From Gibbula magus (taxonomy: Eukaryota; Mollusca; Gastropoda; Trochida; Trochidae): a DNA stretch of 64,000 bases. How positions within the stretch are numbered: position 1 is the stretch's first letter; every line of letters begins with the position of its first letter. A model generated the notes under the pieces. It had not been told where the DNA came from. It ran no database searches and saw only the letters and a list, made by a program, of their open reading frames with translations. Position numbers and translations under genes: made by a program. Positions 1 to 64,000 of the stretch are shown piece by piece. The stretch is from contig OW388300.1 of the NCBI GenBank assembly GCA_936450465.1, positions 49,775,378-49,839,377 on the forward strand, written 5' to 3'.

Positions 1-360
1 TATACCCGAGAGATGCATGGGTAATTGTCTCGTGGTCTAAAACATAAGTTTTGTTGCCTTCCCTGTTCGGAAGATCCCTTTTGAAACAGGGACCTTTAAG
101 GCTTGAAATGACAAAAAGTGAATGTCCTGTGAGTTGTTTTCAGAAGGTGTGTACGTTTATACGCTACCGTTAACATTCAAATAATTACTATGCAATCTCT
201 TAAAATCCATTAATGTTCTTTTCAATGCCTTAATGCTTGGAAGCAACTCTTTTTCTGAAGTTTTAAGTTTGACATTTCCAATTACCATACTGCATTGAGG
301 TATAAAGCAAATATGTTTGTCATTGTCATTGGGTAGTTTATGAGACGTTAGCAGCAAAAT
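1..360. repeat. Diverged paralogous non-coding segment, copy 1
   Basis: This stretch resembles two other places in the window, about 31,379-31,620 and 41,865-42,120. Shared landmarks are TTTTCAGAAGGTGT near the start (also near 31,400), then AATGC-TT-GAAGCAA, AAGTTTGACATTT, an AATTACCA-ACTGC run and a closing CATTGTCA. The copies differ by many substitutions and small indels, so the duplication is old. No reading frame is conserved among them. The short frames present look like chance. Confidence 0.5.
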
Positions 361-3300
361 GACGTTGTGATAACTTTTTAGTGGAGGTTTGACACATTAA
401 GTTAAGACAAAATCTCTCAGCTTTTCCCATTGATAATATGTGATCAAATGACATGGATTGAGTCCGAATTAGCCTGTTATTTGCTTAAGTCATTTTTAAG
501 ACATGAATATTTAAAAAATGCAGTCACTTAAGTTTCAAATTCATGTAGTTTAATGGTCATAGAACTATTGATGATAATGGAGAAAATATAGCTTGTGTGA
601 CAGTACAAGAGGGATTAAATAGTATAGAATCGTAATTTTGACAAGTTACTAACTCGGCACAATGGCCTTTGTTCTAAAGACATTGGATTCGATTAAAAGA
701 AGAAACAAAGTTGCCTCCTAAACATACTTTGTTCCTCACAAAAAAATTGTATTTCCCAAATGAAAGTTTTTTTAAAAACATAATTGCAACATGAAACATA
801 GACCACCCAACATTTTTGACCTGCAGCAACTCTAACACACAAATTATGCTTATCTTACAAAATATTTTCTTACACATAATTTTCACGAGAAAAAAAATCC
901 TGCAGCACTACACATTCTGTGATTACCCTACACCAGGCGGATCTTCTTTTAAAGATTGTCTTTACACCAGCGCTTACTTTTATTCTCTATAGAACACTAA
1001 ATTTTACTTTTTTCATACATTCTCGTGCCAATATTTGTTATTGTATATAAATGTATATTATCAAAAGAAACCCATAAAGACACATTTACAGGCAATCTCC
1101 AGTTCGATTTTTCACGAAAAACAATATAAAAGAATATTTCACATTTTTGTCTACAATTGTTTTCAACTTGATAAAAGTACCTGTTTTGCTCCATTGTTAT
1201 TTTAACGTTCTTGTATGATCATAAACATGTCACCTGCATAAAAGTTATTGCACATATTAACGTTTTAGAATTTGTTAAATTACTGTATGGTCGATGATAA
1301 TAATTGTTCAGACGTTTATCAAGATGGTGATATATGATTATTATTATTATTCAAACGTGTTGGCAGATAACAAATGATCGTGATTCTTTAAAACCATATT
1401 TAGTGCCCTTATTTTACTGTATTGACTGAGTAAAATAGACGTGGAGAACTAGTATGTGGCAAACAAACAAACCTAATTACTAATACTAATACTAATTATT
1501 TCATCATGGGCTCTTTGACCGTTACAGTTGGGGCAACTCAAGATGGTCTCCTCAGTTGTAGGACATTTCATACTGCAGTCAAATTACTATCCCCCAGTCA
1601 GTGATTGCTGTTGAAAATGCACCCACAAGTTTTTTCATGTTGTCGCATCACGATACGCTGTTTTACCTCTAAATCAGCAGATTGATACTACCTTTTGAAG
1701 TATTATAATCAATTCAAGTATGTTACTATACTTATGATAATTGCTTTTGATAAATTTCATATAACTGGAATTGTATGTTAGTGTTAGTCAACATATTGAA
1801 GAAACGGTTGACTTAAACCTGACAGAAGGTCTGACAGATTTTGTAAGACATCAATTAAGTTAAATGATCTAAGGTTAGTGTGAGTGTAGATTAGTTATTT
1901 TTTAATTGACTTCTCAATTACAGAATTAACTTGATCATCGCAATTAGTGTTACTTCAAAGACTGCAAATGACAGACTGACAATTGATCGTTAAAGTTGAT
2001 AACTGATAGTCTTGAGAAACGTAAGAAGGGGCACTCATAGTAGTTAATACATGTACATGTTAATACTTAATTGACAGTTGAACATGTTGTCACGGTAATT
2101 GCTACGTCACTGCAGATGGTGGATATCATAACTAACGCGAGGGTTGAAGAATTCTACTGCAGCATATACATGTTTTTAAATTAAAATTTAAATTAGATGC
2201 CTTTATTATAAAGTACAAGTGATTAATGTTATTTGCCTGAAAGAATTAGAGTCTCTTTATTCTTGAATTTCAGAAACAGCATTACAGGAATATATGTATG
2301 TCAGAATCTGAAGCATTAGTGCTTGGTTTTTCCTAATTCTTAAGCATCTGCAGCTGGATGATGTGATTTATTAGACAGGAGCAAAGTCTGTGTATTTATT
2401 CCTGGTATATTTGTCTTCAACTACATGGACCATAAGCTTTGTATCACATAATTGAAAACATTAGAGAACTTGATTTAGAAATAGCATTGATTACTCTTTT
2501 GTATGATATATTTGAATAAAATTTACTTTATTAGATTAGGTATTAATAAGAAAGTTCTATCTTCTGAACCTGGCCTCAGGGACAAACAAACCCATTAGGT
2601 ATGAATACAGTGCATCAATTCTAAAAATCAAACAAGTTATAATTTCACAGTATTTTTATTATGGGATTTAAACTAAAATAATTTTATTGTAAAAGTTCAT
2701 GATTCACGAAGCGTTGTTTAGATTGTTATAATGTTTTAGTCCATGTACATGTAAATGTGTGTATTTATATATATTATATATAGTACGATTCATTCACGGT
2801 AATTAATGCTCATGCTTGGGAATAGAGATATGCGATTGGAATGTATTATTAATATTGTTTATGAATGTTAAATACACAACGAAACACTATGTGTGCATAT
2901 CCGACCGACCTTATTCAGGAGTTCTGTTGTCAGATGTTGATGGAGAGGGTGTACTAAGGGGTAAAAATATATAATATAAACAAAAAACAAAACAAACGAC
3001 TGGCTGTGATGACAGAGAGAAGTCTTAGAACGTTCAGAGGTTAATGATGTTGTGGTGGCGCAGGAATGGAGGACAAGTCCTGCCTTAGAGATAAATCAGT
3101 GAGGGAGAAAACTGTAAATTAAGAATGTTTGAATGTCTGTAAAAGTTAATTTTTGAAAGTTTGTGTTTGAAAGTTGCAAAAAGATATTATGTCAAACACA
3201 GGAAAACGAGTTTTGGATTATAGAACCTATGTATTGATATGACTGCAAAAAGGAAAAGAGTTCACCATAGATAGAACTAGGTTTTCCTTCAACTTGCACA

Positions 3301-4153
3301 GTGCATTGACAAGATGCTGCTTGCTCGGCATTGTTTTACATAGTATTGCCACCACACGCCAACTAAACAAATGTTGAAAATATGAATATATCGTTTTGTT
3401 GTACAATTCATGACTGACTTTGTGTTGTGTAATTAATACATTGTACATGTTTTATGTGACATCAACTGAGATACCTCCATGATGAAACCCTAATTTAAAA
3501 TGACTCAATGTTTTAAGGTGAGTTATGCCTGGGATGCCACAAAGGATATATCGTCTGTATATGTTCAAAACGCAGTATAACAAACAGGTTTTATGTTTCT
3601 GTTGTATATTTTGGGCGATAAACAAAAACGAACACATGTATGTCAGAGTTTTCAAAAGGTTGGATTCGAAATTACTTACAGAATATCACTGATACCTTTG
3701 CTGAGATAGACACAATTTTCCGCTAACAATAAAACGATGGAATGAGCTCAGTGACTACTATTTCGATGACATCCAATTGATACTGTTAGCATGGCAAAGT
3801 AATTGCACTTAGGGCTATCTCAAGCCATGAAAATAATTAGTCCGTACAGCAATTAACCATCTTCACTCTGGACATAAAGGTTACAGGAGTAACTGCAAAT
3901 CAGAAAATAGCAGACACTAGTTAAAATATGCATGCAGAGATGTGTTAAACACAGTTCAGATTTACGTTGTTCGTTCATTTTCAGTTTTAATACTCACAAT
4001 GTATTTAATAATATGTGCAAAACACTTTGGCTCGTTCTGCCATGTCAATGAAGATTCACAATAGAAACCATATATCACTTCATCAGGTATCTCAACAAGT
4101 GATGTTGTGGAATATATCATTTAGAGCGGACAGATACCTGAAGATATTGACAA

Positions 4154-4156
<3 letters not shown>
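361..4156. other. AT-rich sequence with no supported gene
   Basis: About 3.8 kb of AT-rich DNA. The only open frames are 60-75 codons long, biased to Phe, Leu, Ile and Lys, and no domain is recognisable. Short low-complexity runs occur (for example ATTATTATT near 1,337 and TATATATTATATATA near 2,766). Nothing else is supported. Confidence 0.6.

Positions 4157-4208
<52 letters not shown>
4157..4208. repeat. (TA)n microsatellite
   Basis: Perfect TA dinucleotide array of 26 units followed directly by CACACAC. The 114-codon frame that crosses it is mostly a translation of the repeat and is not taken as a gene. Confidence 0.95.
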
Positions 4209-4215
<7 letters not shown>

Positions 4216-4439
4216 TGTTTTGGTTGTCTTTCGTTTATGTCAATGAAACATGAGATATTCTCAATGTATTTATGTTATCTCGTAACACAGCTGTACTCCC
4301 CTCAATTTCAAGAATACTTACTTAATCAGAATGTTTGGAAATACTCTTTTTTATTGTAACTGTCATTATTTATCATTATCTTCATGAGGTGTAACATCTT
4401 CAATGTCAGCATTTTACACAAAGGAATTCATCTGAACCA

Positions 4440-6100
4440 TATGACCGTATAGTTTCTGTTCCACTGTTCCTCCAAGATCCAGTTATTACTATTTTACCTT
4501 AGTTTCATGACAGCTAACGTAGTTTTATCGCAGATTAGGTACACATAAAACAGTATGTAATTATCTCCCTGTTTGCTTGACTTGACAGATGAGATGTATG
4601 AGATCAATCTAACAGGTAGAAACAGCTATTGTTGTTTATGGGCCCCAACTATAAAATTCTTTTAAAATCTTCTTTAAATCTGTAGCTAGATTTTATTAAA
4701 TCTCAAGGCTGCAGAACAAATACTAGGCATTCAGATTCGGTATATCATGTAGGTTACACATATAACTTAATAAGTAAGGAAAATGTGAACATTGTAAGAA
4801 TATCACCGTATTTGTCATATTGTAAAATTTAGCAATTGTCAACTACAAACTATGACATTATGAGATTAAAATTTAATATAAACAATTTGGTGACCAACAT
4901 AAGACTTTTGATACATTTGAGTTATATTTCTGGTGGAGTATGTATGTGACATATATTGTTTTCACGACTGTTGCAATATAATAGTTGAGGGTGAAAGACA
5001 GTATGTCTTGGTAGGTTATTTACCTACAAATAGTTCTGCGTTCCAAGCATCTCCATTTGTTGAAAGATCACACGAGTCAACAACCTCAAGGTCAATGCAC
5101 TCTCAGTATTCAGGGAATGTGAACTGACATTGATGCAAATATGTAGAAATTATTAGAACCACAGTGTGCACGGTTGACTACTGTGATTAGTCACAGCCTA
5201 GACATGATGTACAGATGGTGCAGTGGTGTATTGGTTAGCGTGCTGGCTTCTCACGTCAGAGACCCAGGTTCGAATCCATGTGGAGAAACAAAAAGGTTGT
5301 GACCTGGGTCTCATGATGTGTTGTGTCCGTTGGCAAGACACTTCATCCACATTGCACTCAGTCCACCCAGCTGCATAAATGAGTACCTGGACAAGGGAAG
5401 TACGGATCTATGCGGTCGCGCAGAGCGCTTATTAGCACCACCGAAAGTACAATTTCCTTCAGGGTAATAATATGTGTTGCGCCTTGAGCAAGCATTAAAT
5501 GCATGGGAAAGTGTGCGATATAGGTATCCAATATTATCATTAAATGTACAGGCTAAATGTTATTTCTGCTATCAGTGCAGCATCTATCTGCTAATGCTAA
5601 TCGATACCAGTGAAATAAAAAAAAGAGCATTTGTTTGTAAAGATTAGTAAATAATAAACAAAGTGAAGGTTATCATAGGAACAGAAAGGTAACCAGGCAG
5701 GGCACATTTAGAACACACATGCTAGTTTTGTGTTGTTCAACAAAACTACATTCATAAAATTTGGAGTAGTGGAACTTCCGATTGACTACATGGTGTAATT
5801 ATATTTGAATTATAGTTGTGCCTGTTTTGCTTTAAGAACACTTTGTAATAATATCATCATTTTCATTATCTTGTAAAATGTAGATGATTATTTTTGCAAG
5901 TGAATATTTTAATTTTACTCAGTCACTCAACGAGATATAAGAGTACTTTTACACTGGAAACACAAAATGTTCTACATTTTATCATTTGTGATATAGGAGT
6001 ACCCACGAGGAAGATGGCCAATAGGAAAGAACTTTACAAGTTGGTGTTCAACAAACAACTATTTCAGGATATTAATAATTAGGTGTTATCAAAGAACTTT
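4440..6100. repeat. Segmental duplication, copy A
   Basis: This segment is colinear with about 9,830-12,790 (copy B). Shared anchors: CAGCTATTGTTGTTTATGG (4,622 and about 10,058), GATCACACGAGTCAACAAC followed by TCAAGGTCAATGCACTCTCA (5,066 and 11,711), GATTAGTCACA-CCTAGACA (5,187 and 11,883) and ACAAACAACTATTTC-type sequence (6,050 and 12,747). Copy A carries a SINE at 5,215-5,543 that copy B lacks. Copy B carries a Tc1-like element that A lacks. No coding potential is evident in either copy. Boundaries are approximate. Confidence 0.75.
5215..5543 (+). mobile_element. tRNA-derived SINE with target-site duplication
   Basis: The head is tRNA-like: an A-box region TGGTTAGCGTGCTGG and a perfect B box GGTTCGAATCC, the internal RNA polymerase III promoter. 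The body carries TTGTGTCCGTTGGCAAGACA and CATTGCACTCAGTCCACCCA, resembling a conserved central domain of metazoan, including molluscan, SINEs. The tail ends in an AT-rich stretch around TATTATCATTAA. An 8-bp direct repeat, ATGTACAG, flanks it at 5,207-5,214 and 5,544-5,551. Copy B near 11,907 shows the uninterrupted site. Divergence from a typical head suggests an old insertion. Confidence 0.88.
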
Positions 6101-6469
6101 TTGAATGATATATTGGTATTAATTCAGGTGGTAAATACATTTTAAAAACACTGCAAAACGAAGCTCACAAACGAAATACTATTTCGGTGAAATCAATTAA
6201 ATGTTGGACTTATAATATAATATAACAGCTTGTACAACACAATACAATACAACACAGCCAGGGCTCAGTAAGTACTTTTGTGACGATAGTGTTATTGATG
6301 ATATCAATGTATATTTCCTTTATGGTTTATTTATCCATGAAGATGCAGAACATTACATGTTGGTGGCAAATTTGATCAAGAACTGGTTTCATACACAATA
6401 GGAGGGGGTATATTCTGAAAGAGATAATACATCTAGCAACAAGAGAATTAGTGAGCACAGCTCACTCAT
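6101..6469. other. No recognisable feature
   Basis: AT-rich spacer between duplicated copy A and the tandem-core element. No frame, repeat or regulatory site can be supported. Confidence 0.5.
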
Positions 6470-7178
6470 GATACCCCCGCTTTTAACATTGGTAAAAAAG
6501 AAATGTTTGAAAATAGCAAAAGGGCATCAATGTTTAAACTTTTGTATGAACAGACCATTATATATAAGTATTATTAAAGCAGAGTAAGTATTACACTTGT
6601 AAGCATGTTTTAGAAGTAAAAGTCGAAAAATTTGAAAAATGTCATTAAATATGCAAATGAGGGTATGAAACATACAAATATGTAAATGAGGGTATGAAAT
6701 ATAAAAATGACAGATGTACACATCAGTGGTTTCGTAACAGTTGAACAATTAGTGTCTGAGTTATGAGTGGAACAAAAAGTGTGAATGGCGAGGATGAAAA
6801 ACGGAGAAAATTTGCATAAATTATGCAAATGAGGGTATGAAACATACAAAAGGCAGATGTACACATCATGGTGATTGTACATATCAAGTTTCTTAACATT
6901 TGGACATATGCTTTCAGAGTTATGAGTGGAACAAAAAGTGTGAATGGTTAAGTCGAAAACGGAGAATATTTGCATAAATTATGCAAATGAGGGTATGAAA
7001 CATACAAAAGGCAGATGTACACATCGTGATGATTATATGTATCAAGTTACAAGACATTTGAACAATTAGTATTTGAGTTATGAGTGGAACAAAAACTGAA
7101 TGGCAAAGTCGAAAAACGGAGAAAATTTGCATAAATTATGCAAATTAGAGTACGAAACATACAAAAGGCACATGTGGG

Positions 7179-7762
7179 GACCATAAAGTGTACATACATA
7201 AAGTTTCATAACAATTGAACAAGTAGTATTTGAGTTATGAGCGGAACCAAAAGTGTAAGCATAGACGCGCACACAAAGACGCTTAAAAGTGGAAAATCTG
7301 AAAAAATAATCATGGAATCTGAGTGAAACATAGAAAAGGCACATCTAGGGACCATAAAGTGTACATGTATAAAGTTTCATAACAATTGAACAAGTAGTAT
7401 TTGAGTTATGAGCGGAACCAAAAGTGTGACCATAGACGCGCACACAAAGACGCTTAAAAGTGGAAAATCTGAAAAAATAATCATGGAATCTGAGGGAAAC
7501 AAAGAAAAGGCACATCTAGGGACCATAAAGTGTACATGTATAAAGTTTCATAACAATTGAACAAGTAGTATTTGAGTTATGAGCGGAACCAAAAGTGTGA
7601 CCATAGACGCGCACACAAAGACGCTTAAAAGTGGAAAATCTGAAAAAATAATCATGGAATCTGAGGGAAACATAGAAAAGGAACATCTAGGGACCATAAA
7701 GTGTACATGTATAAAGTTTCATAACAATTGAACAAGTAGTATTTGAGTTATGAGCGGAACCA
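7179..7762. repeat. 171-bp tandem repeat array
   Basis: Units begin GACCATAAAGTGTACAT at 7,179, 7,350, 7,521 and 7,692, an exact 171-bp period. They contain TTTGAGTTATGAGCGGAACC and GACGCGCACACAAAGACGC. Unit-to-unit differences are few, so this part of the array is younger than the 158-bp units to its left. Confidence 0.92.
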
Positions 7763-7771
7763 AAAGTGTTC

Positions 7772-7809
7772 CGGACGGACGGACGGACGGACGCAAGGAC
7801 GGACGGACG
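7772..7809. repeat. (GGAC)n microsatellite
   Basis: Repeated GGAC/CGGA units with one CAAG interruption, directly after the tandem core of the element. Confidence 0.9.
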
Positions 7810-7821
7810 CGCTGAGCGCTA

Positions 7822-7853
7822 TATACCCCCGACTACTTCGTAGCGGGGGTATA
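7822..7853. repeat. Terminal hairpin of the tandem-core element
   Basis: TATACCCCCG-A-CTAC pairs with GTAG-CGGGGGTATA around a TTC loop, a 14-bp stem with one bulged A. It forms the right end of the element. Confidence 0.85.
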
Positions 7854-8061
7854 ATTAAGTTATTCTACGGTTACAGAAATTCGAGTTTGAAGTGTTTAGC
7901 CGTTCCAAGACCAATCACAGCTTTAATGACGTTATTCAATAACTTTAAATCTCAGGTTTTTAAATACTTTTTTGTTTATCTTGTCGATGTAACCATTATA
8001 CACTGTACTTATAAGAATTAACAGTAGGTCAATTCAAGACGATTTGACAATACAGTATAAC

Positions 8062-8226
8062 CAGGGACTGAAGTGTTGAAATATAATTCAACCACAAACT
8101 CAGGACAAAAAGTGGTGGAATCCGATTTCAGGATCCTTCCGGATTCCCCCCAAATTTCCCGGAATCCGGAAGGATCCGGCATGTGGATTCTACCACTTTT
8201 TGTCCTGTGAAACACCTCGAGCCCTT
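8062..8226. repeat. Foldback (MITE-like) element
   Basis: CAGGACAAAAAGTGGT followed by GGAATCC at 8,101-8,123 is matched in inverse by GGATTC-TACCACTTTTTGTCCTG ending at 8,207. The inner arms GGATCCTTCCGGATTCC and GGAATCCGGAAGGATCC also pair, leaving a loop of about 13 bases. A weaker outer pair (AGGGACTGAAGTGTT / AACACCTCGAGCCCT) extends it to about 8,062-8,226. No coding content or clear target duplication was found. The class is unknown. Confidence 0.75.
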
Positions 8227-9478
8227 TCTCTTTTTGTATTATAGCCATGTAAAGGATGTTCTAATACTGTGTAATAACATCAGATATTTAGTCGGAGTAA
8301 GACTATACCTTTACTTCCAGAGATCGATCAACTGATTTTACCTTCCTTAATAAACACGAAGTAAAAGGATAAGCACTGGGAATGGAATAGTGAAAGTTAT
8401 AGTTAGATAAGTTCTTTTGTTTGAGCTACCAATTAGCCAAAACTTAATTGTATGTTGACACAAAGTGCAAGTCTATACTAGAGCATGTGTATGAGAGGAA
8501 CATTGTTTCTTTAAATGTATACACAATTTATATTCTGGGCGACCCACAACTCAAAGTATGTGGTCGGCGTGAAGTATAGCAGGAAAACCTTTCTGTTCAT
8601 AAAGAAAGTAACATCTACATAAATGACAAAGGAAGACAATTTTTAAAAATAACACTGCCTTAATTAGAAAGTTAAAATTAGACTTGTTTTGAAAACAACT
8701 CTTCAGAACTCCCTTTTTCGTTTCGTACAGACGAATTTGTACAGAGTGCATACCTGAACGGAAATACACAGCAAGTTTTGAAAAATAAGGTAAAAAATGT
8801 ATTATTGGACCACCCAAGACTGCACCATAAAAACCCTAATATTTTTCTTTAAAATATGTTTGACATAAAATGTCAGTGATGTAAACATATCAATTTTAAA
8901 AAGCATGCACTGTTCTCAATCACTCAATCAATTTTCAAGTAAGTATATTTTTCGGTTTGAAATGGAACGCAATGCATTTCAAGAGCAGAAGTGGTATTAA
9001 GATAAAAAATAAAATATTAAGATGGGAGATATTTATCTATTACAAAGGTTAAGCAAAAAATGTTCAAAACATAATTTAGAAATTATTATGTAAGGTCAAC
9101 ACAGACACATTTGTATTGCAACACTTTAAACTAAAACGACTGAATATTTAACATATATCAATATACGTTTGTAAACAATTGAATGTTACAATTTCCTCAT
9201 ATTCATCACAACGTCACGACTTTAACTAAATAAATAACACAGCGATTATTGACACCTTCCGTTTCAGGTGCTCATTATGTAACCAACTTAACCAATACAA
9301 GAAACACTATCATCCATGCATGTATTTACGTCAAATACTGAAACGGAAGTTAAATAATTTGGTACATGGTCATACAAGTCGAAAGATGGACCTCTCCAAA
9401 ACGTTTTTCAATACATGTCTGAGTCGGTTAAGTATACCCATATAAATCTTCATTCCTAGTAAGTACATTTATTCACAT
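8227..9478. other. No recognisable feature
   Basis: About 1.25 kb of AT-rich sequence. The one 88-codon minus frame (8,551-8,817) has no recognisable motif and biased composition. Nothing is supported. Confidence 0.5.
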
Positions 9479-9715
9479 ATGAACAGGTGTTGTCTAGACT
9501 TTGACTGCAGTTGTGTAGATGCTAATGTTGAAACCAGTGGTGACAATACTGGTGACACTGAAACTAGCATTAACACATTAGTGTTGTGCTACATTGGTCA
9601 GTTCATACACAATTACAATCTGGAGATGGATGAAGATGGAGAAATTATATATAATCAGATATTCCATTACATCCACCCTTCACATTCCAATGAACAGTTT
9701 TCACAAAATATTTAG
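9479..9715 (+). CDS. Hypothetical ORF, possible exon
   Basis: A 78-codon frame whose composition (Asp/Glu/Thr-rich, five Cys) is less AT-driven than the other short frames nearby. It includes the stretches DFDCSCVDANVETSGDN and LEMDEDGEI. Sequence just before the body ends in ATGAACAG, which could be a 3' splice site, so it might be a terminal exon rather than a start. No family is recognised, no neighbouring exon was found, and there is no signal peptide or membrane segment. It may be chance or a decayed exon. Confidence 0.22.
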   Translation: MNRCCLDFDCSCVDANVETSGDNTGDTETSINTLVLCYIGQFIHNYNLEMDEDGEIIYNQIFHYIHPSHSNEQFSQNI

Positions 9716-10240
9716 ACCAAGTGGAACATTATAGTCTCATATAAGTAAACACACACATGAATCAACTAGTTGCAGACAGAGTCCAGTTCAAAGCGTGGAC
9801 ATCGTCAATGAGATCATTTAGGAAATTGCACCGAGGAATTAGTTTATCAAGGCCATAACCAGCTACATTTATTCTACTGGATTACAAGAGCCAGTTAATA
9901 CCATGATGTCTTCAATGGAAGTTAATCTTGTTGTATCTCAGATAAAGTACAAATAGAATGTGATTACTTCCCTGGTTGCGTGACTAGACAACAAAGAGAT
10001 GGATGTGTAAATATGGATCTGAGCCAGACTGGATCAATGAAACAGGTAGATAGTCCCAGCTATTGTTGTTTATGGACAGCTGGGAAGATCAATCGAGATA
10101 TAAGTTGACCTGTGGTTCTCCATACCCTTAGGGGTATATACAGCACACACTTTAATTCCGGTAATTTAAAAGAATTTCACACCTTTAAACTGTTAAAAAT
10201 ATACAATTTAATGAACATTTGATGAATGAAGAATTTGGAT

Positions 10241-10244
<4 letters not shown>

Positions 10245-10278
<34 letters not shown>
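10245..10278. repeat. (TA)n microsatellite
   Basis: Seventeen TA units ending exactly at the left terminus of the Tc1-like element. Tc1/mariner elements target TA, so insertion into the array is natural. Confidence 0.92.
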
Positions 10279-10281
<3 letters not shown>

Positions 10282-11572
10282 TGGCTGAACAAAAGTATGT
10301 TACATTGATATGTTTACGTGACGTTTGAGACTTAATACGCAAATAATAAAATAATAAATAAAATTGAGCAATGGATTTTATTTTGCAGAAATCTCATTTT
10401 TTAATAAAAAATACAAGACATTTTAATTATGTTTTAAGTCGTTAATGATACAATTCTGATATTTTTGGGAATTACAGAATACCAACCACCGTTTAAGATT
10501 TCAGCAGCAATTTTCGGAAAATATCCCCAAAAATGGACTTGTGGATTGGTGTTGGGCAATAACTTCTATATCTCATACTTTGAAAACGCCTTACTTACAT
10601 CTTACGAATATTACTAAAACATGTGTAAATAGATTTGTCAGCGAAAGGAACATGGTTCCAATTTGGCCTCAAGTAAAATCTGCGTGCTCTTCTCCAATTT
10701 ATTCTTAGTTTTCTCTCCAGTCATTCAAAATGAGTTTTGTGCACGAGGACCTAGCATTTAAACCGACATTGTTGAACATGCCCGGAGATAGTCATGTGGC
10801 TGATCCACAAATCAACCCTTTTCTGCACAATACCCCTCAGAATGTTAAGAGTTGAGGCTCTGTACTCATACACTGATTTCGTGTCAATCTCACTTCTCCA
10901 TTAGTTGTGTTTCGTAGTCTGCAACTTCTTCACGCCATGATTTTTGACCCTGCACATGTATATTTCGGTCATTACTTTTGAACTGGTATCCATTCCAGTC
11001 CGGTATGACTGACGGTGGCAATCCAGGTTATTTCACTAAAAATCGTATTTCGTCACTTTAACATTTTCACTGCATGATATATTTATATTACCAGTTGTCT
11101 GAGACAATTATGGCAATGAAAACAGATTAATTATTCATTTGCAATATAAATTATTAGAGATAACGGGCAACACGTTTTGAAACATTTTTCAGCACCTGTG
11201 TAAATTTTTAAAACTTCACATTGGATTAATAATGTACATACTCTATTCAAAAACAATGTATGTGTTGAATGAATATGCAATAAGTATGTTTCAAAACATT
11301 TTAAAGTTGATATGCAAAACAAGAATGAACTCACCGCGACGAACTGATGATACCTACAGTATTCATATTTGCAACTTTAGCATTAATTTCAGTGCAACCA
11401 GAATATAACTTAATATATGCATAATATCAACAATTTCCTAACTTCATTTGCATTTACAATGATTTGACTACCTTATTATGAGAAGAAAACACTACGTTTA
11501 TAAGTTTTGTGGAAAATAATGAAACAATTGTTACGAGTGTTGTGAATGTAACAAACTTTTGTTCAGCAGCTG
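10279..11572 (-). mobile_element. Tc1-like DNA transposon, decayed
   Basis: The ends are inverted repeats: CAGTGGCTGAACAAAAGT at the left, and the complement of CAGCTGCTGAACAAAAGT at the right, extending to GTTAC. The left end abuts TA. The length of about 1.3 kb fits a full-length Tc1 element. The interior carries a minus-strand transposase relic and is full of stops and frameshifts, so it cannot be active. It lies inside duplicated copy B and is absent from copy A, so it inserted after the duplication or was lost from A. Confidence 0.75.
10600..10910 (-). pseudogene. Tc1-like transposase fragment
   Basis: Read on the minus strand with frame changes, this region resembles the centre of Tc1 transposases. 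A GLxARSxxTKxILNDW-like stretch lies around 10,730-10,765. A segment like EEHADFT and then NWNHVPFADKS leads to the position of the W-N-x-V-x-F-S-DES motif that holds the first catalytic Asp (about 10,635-10,680). These are family features recognised by eye. Frames are broken several times and later catalytic motifs could not be read. Confidence 0.5.
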
Positions 11573-12969
11573 AATATATGCAAAATGTCACATGTAGACT
11601 TTAAACGAAATCAATGTAATAAATTAAATTAAAAATCATTAACCTTTTTAAATAGAAATACTGAAGTTCTTATCAACAAATAGTTGTACGTTCCCAACCA
11701 TTTCTTAAAAGATCACACGAGTCAACAACCTCAAGGTCAATGCACTCTCAGTATTCAGAGAATGTGTACTGGCATGGATGCAATATTTAGAATATCTTAC
11801 CAATTATCTGAAACACAGTGTGTAGAGGATCTTATAGCCAGACTATCTTGTCAGTAATCAGTATGCACGGTTGCCTGTAGTGATTAGTCACAACCTAGAC
11901 AAGATGTACAGATGTACACGCTGCATCATCCCTCAATGTAGCATATATCTCAACAGGCAAAACTGTCTAGATGATTATCGTGAAACATGCAAGGGCATTT
12001 GATCGGAAAGATAGGATAAAGTGATGGTTATCTGTTTGACAAATCGAGACCAGATTGGTCACACTAACAATAACAGTATTGCATTGTTATTGTGTGTGTT
12101 GGCGATCTTCTGATGATATCCATGATTTTATCGCTATCTCATTTTTTTGTGTACAAATTGGACAAAGCCATTTCGGTTTGAGATAATTGTACACACTTTA
12201 CCTTTTTCAAATATATGTTTCGAAAAAAAGTATTCCGTATCAACAAATCTCTTGTTATTTCCTGATTTATCGTAATTTGTGTTTGACTCTATGGCGTCGT
12301 TTCGTGCAGTTTAGGTTATTGTTTAATTCTATCTTATTCAACAACAAGTAGACTATAGTGATAAACAAAAAGTGTCAAAAGCAAAGCCTTCATAATGTTC
12401 ATGGTGGAATAATATAATTGTCGTGCAATAGAAACATGAATGTAAGGCGAACCACTGTTATTTTGGAAACCTGATTACCCCAAAATAACCAGATACATGA
12501 ATCCTTCTGATAAGTGCACTATCAATTAAATGTATTACACTATTTCATATGCTAGACAGGGACATATTGAGTTGCTACTTCGTCAGTCAACGAGAGATAA
12601 GTGATAGTACACTGAAACCACAACATTTCCCCGATACAAATAAGATATTGAGGATGGTTCAAACTGGTTACACTTTTTCGTTTGTGAGATGGAGACTGCC
12701 ATGAGAATAATGGTCATTTTGAAAGATATTTACAACTTGGACTAAACAACAAATATTTCGGGATACCAAACTATTTTTAGTAATAATTTTCAACAAAGAT
12801 ATTTTTAAACGTTATGATAATGTGAATGAAACAATGAAGCAAAACTACATTTAGAGTCCACTAATTTAACACAAGAAAATAAAATCTTTTTATCTGATTG
12901 GGAAAGAGAGAATAATTCTTCTATTGCACTATACAAAAGAGATGAGGTGAGTTGAGGCTTTCAAAAGTA

Positions 12970-13320
12970 TTTCACTTATATCACGGCTGCTAGTATTATT
13001 GCAGGCAGAAAGTCAGCAACACCATAGCTATGTGGCAGTGAAACCTGGACCACGTTCAAGAGAGGTTCTAAAGTAAAGCTCAATGAGCGAATACTTTTAA
13101 ACCTCTCTTGAGCGCGATTGCTCAATGTAGCGCTGTGTAGAAAAAGGGAGCAAGCCTCGAGGCATCGCTCCGTGTCGTTCAGGAGGGAATGAGCGCTCAA
13201 TTCGCTCAATTGGGCGATTATAATCGCTCACTGTTATGGAACAGAGGCCAGAGAGCGTCGACCGGATCTATCGATCTAGTCCCTAACCGCCGAACGCGCT
13301 AACCACTGTGCTTAACCCCT
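12970..13320. repeat. GC-richer hairpin-bearing repeat relic
   Basis: Composition is more GC-rich than the surroundings. CAAGAGAGGTTCTAAAGTA (13,057-13,075) pairs with TACTTTTAAACCTCTCTTG (13,092-13,110), two mismatches in 19. Repeats of GAGCG/CGCTC cluster after it. On the minus strand, CAGTGGTTAGCGCGTTCGG (13,290-13,311) resembles a tRNA-type A box of a SINE head, but no good B box follows. The 77-codon minus frame here looks incidental. Confidence 0.4.
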
Positions 13321-15778
13321 AACAATATAAGAAAACCTTCATGTTCTGTTATATTTTACTTGTTCGTTAGATGGAATCAATACACGAGGTGGAGTTAGTA
13401 TATTCCTCGAAACTCGTGTATATGAACAATAAAGAAGTTGTTATCCATAAAAGTTTGGTTTATTTAAATATTCAACGTCTTAGTCCCTGTACGACGTAGT
13501 GCGTGAGATGATTTGGCATATAAACAACGGCATGTCTAGAGTAAACATGTAAACTTACAGTGGATAGAAAATTAGCCAATAATCAACAACACACTATTTA
13601 TAGAATGCGAAGTGACATGGTTGCTATCGGGAGAATATTACATCATTAACAATTTCAAAATCTTGGATGGGATGAACCGTTTCTTTGCAAGCAAAATATA
13701 GTATATCTTGTCAGAAATCACACACATACCCAGTGCATGGTTGTCCCTTGTGAATAGTCACTATCGAAACCAGGTGTAGAGATATACACGTTCCACATCA
13801 CTACAGATGCCAGTGTACCATAGATCTTAACCGTCTGAAGTGAACGCCTGTAGTAATAAGTCAACTCAACTTACCTGGTAAATAGAGATATGTCAAAATG
13901 CACAATAGCTGATCATCTTGTTGACAAATAAGAACAGAATCAAGAAACAACAGAAGAAGCCTGGTGTTATTGTTTTGGGAAAAGTGTTGTTAAATGATTG
14001 TTAAAATTTGAAGATATATAGTATGTAGGATAATATAAAAGACTTACTACTAACTAAAGTTATACAAGTATATAAACAATCTGCGACCTCGATCTTTCAC
14101 ATTAATGTCATTTTACTTACGTAAATATATTTCAAAATCTTATACACGTTTTAGATGTTATTGAATATATAGCATGTCTGGTCCAATGAAACGGGATAAA
14201 TAATTAAATGTTAACATTGGTTGATGTATGTTTCCTCTAGATAACATCATTGACTTCAAGTAAACTGTTAATGAACCTGTACTAAACCATATCCTCTTAC
14301 AGGTAAATGTGTCTATGCATAAAACATCTGGGAGACACGCCTATTACGTATAAACAGATTATGCATGTATTTCATCACAACATCAAATGTTTACCAGTTG
14401 CTTTCAAAAACAAAATGATTAATCAATTACTTTAGGGTCATGTATTTGACATGATAATTATTTTCTATATTTTTGTCTTAAAATATGTATGTATTAATGT
14501 ATGTATTAATGAATTTGTGTATGCGTGTGAACATGTATGTATGTGTATGTTTGTAGGAATGCATACATATGAGTAATATATATAAATCATACAACTTAAC
14601 GTTCTTCTTTCACTGACAGGCAACTAAACTCTGATGCGATTATCCCACAAAGAGTTTCGCAATCGTGAAGTGACAAATAATAACAAATATATTTAAATGA
14701 AAACCAGACAATCTGCAATAAAAAATGGTCAGTATACTTACATCCCACTTAGACCTCGTTGCCCGTAGCAACCATTCATACAAATGTCCTGTTCAGTATC
14801 GATATCAGGACTGTTTCGTCCATACACGGACAGTTTAAAAACCAATCTTAAACAAAATAAGTTACAGTTTATCAACGCCAATAACATAACGATTGAGCTA
14901 AACGTTTGATTCACTAAGATCAAGGCGTAAACAAACTAATTTATTTGATGTAGTACTCAATACGGTTGGGAGTAAAAATACTTGAATCATTTGATTGACT
15001 TCTTCCAAAAAATGAACTAGAAAGAATAGACCAAAAAAATAAACATGACTTTGATATATTTTCTACCATAAATGCACAACAACCGTTTAGAAAGTTATGT
15101 TAGGAATGATAAATTTAGTAGTTTGAAGCATGGAAAATAATATACAATTAAGGAAATATACAAAAATAAAATTATAAGTGTGTTCATGTAACCTAAATAT
15201 TGAAAATCCAACCGATTTTACTCATATTTAGAAGTCACCTTGAGTCTCCATTGTCTAAGAGCCAAGCTAACAAGACGACCTCATTCTTCCAAAGCAATCT
15301 AGAAATTGAGAAACTGTTAAGTTTCGTCGCAAATTACCCGTATGTTCGTAAATTGCACGAACCTGCACGATCTTTGAACATTTATTTCGTGTGTCTAATT
15401 TTACACTCGAGAATCACGTGCTAAAATCGGTCAGGCGAAACATCCGTAGTACTACGCATTTCATTCATACAGTAGAGAAGGGGCCACATAAAGGCCTCGA
15501 AAATGGTCCTCTCGGACAAACTGTCCTGCTATTTCCCGATACAAATTGGAAAGTATGGCAGTAACTATTACTTATCAGTATCACTTAGCATTCAGACATT
15601 TTCGTTAAATGGTTAGTGTTAGTTTACCTATTGCAATATTGCTATAACCACTTCGTGAAGTAACACGTTATGTTTACGTTGGTCACTGTGATATCTTTTA
15701 CATTCTGAGCACTGAATTGCCTGAAACCATTTTTCAAACTTCTCTATACAGTAGTATATCCGTAAACTTGACATCGTC
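13321..15778. other. No supported gene; possible third duplicated segment
   Basis: AT-rich. About 13,690-13,960 weakly matches the duplicated copies A/B. A GTAT-rich patch lies at 14,485-14,560. Short frames at 14,738-14,923 and 15,200-15,424 have no recognisable motif. Confidence 0.45.
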
Positions 15779-15781
15779 TAA

Positions 15782-17114
15782 TGCCTGAGTCACACCAAGG
15801 TAGTTCTCACTACGTTCTACTCCGTCCAAAAAATATTGTAGAACGGCCTCGAACGGGATAGAAACGAGCAACTTTTGTTTCCTGTATATCAAACAACGAC
15901 CCCAGTACCTTCACAAACAGTTCTCAGAACGTCCATCTAGTCTTTACGCCGTTCTCAGACAGTTGGTACCACGTTTAGATTGTATAATATTGACCGTTCA
16001 CCTCGATTTCACAACGTTCTCAGCCAGTCCAATTCCGTTCTAAGTCGTTCTTGACTAGACCTATCTCGTTCTTAATACGCACAATACCGTTCTAACTCGT
16101 TTTAAGACAGTTCTCTCCGTTTTCACTCCGTCCTCATTCCGTTCTCAGTGCGTGCTCGTCACGTCCTGTCTCGTTTTTTTATAAATACCCAGAAAGTTCT
16201 TGTCCGTTCTCATTGCCGTTCTGAACTTCAAGGTGAAAACATCATGCCTCCCAGGAAGAAGAAGTGTATTCAGAAGAAGATGGTTCAAAGAAAACCAAAT
16301 ACAATATCTTCAACCCCTGTAGAAGTCATAGCGACCGAGTCTTCTGTTCCACGTCCTCACCCAGCAAGTTCTTGTTCTTTTTCTTTGTTCTTGCGCAAAG
16401 ACCAAATTCCACTGTTGTTCTGCTTCCATCAAAAACTGTAGAAACCCTACATTCAACATACTGAGAGCAGTAACTCTGTTCATGGTTCTCTGGTCATTAA
16501 TATAACCAAAGTGATAAACGTATTAACACGCCTGTATTTATACCAGTTCATTCGCATCGTACTGCCAACGTCGTAAGAACTGTGTAGAGATTTCGCAAAC
16601 GTACTAACAACGAGTAGAACGCAATGACAACCTAATGCGAACTTTTATAACTGTGTAGGAACGTACTAAGAACTCAATCGAAACAATTTAATTTATTTAC
16701 ACATATTTGGACGTTAGAGCAACTGACTATGGTCGTACTGCGGTCGAGTTCGATCTGACTGAGGACGTCATGGACTGGGTGGAAACTGTGCACAAACGTA
16801 TTGCAATCGCGTCCCGACTGCACAACGTTCTTACTCGTCCTTAGTAGGTTCGCAATACGGCAATTCCGTTCTTAGTACGGCAATCCCGTTTTTACTACGT
16901 TCCTACTCCGTCCAAATTTAGAACGGGGAGAACGTTGGACATGTTCAACGTTCTGGAGCACCATTCCGTTCTTACCCAGTTCGAGCCCGTCCATAAAGTT
17001 TGTAAACAGTTGCCATTACGTCCACTCCGTTTGTGCACAGTTCGAGCACAGTTCAAGCCCGTTTTCCAAAAAAAACAAGAACGTAGTGAGAACGGGTTTG
17101 GTGTGATGGGGGTA
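15782..17114. mobile_element. PIF/Harbinger-like DNA transposon, non-autonomous
   Basis: The left end reads TGCCTGAGTCACACCAA and the complement of the right end reads TACCCCCATCACACCAA. Both then lead into GTTCTCACTACGTTCT. TAA flanks both ends (15,779-15,781 and 17,115-17,117). A 3-bp TAA target and terminal repeats of this kind fit PIF/Harbinger-type elements. The interior is crowded with degenerate CCGTTCT/CGTTCT motifs (roughly 15,800-16,230 and 16,800-17,100), unlike its AT-rich neighbours. A short basic reading frame sits in the middle. No DDE transposase was seen, so mobility would need a transposase supplied elsewhere. Confidence 0.65.
16244..16441 (+). CDS. Short basic protein or truncated N-terminus in the Harbinger-like element
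   Basis: About 65 codons from the ATG at 16,244, beginning MPPRKKK. It continues with further Lys/Arg (QKKMVQRK), then Ser/Thr/Pro-rich sequence. The in-frame codons upstream (from 16,148) are CGTTCT-rich repeat sequence, so the internal Met is the better start. The basic head looks like a nuclear localisation or DNA-binding tail. It could be the retained first exon of a lost transposase or of an accessory DNA-binding protein. No fold is recognisable and it may not be expressed. Confidence 0.35.
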   Translation: MPPRKKKCIQKKMVQRKPNTISSTPVEVIATESSVPRPHPASSCSFSLFLRKDQIPLLFCFHQKL

Positions 17115-17117
17115 TAA

Positions 17118-17589
17118 GAATTCCTGAACTCATATCACTTTCATTTATCCAAACACCGATATCAATTGTATTTTGAGGGTGTCTAGCCAATCATAGATCA
17201 ATAGTTGTTATCCTTAACAACGCCACTTTCAGATACATCATTTATAGCCTGGATGCCAAAACATATTCCCTTGTGAGCAAATCAATAACGCTATACGTGT
17301 GATGTGAATATAAACATATCATGGGAATGTTCAAAGCTAAATGTTCGTCTTGCTTGGTGAAACCATAAAGGATTTTGGAAATTCAATAACAAAGACTATA
17401 TCGTACTTGTAAAAAAGACGATATATCGGAAACCATTTTACAATATACAAATGATAGTGACACTGCGGCGAATTTACCATCGACGACCAGATGTTTTTTT
17501 AAATGTTATTGCTACAAATAAGAGATGAAACTATAATATAGAAAAAGCGACAAAGAGAAAAAGATGCAACTGAACTTACTTCTAAGATA
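17118..17589. other. No recognisable feature
   Basis: AT-rich spacer between the Harbinger-like element and LINE A. Part of it may be the decayed 5' portion of the LINE. Confidence 0.45.
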
Positions 17590-17606
17590 AATCAGATTAC
17601 AGAGAC

Positions 17607-17873
17607 ATGATTGAGGCTAATGGCATTGAAGTAAAATCGAATCTACTAAAAGAAATTAAGGCGCTCAATGAAAAACTAGAAATTATTAATAATATTAAAA
17701 CGCAGGGGGTAAAGATAAGATCAGAGGTAGCCGCTTTAGAAAAAGGGGAAAAGCCAACAAAATATATCCTATGTCTAGAATCCCGAAATTTCATAAATAA
17801 ATCTTGTTCATGTTTCCACAACGATTCTGGAGATATCATGACAAATCAAAAACAAATACAAGAGGAAGTTTAG
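17607..17873 (+). pseudogene. LINE A: linker between endonuclease and RT
   Basis: An 88-codon open stretch rich in Lys/Glu, with KIRSEVAALEKGEKPTKY about two thirds along. This matches the conserved (K/R)SRxxWxExGEKxTKYFxxLE block that precedes RT in L1/Tx1-type ORF2 proteins. The canonical Trp is Ala here. It ends at a TAG (17,871-17,873) within what should be continuous coding sequence. The opposite-strand frame is a shadow. Confidence 0.75.
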
Positions 17874-18222
17874 AAAAACGACGTGAGTGACATCAGTCTG
17901 GATCAGTTATTAAGGGATTACAATGTACCAAAGCTAGATAATATCTTGTCATGATCATTGGAGTGAAATCTTGAATATGAAGAATTATGTGCAGCACTAA
18001 AGTGTTTGAAAAAGATAAGAGCCCTGGGCCGGATGGTTCACGTCTGAATTCTTAAAATTCTTTCGGAACAAGACAAATCAATTCTTAATAAGATCAATAA
18101 ATCAATCATACTATATAGGTGAATTATCTACTTCTTTAAAAAGAGGACTAATTACTTGCATACCAACATTTTAGAAACCAAAGATGTTTCTGAGAAATTG
18201 AAGATCAATCTCGCTCCTATCA

Positions 18223-18501
18223 GTGTTCTATAAGATAGCTTCCCTTGCAATATCGAAAAGAATAAAAGCTGTGCTCTCTACTTTAATAAGAAAAGATCAG
18301 AAAGGTTTCATGTCAGGAAGATACGTCGGTGAGATAACAAGACTAATATATGACCTTATGGAACATACCGAATCTCACCAAATTCCTAGACTCCACCTCC
18401 TTATAGATTTCGAAAAAGCATTAGATAGAGTCGACTGGTCATTTATAGATAAGACACTTGCTGTCTTTAATATTGGGCAATGGAATCAAATGTATTGGTG
18501 A
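18223..18501 (+). pseudogene. LINE A: reverse transcriptase fingers and palm, motif A
   Basis: Contains AISKRIKAVLSTLIRKDQKGF, the conserved block where L1-type RT has (S/A)NRLKxxLxxxIxxDQxGF, then the RYVGE and IYDLMEH region. Next comes LLIDFEKALDRVDW, motif A with the catalytic Asp present (D of LIDF). Sequence downstream is frameshifted, and the GxxQGDPLSPxLF block (motif B) is largely deleted: only a YILCAEILAL-like remnant is readable at about 18,547-18,580. It is closely related to LINE C at 60,015. Confidence 0.85.
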
Positions 18502-18639
18502 ATGGTTATGGCTCGCCTATGTTCGATTTACAAAGCTCTCCTTATATATACATTTTATGTGCTGAAATCCTTGCTTTAATGATAAATATTAATAAGAACA
18601 TCAAAGGGATAACAATAGGCAATATATAATTTCTACTCA

Positions 18640-18989
18640 ACCAATTTGCAGACGATACAACGTGCATCTTAGATGGATCTGAACGATGTCTTTTTTCTGT
18701 GTTAAGTGTACTGCATTTTTTGACCAGATTCTCATGGCTTAAAGTTAACATTGAAAAAACGCGTCTCCTCTGGATTGGCTCAAAGAAACGATCAAAAATG
18801 AAGCTTTGTCCTCAGCTTAATCTTAACTGGGATCAAAATAAGTTTGACCTCTTAGATATAACGTTCACTCATGACCTTGAATATATGAAAGAAACAAACT
18901 ACAAAGATAAGATAAGATCGCGTGAACGTTTAATGTATATATGGTCAACACACGACCTTACTGTTACTGTTACTGAAAGGTTGTCTTAA
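18640..18989 (+). pseudogene. LINE A: RT motif C and thumb
   Basis: NQFADDTTCILDGSE, read around 18,640-18,685, is the F/YADD catalytic motif with both Asp present. A shift of frame leads to the SWLKVNIEKTRLLWIGS block (thumb; compare FSGLKINxxKTxxxWIGS), then DLLDITFTHDLEYM and NYKDKI, matching the same positions in LINE C. The residues of the active site survive, but frames are broken on both sides. Confidence 0.8.
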
Positions 18990-19152
18990 AATCTTTAATT
19001 ATTCCAAAGTTACACCACCTTTTTAGCTCATTACCAGATCAAAACAGTGATGTTATAAATGCATTTTTAAAAATGTTTTAAATTCATCTGGAGAAACAAA
19101 CCTGACAATATTTAGGGAAATCAAATATATTGCGACAAAAAGAATGGATGAT

Positions 19153-19885
19153 TTAAAGAGGTTCCAAACAATAATCAAAATAAATGAAAAATTGCTGTAA
19201 ATTGGCATGTATCAAGCTAAATATGTATTATTGAAGATTCAAAAAGAAAAAGTGTGTCTCACGAACCTTTTTTCTGCAAAATGGGAAAATTGTTTCAATT
19301 TGTTGGGGTCACTTTTAAAAAAAAATAATGATGATCATTCAGAGCTATATTGTTTTTTTTTCATAAATGGAATGTTATTAGAGTAGAAAAGTGATTTATG
19401 CAAGTTGTATGTTGCTTTTTTTCATTAACCTTATTTGATAAAATACTATGTCAACAATGGATTCTGCAGAAATAACTTCAAAAGTCCTGTTCAAGAATAA
19501 AAATTAAATGAAAAATAATTCAAACATGATAAAACTTGTGGAAAACTTACCGCTGAAGAAAGATAGAAAATAGAAAGTATATGTGACGGACCTATTTTCT
19601 GAGTAATTTGATGCTAAAGTTGGATATTTGTGAAAAGTATTGAAAAAGGAAGATAACTCTTCACTGGAAGTTGTATATTTTTTATTACATAATTCATTAT
19701 ATGAGGTTGTAGACTTTATTCTTTTTCCATAAAAAATGAACCATTTGACACAACAATAATACCATAACCTTTATCCATTAGTATCCAAAGGTAATTTGAT
19801 TTTTAATGTTTCTCACAACACACTGTTGATGAAATATGGACCTAAGCTATTAACTTCTAAGAGCGAAAATCTGACAATTGGAGAT
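19153..19885. mobile_element. Diverged internal fragment of the 1.87-kb element family, nested in LINE A
   Basis: From AGAGGTTCCAAACAATAAT to GTATCCAAAGGTAATTTGAT and on to CACTGTTGATGAAA-ATGGACC this matches about 47,676-48,400 of the right-hand 1.87-kb element, same orientation. Many substitutions separate them. Neither 14-bp terminal repeat is present. LINE A coding sequence lies on both sides (IWRNKPDN before, VPNIKATIQAQKIS after), so the fragment is an insertion into the LINE. Confidence 0.8.
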
Positions 19886-20102
19886 GTGCGTGGGCAATTG
19901 TCACGATCCTCTTAATGTCCCTAATATAAAAGCAACAATCCAAGCTCAGAAAATATCGATGATAACACGTTTACTCATCTCAGATTCAAAATGGTGTTAT
20001 CTTTTTAACCTCAACCTCCCTAAATTAGGTATTACTAGTATAATGGAACATAACTGTGATTACTTGCGACCAGAACTGCTTTCGCTCACACCTAACAATT
20101 AA
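19878..20102 (+). pseudogene. LINE A: post-RT region
   Basis: The NVPNIKATIQAQKISMITRLL stretch aligns by eye with the VPDIRNILLSQKISWVRRLF stretch of LINE C at about 60,920-60,980. This is the block following FxWxGKxxKIKR in Tx1/L1-type proteins (GGLxxxDIxxxxxxxKxxWIxRLL). The first codons belong to the junction with the nested insertion. It ends in a stop soon after SLTPNN. Confidence 0.7.
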
Positions 20103-20221
20103 TTACTATAAAGACATTTTGACTGCATGGTGGGATTTCAACACTAGAACAGAATGTAACGAAAACGATTTGCTAGCAGAAAATATTTGTCCCTAATTTA
20201 GGTACGGGTTTTAATGTGGTA

Positions 20222-20325
20222 TCGAGGCGAAATGGTCGTGTGGTACAGTCAATGCTGGCGAATGTTGCCTTACTCTGAGGGCGTGGGTTCGAATGGGACT
20301 CGGTCTGAAAAAGTAAAAAAAAATG
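20222..20325 (+). mobile_element. Short tRNA-related SINE inserted in LINE A
   Basis: Begins GAGGCGAAATGGTCGTGTGG, with a TGGTCGTGTGGT A-box region. Next come a variable-arm-like stretch and GGGCGTGGGTTCGAATGGGA, which includes GGTTCGAAT of the B box. It ends CTCGGTCTGAAAAAG followed by A9. LINE A-type sequence (IWFNINISIGRKPV-like) resumes after it. The B box deviates at TCC (here GGG), so a functional promoter is doubtful. Confidence 0.65.
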
Positions 20326-20983
20326 TACTATCGACAGCAGTGTTATCCAAATATAATCATGTTAGAAAATATTTGGTTTAACATTAATATATCTATTGGA
20401 CGTAAACCTGTTTTATTTACAATAGCTGGAATCAAAAGGGAGTACGTCTCTTTAATGATCCTGTTGATACAGATGGGAGATTCATGAGGTTCGACGAATT
20501 TTCTAAAACGTTCGAAATAAAAACAAACTTCCTTACCTATAATGGCCTAATCGCAAGCATTAAAAACCATTTCGATAAAAACAATCTGAATTCTAAAAAT
20601 ATGAACAAATTGGAAAACCCTATTCTGCCTCAAAATTATTATAAAATATGTTAAAGGATCTAAGTATTTTCATAACATACTGCTTACACCCATCATGACA
20701 AAAAATCTACACAGCACAAAATGGGAACAAAACGTCTTTAACGATTACCCATTTGATAACTGGTAACATTACAATACCATACCTTTTCGATTCAAGAAAA
20801 GACACAAGAGACGTCAATGGTTTCAAATTTGGCAGCATATACTTCAAACCAATGTTTTCGTGTATAAATTAGGTTATGTTGACAGTCCAAATTGTAGTTT
20901 CTGTTTCAAGGATATCGAGACACCAGTCCATCCTTTTTGGTCGTGGTTAACCAAATCTGGCAACAACTAGAAACCTGGCTCTT
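20326..20983 (+). pseudogene. LINE A: C-terminal region with CxxC motif
   Basis: Fragments in shifting frames read WFNINISIGRKPVLF, then YNSWNQKGVRLFNDPVDT (a WNxKGIxxxxDLxD block typical of L1/Tx1 C-termini). Then FQIWQHILQTNVFVYKLG and PNCSFC-FKDIETPVHPFW follow, where CxxC followed by H forms the putative zinc-binding end of such ORF2 proteins. Several stops interrupt it. The following SINE replaces the true 3' end. Confidence 0.78.
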
Positions 20984-21233
20984 AATAATAATAATAATAA
21001 CACTTTATTGTCCTCATTACAATGAATTCGGAAATTCGATTTGTGCCAGTGGCACCCGGCAGCCACAGTACAGCGCCAGTTCAAGCGTTGCTCTATCCTT
21101 ATAATGCTGAGCGCCAAGCAAGGAAGCAACAACTCCCATCTTTTAACGTGTTTTGGTATGACGCGGCCGGGAATCGAACCCCGACCTACCGGGTGACGAG
21201 CAGACGCTCTATCAACTGAGCTACATCCCCGGT
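20984..21233 (-). mobile_element. tRNA-derived SINE, minus strand
   Basis: On the minus strand the head starts near 21,232 with GGGGATGTAGCTCAGTTGAT and AGAGCG (good A box). It then has GGGGTTCGATTCCCGG (perfect B box GGTTCGATTCC), then CGCGTCATACC. The body includes GGAGTTGTTGCTTCCTTGC and CTTGGCGCTCAGCATTATAA. The tail is GACAATAAAGTG followed by (TTA)n. The anticodon arm is not paired, so this is a SINE and not a tRNA gene. It sits at the broken 3' end of LINE A. Confidence 0.88.
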
Positions 21234-21565
21234 TAGGCCTACACAGAAATTACAATGAAACATGTAATGATTGGTTATCCGGACAGGCACAATGATCCTC
21301 TGAAAGTCATAGTCATGATGATAAAATATCTTATATTTAAAAGCAAACTGAACAAATGAATGCAACCATTGCGAACTTTTCAGAATGAAATAAAGGACTA
21401 TTACAGCAGTCGTTGAGTGTAACATTGGCCTTTTCTATAAATTCTGGTCAACATGTCATAACCTGTTCATGTGAAGTTTATTTGTTTTGGGTAATGCCTA
21501 TACTGAATACTGGAATGTCATATGTGATTAAAAATATACTGTAAATGCTTATTAAAACGGTATAA
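21234..21565. other. No recognisable feature
   Basis: AT-rich spacer between the minus-strand SINE and LINE B. No frame with motifs on either strand. Confidence 0.45.
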
Positions 21566-21786
21566 GTTAGTTTATAGGTCAGCACACAGTACTGAGACGG
21601 CTTTGAACTGTGTTGTTGATCAGCTTCGCAACAGTGTTGATGGTGACCAAATTGCAGTTCTGACACTTTTGGAATTATCATCCGCATTCGACACCATCGA
21701 CCACTCAGCACTGATTCAGCGCCTTCAGGATATGTTTGGCTGAGGCGGAAATTTCCTAAACTGCTTTGCTTCATATGTAATAGATA
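21566..21786 (+). pseudogene. LINE B: RT motif A segment
   Basis: Reads YRSAHSTETALN, then a DQLRNSVDGDQIAVLTLL stretch, then ELSSAFDTIDHSALIQRL. CR1/L2 enzymes normally have LLDLSAAFDTIDH; the first Asp, a catalytic metal ligand, is Glu here. One in-frame TGA follows at FG*GG. It stops at the 791-bp insertion, and the frame would continue directly across it. Confidence 0.8.
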
Positions 21787-21910
21787 CATGATGACACAAG
21801 TGGTGTATACACAATATCATCGAGCTATCATCTCACGAGGGGGCCGAGCCCCCGAGTGAGTGATAGCGAGATGATATTTTGTATACACCCACTTGTGTCA
21901 ATCATGTATC
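21783..21910. repeat. 128-bp palindrome (hairpin)
   Basis: The arm starting GATACATGATGACACAAGTGG pairs almost perfectly with the arm ending CCACTTGTGTCAATCATGTATC. They fold around a central GGGGGCCGAGCCCCC. It overlaps the left end of the insertion in LINE B. Similar hairpins occur at ends of unclassified repeats. Here it could block replication or form a cruciform. Confidence 0.88.
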
Positions 21911-22577
21911 TGTTTTATCCAATGGGCAACGTTCGACACATATGCGCCTGTCACGTGGCATGGTCTTCGCGCTTAAAAATCAGTCTGGAGGAATCCGCTG
22001 TTAGAGACGGTTTACCCGTTTCAATTCAGGAAGTCAGTCGGGCTTTGGAACCAGTCCCGCAGGTCCCTTTTCCTGCTGATGTTTCCGAACCATGTGAAAT
22101 TTCTTCTTGCATACATGTACATCAACATACAGCATTGTCAAGTGAACATTAATTATCACCCTCAAATGACTGTTCATTATTTCCCGCTGACTTGATTGCC
22201 TTAGTTTGAATCAGTGACGATTGAAAAACAATGGTGTTTTTTTAGATTTCTTTTATAGTTTCTAATCAGCTGATCATTTGTTTTTATCTTTAAAAGAGTA
22301 CTGAGTGACATTTGTTTTGTTTTCTATTGAGCGACATATATCCCTTTGATGTCATCTGATTTTGCAACAATGTTGTAATTACTTAAGGTCGTCAGCCAGG
22401 TGTCTGTAGATCCGCCCTTCGACCGGCCTGCTTCTCCACGGTCGTCCTATCAGAGAGTTTAAAATAACTGTGGCTGATAAATAAGTGACGTCATAGATAC
22501 AACCACACTTTTCTTGATACATGATATATCGTCTCAAAAACATCAAAGGGAATTTAACCGCCCATTGGATAACTTAC
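21787..22577. mobile_element. Unclassified 791-bp insertion in LINE B with 5-bp target duplication
   Basis: AGATA flanks it on both sides (21,782-21,786 and 22,578-22,582). Removing the insert and one AGATA leaves an uninterrupted LINE frame reading ASYVIDRHQYV, so the boundaries are well supported. A 13-bp pair TTATCCAATGGGC (21,915-21,927) / GCCCATTGGATAA (22,560-22,572) is inverted. The left end is the 128-bp palindrome. The 98-codon frame at 21,856-22,152 has no known motif. No transposase is seen, and the class is unknown. Confidence 0.72.
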
Positions 22578-22582
22578 AGATA

Positions 22583-23460
22583 GGCATCAGTATGTTAGCA
22601 TCATAAACTCAAATTCGTCCATCCAGAGGTTGCTCAGTACTGGGCACAATATTATTCGCCATGTTCACCACTCCACTTGGAGGCGTCATATCTCACAATA
22701 GCACTGCATACTATCTCTATGCACAACTTCAGGATGGCTGGACAGATGCACTTTCCCAGCACAATACAATCACAAACATGGAGACCTGCATTGAAGATGT
22801 CAAGTCATGGACGGGTGAAAACTGTATAAATTTAAATGATGACAAAACTGAATCAATGGTCCTTGATCCTCAAAAACGACTTCAGCAAATGAATGTAGAT
22901 CATTTGCAGGTTGGCTCCACAAGTTTGTGTTCGCCAGCGGGGAAAAATATAGGTGTTTACTTTGACTCTGCACTTAATATGGACAAACAGGTTAGCGAAA
23001 TCGTCCAGAAATGCTTTTTTCACATCAGATGTATTGGCAACATCCGCCACGTGACACAGAATCAGCAGCTTCGTCACTTACTGCAACAGTGTTCTCATTG
23101 GTACATCAGCAGAAAACAAAAACAGCGCTTGCAGAAAATGCAGTATATTGTTGCAAGAATTGTAGTTCGGGCTAATGACTCCCGCACGTCTCCAATACTT
23201 AGACAGTTTCACAGGCTACCTGTCAAACAGCGAGTTGAGTTAACGTGCTTGTACTGACCCATCGATGTGTGTATGGTAAAGCTCCAGACTACTTGCAGAA
23301 CCTTGTTTGTGTGTATAACCCGACGAGGTCTCTGCGTTCCAGTGCCCAGTTGCAATTCCAAGTGCCCACATTTAAACTGAAAACTGTGGCTGCAAAGTCT
23401 TCATGTGAACTTTTCAAACGCAAACTTAAAACTCACCTTTTCCCAGATACCTGTTAGCGC
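22583..23460 (+). pseudogene. LINE B: RT C-terminal half
   Basis: The long frame 22,661-23,257 begins MFTTPLGGVISHNST, matching LFxxYTxPLGxVIxxHxxxYHLYADDTQLY in CR1/L2 elements. Here the motif reads YYLYA-QLQD, lacking the Asp-Asp-Thr of YADDTQ (a 9-bp in-frame deletion). It continues with INLNDDKTESMVLDP, GVYFDSALNMDKQ, FFHIRCIGNIRH and LPVKQRVELT. A frameshift near 23,245 moves it to the next frame (LTHRCVYGKAPDYLQNLV, PTRSLRSSAQ, KRKLKTHLF). The enzyme is dead on two counts: motif A is altered and motif C deleted. Confidence 0.85.
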
Positions 23461-23493
23461 TTTGAGCATGCAGTGCGTGGAGTTTAAGCGCTA

Positions 23494-24019
23494 CACTGTC
23501 GGCCAAAAGAAACGCCTACTTCATTTTCCTTAAAATGAAAAATCAAATAATTCTGAAATATAGTAAATGGTGATCTCCACGATATGCTGAAACACTAATT
23601 AATATGAAAGTTCATCGAAATCGTGGAAAAAACATTAATTCAAGTCAATAACATTCATGAAAACCACGTCCAATGGTGACAGCTATTTCCGGTTGATTCA
23701 CTTGCGCACGGTAACCACGTACTTCAGTAGCGCCATTACTACTTTAATTCGAATGCGTGCATGCCTGTATTGTTGCCCGTGGTTGTATGAAAATCTGTTT
23801 CTGGTTTTTTTCTGATCAAGCACTGATCGAAAACTGAAGAATTGCTGTTGTCTCATTTTTTAACAATCCCCATTCATTTGTGACATGCCAACTTCTGAAA
23901 TTTAAATATATTATGCAGAAATGGTGCAACTTCATAATGCTATAATATTGCTATAGTGCATTATAGTTTTTACGTCATTAGATCATATATATGGTAGGCG
24001 TTTCTTTTGGCCGACAGTG
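23494..24019. mobile_element. Tc1/mariner-type MITE, 526 bp
   Basis: Perfect 26-bp terminal inverted repeats start CACTGTCGGCCAAAAG at 23,494 and end CTTTTGGCCGACAGTG at 24,019. TA flanks both sides (23,492-23,493 and 24,020-24,021), the Tc1/mariner target. There is no transposase frame inside. It splits the 3' tail of LINE B: LINE sequence TTTAAGCGC-TA precedes and TACAAG plus ATTATTATG follows. Perfect termini suggest a relatively recent insertion. Confidence 0.92.
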
Positions 24020-24066
24020 TATACAAGCAGACATTATTATGATCATTATTGTTCTTATTATTATTT

Positions 24067-27000
24067 TTTTTAAACGCATAAACTGTACACATGTATACCA
24101 TATTCGTGTAGAATAGATATCCAGCCCTAATGTTCAAATGTGTTATTTCTCGGTCGTCGGATGTCAATATTGACGACATTTCTTATCTTAAATCTAAATC
24201 TCGTATTTATACCCACTAGTTTATTTTATTTATTGTTCACTGCTTGATAGACGCATCATTATGCACAAGGTAAGAGTTACGTTAAACATTCACTGCTTGG
24301 TGGACGGGGGTATTTAGTCTAAGACTTCCATCTATGTAAATGTATTGCTTAGTCGGCAAATAGTAACTGTTGTATTACCATATCCATGTTACGGCATGTT
24401 GGCCATTGATAAACACTGTCAATTCTTTTTTAAAATACAATGGGCTGTAACAACAATGAAAGAGCTCGAAGCTGCACGTCTGGCTCATACGTTCTTACAT
24501 CCGTTCTCAAATGGGGCCGATCATTGACAATCATGGCCACAAACGAGTAACCAAGCTCTCAACATGGCTCATCAAAACGTTGCCTATATATCTAAATTCA
24601 TGTTCAGATCATTGTGCGTGTTTGTGTATATATTGTCAGTCGTGGTAAGGTTTTCCCCTTTATTAATGTAAACTCATAGTCTACAATGTTTTGATATCAA
24701 GAACATTTCTATGGAGATGAAACATGATTTGGAGTTTGTTTCTTATGTTCACTGTTGCATAAAACAAATATTTCATTGTACAGTGTATATTATGCAATGT
24801 TATCAGTGTCTGCATCAGTAGCCTTGTAAAGTAACTGCTTATCGTAATTCGTTCTATTCCCTGTAAGAAGACAACGTCTAGTGTTACAGACAAGTGTATC
24901 CTGTTGCCGATAAGGTAAGCTTACATCATATATGTGATAACGTTATCATCCATTGCCGTTGTCCCGCTTAATGAAGACCTCCATGAAAATAGGCTAGACT
25001 TTCAAACGCAGCTTCAAGAATATCAGCCTTATAGCGGAGGTCCAGTTGTGTTGTCTCAATTACAAAATGTACATCTTCACTATTGACTAAGCTCTTCATA
25101 ATATGCGGTAACGACGCATCAACATGCCGCGTTGTTATTAGGAATACTTTACTTATACACCTCAATGAGAGAACAACGAGTTCAATGTTATTCACAATGT
25201 AGAATTATTAAATTATAGTTGATGGACTGTTTTCAATATACCTCATACAATAACGATGGGGATTAGGAACATGTTATCCGAAACCGGAAACCTTCTACCG
25301 TTTATTTGAAACATTACATATGGAGGAGAGATAATTTTAACGATTTGTAAATCTATGGGCCGATACTGAGAAACATCGAAAGAGTTTATATTACTGCTGC
25401 ATCAGCACAAACGTGTAACTTAGAACGGAAATGTGCTGAAATAAAATAATATTTTGGCAGATGCTTGCAGAGAATGATGAAGTATGAAGTATGATGGTGT
25501 CATAACAATATATATTGAAGTGGAAATATATTCACGAAACTGTTATACGAATTTTATTTAGGATATTTGGGACTTTAGTTAAAGGAGTTTTTTTTATAGG
25601 TTTGTTCAACTTAAAGATATTATAACACGTTATTCAAATCAAATTATTACATAGTCAGCATCATTACATGTTTTCTTTTAAATTGCATCACTTTCATAAA
25701 GTGATACATGCATAAAATATGATTAGGGTGAGATTGTATATTTTGATATTGGGAACGGTAAAAGGTCAACTAATAAAATGTATTATCCTATCCAGTCTAC
25801 TCACCTTACTAATAATCCTTAAATAATACTGATGAGGTGTGAACACATATGTACTAAAACAAGCTTGAGTGTGAAAGGATTTAAATAATCCTTCAGAGTT
25901 TACCGAAATTACACGTTTAATTGAATTTAAGAGAAAAGCTTATTCACAGGGGCTCAGCAAGTGTCAGTTTTATCCCGTACCGACAACACCAGCTCGGTGC
26001 CAAGGCAACCAGATATCATTACTACACATAGGTGAATGTTCTTAAACTTCTTGAACTTAAATATTACATACATCAGTACATTATATGCACATCTGTTATA
26101 AAGTTGTGCACCAGACATTAATGAAGATATAATTTTATAATTAAAAAAAAGAAGAATATTTGTATGTCAAATGTATCAAATATTGTCAGGAAGTCATTCG
26201 TCTGGATTCACTTCTTGGTTAATATTCAAATTAGTATTACTCAACATACGCAACGTCTTCATGCATTGCCTTTGCACTTAGTCATCTTTGTATCTAAAGG
26301 TATTTTTCGGAGAATAAGAACCATCCATATAAAAATTAAACTTTTGTATATACTGTATTTGGTTGTTTCACGATTCATCATACGCATTGATATTTTACTA
26401 TGCTGTATCGACAGTACATTCCAAAATGCATACTTATTACGTTTAACGATTGTGGGCGCTTAAAGTGTTGTCACTTTTAATATGTCTGTATTAACAGACT
26501 TGATGACGCATGCAGTGACGCACCACATGCTTTTGAAAAGTATCATGACGCCATGGTGTCAGAATGCAAGTGTCTTTTCACTTTGATTGTTACACAGTTC
26601 AAAACAGTGATGTGTTAAATTTATCATTTATATAATGGGATATGAGGCAGGGGTGAGAACACACGTATGATCGTGACAGACAATATAAAGTATTGATAAC
26701 CTGAAGTGGGAAGTATGTGAATAATAGATAATACATAGAATCGGTTAATAGGTTAATAGGTTAATGTACACTCATGTGATTTTGGTGTGGTTTGTAGAGA
26801 CCGTCCCCCAAATGTTTGATGTAAGTCTCGTCCATCTGCCCCTTTAAGTGTCCGTATATCCAATCGAATATTAATATTATACATATTTCATATAAAAAAC
26901 ATTCGTCACTCCTTGCTATCGGCAGATTTACTTCATTGAAACTAAAACTACTTTACCCTTTGGGTACCTTTACATGATAATTTGAGTAATCATGATTGGA

Positions 27001-29000
27001 TATTATGATGCTGATGACGTCGTAACATTTAGGTGTCAAACATTAGAAGTCACTTAAGCTGACTCTATCAATTAATTTGTAAATCATTCTCCCTATTCAT
27101 AAGATCAGTTTCCCTACTCGCTTACACGGCATTTTCTTACATCTTTTGTACATTTTAATCTATTCGTTTAGGACTCATCACTTAGCTTGCCTCCCTACTG
27201 CGTCAGTCTACAACCTGTTTCCCATATCCGATATATGAAAATATACCTCTTCACATCTCAATTTAGTATTACAATATTTGACCCGAAGTTCCTATTCAAC
27301 TACACAATTTATTATCAGATTAACATCACGAACGTACTCTTATATAACTTATTGCACATGTTGTCATGCAAGTGCGTCAGCATATATTCCAATTCCTGTT
27401 TTGGTGTTTTCTTTTCTAAAAAGCTGAGAATCTGATATCATGCACCCCTTGTTCCAACTTTATTTAGAGACATATGTTTTGATTGCATACATGTTACATT
27501 TTCGTTTGTTTCATTCGGCACATCACATTCCTGTAAGGCTATTTATATACAGTGTTTAAGAGTAAACCTGTAAATATGTCCTATCCAAGTGTGCGCATTG
27601 TACATGTATGTTCTACAGAGATTTTGATAGTATTTTGTCAACATTAATTTCTAAATTGCTGTCACCTTTTACAGAACTTCACATCACAAACCTACAAAAT
27701 GTATGAGTGAAACGTTTAATTCCCCGTCAATATGCATACACCAGACACTCTAATTAAAAAGTGCACATGTTTTTGCAACTAGGGCTCGTCATGTACACCT
27801 ATCACCGTACACATGGTAAAATTGTATCACTATCACTAAATACTTCCGGTTTCATTTCCCAATTACCGAAATGTCTTTAAGCATGACCTACCTACAGACG
27901 TAGATTCTCCACACTGGTTAAGCTCAGGTGCAAAAGTGCTTATGAGTAATGAATTGAAATATGAATGTATCAATGTTCACGAATTCAATATAAAACATCT
28001 TTCCAAGATACTTACTGAGTGCTAATGATGGTTTTGCTGATTATATTCAACTACATATTCTGGCTCATTGATTGCTTCAAGCAGAAAGTCTTGCTACAAT
28101 TTACATGCAATATAAAAGTCACTAAGGGAACTCTAAGTCAAGATATACTCAGTGTGATGTACGCCCTGACACCCATACATCAAAGACTTGTTAGCTCGTA
28201 ACAAACAGATAAAGGCAACGAAGCGTCTCCTGGGATATAGAGAGGATTAAAGTACGTTAACCTGATCCCGCATCATTTATAAGTAGATAAGATGTAAACA
28301 TGAGTGTACAATTTTCCTGCAGAGCATATTTACTTCACTACACTGCAACATAAACTATATAGCACATTTTCAACAAAATCATAAACAAAATAGTGTTTCC
28401 GGATACAGTCATTTTTTAATATATTTGATAAGCATACGTTTTGTAAAGATATCGACACAATGTCCATCTCTTTTTAAACTCGATGAGTGCTAAAATCGCA
28501 TAATCGCAACGTATGTTTACAGAATGTTTGTCATTTAAGTTAAAACAAATCATAAAATATTGAAAAAAATCTTTATAAAAGATACCATCTGCGTATTTTA
28601 CCTTCTTTGACTTTAATTCATTGGCGCGTCGTCACTGAAGAAAGTCATTAAACGAGCAAACAGGTCCTTTATTTTTATAAAAGGTAAATGTAGGTTAATG
28701 GTCTCTGGACATATGATGTTAATTATATTTCAGTGATGTGGATCACTCGTGGATAAACGAATATTACCCATATGGGAGGACAGACACAGGGTAGTATTGT
28801 GTTTGTAAGTCACATGGGAGTTACACATTTTTCTGGCTTTTGATTGGCTGTTACAGAAAAACGGTTGCCGGAACTACTTCATTCATCTTTTCCCGACTGG
28901 TAACATGAGATACTGTCTTCTGCATTTAAACGTGTTTTATTTGTTTTTCGTAGTTGATATTGGCGTATAAAATGATTAAGATTTATATTTATGAGATTGT
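24067..29000. other. Gene-poor AT-rich stretch
   Basis: Nearly 5 kb in which no domain, repeat boundary or RNA gene could be supported. Frames of 60-99 codons (for example 26,164-26,463 and 27,187-27,435) are Ile/Leu/Phe-rich and look like AT-driven chance frames. A small GGTTAATA tandem (about 26,744-26,764) is the only local repeat. Confidence 0.55.
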
Positions 29001-29760
29001 TATTTGAGGTAAAATACGAATAAGCTTTAGAAATAGCAACAACTGTTGATTGTAAATAGAAGTGATGGCATGATGGGATAAACGTCCATAGCTCCAACTG
29101 AACGATCTAGTGAGCTTAAAGTGACAACCAATGTTTTTTCAACACATGTTTGCACGCATGTGTTGATTTCAGTTCAAATAATTTCAGTCAATATGCATAT
29201 TTATTCAAAACACCTCGACATTATTCCCAGACAGGATGTCATAAACGAGTAATAAGAAACTAATTCCTTAGATAACATTTCCTTTGATACGTGGACTAGC
29301 AGATTGTAGTAAAGATGGCAGTCAACCAATCAGAAATATGATCAAATTAGTTTTTGTCAAATGTAATGGTGACATATAATCATCTATAAGTACTTCTTTA
29401 CAACACTTTTAAATGTTCACATGGAGCGTGTGGATATGAATCTGTATATGAAATAAATTATGCTAACCTTGACAATGTTGTTGTCGATCCTGTGTTTTTG
29501 CTGAAGTCACACATGCCAAATGGTATGAATAGTGTGATTAATTGTCTTAGCATCCTCACATTTAATCCACGTACTATGTGTATAATTAGGTTGAAGAAAA
29601 ACTAACTTATTCTGCATTATCAAGAAGTCTGCAGTAAAGCTAGTTTGTGAAGACATGTTAACGGACAGGTCAGTTAAGATCCATTAGTGGACGAATGAGA
29701 AGCACCTGTCAGTCCCCTTCATAAACGTTCAGTGTGGCTAGTGGCTAGTAACTAGACTAA
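29000..29760. repeat. Diverged paralogous non-coding segments
   Basis: About 29,090-29,125 (GATCTAGTGAGCTTAAAGTG) matches 32,357-32,385 (GATCCAGTGAGCTTATAAAG). About 29,655-29,750 (AAGATCCATTAGTG, GAATGAGA, ACCTGTC, ATAAACGTTC, GCTAGT) matches 35,025-35,105 on the same strand and 33,825-33,910 on the opposite strand. A perfect 10-bp hairpin TCAACACATG/CATGTGTTGA lies at 29,139-29,166. No coding signal was found. Confidence 0.55.
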
Positions 29761-30044
29761 AATATAGTACCTGAAAAAAATTAGATTGTTTACTGACATT
29801 TTACTTTTTAATATTTGACATGAAATAAAATAAAAGAGACCTGAACAATACCTAATTTCAGCCTAAAGCTGAGGCAACTAGACTGGCCAGCATTTTCTGG
29901 ACTTATGAAGTCTCCATTTATGTTTTGCTTTAGGGTCTGCAGACAGACCAGCTAGTAACGAGAGAGGAGAGGATGATAATGACTGAGGAGATGAACACAT
30001 TCTTTTCGATAAATATCAACTACGTGTATCGAACATTAAAGGGC

Positions 30045-30372
30045 TTTAAAGGGCCTGTAGCATATTTTTGCAAATTTTATTTTTCAAATTTCCAATTTGT
30101 AATGATAGTTTGTGTCATTTATATTTACTTTAAACATCTTATTACACAAACCAATCATCTTTGGGTGTAAACACGGCGTTACATATGAAGCGAAAAGTGC
30201 ATCTTAATGTGAACACATTTTATTATTTCGAATTACAAAAACGATTGCCATGGTTTCACCGAACCATAAACGCTCACTTTTTAACTTGATTTCCGAAGAG
30301 AGAATGGTATTGTACTGTTAGTGACAATATTGTTCAAATACAGTTCATCAACTGTGCTACTGTCCCTTTAAA
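30045..30372. mobile_element. MITE with TTTAAAGGG termini
   Basis: TTTAAAGGGCCTGTAGCA at the left and TGCTACTGTCCCTTTAAA at the right are inverted repeats of 18 bp with two mismatches. The interior has only a chance 65-codon frame. Related single ends occur at about 37,351 (TTAAAGGCACTGTAGCACG) and 44,990 (CTTCAAGACATTGTAGCACG). A target duplication was not identified. Confidence 0.6.
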
Positions 30373-30989
30373 TTCTTTGTAACACATTTCACAATGTTTA
30401 CAACACCTCCAATAACTTACTGTGAGTAACCACATATTACATACATATACATATTGGTATTAGTGAAATGCACAACAGTATGTCAAACTATTTGTAGACA
30501 CATGTACGAACTGATATTGATATCAACTGATTATCTGCATATGTTCAGACTCTATGAAACACACGGCCAGGTCCAATTGCACAGAGTCCTTCATTCTCAT
30601 TGTGGCTACAGAATTCTAGCTAAATCATCGGGTGATCAATATTTCCAATGAACGGAAAATTGGCTTTATAAATCAGGATAGGTTGCTCTTGTATCGTTTC
30701 AAATATGAATAAAGGATTTATTTTCAATTGCACAGAAGAATAATTAAATTTTCGAAAGGGCATAGCATATATCCAAGTCTCTTCATCAGTAATTGATTAC
30801 AGCATATGAAGGTGCAGTAATCGTCCATGGTTCAGTGGCAGTTACATTATTGGACCCTCCTCAGTAATGTACAGGGGTATGTGTTATTCCATTGGACAGA
30901 CAATCTTAAATTCCTCTAAGTGTTTTTGACGCAAGGTAATATCATAGCACCGTCTCTATCTGTCTGATTCGACTCTATCAAGTACACGA

Positions 30990-31620
30990 TGGTCAGTTGG
31001 GAAAAATATAATGTTCCTGTTTCATGCATCTGCTTACCCTTCTATCTGTGAATTGCACGGACATATGCGGAGTAGACACGCTATTTAGCCATATTAAATT
31101 ACATTTACTTTCTACTAAGCGACTTCTGTGGAATCTGGAGTTCAGTAAATGAGGTAGAGAATTTGGGACAGATGGCATCAGTGGGACATCAGTTAAACAA
31201 GTCCAATCTTCCTACTAGTTGCTTTGACACTGCAGCCCTTGGGATGTTGACACTTGAGAGGTGTCGAGATCATTGTGTTATGGACAGAGTTCCAGGCCGA
31301 GCTTTCTCGTTGATCTGTCGTGTTACAACTGTTCTACACAAAACAGTGATTCCCATTTTATACTTGACACGAGAGAAAGTGAATTTCATGTGATACGTTT
31401 TCAGAAGGTGTAAACTAATACAGTTATGCCATTATGTTGCCGTTTGGTAATCAGAAAAAAACGAAGATAAACTCATTGTCAAGGCATTTTAAATATCTTC
31501 TTCTAGATTTGTAATGCTTTGTAGCAAATGTTTTCCTGATATTTGAACTGTGACTTTTCCATTAGAAAACTGCTATACACATCAACATTGTTACAATGTG
31601 CCATAGCAGACGTTTGTTAA
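30990..31620. repeat. Diverged paralogous segment, copy 2
   Basis: Resembles 41,600-42,130 and, in its right part, 1-360. Shared landmarks are GGGACAGATGGC, ACACTGAAGCCC-TGGGA-GTT-ACTTGAGAG, ATTGTGT and TTTTAAAT-like stretches ending at a CAACATTGT block. It includes the PAN-like frame at 31,205-31,330. Confidence 0.5.
31163..31393 (+). pseudogene. Possible PAN/apple-like exon fragment
   Basis: A 76-codon frame with LGMLTLERCRDHCVMD followed by GRAFSLICRV. Spacing C-x3-C and then xAFS resembles the core of PAN/apple domains (LxxCxxxCxxxxxCxxFxY), found in secreted lectin-like proteins. The third Cys is absent. The paralogous position near 41,740-41,810 is broken by stops, as expected if the exon family has decayed. 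No adjacent exon or splice sites are secure, so this remains tentative. Confidence 0.28.
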
Positions 31621-33780
31621 GGAAGAGAAACACTTCTTGTAAATATGTTTAGCTGCAGCTTTAACATGAAATCTTAAATCTTAAAGACTCCAATTTTCCC
31701 CATCATTGGGATAATAAAAGATCAGAATTGGTGTGAACATGTTAACTATATGCACATCTATAAGATCGATTAATATTTTCTTTGAATGTTGCATTAAATC
31801 AAATTTCAGTCTATTTCAACAAAGGGAGTACAAAAATTGTATGACCAATAATGAACAAAAACATAATGTAACAAATATGATCACTACAATAAAACACCCA
31901 GTGTTCATGATTAAATAATTAAAGTAAACTTGATTAAGCATGTGTTCTTTAAGCAAAGTCATTAAGATACACGAGCTGTTGTCTCTGGTATTTGAAGGGG
32001 AGCGTAGAATTTAAATGGCTTCTCCCTAACTCCCCCACTGACACTCGACACGACGTAGTGTAAACTGGGTTTCACATGTCAGGACTGTTATTCGAAAGTG
32101 ATTATTCATACATGTATGCTTGGAAAAACATGGGGAAATGAATCGCAATATATGATGTTGTTCTGATTTTCGATGTACATTCACTGAATGGAAATACTAA
32201 ATGTATGTCGTAATTGACGAGCAATTAATTTATTCTGTTTTGGGGAAGTAGAGATAAATGCAATTTATCTAATATACATCCCAATATCCATCAGCTGTGA
32301 TTGTCTAGTACATGTATGTGTAAGTAGGAGTTGTGATCTGGATGTCTATCGACCCAAGCTGATGATCCAGTGAGCTTATAAAGTGCCAGGATTGATCAAA
32401 CCGGTGGCAGGATGACATAACCTATGATCTACACAGATCCATCTCCATGTTGTATCAGGGATCACAATCTTCATGCATGGACATAAAAACATCTGTAACC
32501 AATTTACACGCACAGCACATCACTCATCCATTACTGAAGTTTATTTTAAAAAGACAATTGAAAGGGTTCACTGAGCTCCGTTTTTTCATTGTTACATTTA
32601 AGTGGGTTGCGTCATAATATTTACTTCTGATGCAAAAAATTTTTTTTTAAATACATCTTTTTTTTAATGTTTTTGTCTGTGGTTGTATCGTTATATAGGC
32701 ATGCATATTCAGGAAAATATAATCGCAAATGCTATTGAACACTGGGGATTCGTCTATCTGTTTGTCCTTGGAGATTATTATCTTGGTAATTGGTTTTCAT
32801 TGCTCGTTTATGGCACCAAGGCTTTAAATAAAGAAGAGGTGTAAAATGAGTCCCGAAGATAGTTGTATCTTTATCGACGATTTAGTGTTAGGTTAAAGTT
32901 AGGTCACGGTGACAATGACTCTCATCCCACAACAGGTCACCCGCATAACCATTCAGGCGCGAAGCTTTTTCAAGAATTATTTTTTAAGTCTTGGGTGGTG
33001 AATCTATTACATTTCCTATTTTAATTTTATAAAGAATTATTGATTTTGTGAACGGCCTTACTGTAGCTACGTTTTAATTATTGCATACAAAATATAAATA
33101 CCGTTAAAATGGTAGAATGCATCGTTGTGTAACGCACACCTGCACAGGAGAAAAAAGGGGTTGAATCCGTCTTGTCGTATCCTTCCGGATGGTGCCAGAT
33201 CCGCCCAATTCTTTGGAAAAGTGAACCACATTTAAAAGATTCGAAGATACCCGTAAATATGAACTTACATTTGATGATTGTAATATTGTCAAGCTGAGCC
33301 GTCTTAAATGCAGACAGACAGTCAAACAGGACATACAGTTTAGACGGGGAGAGACATTTATATAGGGGCAACCCTGTTTGTCAATCCCATGTACCATGAG
33401 TACCTGAATAAATATTGTTTAAACCACATACAGTTTAAATATTGTAACCCAGATATTTCAAAGTTGTATGAAGTTAGATTTCAGAGTTAACGTTTAATTT
33501 TATAATAACTTAATTATTAATTAATAATATTTTTTGTTTCGTCGCTAAAGTTGTGGGCTGTACATAATGAAACTGATGTCATCGGTTGTATCAAGTTAAA
33601 CCAATAGATATACCTCAAAAGCAATTAGATAAGCCATGTAGATAAGTCGTGAACACACGGTTACATAAGTATACTTATCAGTTCAACCCACAGCATGTTT
33701 GACATTAAAAATTTAAAATAGCATTTCATCTCATGTATCATCATTACGTTGCTATCTTAGTTCGTGTTGACCTCCTTGTT
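31621..33780. other. No supported gene
   Basis: AT-rich. It contains the paralogous patch at 32,340-32,400 described with 29,000-29,760. The two overlapping 97-codon minus frames near 33,078-33,397 have no recognisable motif. Confidence 0.5.
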
Positions 33781-33915
33781 TCTCAGCTGTCTGTTTACCT
33801 AATTATCTCGTCCGTCAATAGGTGGCCGCCGCTTCTCCCTCTTTAACTAGCTACATGGAATGTTAATCAAGGGAATAGACAGGTGCCTCCCATTCTTCCT
33901 CTAATGGTAGTGTCT
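33781..33915 (-). repeat. Inverted paralogous patch
   Basis: The complement of about 33,825-33,910 reads CCATTAGAGGAAGAATGGGA, then CACCTGTCTATTC and TTAACATTCCATGTAGCTAG. It matches 35,025-35,105 and 29,660-29,750 in inverse orientation. Confidence 0.6.
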
Positions 33916-35670
33916 GTTTTCTTCACACCAATCTTGGCTCAACACTTTAGAGAATGATCATTCAATTAGACTTCAAGTTTACGTTACAAAGTTTTCAGAC
34001 TTTTGGCCTTTTCTAAATATCACACCAGACTCATATCTTGTCTTCTTCATTAAACAGTCTTTTAATGTTGTTTCTATTCAACTTACAGCATGTTTTGTAC
34101 TTAACAAATTGTAAACCTGTTTGACTTAACTTCACTTTCACTTACATCAACTTGGTTTTGAAGTTGTGTTTCTAAAATGAAATGTCTGGGAATGCCAGTT
34201 AATATATAATCATTCGTTCAGACTTCGTCACAATTTCTCATATACGGCAGCTTTAAAGATAGTTGTGTGCCAATATATAGCAGTTACGACAAACTGCAAC
34301 TAACCAAATTGAAATTGAAATTGAAACCTTTGAAATTGTGAAAAAAGACTTTCAGACAGACTGACATTTTTTAATTCAGTAGTGAGGCCATAGGGCCCTG
34401 ATACAGGCAAATGCGTAGTCATTGTAGCTCCTTAAATATTGTTTACAAACTGTTTACAGGTGTGACAAAAAGACTTTCGTTTCCTTATATTTCAGATTTT
34501 AGAATCACCCGAAGTCGTGTAATCACAAACTCCCTCTATTGTCTGGCGTTAATTAACTCAGTGACACATTCGCTCGATGTGGACACTTATTTCTGGACTT
34601 TGTTTTTATACGACACAGGGTGTTCACGTCCCGAGAATACCCCGTTACGAATACACTTTAATCCAATATAATCTACATTTCTTTAAATTAAACTTAGGTA
34701 AGCAGGCTTTAAAAACAAAAAACAGAATTTGAGTGGCATTCAAGTATTAAATTTAGTGAACTCGGATATGTTGTAACGTGAACTCTAGATGAACCCAAGA
34801 TCGATGTGTTTAACTTGTAAATGCGCACAGAGCAGATGTGATCCTACAAACCTGCATACAGAGCTTACCTTGAATATAAAAATTTAATGTGCATTTTATA
34901 TGTGAAGCATAACCAACCTTGAGTTACGTGAGGATAAACTATAAGGTGTAATATAATGACATTTAAATGAAATGAAGACGTTTGAACTAAGGCTATTATA
35001 TGAACACCCATTGATGTACAGGTCGTTTAAGATCCATTAGTGAAGAATGAGACACATCTGTCTATTCACTTAATAAACATTCCATGTCGCTAGTTAGCAA
35101 GAGAGTAGACGTGGCTACCAAGTGACTGACAAGATAATTGGGAACAGACAAATCTGAGCCTTGTAGAAAATTATCTACAACACGTACCATGTATTTATCA
35201 ATGAGTGGTGTTCAAGGCAGGATAAAGCCAAATTGAATATATATTGTTCAGGTAATATGCGGATATCGATGCAAATTACTGTGTTAAAATGACACATGAT
35301 GAAAATTAGTATGATGTCACACGCTTTAACATTTGGAATGCCTGAAACGTCGATAACGTCATCAATATAAACGGTTCAAATGATAGATACTTAAAAATAA
35401 AAAAAGTCTGGAAACGTTTTGATAGCATGGCAACGTCATAAAGACCTATTTATATAACCACATAGTGTTAAACCGGTCGCGGATTTATCACTTTATCTAT
35501 GAAGTTGTTAATGTTGATATTATGTAAATACTTTTTTAAGAAATGACATGAAATGAGACTTGTGCAGTTACTTGTGTGGCAAAATTTATTATGATCAAAC
35601 AGTGTCGCAAACATTCGTCGCGGGTTTAAAGCTACCGAACTAACACTGGTACTCGCAGAAAACTAAGACA
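33916..35670. other. No supported gene; one paralogous patch
   Basis: Apart from the direct paralogous patch at 35,020-35,110 nothing is recognisable. The 86-codon frame at 34,411-34,671 has no motif. Confidence 0.5.
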
Positions 35671-36020
35671 GTTTGAGTGGGTGTTATTTTACCTACATGT
35701 AATAGTTTGAGTGGGGTGTTATTTTACCTACATGTAATAGTTTGAGTGGGGTGTTATTTTATCTACATGTAATAGTTGAGTTGGGTGTTATTTTACCTGC
35801 ATGTAATAGTTTGAGTGGGGTGTTATTTTACCTACATATACTAGTTTGATCGGGGTGTTATTTAATATACATGTAATAGTTTTGAGTTGGGTGTTATTTT
35901 ACCTACATGTAATAGTTTGAGTGGGGTGTTATTTTACCTACATGTAATAGTTTGAGTGGGGTGTTATTTTACCTACGTGTACTAGTTTGAGTGGGGTGCT
36001 TATTTTACCTACATGTAATA
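35671..36020. repeat. 35-bp minisatellite, ten units
   Basis: Unit GTTTGAGTGGGGTGTTATTTT followed by ACCTACATGTAATA, ten copies in 350 bp, with single-base changes and 1-bp indels between units. Confidence 0.96.
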
Positions 36021-36924
36021 TTCATCTGCGATGTTCAATAAATTTAATGTGGCTTGTTTAAACCGAATTAGAGAATTAGCAAACTGAATTTTATTTCCAC
36101 TTTTCACGTCGTACGCGAGCTGTCATTTGCATTTGGATGGAAGGAAAGCTCTGGTCCTTAAGTGGGATAGATTCGCCAATATGATTACAAGATAACAAAA
36201 GAACATGATTTTGAATTCACCGTCGACACTTCAAATATTTTTCCAATTTGAAAAGCATTGCATTTTGAAAACTTTTCACACATTTAAAAAGTTAATATTA
36301 CGACAAATATCAACTATGCTGTTGACATATTGTCTTTATTCTTAATCTCCAATTAGGAAATAATAATATACCAGGATGACAAATTGGTTGCAAGAGTAAT
36401 ACAAACAGAAAGGGTTTATATCATTTCCTTACTGTTAGCTGATGCAAACAATCGTCCTGGTAAAATAGAGGAGAATACATCATTGACAATACCTAAAGAT
36501 TAGGATGTCGAATAATCGATGCTGATTGTGTTCGACTTGTGTACGGGGATTTGAACAGTCTTCTTAAGAAAACATGTACATGTAATATTAACGGGTAGCT
36601 TACATGCAATTGGAACTGTGAACCATGACAGTATTTAATGGGATGTTATTCATTTGACAGTAAATGCAAATACTACTGTAGGTCATTAATAGATAAGTGT
36701 GAGAAATGGTATTGTCTTCGGTAGGTTGGCTTTCCGTTTGGGTGACTTTTGTGTTGGATGTATTTTGTCCTTTGTCAACATAAGCCCTCAGGAATCCGAG
36801 ATCCTTTCTGACAAATCAATTGTGATGTCGTCCTGGTGCAAGAAAACGCACTCCACTGTGAATATTCTGCTCCTCAGTTCATCTTTTATGCTGATGATGT
36901 TGACTCTCTACCTTTTAAAGTAAA
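36021..36924. other. No recognisable feature
   Basis: AT-rich. The 74-codon frame at 36,699-36,923 has a hydrophobic tail but no family resemblance. Confidence 0.5.
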
Positions 36925-37276
36925 GTAGGTATAAAGGAGGGTTTTGACTCAACGGAGAAAACATGTATTTTCTTGTTATTTTTAACACAAAAACTGCTTC
37001 GCTTAACTCAGCAGTTTTTCTCTGTTAAACATTAATAATAATACTCGCTTTATTCACCATTTATCCAAAACCCTCCTTTATACCATCATCAGCAATCCAT
37101 CTTTTAGAATCTAATGGACATAATGATGTCTAATTTAGTCTCATTGCATACATGTTTTGAATAAATGGTGAGTAAAGCGTATTATTTACATTAATTTTAA
37201 CAGAGAAAAAACTGCAGAGTTAAGCAGTTTTTGTGTTAAGATTAATGAGAAAATACATATTCTTCTTTATACCTAC
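36925..37276. repeat. Complex foldback element
   Basis: GTAGGTATAAAG at the left end is inverted as CTTTATACCTAC at the right end. The arms (about 36,981-37,066 and 37,157-37,244) pair over most of their length: TTAACACAAAAACTGCTT, AACAGAGAAAAA and CTTTA-TCACCATTTAT-CAAA. A third copy of GGTATAAAGGAGGGTTTT lies inverted at 37,067-37,084. The result is a nested palindrome able to form alternative hairpins. The class is unknown. Confidence 0.85.
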
Positions 37277-38362
37277 TAAGTAATAAGTACAGAAGTATAT
37301 ATTGCACAGAGAAAATGGGTACCACTGTACCTTTCGATCACTCAGAGATTAAAGGCACTGTAGCACGTCGTTCTTACTGGAATTAAGTGCTCTCCCACAA
37401 ATGTAAACAAGTGTCACAATTGTCATGATAATACTCCTTAATCCTGAGTTCCAAAACGAATGAACATTGTCCGGTTAGCCATGCGAGTCCATTTCCCACC
37501 TAGCGGCCATTTTAAGGTAGTCTTGTTAAAATGGCCACTCGAAGGAAGCTCAAGTGATCTGACTGTTGTAGTGATACACCTAGTTTCACAACATTGTCGC
37601 TTTATACGTCGCGCCGTTTTCGTCCAATATGGATAAACGTTTTTTTTTAAATACGGCTTGTTTGGTCGTATAATGACATGATTTACCCTGTTACATAACA
37701 ATATATTATATAGCTTAAATGGCAAATTTAATGGTCTGATCTTTTAAATATTTAAACTTTTTAATTATCCTCCCATGGAGGATATTCATGAACTGGTATT
37801 CAAATTATCCTAATTCAATGTTTGAATGAGAAGGCTGCATTGGAGATGATAAAAGTAAATTCATGGTGGTGCTTCTAGTAATCCCCTTGTTAAACTCGTG
37901 TAGTCTCAAGGACTGTATGTGTTAGATCAGTCTAGGCCATGTGATTCTCTGTTCTGTAGATGTACATATTTAGATGTGTTTGCTTCTCGTATAATTGAAC
38001 CACGGACCTTCCGGTCACAATGTCGTTCTTAACACGAACTTAACCACTTTTTAGTATCCCATGAACAACCCACTAGAGGATGTCTAGACTTCTTGAGATC
38101 TCTTCTTTGGATTTTTCAATTTTCACCCAAAGAGCTTATTATTGTGCCCAGGCGTATACTGGTTTTAAAGTTCTATCAGTGTGCAGCTTGTTCTTCCTAT
38201 AGTCAGCTAGATAGCGAAACACAATTATCTCTGTTTTAACATTTACAAAGGCATTGCATATCTACAACTTTTCAGCAAATACAGATTGACAAATGCACAT
38301 TGTAAAAACAGTTTGAGTATGTACAGATAAACTTTTGGAATTACTGAACGACGTTGTAAATG
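37277..38362. other. Repeat relics: MITE end and tRNA-like head
   Basis: ATTAAAGGCACTGTAGCACG at about 37,350 resembles the end of the 30,045 MITE. About 37,350-37,730 shares patches (GTAACA-ACTAT, AATGGCAAATTT) with 44,985-45,125. On the minus strand, 38,056-37,985 has TGGTTAAGTTCGTG and, further on, GTGGTTCAATTAT, a weak A-box/B-box pair suggesting a decayed SINE head. No gene is supported. Confidence 0.4.
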
Positions 38363-38412
38363 TACAGTCTCGATAATCCGAACGTTTCCATTTTTCATCA
38401 AAAACGTTCGGA
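38363..38412. repeat. pogo/Tigger-like terminus with hairpin
   Basis: TA followed by CAGTCTCGATAATCCGAAC resembles the terminal repeats of pogo/Tigger-type transposons (CAGT...TCGxxTATCCGAAC). It is followed by an inverted TCCGAACGTTT / AAACGTTCGGA pair. Only this end is seen; a Penelope-like remnant follows. Confidence 0.45.
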
Positions 38413-38449
38413 TAGTGAAATGTGCGAACTAGTGAATTATATCCACGTA

Positions 38450-38756
38450 TGTACATCATACCCTGGACTTCTCTGCCAAAAATGTGATTTATGTAATAAC
38501 ATGCAAAGGATGTGAAGAACAATACATCGGTCAAACCGAATGTCTTAGGAACAGAGTGCGGGTACACAAACAGCAGATCAAGGACCCCAAGACAAGATGT
38601 ATTCCACTGAGTTAACATTTAGATACATGCGCTGCCAATAAGGATATCAAATTTACAACTTATCCATTTTACAAAATGGCAAACGCAAGTACAATAATGC
38701 GTAAAATCAAAGAAGAACATTTTATTAAAACACTGTGTCCATCCCATAATAGCTAA
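38450..38756 (+). pseudogene. Penelope-like element: GIY-YIG endonuclease remnant
   Basis: In one frame from 38,478 it reads NVIYVITCKGCEEQYIGQT, combining the GIY-equivalent (VIYVI), a CxxC pair, and YIG. RNRVRVHKQQI follows (conserved Arg and His), then TYPFYKM, and KEEHFIKTLCP with the conserved Glu. This arrangement is typical of the C-terminal endonuclease of Penelope-like retroelements. One internal TAA (near 38,613) breaks it and TAA at 38,754-38,756 closes it. The reverse transcriptase was not found upstream, so the copy is 5' truncated. Confidence 0.8.
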
Positions 38757-38769
38757 GCCATTTACAGCT

Positions 38770-38852
38770 AAAAGCCGCGCCTGTGACGTCACAGAACAGT
38801 GACGTCACAATCAATGTATTGTTGCAACGTCACAGAATCGTGACGTCATAAT
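38770..38852. promoter_or_regulatory. Cluster of CRE-like TGACGTCA sites
   Basis: Two imperfect direct repeats of about 38 bp carry TGACGTCA at about 38,784, 38,801 and 38,841, and an ACGTCAC variant near 38,826. TGACGTCA is the CREB/ATF palindrome. Position is between the Penelope-like endonuclease and a hammerhead-type motif. A promoter role is inferred only. Confidence 0.4.
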
Positions 38853-38866
38853 CACTGTAATGTAAA

Positions 38867-38900
38867 CCTCCCTGAGGATAAAGTTGAAACATGTAGGAGG
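38867..38900 (+). ncRNA. Hammerhead ribozyme-like motif, degenerate stem II
   Basis: Stem I CCTCC (38,867-38,871) pairs with GGAGG (38,896-38,900). The core CTGAGGA fits CUGANGA. GAA plus the palindromic stem III ACATGT follows, with A at the cleavage position. Stem II (TAAAGTT) barely pairs, so activity is doubtful. Short, palindromic stem III is characteristic of the ribozymes known in Penelope-like elements. It lies about 110 bp downstream of such an element on the same strand. Confidence 0.6.
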
Positions 38901-38984
38901 AAATCGGCGTTAGTTATTCTTTCAACTACCATTTGAATATATACTGACTATACACTTGAACAAACACCCTATTTTAAATAAATA

Positions 38985-39134
38985 TATATATATGAAAATG
39001 TAAATACATTTACATTTGCCATAAAATGGAACTTTACTACTTCTGACTCTATCATTTTTTATATATTTCATGCCTGAGAGTTTGAGAATCTTCTGATTGT
39101 GAACTTTGTGTGTATATATATATATATATATATT

Positions 39135-39185
<51 letters not shown>

Positions 39186-39313
39186 AAATGTTCGAAGAAA
39201 TTACGATGATTTAATCAGATTCACAAGCATGCTTCCGACCATTACGGGTCTCATCAGGTGAAATGAATTTTTCTATATGAGACCTGGGAGTTGGAAGATG
39301 TTTTAAACTGTTT

Positions 39314-39399
<86 letters not shown>

Positions 39400-39443
39400 C
39401 CTGGGAGTTGGAAGATGTTTTAAACTGTTTTTCTATATGTATG

Positions 39444-39475
<32 letters not shown>

Positions 39476-39551
39476 GAGTTGCTTCTCACGTATTAAAGAA
39501 GATTGATCCAGTCAAAACCATCTGATGTTTACTCTTTTCTATATATATATT
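38985..39551. repeat. (TA)n microsatellite cluster with a duplicated unit
   Basis: TA runs occur at about 39,112-39,133, 39,139-39,181, 39,318-39,395 and 39,444-39,469. Between them ATATGAGACCTGGGAGTTGG with the adjoining AAGATGTTTTAAACTGTTTT occurs twice (39,275-39,320 and 39,392-39,438), virtually unchanged. Confidence 0.92.
39220..39262 (-). ncRNA. Hammerhead ribozyme-like motif, one core change
   Basis: Read on the minus strand: stem I TTCAC pairs with GTGAA. The core CTGATGA is perfect. Stem II is GACC/GGTC with loop CGTAAT. Stem III is the palindrome AGCATGCT, and the nucleotide before cleavage is U. The second core strand reads GGA where GAA is required, a single A-to-G change expected to inactivate it. 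All helices are perfect, which argues against chance. Confidence 0.68.
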
Positions 39552-40791
39552 TAGCACTCTAGTTGCATGCTAGTACACTAACGTTTTAATATTGCGATGT
39601 ACAAAACCCAGTTCGTTTGAGAATTAGATAAACGCTTCCATCAAAATAACTCCTCGTTTTAGTGCTCCAACGGGGATTTGTTGCATTACATCAATACGTA
39701 TATTCTAGCGAAGTTCTAGCGAAGAGCCTATACAAATGGGATACATAATCAATTCGCAAACTTACACTCATCAAAAACTCATAAAGAAAGTAAAACCATA
39801 AACTACGTCTGAAGCAGGGAAGCATCAAGCCGTTTTGGTAAAGAGATAAGTGCTTGTGTTTAAAGCTTCGGAAGTAATTGCACCTAGACTAAAGGCACTA
39901 CACGGACCAGGTAATGAAACCCAGATGTGTATGCACTACCTGAGGTATATGTTTATGTATATAAGCTCCTATACCTGTCTGTTTAAATGGCTCGAGATTA
40001 TACATTTACTGTAGAAAAATAAAAAAATAAATTATAAGTAAAGGAAATTAAATTCTTTAATTAATATCACGTTAAGCATTACGGCACAGACATTGGAGAG
40101 AAGATGAACTCAAGGTGGATAATTAAACTGTAATATTTTCATCTTAGTTACAATCATTGTCTAATTTATTCCTGTTTATCAGATCTGTTGTTGGGGTGAG
40201 AATAGTAACAACAAGAAAGGTATACTTCCAGTATCGATATGCTCAGCTTGTTGGAGTCATGTTAAATATCTGTGATATCGAGATGCATAGATGGATATAG
40301 TTCCGTTACTTCCTGTTTGGTAGTATTTACCAATTCCATGATTTCGAAATTTACAATATCAACTACATTTAGTTCAATCCAATAACATTTAAATTCATTA
40401 GATATCAAAAGCACGTGTGACTGAAAAAAAAACCAATATTGTTAATTAACAACAAAGTCCTCTGAAAATCACAAATATTTGAGAGTACCATATTTAACTA
40501 ATACTAATAAACATCATAATAATGTCAGTGCATAGCACAGCATAGATCATTGTATTGCAACATTTTATAACTTTACAATTGTCAATGTTGTTAACTTTAA
40601 GTTGGTTTTTTCTACGAAAGAAATCTTATTATCAGAAAGTTTATGAAATCAATGCAAACTACCTCTGTGTTGCCAGAATTAACGTAAAACTTCACACATA
40701 TACTATCATTGGAGGAGGTTCAATGTGTTAAATCAAATGACAGAAGTATCATAATTCAGACAGTTTACTTCACTGAAGCAATACAACTTAC
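39552..40791. other. No recognisable feature
   Basis: AT-rich, no coding or repeat signal beyond the end of the TA cluster. Confidence 0.5.
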
Positions 40792-41018
40792 CTTTGTGTT
40801 GATTACATCCCATACACCTGGCACACACACCCTGGTTGAACTCCCTGTAGAGACAGCTATCACTGACACCTAGTCCATCCTTGAACATTATCAATTCGTT
40901 GTTTCCTTCATTGCTCAGACAAATCCTTTAAAGCATGTATTTCATGGTTGATTGCACACACCACTGCTTCCAAGGAGTTATAGCAGTCACATCGAAAACG
41001 GCATGGGAGTCCGAGCAT
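40792..41018 (-). CDS. Candidate Cys-rich exon(s) of an unknown gene
   Basis: On the minus strand an open stretch ends MFKDGLGVSDSCLYREFNQ and then GVCARCMGCNQHK. It runs into AAAG|GTAAGT (donor at 40,791-40,786), a strong 5' splice site. Upstream on the same strand, in another frame, ATG at 41,018 opens MLGLPCRFRCDCYNSLEAVV and ends at TGA 40,908. Both look coding-like (spaced Cys, mixed composition) and overlap, so a one-base shift could join them. No family is recognised. It could be one frameshifted exon of a secreted protein. Confidence 0.3.
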
Positions 41019-41399
41019 ATCACGTCACAGCACAAACCCTAATTACTAGGTACATGGCATATTAATTAGTTAATTTTGACACGTTTCGTGATGATTAATA
41101 CAAAAGTAAAACTTTTCATAAGACAAAAAAGTAGAAGTAGAGAGGTGTAATTCTGGGCAGGTTGATTACGGTCTCTAGTTGGACATAGCAGTTATTTAAA
41201 ACGTGTCAATATGACAGAAGAATCGTCAACTCTTTTATATTTAATTTTCCTTCTCGATGTCAGTTTTTGATTACTGCACAGTCCAGTTATTTTCCATGCA
41301 AATTACACCAGTGCACCCTTTTTAGTATCTTATTAATTGTTCCAATAGAGAAAATCCTTAAATCCTGTAAGTGCTTACAGAGGCCGGGACAAGTCAGAC

Positions 41400-42130
41400 T
41401 ATAGCACCTTTACCGTGTGTCTGCGCTTCGTCTGATGAAACTCGCTAATAGGAACTCATGTTCGCTTCACTGTCCGCCGCATCTTGATTTTCTACTTGAT
41501 CGCGTTCTTGGAATCTATGTTTACACTTACATATGCTGCTCTTTGAGTGTACTCCCCTTCACTCCTACCTCCCTCACCCCCGCGGGGACTGTGGAAACTG
41601 TAGATCAGACAATGAAGAAGATAAGTGTGAAGAATTCGGGACAGATGGCTAACATCAGCGGGAAATCAGTTGGGCAAATTCATCCTTGCTCCAGTTCCGA
41701 ACCATGATTTCATAAATTTTCCTGACACTGAAGCCCCTGGGAAGTTTATACTTGAGAGCTTGAGACTTTAAGGGATTATTGTGTCATGATCCGAGATCTA
41801 GGCATGGTTGCGTTGATTTTCTTTGTTAAGAATATCCACAAAGTGTGGCTCCAGTGTCATGAAGGCTTGACTCTGTGAATTTGTACGGACATATTGACAT
41901 TATGGTGGTAATTAGTCTTCACGAAAATCTCTCTTAAGTTCAACCTATTACTGTTCAATCTCCTGAAATCATTTAATATGTTTGCTTGAGACGCTTTTAA
42001 TGCTTTGAAGCAAATGTCTTCACGAAGTTTCAAGTTTGACATTTTCAATTACCAAACTGCTTAGAGGTATTTACAAAGGATATTTGTTGTAGAGATCAAC
42101 ATTGTCACGAGGCGGTTAAGGTGACGTTGA
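41400..42130. repeat. Diverged paralogous segment, copy 3
   Basis: Matches 30,990-31,620 (GGGACAGATGGC, ACACTGAAGCCCCTGGGA, ATTGTGTCATG) and, in its right part, 1-360 (GAAGCAAATGT, AAGTTTGACATTTTCAATTA, CCAAACTGC). The PAN-like frame of copy 2 is broken here. Confidence 0.55.
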
Positions 42131-42349
42131 AGAAAAGAAAAAAGTTTCAGTGGAAGTATGAACCATAAAGCCTCCTTAGGGGCTGAACACTAATCTTCCG
42201 TTGGCTCCTTATTTGTCACAGGCAAGGATATAACTACAGGTTTAATCTGAATTTGCCAATTTAAGTTTATATATATAATATATATCAATACACGATGTGC
42301 TAACGTGTTCAATGTTACAGTCAATTCAGTTCCAAATGGACTAAGAATA

Positions 42350-42815
42350 ATGGCCAAAGAATCATGAACGATAAAAATAGAGCCATGGGCTCTGTAGCTC
42401 ACAAGGATTTGTATTGTTTGCAAATCCGAAATAAATTGTTCTCAACTTTTTCTAGTGCTTTTCATACTGGAAAAGAAGTCGAAAATAGGTTCTACAATTT
42501 ACAATCCCCATTTGCCAAGGAATCTGCACAAAACATTTCAGCTCTCGAGACTTATTAGAACTGGCGAAGAAATTGAAAATAGCTTGTTAAGTTTGTGACC
42601 CCTGTGACCCCATTTGGGGTCATGGGGTCAAGAAATCTACAATTTAGTGGAGCCTGCACATACAATTTCAGCTCTCTTGAGTCATTTGTTCTGGAGAAGA
42701 AGTTGAAAATGCAAAAAGTTTACGGATCGACGGATGGACGGACGCCGGACGCCGGACGCCGGACGCCATGCCATGCCATGCCATGCGCCCATCGGGCATT
42801 TCAGGCCTGATGAAC
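42350..42815. mobile_element. Second tandem-core element (Helentron-like)
   Basis: Two diverged core units share TTTCAGCTCTC-GAG...GAAGAA-TTGAAAAT (about 42,538-42,582 and 42,667-42,712). They are followed by GGACGCC repeats (about 42,737-42,767), CCATG repeats (42,767-42,785) and a GCCC-ATC-GGGC hairpin before CTGATGAACTAAAA. The order core, microsatellite, hairpin copies that of 6,470-7,853 although the sequence differs. It ends about 65 bp before the 1.87-kb element. Confidence 0.5.
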
Positions 42816-42881
42816 TAAAAATGAAAAGATTCATAATTATAAGAAAACATTAGCTACAGTGACAAAATTGCGACCATAAGA

Positions 42882-44752
42882 TAGCTATGCTCAAGGTCAA
42901 GGGCAGTAACTCTTACTAGACTGTCCAAAATAACTGAAAACCCCAGTCTTGAGGGTACTGTTGACTATACCATCTTTTCAAGCTTTTATCATGAAATTAC
43001 GCGCTAAAACTGACGTGCATTATGATCCAGGGTAATAGGGCCACGTGTAACAGCTGTATTTTGCTTTTCAGCTCCTTTTCCCGAGTTGATACATATAAAT
43101 ATAATTTTCAATGTAAATTTTACTTTTGAAAACGAATTATTACGCCTCTAAATCTTAATGTATTTCAGACTTAAATCTTTTAGGATAATTATCCCAATAT
43201 TTACAAAATTATTTAGGTGGGATACATGCATTTAAAGATTTTTTTGTAAAACTGGTAAAATCCATTAGCGGTCTTCAGTGAGGTCAGATTACCTCCCTTT
43301 GTAAATCTCGCCCTCAGGACTTAATAACTTAGGTCCATTTTTCATCAACAGTGTGCTGTGAGAAACATTAAAAATCAAATTACCTTTGGATACTTATAAA
43401 GAAAGGTAATGGTATTATGATTGTGTGAAAAAGTTTATGTTTTATGGTAAAAAAATTATCTGTTCTACAACCTTTTATAAATGAATTATGTAATTAAAAA
43501 TCAAAATTTTCCAAAGAAGAGTTATCTCCCTTTGCCAATATTTTTGATAATTTTCAACTTCAGCATCAAATTACTCAGAAAATAGGTCTGTGACATATAT
43601 TTTTTATTTTCTATTATTCTTCAGCTGTATGTTTTCCACAAGTATTATCATGTTTGAATTATTTTTCATTTATTTGTTATTATTGAACAGGACTTTTGAA
43701 GTTATTTCTGCAGAATCCAGTGTTGACATTGCATCTTATCATGTAAGGCAAATGAAAAAAAAGCAACATACAAATGAAGAAATCACTTTTCTATTCTAAT
43801 AACATTCCATTTATCAAATAAAACAACAATAAAGCTCTGAATGATCATTTTAAAGTGACCTTAACAAAAAATTAAAAAGAGTTAGCCTCTTCTTGAGACA
43901 TTACCACAAAAAACATCATTTTGCAGAAAAACAAGCTCCGTGCTAGGCACTTTTTCTTTTTGAATCTCGAATAATACATATTCAGCTTGCATCATGCCAA
44001 TTTACAGCATTTTTTCATTTAATTTCATTATTGTTTGGAACCTCTTACGTTCAGTGTTTAAATAGGTAATAACAAATGATTATCAAGTATAAATGCATTT
44101 TAAAACATACTTTTAAAAACCTTTTTATCCCATTTAGTATAATTTACCAAATATTTAGCTTTTACAAATATAATAAGAATTTTTATATGAAAATGATAAA
44201 TGTTATCTATTTTAGGTTATGGAGCTATTGACCAAATGTTTTTTCTTTGTTCTTAGTTATGTTTTAATATTAAATACATATTTTTTTATAATAACTGGTT
44301 ATTTACTGACAACTGTGTGGTTATTATTCTGTCATATCTTAACATATATTAATGATAATGCCTATCAGAAATGGTAAATGGCAGTGTGTTTGGGTTCAAT
44401 ACTCATTTCCGCCTATGATTTTCCAACTGTTTTCCAATTTTCTAAAAATATTATGAAGGTATTTCACCATAAAAGTTATTAATTTGCATCAGAAATGTTG
44501 GAATGCTATTTTTGGTTTTGTAATTTTGTAGATATTGCCAAAATTAAATTTTTTATGGATCCCAGACACCTTTTGCTAATTTCCTGGTTTCTGAAAACCA
44601 GACGGTCATGTACTTTGAACATTTTTCACATCAAAATATTGGAAGTAAAAAAAGTTTTAAAAATATTTTTTTCTTTTCTATACATTAAGCTACACAAAAC
44701 ATATTTCAGAATAATTTTAATATTTTTTTTCAAAAAAGCTTGAGCATAGCTA
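42882..44752 (+). mobile_element. 1.87-kb TIR element, left copy, 7-bp target duplication
   Basis: Starts TAGCTATGCTCAAGG and ends CTTGAGCATAGCTA, a 14-bp terminal inverted repeat. CATAAGA stands immediately outside both ends (42,875-42,881 and 44,753-44,759). The interior is AT-rich with no transposase. The 82-codon frame at 44,495-44,743 is identical in both copies but lacks motifs and reflects the identity of the DNA. It includes CCTCCCTTTG and TCTCCCTTTG motifs. A 7-bp duplication is uncommon: hAT and P elements usually make 8, and Dada elements are reported with 6-7. The superfamily is not assigned. Confidence 0.9.
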
Positions 44753-44759
44753 CATAAGA

Positions 44760-46959
44760 CACAAAATAAACATTGTGGAATATGACCTTACACATTAACC
44801 GCTGTGTCACTTTCGTTTAATTTTGGGTTCTTTACTTGGACTGAAAAAGATAATTCGAAGAAAAGAAGCTTATATATTCTGATGTGAGGTGAAACTTTAT
44901 TCTACCTGACAAAAATCATTTTTCAAATATCATATAAACTTAAACTCAATGTGTCCAATAACATTTGCTAAACACAACACTCGATCGGGCCTTCAAGACA
45001 TTGTAGCACGCTGTTCTAACTGATGACCATTTTCTATGGATACGATGTATGAGGCCGTGTAATGAAATGTTTTACCTGCTCACGTAACAAACTATTGTAT
45101 AAACTTTAATAATAAATGGCAAATTTGAGAAAACAAAATTTGCCAAAAGCGCCTACAGCGCCTATAAGTATTGAGGCTCAATTATGTAAGACAACTGCCA
45201 CACTTTGATCGATACACTTCTATATAGCCTACATATTATTTTCCATTGCTAGTTAGTAAGTATCTGTATTGAGTCAAGGTTGGTGAGGTTAACACGAGAA
45301 ACACTTCATAAAGCTAGCCAATTGTGCTCCTTCATTGTGGTCCTCCATCGTCCGATTCTACAGGTCCTGTGATATGAGCTTTTATGGTTATCATTATGTC
45401 ATACTGAATACATCCTGTTTGATCATTATTAGAGGTCGAGTAACCAGCGTTATTCAAAATGGTATGACCAATGATAAACACTGATTTCAAATCAAATCAA
45501 CATACGTTTAGTGCTATTGTCAAAGAAATCAGATATTTATCGGGTGCTAAAATTAGCCTCAGGCTGTCATTCCTTCATTACGGCTTCTCTGTAGTTTTCT
45601 ATCACTCTCATGCCAGCACTTATCTGTATTGAGAGTGTACGACTGGGTCGATAATCACACTTCCCAGGTTGTCCCCGTTATGCAAATCAGTCAAATGTTT
45701 ACCTTTAGATCGATTCTATTTTGGGACGGTTCGGTTACTGCCTCTCACGTCCTGGAGGAAAGTATTAATGAACTATTGTATCTCTGTACCATTGGATTAT
45801 TACCGTAAGTGGATTTAACGTTGGCATCTGTATTCTACAGGAAATATTGCGTTCGTGCCATGAAACGAATTGTGACATGAGAGTGATATACCCAAATCTA
45901 CTGTCAAGCAATTGCTGATTATACGCCGCACCTTCTGTTAGATAGCATTGCCATGGACGTAACCTGACGTCATAGCACTGTTAATGACGTCGACGTCACG
46001 TCCCAATGATGAAATGATATGTCACCCTATAAACCCCGGTATATCACCCTCGACGTCAATAAACGTATATAAACTTCTATATGTATTTACATTGCTTGTG
46101 TGACAGCCAAAAGGGTTTTCTGATGACTTGCCTTCACATAATCACAGTGATAGCACATGGTCTTGTCTTCATTGTTAGCATACTGTTCTGTCGTCACAGT
46201 ACAATGACGATATATCACGAGAACGTCACCATGCAATTACCACAAATTAAGTAGTGTGCCATCCGTTCAGCTGGCCCCGTGTATGATAAGCACACGCTGC
46301 CTTAGAAACGACATGACCAGCCATAAGGAAAACACATGACAAAAACCTTTATCATCCATAAAACGTGCCGAAATGGGAATAGGGACATTGTGTATTATTC
46401 AACTATTGTAACTTCCAATGAGGTTCCAATGAGGTAATGAATACCATCTTGCGACAGGGGAAGGAAGGATCGCCCATTATTTACTGAATTAATATCATTC
46501 GGGAATGATGATCATTCATTCGTTAGTAATGACGAGTAATGAGCTCTTACTCGAGATTTGAAATCTGATACTTGTGGTAGTATGTCTAATCACTTTATGC
46601 CTCCCGATAAACTCTCACCCAGCACTGACAAGGTGGTAACGGTAAACATAGATACCCTGTACTTACACGTGGTGAGGTGTTCGTCTTGAACAGATAAGTG
46701 ACAGATCTGTTTTACTATTTTTACTATTTTAAGTTAAACCTCATATAAGATTCACAATTCCTAGATTCATAATGGGATCATTGACTACCGGTTGACGTAC
46801 ATGACGAGAGTGTAAAATGCTTTCGCACTTCTATGCGATATTTAGAGAAACTGTGAGAGTTGCAAATCAGGTTACATAGATTTTAAAATCCTAGCTGTAG
46901 ACGTTGATCTCAAGAGCCATTATACTTATGATAAAATATGCATAGCGAAAATAAGGACA
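44760..46959. other. Spacer between the two 1.87-kb elements; no supported gene
   Basis: About 2.2 kb of unique-looking sequence. 44,990-45,125 shares patches with 37,350-37,730 (GTAGCACG-TGTTCT, AATGGCAAATTT). 45,955-45,995 has TGACGTCA and ACGTCGACGTCACGTC, a CRE-like palindromic group. No coding motif. Confidence 0.55.
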
Positions 46960-46966
46960 CACTTTG

Positions 46967-48839
46967 TAGCTATGCTCAAGCTTTTTTGAAAAAAAATATT
47001 AAAATTATTCTGAAATATGTTTTGTGTAGCTTAATGTATAGAAAAGAAAAAAATATTTTTAAAACTTTTTTTACTTCCAATATTTTGATGTGAAAAATGT
47101 TCAAAGTACATGACCGTCTGGTTTTCAGAAACCAGGAAATTAGCAAAAGGTGTCTGGGATCCATAAAAAATTTAATTTTGGCAATATCTACAAAATTACA
47201 AAACCAAAAATAGCATTCCAACATTTCTGATGCAAATTAATAACTTTTATGGTGAAATACCTTCATAATATTTTTAGAAAATTGGAAAACAGTTGGAAAA
47301 TCATAGGCGGAAATGAGTATTGAACCCAAACACACTGCCATTTACCATTTCTGATAGGCATTATCATTAATATATGTTAAGATATGACAGAATAATAACC
47401 ACACAGTTGTCAGTAAATAACCAGTTATTATAAAAAAATATGTATTTAATATTAAAACATAACTAAGAACAAAGAAAAAACATTTGGTCAATAGCTCCAT
47501 AACCTAAAATAGATAACATTTATCATTTTCATATAAAAATTCTTATTATATTTGTAAAAGCTAAATATTTGGTAAATTATACTAAATGGGATAAAAAGGT
47601 TTTTAAAAGTATGTTTTAAAATGCATTTATACTTGATAATCATTTGTTATTACCTATTTAAACACTGAACGTAAGAGGTTCCAAACAATAATGAAATTAA
47701 ATGAAAAAATGCTGTAAATTGGCATGATGCAAGCTGAATATGTATTATTCGAGATTCAAAAAGAAAAAGTGCCTAGCACGGAGCTTGTTTTTCTGCAAAA
47801 TGATGTTTTTTGTGGTAATGTCTCAAGAAGAGGCTAACTCTTTTTAATTTTTTGTTAAGGTCACTTTAAAATGATCATTCAGAGCTTTATTGTTGTTTTA
47901 TTTGATAAATGGAATGTTATTAGAATAGAAAAGTGATTTCTTCATTTGTATGTTGCTTTTTTTTCATTTGCCTTACATGATAAGATGCAATGTCAACACT
48001 GGATTCTGCAGAAATAACTTCAAAAGTCCTGTTCAATAATAACAAATAAATGAAAAATAATTCAAACATGATAATACTTGTGGAAAACATACAGCTGAAG
48101 AATAATAGAAAATAAAAAAATATATGTCACAGACCTATTTTCTGAGTAATTTGATGCTGAAGTTGAAAATTATCAAAAATATTGGCAAAGGGAGATAACT
48201 CTTCTTTGGAAAATTTTGATTTTTAATTACATAATTCATTTATAAAAGGTTGTAGAACAGATAATTTTTTTACCATAAAACATAAACTTTTTCACACAAT
48301 CATAATACCATTACCTTTCTTTATAAGTATCCAAAGGTAATTTGATTTTTAATGTTTCTCACAGCACACTGTTGATGAAAAATGGACCTAAGTTATTAAG
48401 TCCTGAGGGCGAGATTTACAAAGGGAGGTAATCTGACCTCACTGAAGACCGCTAATGGATTTTACCAGTTTTACAAAAAAATCTTTAAAATGCATGTATC
48501 CCACCTAAATAATTTTGTAAATATTGGGATAATTATCCTAAAAGATTTAAGTCTGAAATACATTAAGATTTAGAGGCGTAATAATTCGTTTTCAAAAGTA
48601 AAATTTACATTGAAAATTATATTTATATGTATCAACTCGGGAAAAGGAGCTGAAAAGCAAAATACAGCTGTTACACGTGGCCCTATTACCCTGGATCATA
48701 ATGCACGTCAGTTTTAGCGCGTAATTTCATGATAAAAGCTTGAAAAGATGGTATAGTCAACAGTACCCTCAAGACTGGGGTTTTCAGTTATTTTGGACAG
48801 TCTAGTAAGAGTTACTGCCCTTGACCTTGAGCATAGCTA
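46967..48839 (-). mobile_element. 1.87-kb TIR element, right copy, 7-bp target duplication
   Basis: Inverted relative to 42,882-44,752. It begins TAGCTATGCTCAAG and ends CTTGAGCATAGCTA, with CACTTTG on both sides (46,960-46,966 and 48,840-48,846). Length 1,873 versus 1,871. The two differences found by eye are 1-bp length changes in homopolymers (T6/T7 near 43,600 and T3/T4 near 43,231 in left-copy terms). Distinct target duplications show two separate insertions, not one inverted duplication. Confidence 0.9.
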
Positions 48840-48846
48840 CACTTTG

Positions 48847-50245
48847 CACGAAATTCAGTTTGCCCTTCTTCGCCTTAACGGTACAACATAAGTTCCTGTA
48901 ATCCAATTTCTAAAACCACATATCATAATCTGGGGATATTTATTAACCATCGACCTTGACCTTAGAAGCTATATTCCTAAAATGAATAAAAGAAAACGAA
49001 ACTATGTTAAAGATACATCCATTGTGTTGTTGGGGTCACATATTTCAAACGTTACAAATGGTCTTACGTTATCGGGAAGTATCGACTGTGACCGAAAACT
49101 ACCATTTTGATGATAGTTGACTTATTATATTGACGATATGAAGGTAAAAGTAGAGATTTCTGATCGAAAACCGGACAATGCATCGCGATTGACGCGCGCC
49201 AATGTGCCAATGCGCCAGTGTTCATTAGGTCAAACAACTACTGTGCATGTAAATGGGACGTGTAATTTCGGTTTATACACATACATAATGATGTCACTCG
49301 ATTTTAATTGGAAACTAGATATCATGACATATTTGGAGATTGGGGATGAATATGGAAGCTGAGTGAACAGCACATATGGTGAGTTTGACCGTATTAAAGC
49401 AAAATAAATTTTATGAAATACAAATGAACCATTTTATGGAGCAGTCACTCCTACACCAATTTTAGAACATATATTTCATATGTATACAGCAATTGATGTA
49501 ATGCCAGTATAACTCTACAGGCAGATTACCCATTTGTAATCAGTTGGTAATATACATCATTCACAAACAGTCAGACACATACAATTAATCAATACAATGT
49601 CTTCCTTACTGGCAGAATAAATTACACATGAACATAGTAGATAATCGGAAATATTAGCACACAGAATCAATCACAAATCAGTCATTTTATTATATGATTG
49701 CAGGTGAAATACCGAGATCTATCAATGAAAATAAACCGTGTTATCAGTCACTAGTGAAAATAACAATGGAACGTGTTATCAGTCACTAGTGACTGATATA
49801 ACAATGACCTGACGTCATAAAACAATGATCCGACGTCATGACTCGTTCATGACGTCACCTTGTTGCTAAGGCTTAACGTAAATGCAAGTCTATTTCGGTG
49901 AATATGCAAAGATTTGGTCATATAATAAATAGAAAATATCATCTAATTATTGTTAATTAATAATACGCATTATTTATAGACATAACCAGTCACACATATA
50001 GTTAACCGATAGTAAACATGTTTTAAATAAAAGACAGCATTATTCATTTATAGTGTTAATGTTCTATATGTATTCTGCACTAACAGAATCACAAATATAG
50101 AGTGTTTTACCGCAATGCAACGCAATCAATTAATTAATATTATTATAACATATTAATATACATTCTGCACAGATAGGACCAGTACAGATAGAGATGTTTT
50201 TGCAACAAGTTCACAAAGGGAATCAGACGTGTCCTGCTTACACGA
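48847..50245. other. Dispersed repeat and small palindromes; no supported gene
   Basis: 49,003-49,095 (TTAAAGATACATCCATTGTG, GTTGTTGG, GGGAAGTAT-GACT) resembles 54,118-54,225. CGTGTTATCAGTCACTAGTG occurs at 49,737 and 49,772, and the second copy forms a perfect 22-bp palindrome (49,777-49,798) centred on ACTAGT. GACGTCAT-type sites cluster at 49,810-49,860. The 81-codon frame at 49,117-49,362 has no recognisable motif. Confidence 0.5.
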
Positions 50246-50488
50246 TTAAAATACATCAGTTTCTATAAGAACTGTTCCTGGTAGACAGTCTACGCTTTCT
50301 AATACAGAAATAACAGCAAGCAAGGTACAACATAATCGCAATGCTTGTTTTATATGAAAACAGAGGCTTTCCTTTTCAGACAACTCGACGACACACGCAG
50401 TTCTAGGCTGCCGCTTCTCTATGTATTGAACAGATGTAACCAAACAGTTGGTTTTCTTTGACAAAACAGTCTCATTCACCTTAATCAT
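50246..50488 (-). CDS. Hypothetical ORF with signal-peptide-like segment
   Basis: An 80-codon minus frame. Within it, KQALRLCCTLLAVISVLES followed by VDCLPG resembles a secretion signal (basic n-region, hydrophobic core, small residues before the cut). It lies mid-frame and lacks a Met at its start (HIKQ), so it could be a decayed first exon. It ends at a TAA, and GT occurs shortly before the stop. It lies about 0.6 kb downstream (minus sense) of a fibrinogen-like fragment. Function unknown. Confidence 0.2.
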   Translation of the reverse strand: MIKVNETVLSKKTNCLVTSVQYIEKRQPRTACVVELSEKESLCFHIKQALRLCCTLLAVISVLESVDCLPGTVLIETDVF

Positions 50489-51116
50489 TTAAATAATATC
50501 AAGCGCATCCATTGCAACATTAGAATGTCAATCTCTCGGTGGATCATATTGTGAATTCCACATGTGAAATAGTGTCTACTGACCCATACATAATTGAACG
50601 CTAGATTCGAATTCGAAGGTATGCTTTTCAATTCATTTGACACAGATACAGACTTATACTTGATCATATGCAAATGTAAGTGTAGGTTGTTATTAAGTTT
50701 AACTTCTATAGGTTTTCGTTGCAATCCGTCATAAATGAGCCGCCGTCGTAACAATCATTTCTTGCACTCAATCTTATTAATATTGACACTTTACTGTGAC
50801 TTTACATCTTCATTATTTTATGGTAAGGTCGTTGATCAGCCGGTGCTGCAAACTGGTGTTTCTGGTAGAAGTCGTGTTTGTTCAGCTCTCACAGCATGAC
50901 AGATCAGGAGGTTATGATGAGATGTGATAAAGAGGAAATGGTATAGAGTTAGATTACCAGGTCAGATTCCACTCCAGTATGTCACGTTTACAGCTGTTCT
51001 CCTTGACCGCCTCTTGCTGAGCTCTCCATATCGATGGTTAATAATGTTCGTGCTTAATCAATGTTCAGATCCACCTAGTCATGTGCTGAACGAGTGAAAA
51101 TCAAGGGCGAGCATAA

Positions 51117-51245
51117 TTACGACAGTCGAATCCTACAAATCATTGGCGAGTTCAGCTGGTTTTCACCAGACACCTCGGAGTCGAACACAGCATAGGCAAC
51201 GTGCTCTTCTGTAGAGAACTGTTTGACATGTTGTCTCAATTCGTT
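51117..51245 (-). pseudogene. Possible fibrinogen-related domain fragment
   Basis: A 42-codon open stretch reads NELRQHVKQF-STEEHVAYAVFDSEVSGE. Fibrinogen-related domains have (N)xLRVxLxxFxGxxxYAxYDxFxVxxExxxYxL at this place, and spacing of LR, F, AY, FD, VSGE agrees. The conserved Tyr-x-Leu after GE is only NQL here and a stop follows, so it is probably a decayed exon. No other part of the domain was found. Such domains occur in large families in molluscs. Confidence 0.33.
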
Positions 51246-54117
51246 TCATTGTGGTCACCATGGTTCGCTGAATTCAGCTGACCATAACATGTTTTATTAC
51301 AATTCATACCATTATAAGTTGTAAAATTAGAAGAGTCAACAAATGACGAAAACATCCGGCAGTAGCATTCCGACCGCTCAGCACCATACAGTTAATTTCC
51401 GAACAAATATCCTTTTCTGGACGGACAGACGGGTTGCGCAACGAAATTTAGCTTAAAACATTATCAGTGACCCTTCACATGTTTTATATGACTGTTTTTA
51501 ATTGTTTCCGTCCGACGTGCAAAAATGCCTTTTGTACCAAAGTAAATCTCTATATTGAATGAACGTTAATGTTCCCGTCTCCACACTCTTTGTACACGTT
51601 ATAAAACCTTGTTTCCATGTATTTATTATGAATGGATGTGTATAATTTTGTATTTATGCTCACACAGACATGATACACATTACCTAAAAGGCAATAAAGA
51701 ATTATCTTATCACCCGGGGGTAAAATTTGAATACAATTATCACTTAAATGATGTAATATTCGTCAATGAGAGCGTAGGATACTTGATTCTTGTCGTCATT
51801 GATTTGTCCAGTTCACCAGACATCAATTCAAGATAGTCACACTGCAGGAATACATGCAATGACCTCAAACATAGAACCAGATATCCACTCTAGGTGGCAT
51901 TAATAACATTATTTTGTCCACCCGATTATATATGTTCTACGTGTTGACCCGGAAAGAGAAAAGTCCATGTAGATATATGCTGTTGTCTACAATAAGCAGT
52001 CGGGGAGGCAGGTGAGTTAGCCGCCATACCGTGAATGATGCATGCATGATTCTGACGTGATTAAAAGGTCAGAATTGGTTTCTGTAACAAGCACCTATTT
52101 CTGAATTAGACTGTCACCATCTTTGCTTTTTATCTTTAACATAAACTTCAATATGCAAAAGATATTTGTTGTGAGTATTATTATCAAAACGTGTTTAGCA
52201 TATACAGTGTCAAGTGTAATTATGGTCATGATTAAATTTGTTGTGAATACCGAGACGCAACGGCCCTGACACAAACTAGTGCTTTTGGTTTCTCAAAATA
52301 AGATTTGTTTCTAAAAAATGTAATGTTTGCAATAACAAAGAGTTCATGACTGAAATCGTCACGGTGAAATGAAAACAAGCTCAGTGTTAAATTAGATATG
52401 ATATAATATTATTGGATTGATCAATTGGCAGATTTTAATTGAAGCTTTACGTTTAGCGTTTGTTAATAACTCGATGAAATGTCATTCATCTGGTAGGAGG
52501 TCCCTCGTGTGAAGTACTTACAGTGAATTGACCTGACGTTTTTACAAGTTTTGCAGAAAACATACATCTATTATTTTTATTATTCACTGCAATTTGAACA
52601 AAGGTTAAAGAGATACTACCATCATTATTACCATTATCATTATCATCAGCGTGGGTAGTGTCACCATCGTCTCGTGCTTGTCGCTCACCATCTACATCAA
52701 GTCAGAAATCTTAAATCTATGCATCGAATAAAATGTTCAGACCTTTTTCACAGAAACACTATTCAAAGTTGGAAGATTAGTCATTAACATCTAATAACCC
52801 TTAATACCTTTGATCAGTCAAAACAATCTTCATCAATTCACATTCCTTCGGTCAGTTCAGCCATACGGCGATCATTCTCTGGTGACAATAACATAATTAC
52901 CCCAAGTGTGTTAATCATCTACTCAGACCTTCAGTACAGCGGTATGACAGAACTTCGATCACTCCCCAAAGCGTGTAATTAGTTCTATTCACTTCATAGC
53001 TCTCTGAGACTACTAGACGCAAGATTCCATTAAGAAACCTCTTGCAATGATAGGTCAACCTGATGCTGCCAACATGAACTACTTGATATGACAGATCAGC
53101 AACATGTACACTGTTACGTCTGAACTTGTGAACTGCTCTCCGATAGAAACAGTATCAACAAAAGTGCAATACATTTAAATCCACGAATGATAAACGCGAC
53201 TGAACACTCTTAATGTAAACTGAAGCCAATTGAACTTAATAATACGTTTCATATTATCTGCTCGGGTTTCTGAAAAACACTCCTTTAAAGAATAATCGTT
53301 TTGGAATGTCTTTACAATGTACGTAACTAGACGTGAAAAGAGAGTGAAAGAAAAAAACAAATCTATGTTTAATGATATGATGCGTCAGTGAATTAAGACC
53401 AATGTGATGCATTCAACTTATTTTCTTAAAATAAATGTCTATATTTTGTTTAAAATTCTTCAACTAAATAACAAATCTTCTGTCTCAAAATCGTTTGGAA
53501 ACGGAATTTTAGTACCCCATATGTGTGTGACATTGGAATTACCTTGTCCTTATGCATGAAAGTGTGTACTGTGCTTTACACAAGGTATACGCATTACAGA
53601 AACTCAAAACAGTAGTTTGTTTGGATCACATCAAGCCCTGTCGTTAGATTAAACTGATATGATGCCTTCTTATTGGACAGTACAAGGAGACATAGTTACA
53701 ACAGTAAATAACCCTCAGGACATCGCATATCCACTAGGAGTATTTTGTGGTTGTGACATTTGTCATCATCATCATCATCATTTTTTTCGCTTCTGCTTTC
53801 CCGACTTCTATCAAACGAAAAACTCTTTTCCAGCCTTTCGAAGCCGAGATTAAGCTATCAGACTATCAAGTCAAGATATTCTTAGAAATTTAATATCTAA
53901 TTATAATTTTATCAACTCACTATTTATGAATTATTGATACCAATGTGATAAGCATATTGTGACGTCATAACCTATTTATGATGTCTAACTATATGATCTG
54001 TCGTATTTAGTTACTGTTAATTTAAAACACTAACATAGTTCAAGTTCATTAACCTTATGGCAACACAGTGTAAATATACAATATTGTTTGCCTTAAAGTA
54101 TAATTAAATAAAGGGTT
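51246..54117. other. No supported gene
   Basis: AT-rich. A CAT/ATC-rich patch at 52,618-52,655 and (CAT)n at 53,764-53,781 are the only simple repeats. The His-rich frame at 53,659-53,853 comes from that repeat. Confidence 0.55.
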
Positions 54118-54225
54118 ACTTAAAGGTACATCCAAGGTGTTGTTGGTGGTCTCGTATACAAACCTTTAAAACAGTGCTCTTTTGTCGAGAAGTATAGACT
54201 TTTGCCGTAAACTGATGTTTTTATT
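54118..54225. repeat. Dispersed repeat, second copy
   Basis: ACTTAAAGGTACATCCAAGG, GTTGTTGGTGG and GAGAAGTATAGACT correspond in order to 49,003-49,095. The TTAAAGG start resembles MITE termini elsewhere in the window, but no matching right end was found. Confidence 0.5.
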
Positions 54226-55192
54226 GGAAATGAGTAATTGTGATATATTTGGCGATTGGTAATGTATATGCAAGCCGATTGAACTAATGTGAACTGAAAC
54301 CAGCTTATGAGGTATTTTGGCACACATGACAGCCAAATAAAAATTATGAAACTGGATGCCTCTTGAATTCTCATGATAGATATCACGTGAACTTTATAGT
54401 TATCTATATTTTACAAATAAAAAGTTCATTGGGCCTGTGGAGATTAAACTTCATGAACAAATAAATTTCAACCTATCATAAGCTTAGTGTATGTTTCATT
54501 TTATATGATTGTATTTTATTGTTTTATAATGAATACAATATAATCTCTACAGGAAGAAGAAGGTCAATGACTCGTTATGCCAAACATCTACAGGTTAACA
54601 TACTTGTCCTTGAGACTTAATTCCAAATAGGAGGTGTGATTGTCTCATTGCCAGTTGATGCATTGGACTCAAATGAGTTTTTACAAGTTTTTTCAAAGTG
54701 GTCTTGGTAACAAAACGTCTCATGAGAGATACAGAAATTGTTTTTATTATTGGATAGACAGCCAGGCAGTATGTCTTGGGAAAACATTCCTTAACATGTG
54801 ACAGAAATTACCTCCCAAAGGAGAGGACGAGTAATTTAAATTGAATTGTTGAAATGAAAACCTCTCGCTCTGTGCCATTACCCTCTGAAGAACTCGAGGC
54901 ACTTTGGAGGGAAAAATGACCATTTCTTTCACTTACATTCAGTTCAGAAGTTAATGGTTCAAAACGGCCATCTGTGCACACGTAAGAACAACACTGCAAA
55001 GCGTTTACCTATTGCTTTAAATACGCAGTTGAACTTAAAAAGTTATTAATCTATAAAATGCATTGATCTCATTGATGCTTGAATGACTTTCCTATATATA
55101 TATATATATATAAAGTTCACAATCGGAAGATTGTCTAACTGTCAGGTAGTAAATATGGAAAAAATAATGGATTTAGAAGTAAAAATCATCCA
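54226..55192. other. No supported gene
   Basis: AT-rich. Overlapping minus frames near 54,747-54,999 have no motif. A short (TA)n lies at 55,094-55,112. Confidence 0.5.
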
Positions 55193-55193
55193 T

Positions 55194-55243
55194 GTTAATG
55201 GCGAGCGCTTTCAGCTACACAGCCTCTTCAGGCCATACATAAC
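55194..55243 (-). ncRNA. Hammerhead ribozyme
   Basis: Read 5' to 3' on the minus strand from 55,243. Stem I is GTTA-TGT-ATGGC, pairing ATGGC/GCCAT and GTTA/TAAC around a bulge. Core CTGAAGA (55,231-55,225). Stem II GGCT/AGCT with loop GTGT. GAA (55,212-55,210). Stem III is the palindrome AGCGCT. C at the cleavage site (55,203), then GCCAT-TAAC. All invariant core positions (CUGANGA, GAA, A15.1-U16.1, H17) are met. Minimal palindromic stem III is the form described in Penelope-like elements and small non-coding retroelements, which tend to cut as dimers. Confidence 0.85.
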
Positions 55244-55399
55244 GGATAATATATATAAAACCAACCTGCAAAAGGAACGTTTTACATTAAGTATGCGTAA
55301 ACAAATTTAGGTCCATGCAGGTTATTTATATCGACATTATTTATTAATTAAACTTTTTCATTTGATACATGTTAACTAAAATCCCAACATTCGTGCCTC

Positions 55400-55680
55400 A
55401 CATACCCCCGTCTGTAGTTTCATCGCCTTCATACAGTATAAATAAAATGGAAAATATAATCTAGTCAATCATGTGAATGAATAAAAATGATTGTTTTAAA
55501 TGAAAATATTATTTGAACTGTGGAGTTTAAACCAGTGAAAGGCATAGCAATATCAAATCGGACCGTTTTTGGTCAAAATTTGAAGTTTTTAAGTCATATA
55601 GTTTTTTAAATATGCTCCGGAAACGATTTCGGACGGACGGACGCACGTACGGACGGACGGACACGCGGAGCGCTGTATAA
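55400..55680. mobile_element. Tandem-core element remnant with (GGAC)n
   Basis: Starts with CATACCCCCG and ends GGACGGACGGAC...GCGGAGCGCTGTATAA, paralleling the ends of the 6,470-7,853 element (ATACCCCCGC, and GCGCTGAGCGCTATATA). The tandem core and the terminal hairpin are lacking. Probably a short or truncated family member. Confidence 0.5.
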
Positions 55681-56429
55681 TTACAAACAATCATACTCTG
55701 ATGTGTGACATTATGAGTTCTTATTAACTTAACATGTACCTATCGAATACATTTAATTTGTTCCTTCTCAGGCAGCAGTGTTTCCTTTTATACTCTCTTA
55801 AAAAGGTGGTAACGTTTCTCTTTCACGTAGTATAAACTCACGGGCAAAAGAAACCATACAAAAATAATTTGTTTTCCAAAAATATCAAATTAGTGGTTCA
55901 GTAAGGAATTTAATCATTTAACTACATCACTTGAACACAACTTTCAATGCACCCAGTGACAAATTTTATATCTTCTCAAATATTGACTTTGAATATTGTT
56001 TTTATGACAAATGTAGCGCACCTAAATAAGGTTGGACCAAAATGATATAACAACCACCAATGAACATGTTGATCACCACTGTCGTAACAACCACAAATGT
56101 GGCATACCAAGACTGCAAGAGCGAGAGGGGATATGTGTACTTTACAGTTGGAAGCACGACATTACCAGGATGCTTGCATCTTCCACTGCGCCAAAACCAC
56201 AATAAGTGGACTTCGGCAACTACTCGGGTCAATATATGTAAATTACCCTGTCAACCCACAACACATTGCTACAAAAGGTTTCTCAACTGATTCTGGTAGG
56301 GTTTAGTTTACTTATTAACATACTAAAAGTTTACGCAAGTAGGACACCCGGAATATAGTTTTTTTCATGGAACGCACTAATCCAATACGGCGCAATGTTG
56401 GACAAAGTAAAATTTACTTGTAATATAAT
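55681..56429. other. No supported gene
   Basis: At 55,832 TATAAACTCACGGGCAAAAG followed by AAACCATAC vaguely resembles the left end of the 23,494 MITE, but no right end was found. Overlapping frames at 56,002-56,306 have no motif. Confidence 0.4.
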
Positions 56430-57350
56430 GTCCCAATTTAATTTTAATGATATTAATGTGTCCCTTGCCCCCGAAACGTTGAAATAGACATTTCGCTCAT
56501 CAAATTTGAGTGAACAGTTATGGACATGTAGTCATTTGGAAGTGTCTGCGGTCATTTTTGACGCCATATTTGATTTTTGTGTTCCATAATAGAGAAACAC
56601 CATTTTTATGATCTTAATGTGTTCGTTGGCCCTAAAAACCTGGATATAGACATCAGGATCATCACATTTGAGTTGATGGTTATGTTATGATAATTATGGA
56701 TCTGATGAAATGCATTTTTTTTTCAAGGATGACAGATGGATACCTCTAAGTATATTGTATATCGGAATCAATTGAGCATAAAATCGAGACAATATAAGTT
56801 GCCATTGATAACTAAGACAATTTTAATTCACTCATTTTAACACTATCGCAATTAGTTAGGCGATTCATTTTGAAAATGGTCACGTGACTGTGATAAGCGA
56901 CAGACGGGGCCGGCTAGACAGCTACTCCGCCGAGTCTCGTTAATTAATTAATGATGATTATCACTGCCGCTAAATGAATTTAAATTGGTTTATTGAAGAT
57001 TTCTTTGGGAAAATTAACAATCAAAATGTTGCGAAATTACGTTGAATTATGACTGACGCCGAAAATCGGATTCCTCCAGATACGTCACAGAAGTCATCCA
57101 TTCACAGGCTACACCCCCGCAGACTTTCATTCTGGTCGCCGGGGCTAAATTAGGCGTTTTTTTTAAAAAGGCGTATATAAGTAATTTAAGGACCGATTAC
57201 AGAAATTTAAAATCGAGCAATTGTCAAATTGACATCCCATTTTAATGAGTCCGATTTGGACTATATGTCATTTCATCTATCCTTTAAGAGGTTTCGCCGG
57301 CCATCTTGGACGCCATTTGTAAAAGAAACACCTTTCTGGGGATCCTACTT
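56430..57350. repeat. Diverged tandem repeat units
   Basis: TTAATGTGTCCCTTGCCCCC (56,452) and TTAATGTGTTCGTTGGCCCT (56,615) each lead to ATAGACAT---GATCATCA-ATTTGAGT. GTCATTTTTGACGCCATATTTG (about 56,552) is echoed by GGCCATCTTGGACGCCATTTGT near 57,300. Units of about 165 bp are too diverged to count exactly. No coding potential. Confidence 0.5.
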
Positions 57351-57701
57351 TTAATAACCTTTAGTATGTTGTGAAGTACAACTAAACCTTTTCTAGAATT
57401 GTTTTTAGGGTTAAACTGTGTTTTGACATGACTAAACGAGGGACACGAAGGTCAGACCAATGACAGGCCAGGAATCGAAAAATCGAGGATCTTTACCGCC
57501 AAAAAATTTACACCGTCGCACTTTACATCTGTGTAATCAGTTCGTCACTGTGACGTCATCAACAGCTTTGGCATCATTTTGTTCAGCAGAATGCAACCGG
57601 CCCTTTTGCAGGGTGACGCAATGTCAATGTAACGCCGTTCAACAAGGATCACAAGAGACGTCTTTTCGTGAATAATGACATTATCTTTTAAGATTGTCCG
57701 A
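57351..57701. other. No supported gene
   Basis: The 71-codon frame at 57,460-57,675 is Cys/Thr-rich but has no recognisable motif and no homologous copy in the window. Confidence 0.4.
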
Positions 57702-58024
57702 CCTAGCACCCTTCTTGCACTTGTTAAATCTGTTTTTACAAATTAAAAGGAAACAATCCGCTTTCGGCAAGTCAACAAAACTCATTCGAGACATCTTCAG
57801 TAACATCAGCTGACGGCTAGTAAACTCCGCACATCGACTTGTAAAAGAGTTTAATCAGAGCGGTGGATGTCATAGGAGATAATGTACGTTTTGCATACAT
57901 GTAATTTAAAAAACAACGGCCTTCTGTTTTGCGTTAAGAAAATGTTTGTCTGCAAATTGAGTTCCATGTGCAACGTTACACTGTGTATACTGTACATGAT
58001 ACTATTGTGGAATTGCGAAAATAG
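57702..58024. repeat. Duplicated unit, first copy
   Basis: CACTTGTTAAATCTGTTTT, GGAAACAATCC, CATTCGAGACATCTTCAGTA, TCGACTTGTAAAAGAGTTTA and TGTTGTGGAA-type landmarks recur in the same order about 663 bp downstream. The open frame at 57,882-58,127 is not preserved in the second copy, so it is not taken as a gene. Confidence 0.85.
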
Positions 58025-58369
58025 AAAATGTAATATACCACTCGATTTTTTAAATTTCAAAATTACTCAAAGTAATGGAATTCACCTAATCAAACCATTG
58101 CATGTTGATGCCTTATCTCTTTGTTGATAAGTTTGATTCATCATCAGCACAATCTTCGTAAAATTCACGTAAAACGTCATCAGAAAACATGCAGTCAGCC
58201 ATGCTATAGTGGCGTATTTTTTTCTTACAGAAATGTGGGATGATGCAATTCAGTCCGTATAATAACTAGGGTGATAACAAGTTTCTATGTGGTAGAGAGT
58301 GGTATTGCAGCCCTCAAAATATAGTTATTTCAGATTTTAGGGGTCGGTGGGTTATCACTATCTTCCCCC

Positions 58370-58690
58370 GACCACTTCACTTGTTAAATCCGTTTTGAAA
58401 AAACAATTTAAGGAAACAATCCTCTATCGACAAGTAAAAACAAATCATTCGAGACATCCTCAGTAACGTCATATGGCGGCTAGTAAACTCTATAAATCGA
58501 CTTGTAAATGAGTTTAATCAGAGCACTGGATGTCATAGGGGATACTGTATGTTTTGCAGATATGTAATTTTAAAAAACCAACAGTCTTCTCTTTTGCATT
58601 AAGAAAATGTTTATTCTGCAAATTGACGTTGATCCCTAGTTCCATTTACAAGGTATACTGTGCATGACACTGTTGTGGAACTGCGAATAA
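58370..58690. repeat. Duplicated unit, second copy
   Basis: Same landmarks as 57,702-58,024 with roughly one change in eight bases and small indels. A 53-bp patch related to both copies is found inserted in LINE C at 59,945-59,997. Confidence 0.85.
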
Positions 58691-58928
58691 AACATGGTCC
58701 AATGAATCGTCTATCAAAAGTATAATACTTCTATTTATCTGATATAACCTTTCACGTTACTGACATCTTTCTTTTGCACCGGAGTTTAAACTAGTCTCAA
58801 ACTGTCTTATGAGCGAAAAACAGTGGATTACAAAAAGTAATACAATTATGTCGAGGACTTTTCTCTACGTTTAAACATGTAAAAATGAATACATTTTCAA
58901 GCAAATGTACACATTATTATTTAAGATA

Positions 58929-59855
58929 TTCGAGGGGAAGTCAATAAGTTCATAGCAGTAACAATGTAAGTATTCATACAACCCTGAATACATCATCGTT
59001 GATGTTATTACTGAAATAGGTCATCTGACGACAATTCACAGAAATAAACAACCCTTGCCGATCATTTACTTGAGATGTACAACCTGATGAAACCTGTAAT
59101 CATGGAAAGTTCTAAAACTGAGCACCGTGTGGTTATCAAGTTTCTCACTAAAGAAGGAGTGAATACATAAACGTATGATCAATGAGTATGGGAAAGAAGT
59201 CCCTCAATATTTTACTGCAAAATGGTTAGCTAAGTTTAAGCGGGGTCGCAGCTCCTTGGACGATGACCAAAATTCAGGAAGGCTTGTTGAAGCAATTAAC
59301 GATGATATGGTTTCACGGGTCCAGCGCTTAATCCTGTCCGATCGTAGAATAAAGGTGGACGATAAATCTTCAGAGTGTGGCATTTATGATGGAAGTGTTT
59401 GTACCATAATTCATGAGCACCTGTCCAAGGTGTCTGCAAGATGGGTGCAACAAAACTAATATACACAAGATCGACACCAGAGAGTTGAATCTTGTCGTGA
59501 GCTCTTGGACATCTACAATAACGATAACTTCCATGCCCGTCTGGTTACAGGGGATAAAACGTGGATTCATCACTGGGATCCTGACACCAATCAAGAATCC
59601 ATGCAATGGAAGCATAAGCACTCTCTTGCACCGAAGAAGTTCAGAACTCACGATCATGGCGACCATTTTCTGGGATTCAAGGGGCGTGTTATGTATAGAC
59701 TACATGTTTAAACCACCTATAACTGCATTAACAGGAACATACTATTGTTGAAGCATTTGAGAGCGTCGATCACGAAAAAGAGGCGCGGAATGTTGACTGC
59801 TGGACTTATGCTTCTCCATGTGCACAAGAGTCGTATTGCACAAGCTGCTCGTGAT
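58929..59855 (+). mobile_element. mariner transposon, 3' truncated
   Basis: TA (58,927-58,928) is followed by TTCGAGGGGAAGTCAATAAG, a mariner-like terminal repeat. A transposase relic occupies 59,105-59,855. The right half, including the 3' inverted repeat, is missing. Sequence changes directly to LINE C near 59,855, so LINE integration or a deletion removed the end. Confidence 0.8.
59105..59855 (+). pseudogene. mariner (DD34D-type) transposase pseudogene
   Basis: Starts near EHRVVIKFLTKEGVN (59,120), then YGKEVPQYF and KWLAKFKRGRSSLDDDQ. VEAINDDMVSRVQRLILSDR and GSVCTIIHEHL follow (helix-turn-helix half). After a frameshift come RLVTGDKTWIHHWDPD, holding the first catalytic Asp, and ESMQWKHKHS. 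The second catalytic Asp should lie in HDNAPxHKS, but here the text is LLHVHKSRIAQAA, so DNAP is deleted. The third Asp lies beyond the truncation. Two frameshifts and a stop (TAA near 59,168) also break it. This is the family from which SETMAR-type fusions derive. Confidence 0.88.
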
Positions 59856-59917
59856 CACGATAGCATCAGCTACAATATCAAATAGAATAAAGAAAATACT
59901 TCCAAAAATAATAAGCG

Positions 59918-60024
59918 ACGATCAAAAAGGTTGTATGTCAAATAAAACAATCCTCTATCCGACAAGTCAACAAAACTCATTCGAGACATCCTCAGTAACG
60001 ATCAAAAAGGTTTTATGTCAAATA
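59918..60024. repeat. 53-bp patch inserted between 27-bp direct repeats in LINE C
   Basis: ACGATCAAAAAGGTTGTATG plus TCAAATA (59,918-59,944) is repeated at 59,998-60,024 with one mismatch. The 53 bases between them (59,945-59,997) match 58,414-58,466 and 57,751-57,804. The net 80-bp gain shifts the RT frame. Confidence 0.9.
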
Positions 60025-60602
60025 GGTATATTGGAGAATGTACACGCCAAATCTACGATGTTATAGAGTATGTAGAAAGCATGGAAATACCAGGATTGCT
60101 CCTGCTTATAGACTTTGAAAAGGCGTTTGACTCGGTTGACTGGAACTTCATTGAACATGTACTTGATTATTTTAATTTTGGTTTTTCTATTAAGAAATGG
60201 ATCGGTACATTTTATAGAAATACAAAGTCAAGTGTGCTTGTGAACTGTTTTTCATCAGAATTTTTCGAAATTACTCGCGGTTGTAGACAGGGTGATCCGT
60301 TATCGCCATATCTATTCATTATTTGTGCTGAAATCTTAAGCATTATGACACGTAATACTAAGAATATAAAAGGGATAAAGATAGGGAATACGGAATACCT
60401 CAATTCGCAGTTCGCAGATGATACCTCTTTGACGTTAGATGGATCAGAAGCTTGCCTTCAGAGTACCCTTCAAACACTAGATCACTATGCTTCTTTTTCA
60501 GGTTTAAAAATAAACACCAGCAAAACGCAAGTTATTTGGATAGGTTCTTTGAAACATTCAAACAAAACATTTTGCAAAAATTATAAACTAGACTGGTCAT
60601 AA
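60015..60602 (+). pseudogene. LINE C: reverse transcriptase core
   Basis: A 195-codon open stretch covering RYIGECTRQIYDVIEYVES, LLLLIDFEKAFDSVDW (motif A, catalytic Asp present), GCRQGDPLSPYLFI (motif B), SQFADDTSLTLDGSE (motif C, both Asp present) and SGLKINTSKTQVIWIGS. All active-site residues of L1/Tx1-type RT survive. The frame before it is displaced by the 80-bp patch, and a TAA after YKLDWS (60,600-60,602) stops it, so no full enzyme can be made. Confidence 0.9.
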
Positions 60603-60641
60603 AAAGAATTTACAATCCTTGGCATAACATTTACTCACAAT

Positions 60642-60914
60642 TTGGCAGAAATGGTAGAAAGAAACTACAAAGATAAACTAAAACAAAGTAAGGTTACAAT
60701 AAACCAATGGCTTGGTAGAGATATCACTCCCCTTGGCAGGACCACTGTCCTAAAAAGCCTTATTTTGCCAAACTTAAACCATATTTCTAGTGTGCTACCT
60801 AACCCAAGTGAAAATATGATTACAGAAATCGAAAAACCATGCTTTAATTTCGTCTGGAAAGGAAAACCAGATAAGATAAAACGTAAAATAGTAACTAAGA
60901 TGAAGGAGGGATAA
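60642..60914 (+). pseudogene. LINE C: thumb and FVWKGK segment
   Basis: NYKDKLKQSKVTINQWLGRD, then LTPLGRTTVLKSLILPNLNH-type sequence and CFNFVWKGKPDKIKRK. These are hallmarks following the RT in L1/Tx1-group ORF2. It is in frame with 60,603-60,641 (FTILGITFTHN) across the stop. It ends at a frameshift near KMKEG. Confidence 0.85.
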
Positions 60915-60919
60915 GAGTA

Positions 60920-61579
60920 CCAGATATACGAAATATACTGCTTTCACAAAAGATAAGCTGGGTGAGGAGACTCTTTCATTCTACTGATAAATCAAAACCG
61001 AAAACTCTCTTTGAATTAAATATATCCCCCTCACACAAGGATTTCTATCAGTACAACGAAGCATCTATCATAAATGATGTCATTATTCCAAAAACAAACG
61101 GTTTTTGGAAAGATGTTTTGCATGCATGGGGGCATTTTATAAAACAAAAAGGAAATATTGTTACAAGTCAATCTGAAATCCTTTCTCAATCAATATGGCG
61201 AAATGACAATATAAAAATAGATAAAAAGGTAATAAATAACATAAATATGTCAATATCCGGTATTTATTTTATTAATGATATCATAAACTCTGACGGCACC
61301 TTTTTCAAATATGAGGAACTTATAAAAAGATATCAATGTAAATTAAATTTTCTCGACTATGGTGGTATACTACATTCAATAAAATCATATACAAAGGAAA
61401 AACACATTGTTACAAATAGTAAGCTAGAATCCCCATTCATTCCATATTTAATTGAAGATATTATAAACAAGAAAAAGGGATCCCGAGTTTTCTATGATAT
61501 ATTGCAACAAAAAAAACAAGTCACGAAAATCAAAATAAATATAAACGGAAATGGGAAAGAGATCTGCAGTGTTCACTAG
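60920..61579 (+). pseudogene. LINE C: post-RT region
   Basis: Continues in another frame with VPDIRNILLSQKISWVRRLF, then NGFWKDVLHAWGHF, SQSIWRNDNIKIDKK, and a DIINSDGTFFKYEELIKRY stretch. These are the WNxxI / DLLxxxGxFxxYEEF blocks of Tx1-type proteins. Over 200 codons stay open, so decay is modest. Confidence 0.8.
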
Positions 61580-62085
61580 ACGAAGATGAATGGAGAATTA
61601 TACATAAAATGCCTTTTGCATCTAATCTAAACTCAAAACTTATATGGTTTCAATACTCTGTTTTACATAGAATTCTACCGACAAATGATCTCTTACATAA
61701 GATGAACTTAAATGATACAAATATATCTGTGAGAAGGAAATTGAAACAATACCCCATTTATTATTTGATTGTCAATATGTTACAAGTATTTGGATAAAGA
61801 TCAAAGAGTGGTTAGAGGAAAAAAACAAATGCAAAACTTCAATTCACAAAAAGAAACATTTGTCTCGGGTATCCGGAAAACAGAAATAAAGTACTTAACA
61901 TGATAATAACCATCACGAAATATAATATCTTCAAATCCAGCCATATTGGAATTAAACCTTCCTTTAGTTACATAAAACAAGATCTCAAAACCGCATACAA
62001 TGTTGATAAATACAACTCATACTCAACCTGTAATTACACCAAATTTATGAAATTTTGGTCAAGTTGTCATTTACTGATTGATTAG
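61580..62085 (+). pseudogene. LINE C: C-terminal region
   Basis: LIWFQYSVLHRILPTNDLLH is the (K)xxxFQxxxxHxIxxTNxxLxK block. In another frame ETIPHLLFDCQYV precedes IWIKIKEWLEEK, matching the HLFWxCxxVxxIWxxL end of these proteins. The upstream CxxC pair is lost here. The last frame (61,900-62,085) ends in TAG near 62,083. Confidence 0.75.
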
Positions 62086-62310
62086 ACTTTGTCCCTATTA
62101 TTGATACCTCCATTTTGCCAATGAGGAGAACAAATTTTAAAAAATGATAATGCTTACAATATCCAATACCAGCTTCTGTCAAATGTATAGAAAAAACACA
62201 CATTGTCCTTAATTATGTCTTTGTATATATTGATCTATGTTATGTAAATCTTTCATGCCATGTACATGTACAAAACAAATAAAGGAGTTTTAAAAAAAAG
62301 AAGAAAAAAA

Positions 62311-64000
62311 GTGTCGCTGATTCGTTTCCCCACTTCTGGCTAGGTTGAAGGCAAGGTAAAAAATGGAGGGATCTCGATACATTTTCACCTTGCCCTGGGA
62401 AGATGAACAGGAATAGGAGACTTGGTATATCTGCCTGTTCAATGTACAAAGATAAAATGCCACATCTACATTTGGATAAAGTACGGAAATGTTCTCAATC
62501 CATTATATTCTTACCATAATTTTGAACAAAGGGGTTGTCTTATTAAAACTATAAGTGCGCATCTTATTGTCATTTACCTTTCCAACATCATTTCACAAAG
62601 AGGTTTGTCAATCACCTACATCTTGTTTTTTTTTAGAAATTTCTCTAAATAATCAGAGCAACGTTTAGAGCCTCAATCCGCACGATATGAATAGTACAAG
62701 TTATAATGAGATAACAACATGAATCTCTATAATTAAACGAAATTTGTTTTGCAAACAACCATACCTGCTCAATGTTTTATATGCTACTGTTATGAATAGA
62801 TGTAAGTATAAATATATGACGAAAACGTTCGACTTATTGTAAAACCAAAGCCAAAATCCCTTCTTGGAGCATTTACAGGAGCATGTTTCCAAATCCAAGA
62901 AGCTTTCTACATGCCCTATGTTAAACTGCTTTTACTTATATTTATATATATTTATTTATATTCATATATTTATTCATATTCATATTCAAGTTTTCATAAA
63001 ATAATATAAGGAGTAGAAGTATATTTTTTATTTAAGAGTCACACGCACTTTAACATGTTATATACAAACATACATTTTACAGCACTATAAAAACAGTGCG
63101 TCGAGCCACAAACTGGCTTATGAGACACTAAAAGAACATCATTATATTACAATAATAATACAAAATAAATAACAAATATGAATATTTAGATACAACATAT
63201 ACAAAATTGACATTTCACGACGTTTAAACATACTTAAAATTGTAGAAGCTACAATAGTTTTAAATATTCATTCATAAGAAATAAAAAATGACATTATTAT
63301 CATTTAAGTCATGAAAAAGGCAGCTTTAAAAAGAATAAAACGTGAATCATCATAAAAGTTACATACCATTAAAAAGGGATATTCATCTTCAACCAAATGG
63401 TTATTTTACATTGTAATTTTACAATGCCTTTATAAGAGAGGAACAGATGGCTTGGCATATCTGCCGTTTCAATGTACAAGGGTAAAACACCACATCTAAT
63501 TTTGATAAAATACGACGATGATCTCTATACATAAAATGTTTAACATACTTTTCAACAAAGGGAGTATGTTTATACAAACGATTCCACAAGGAGGCCTTCC
63601 AATGATCTACAGATTTGTAAATTTGTTGCATTCTGTATTGTATATGAATTGTGTATCCCTGTACATGTATTTGGGCCCAGGGACCTACATACTTGAAATG
63701 AAGATGATTGATTGACATCCTGTCTTTTAAGAATATACTTAATATAAGCGATACAAAGTTTGGAACCCCAGTCATTAAAAAGTCAAACTCATAATTATTA
63801 TTAAATAACAACGTTAACATTCTAAAATCAAATCAACTTCTTTTTTGTCTGGACCATCGGTTTGTAAATTTTGGAATGCGACTGCTGCACAAAGACTTAA
63901 TTCTAAAAATATAACGCAAACATTCGACCTTCTGTGCAACATTAACAGAATACCAACCCATATCCCCTCTTAAATACTTAACAGGAGCATTTTTACCAAT
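62311..64000 (-). mobile_element. Minus-strand LINE remnants, C-terminal type, extending past the window
   Basis: On the minus strand, from 64,000 down, fragments read APVKYLRGDMGWY and then WKASLWNRLYKHTPFVEKYV, RRILSKL, and in another frame CGVLPLYIET followed by an NGRYAKPSVPL-like stretch. They resemble the GDLGWYP, HRRxLAKFRCGVxPIxIETGRY blocks near the C-terminus of some invertebrate LINEs. A second, more diverged copy lies at about 62,420-62,900 (GGCATTTTATCTTTGTACATTGAACAGG and partner sequence). Frames are broken. The 133-codon frame at 63,419-63,820 is part of this relic. Confidence 0.5.

Follow-up and report, generated by a model that had tools for sequence, protein, structure and literature searches.

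A 1.87-kb non-autonomous element with 7-bp target duplications and signs of recent local movement in the genome of Gibbula magus

The DNA analysed here, called the window throughout, is a stretch of 64,000 nucleotides of contig OW388300.1 (assembly GCA_936450465.1) from the gastropod Gibbula magus. It carries two copies of a 1.87-kb element, which lie 2.2 kb apart in inverted orientation (Table 1). When aligned with MAFFT, the two copies showed no substitutions and differed at two places, by one T each, in runs of T. Both copies end in perfect 14-bp terminal inverted repeats, TAGCTATGCTCAAG, and the 7-bp duplications CATAAGA (left copy) and CACTTTG (right copy, window strand) sit flush against the element ends; two such flush matches would arise by chance with a probability of about 1e-8 at the base composition of the window. 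With up to two mismatches allowed, the 14-mer had four matches in the window, all of them ends of the two copies (shuffled windows gave a mean of 0.35 matches, and four were reached in 1 of 100 shuffles). No stop-free stretch of the left copy exceeds 86 codons, and the element thus has no transposase of its own. A first-pass annotation made from the sequence alone had described two near-identical elements of this length, with 14-bp inverted repeats, 7-bp target duplications and no transposase inside, and the alignment, the flanks and the reading frames agree with it on each of these points. Searches of the window for RNA families at Rfam gathering scores and for tRNAs found nothing.

Table 1. 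Positions in the window of the two element copies, their ends and target duplications, and sequences related to module M
Feature	Position	Strand	Basis
Left copy of element, 1871 bp	42882..44752	+	Sequence read and alignment
Right copy of element, 1873 bp, inverted	46967..48839	-	Sequence read and alignment
7-bp target duplication CATAAGA, left copy, 5' side	42875..42881	.	Flank read
7-bp target duplication CATAAGA, left copy, 3' side	44753..44759	.	Flank read
7-bp target duplication CACTTTG, right copy	46960..46966	.	Flank read
7-bp target duplication CACTTTG, right copy	48840..48846	.	Flank read
14-bp terminal inverted repeat, left copy	42882..42895	+	Motif search
14-bp terminal inverted repeat, left copy	44739..44752	-	Motif search
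14-bp terminal inverted repeat, right copy	46967..46980	+	Motif search
14-bp terminal inverted repeat, right copy	48826..48839	-	Motif search
Module M of left copy (about element 427-1174, approximate ends)	43308..44055	+	Comparison with relatives
Module M of right copy (approximate ends)	47664..48412	-	Comparison with relatives
Older stand-alone module M relative inside broken LINE	19156..19866	-	About 80-81% identity

Other repeats were also seen in the window. Runs of CGGACGCC are repeat motifs of the host DNA, and tandem arrays occupy positions 6647-7809 and 35670-36020, with units of 158/171 bp and 35 bp. Reverse-transcriptase-like frames are present at 59946-60602, 18000-21000 and 22607-23257; one of them matches RVT_1, and the remaining frames, which are degraded or have no Pfam match, were named by eye. 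A weak fragment of a mariner-type Transposase_1, slightly under the cut-off, lies at 59410-59751.

We searched the 1.47-Gb assembly (140 contigs) for the element and its ends. The exact 14-bp end has 87 matches, 47 of them forward and 40 reverse, versus 4 for the reversed control. Ends with one mismatch numbered 338, below the 519 of the control, so the signal resides in the exact ends and the analysis was based on them. The 87 ends fall into three groups: 25 simple pairs (50 ends, among them the two pairs of the window), five longer places (12 ends) and 25 unpaired ends. Simple pairs were picked as perfect ends 1853-1880 bp apart, and the flanks were ignored in this choice. The TAGCWATGCTCAAGGTMAAGGGCAG pattern had 42 matches in the genome versus none for the control; the unmatched ends at C1:67212997 and C1:83923486 both read TAGCAATGCTCAAGG, and the end at C6:17819613 has two mismatches. 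A DNA search with the whole element gave 1215 first-look candidates, the best 40 of which were scored (43 rows), and the number of candidates indicates that more members of the family and more old relatives exist than were compared here. Outside the host, the 14-mer was found in at least 120 stretches of viral contigs, with a single match in each of the 80 listed, which we take as chance; longer end patterns had no match in prokaryote genome contigs or in viral contigs. In open-access text, neither the end sequence nor its reverse complement occurred in a transposon paper; it was present only in two versions of one antimalarial work.

The first-pass annotation had proposed that the 7-bp flanks be tabulated across the genome, and this tabulation revealed a consistent duplication. 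It was exact in all 25 simple pairs, with 25 distinct sequences, and an 8-bp duplication was seen in none. The five longer places correspond to six copies that have nested inserts or are nested in themselves; five of these six have an exact duplication, and the sixth (L151) matches at 6 of 7 bases. Within the set of unpaired ends, the copy L172 carries a single end mismatch, and its 7-bp duplication is exact. The duplication at L138/L171 matches at 6 of 7 bases; that of L188 matches at 2/7 in place and at 6/7 with a displacement of 8 bases. L175 (4/7) and L177 (2/7) were both compared at weak partner ends, and for the other unpaired exact ends no partner was found in the sequence examined around each. 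Two further copies, at C3:25464647 and C7:7611629, have an end mismatch that places them outside the 87, and their 3' ends appear eroded by eye.

Base counts across the 25 targets form a pattern that is symmetric around the duplication centre (r = 0.83); 11 other centres that were tested gave r values from -0.08 to 0.68. The consensus is a weak palindrome, roughly C-W-T-W-A-W-G (CWTWAWG), with A or T as the centre base in 23 of the 25 targets. T at position 3 together with A at position 5 was found in 9/25 targets versus 10% of 850 flanking 7-mers. When compared with flank composition, six of 30 positions had p < 0.05; five of them lie within the duplication, and the one outside it has p = 0.007 (1 of 30 positions).

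Divergence among the 25 copies averages 2.03%, with a maximum of 3.57%. Only two of the 300 copy pairs have no substitutions, i.e., the window pair and the copies at C12:53730029 and C12:53738468, and the next pair stands at 0.69%. The same two pairs are also the only ones of the 300 whose starts are less than 10 kb apart. The C12 copies, 6.6 kb apart, are 100% identical across 1870 bp and have dissimilar flanks in the sequence examined. The two pairs share 11 and 15 private bases that the other 23 copies all lack. Such private bases, combined with the lack of substitutions, imply that one twin is the parent of the other or that both derive from one very recent parent.

Outside the 25, a third pair of close copies was detected at C10:26176088-26179834 (L155), where one copy is inserted within another. 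The inner copy has no mismatches to the two outer parts across 1530 and 347 bp, the two copies carry separate 7-bp duplications, and the inner copy differs at 13 bases from its closest match among the 25. Close pairs among complete copies were therefore found without substitutions in three of three cases, as counted here. Self-insertion cannot leave two whole copies, so the nested arrangement needed a second identical copy at the moment of insertion; judging from the identity and the duplications, a sister chromatid or homologue would be its simplest source. Overall, these patterns point to short, recent local hops as the origin of the neighbouring twins. Local hopping has been reported for P at about 50-150 kb (PMC7776569), farther than the distances observed here.

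The twins might instead be old, separate insertions that were homogenised by gene conversion, in which case their identity would date no recent hop. Copies that are 2.2 and 6.6 kb apart, or nested, are within a possible conversion range; however, in each of the three pairs the identity spans the full element (1871, 1870 and 1530 + 347 bp, with no substitutions), the first two pairs have unlike flanks, and a whole copy within an identical copy is more simply obtained by insertion than by insertion followed by complete conversion. We consider this explanation distinctly improbable. A still more remote one is that the window pair is a local inverted duplication, or an assembly artefact such as one long-armed element or a collapsed repeat. 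Its copies are indeed inverted and nearly identical, but each has a separate flush 7-bp duplication, their outer flanks do not match, and the identical structure occurs in 23 further simple pairs elsewhere. Local inverted duplication with flanks included had been named in the first-pass annotation as one of two outcomes that would overturn its proposal of two separate transpositions of a recently active family, the other being genome copies that lack a consistent 7-bp duplication. The 2-kb outer flanks of the two copies show no similarity, and the duplications across the genome are consistent. The distinct duplications, substitution-free copies and unlike flanks uphold that proposal.

Comparison with relatives suggests that the element has a composite structure. 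A sequence missed by the first-pass annotation, lying inside a broken LINE with a reverse transcriptase remnant (Table 1), matches element positions 427-1165 only. In two older relatives (L183 and L175), nothing matches element positions 427 to about 1160-1174, and the two share junction bases at this site that are absent from the element; L183 also lacks positions 1-89 and 1334-1617. A shared deletion of module M in L183 and L175 is possible. Most simply, however, the element would be a chimera of an older, shorter element and an unrelated repeat, module M. The older relatives L175, L177 and L185 have up to about 640 bp of extra sequence near position 1322, with no convincing frame.

A second family was also identified, represented by a 1291-bp element at C1:13083727 with near relatives at 13094849 (for which no partner end was found) and 13112699. 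It has its ends in common with the 1.87-kb element, one of them with one mismatch, and is different inside. Its duplication, CAGATAG, matches at 7 of 7 bases at L121/L169 and at L123. L169, L170 and L123 (C1:13.08-13.11 Mb) form a cluster with the same CAGATAG flank, and this common duplication and flank suggest that the cluster probably arose by segmental duplication. In both families, one end is similar beyond the 14-mer, in the form AAGGT(C)AAGGGCAG, which is what a putative binding site would look like.

The first-pass annotation had also suggested looking for a longer relative with a transposase, and none was found: no transposase was seen between such ends at the 25 unpaired exact ends, each examined in part. 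The five longer end pairs (2.2-4.6 kb) were considered as autonomous copies and rejected, as all of them are the 1.87-kb element enlarged by inserts, one insert having LINE frames and another being a copy nested in a copy. A 461-aa frame beside the end at C17:20412886 was likewise rejected as the gene of the family, since it belongs to an inserted element of about 4 kb, which lies between element positions 1359 and 1352 and has two inverted near-identical frames; the frame has no Pfam match. Another candidate, of 12.6 kb, is found at C3 (25464647 to about 25477268); its ends were read, the 3' end is eroded, and none of the listed P or hAT matches falls there. The inserted element of about 4 kb was observed at L185 (1618-3001) and L199, its two near-identical frames, inverted relative to each other, measuring 465 and 504 aa. 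A stretch of 459 aa from one of these frames had no Pfam match when scanned, and the protein is possibly an undescribed transposon protein.

Candidate enzymes are present elsewhere in the genome. The TNP-like RNase H domain of P-type transposases has 8 matches, with P-type copies at C1:20.18 Mb, C6:31.70 Mb and C10:72.75 Mb, and all three P-type proteins scanned have all three TNP-like domains. One copy (L194), whose frame spans 880 aa, resembles L195 at 99.4% and L196 at 99.7%; tandem repeats of about 245 bp adjoin the P-type frame in these three loci. The P-type copy at C1:20.18 Mb was not retained as a partner, as no 14-mer with three or fewer mismatches was seen in the 6.5 kb examined around it. 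Across eight 3-kb P-type loci there was a single 14-mer match, with three mismatches, in L197, which we take as chance. Matches to the hAT dimerisation domain are abundant in the genome (the best 150 of 458 candidates were scored).

P element ends start with CA, some hAT elements have ends beginning with TAG, and MULE duplications are about 8-10 bp. The ends here start with TAG, and the 7-bp duplication is within the 7 or 8 bp of P and outside the range of MULEs. The target palindrome centred on the duplication (r = 0.83) is also a P trait, although other superfamilies are expected to have it likewise. Pdre2 ends start with CA (PMC10983969). The first-pass annotation had held that a 7-bp duplication fits few superfamilies, hAT and P usually making 8 bp and Dada 6-7 bp. 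It missed that two members of P make 7 bp: the 1360 duplication is 7 bp in 274 of 279 insertion sites, with the target GTTNAAC (PMC3276498), and Galileo is described with 7-bp duplications and the palindromic target GTANTAC (PMC4168063). An assignment to Dada is likewise unsupported. Dada resembles the element in its duplications of 6-7 bp (PMC3706591), but Dada-U6 and Dada-U1 are described as having sub-terminal inverted repeats and no terminal ones, and Dada inserts into small-RNA genes (PMC3706591), whereas the element has perfect 14-bp ends, 25 distinct and varied targets and no RNA-family match in the window; we regard an origin from Dada as extremely improbable. An enzyme of the hAT superfamily would account for the TAG ends, the local hopping also fits, and genes of this type are plentiful; yet hobo makes 8-bp duplications in 1,196 of 1,198 cases (PMC3276498), as against none of 25 here, and among the matches listed (best 150 of 458) none was seen by eye less than 20 kb from any exact end listed, and we find movement by a hAT transposase unlikely. 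We favour the P superfamily because of the duplication length and the target, with the TAG first bases speaking against it, and tentatively propose that the transposase is of the 1360/Galileo kind.

With its inverted ends, fixed-length duplication at unrelated sites and no transposase of its own, the element is of a kind already known, a non-autonomous cut-and-paste family. Very probably, then, the copies described here represent a non-autonomous family with a 7-bp duplication and recent local hops. In the proposed mechanism, a transposase encoded elsewhere would recognise the 14-bp ends and adjoining bases, excise the element and insert it at sites whose two strands are cut with a 7-bp stagger, palindromes centred on A/T being mildly preferred; the ends, the duplications and the target symmetry were read directly from the genome, and the enzyme and its action are deduced from them. 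Short hops would have produced the neighbouring copies, one having spawned the other or both having come from one very recent parent, and the nested copy at L155 may reflect a hop into the copy on the sister chromatid or homologue. Earlier, an older, shorter element may have taken up an unrelated repeat module to give the chimeric 1.87-kb form. The enzyme would preferentially be sought in the P superfamily of the 1360/Galileo kind, or else among hAT-like enzymes or in another class. A more speculative proposal, which we consider somewhat doubtful, is that the mover is a transposase lineage unnamed in molluscs (a 7-bp P group outside flies or a separate superfamily) that favours very short hops between sister chromatids, including into its own sister copy.

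A strict 7-bp cut, twin pairs and a self-nested twin make this family more informative than most. The three twin pairs offer a direct test for ongoing movement in other individuals, and the self-nested twin suggests that the element moves from one sister chromatid or homologue to the other. Should the enzyme prove to be P-type, 7-bp P elements would reach beyond the fly examples found. We found no paper in open-access text on the combination of molluscs and the P superfamily, and no 7-bp-duplicating bivalve element of the kind among the literature matches listed. Two papers on Galileo and one on Mutator-like elements did appear in the literature listings. The strict cut occurs in an animal group for which little of such kind is described (PMC10294476); in this mollusc survey, P was among the profiles searched and is missing from the list of curated mollusc elements as given there (PMC10294476).

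Several known systems resemble the element in part. Galileo, Newton and Kepler, P-superfamily elements of Drosophila, have 7-bp duplications and a palindromic target, and comprise non-coding copies and several subfamilies with common ends (PMC2775673, PMC4168063). Galileo differs in its long, internally repetitive inverted ends, as opposed to the 14 bp and TAG start seen here, in its target, GTANTAC versus the weak CWTWAWG, and in three D. willistoni copies with 8 bp; it is also set apart in that no transposase is linked to the ends of the element. The 7-bp duplication of 1360, another P element of Drosophila, is shared with the element, and its target GTTNAAC is close to the T-W-A core found here (PMC3276498); the two are likened by duplication and target, although the outer target bases are G...C in 1360 and C...G in the element. 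The P-like Pdre2/THAP9 of zebrafish differs in its 8-bp duplication and its ends, CATACCTGTCAAC (PMC10983969). It is like the element in its short (13-bp) inverted ends and its non-autonomous copies, and it provides an example of a P-type transposase from outside the flies (PMC10983969).
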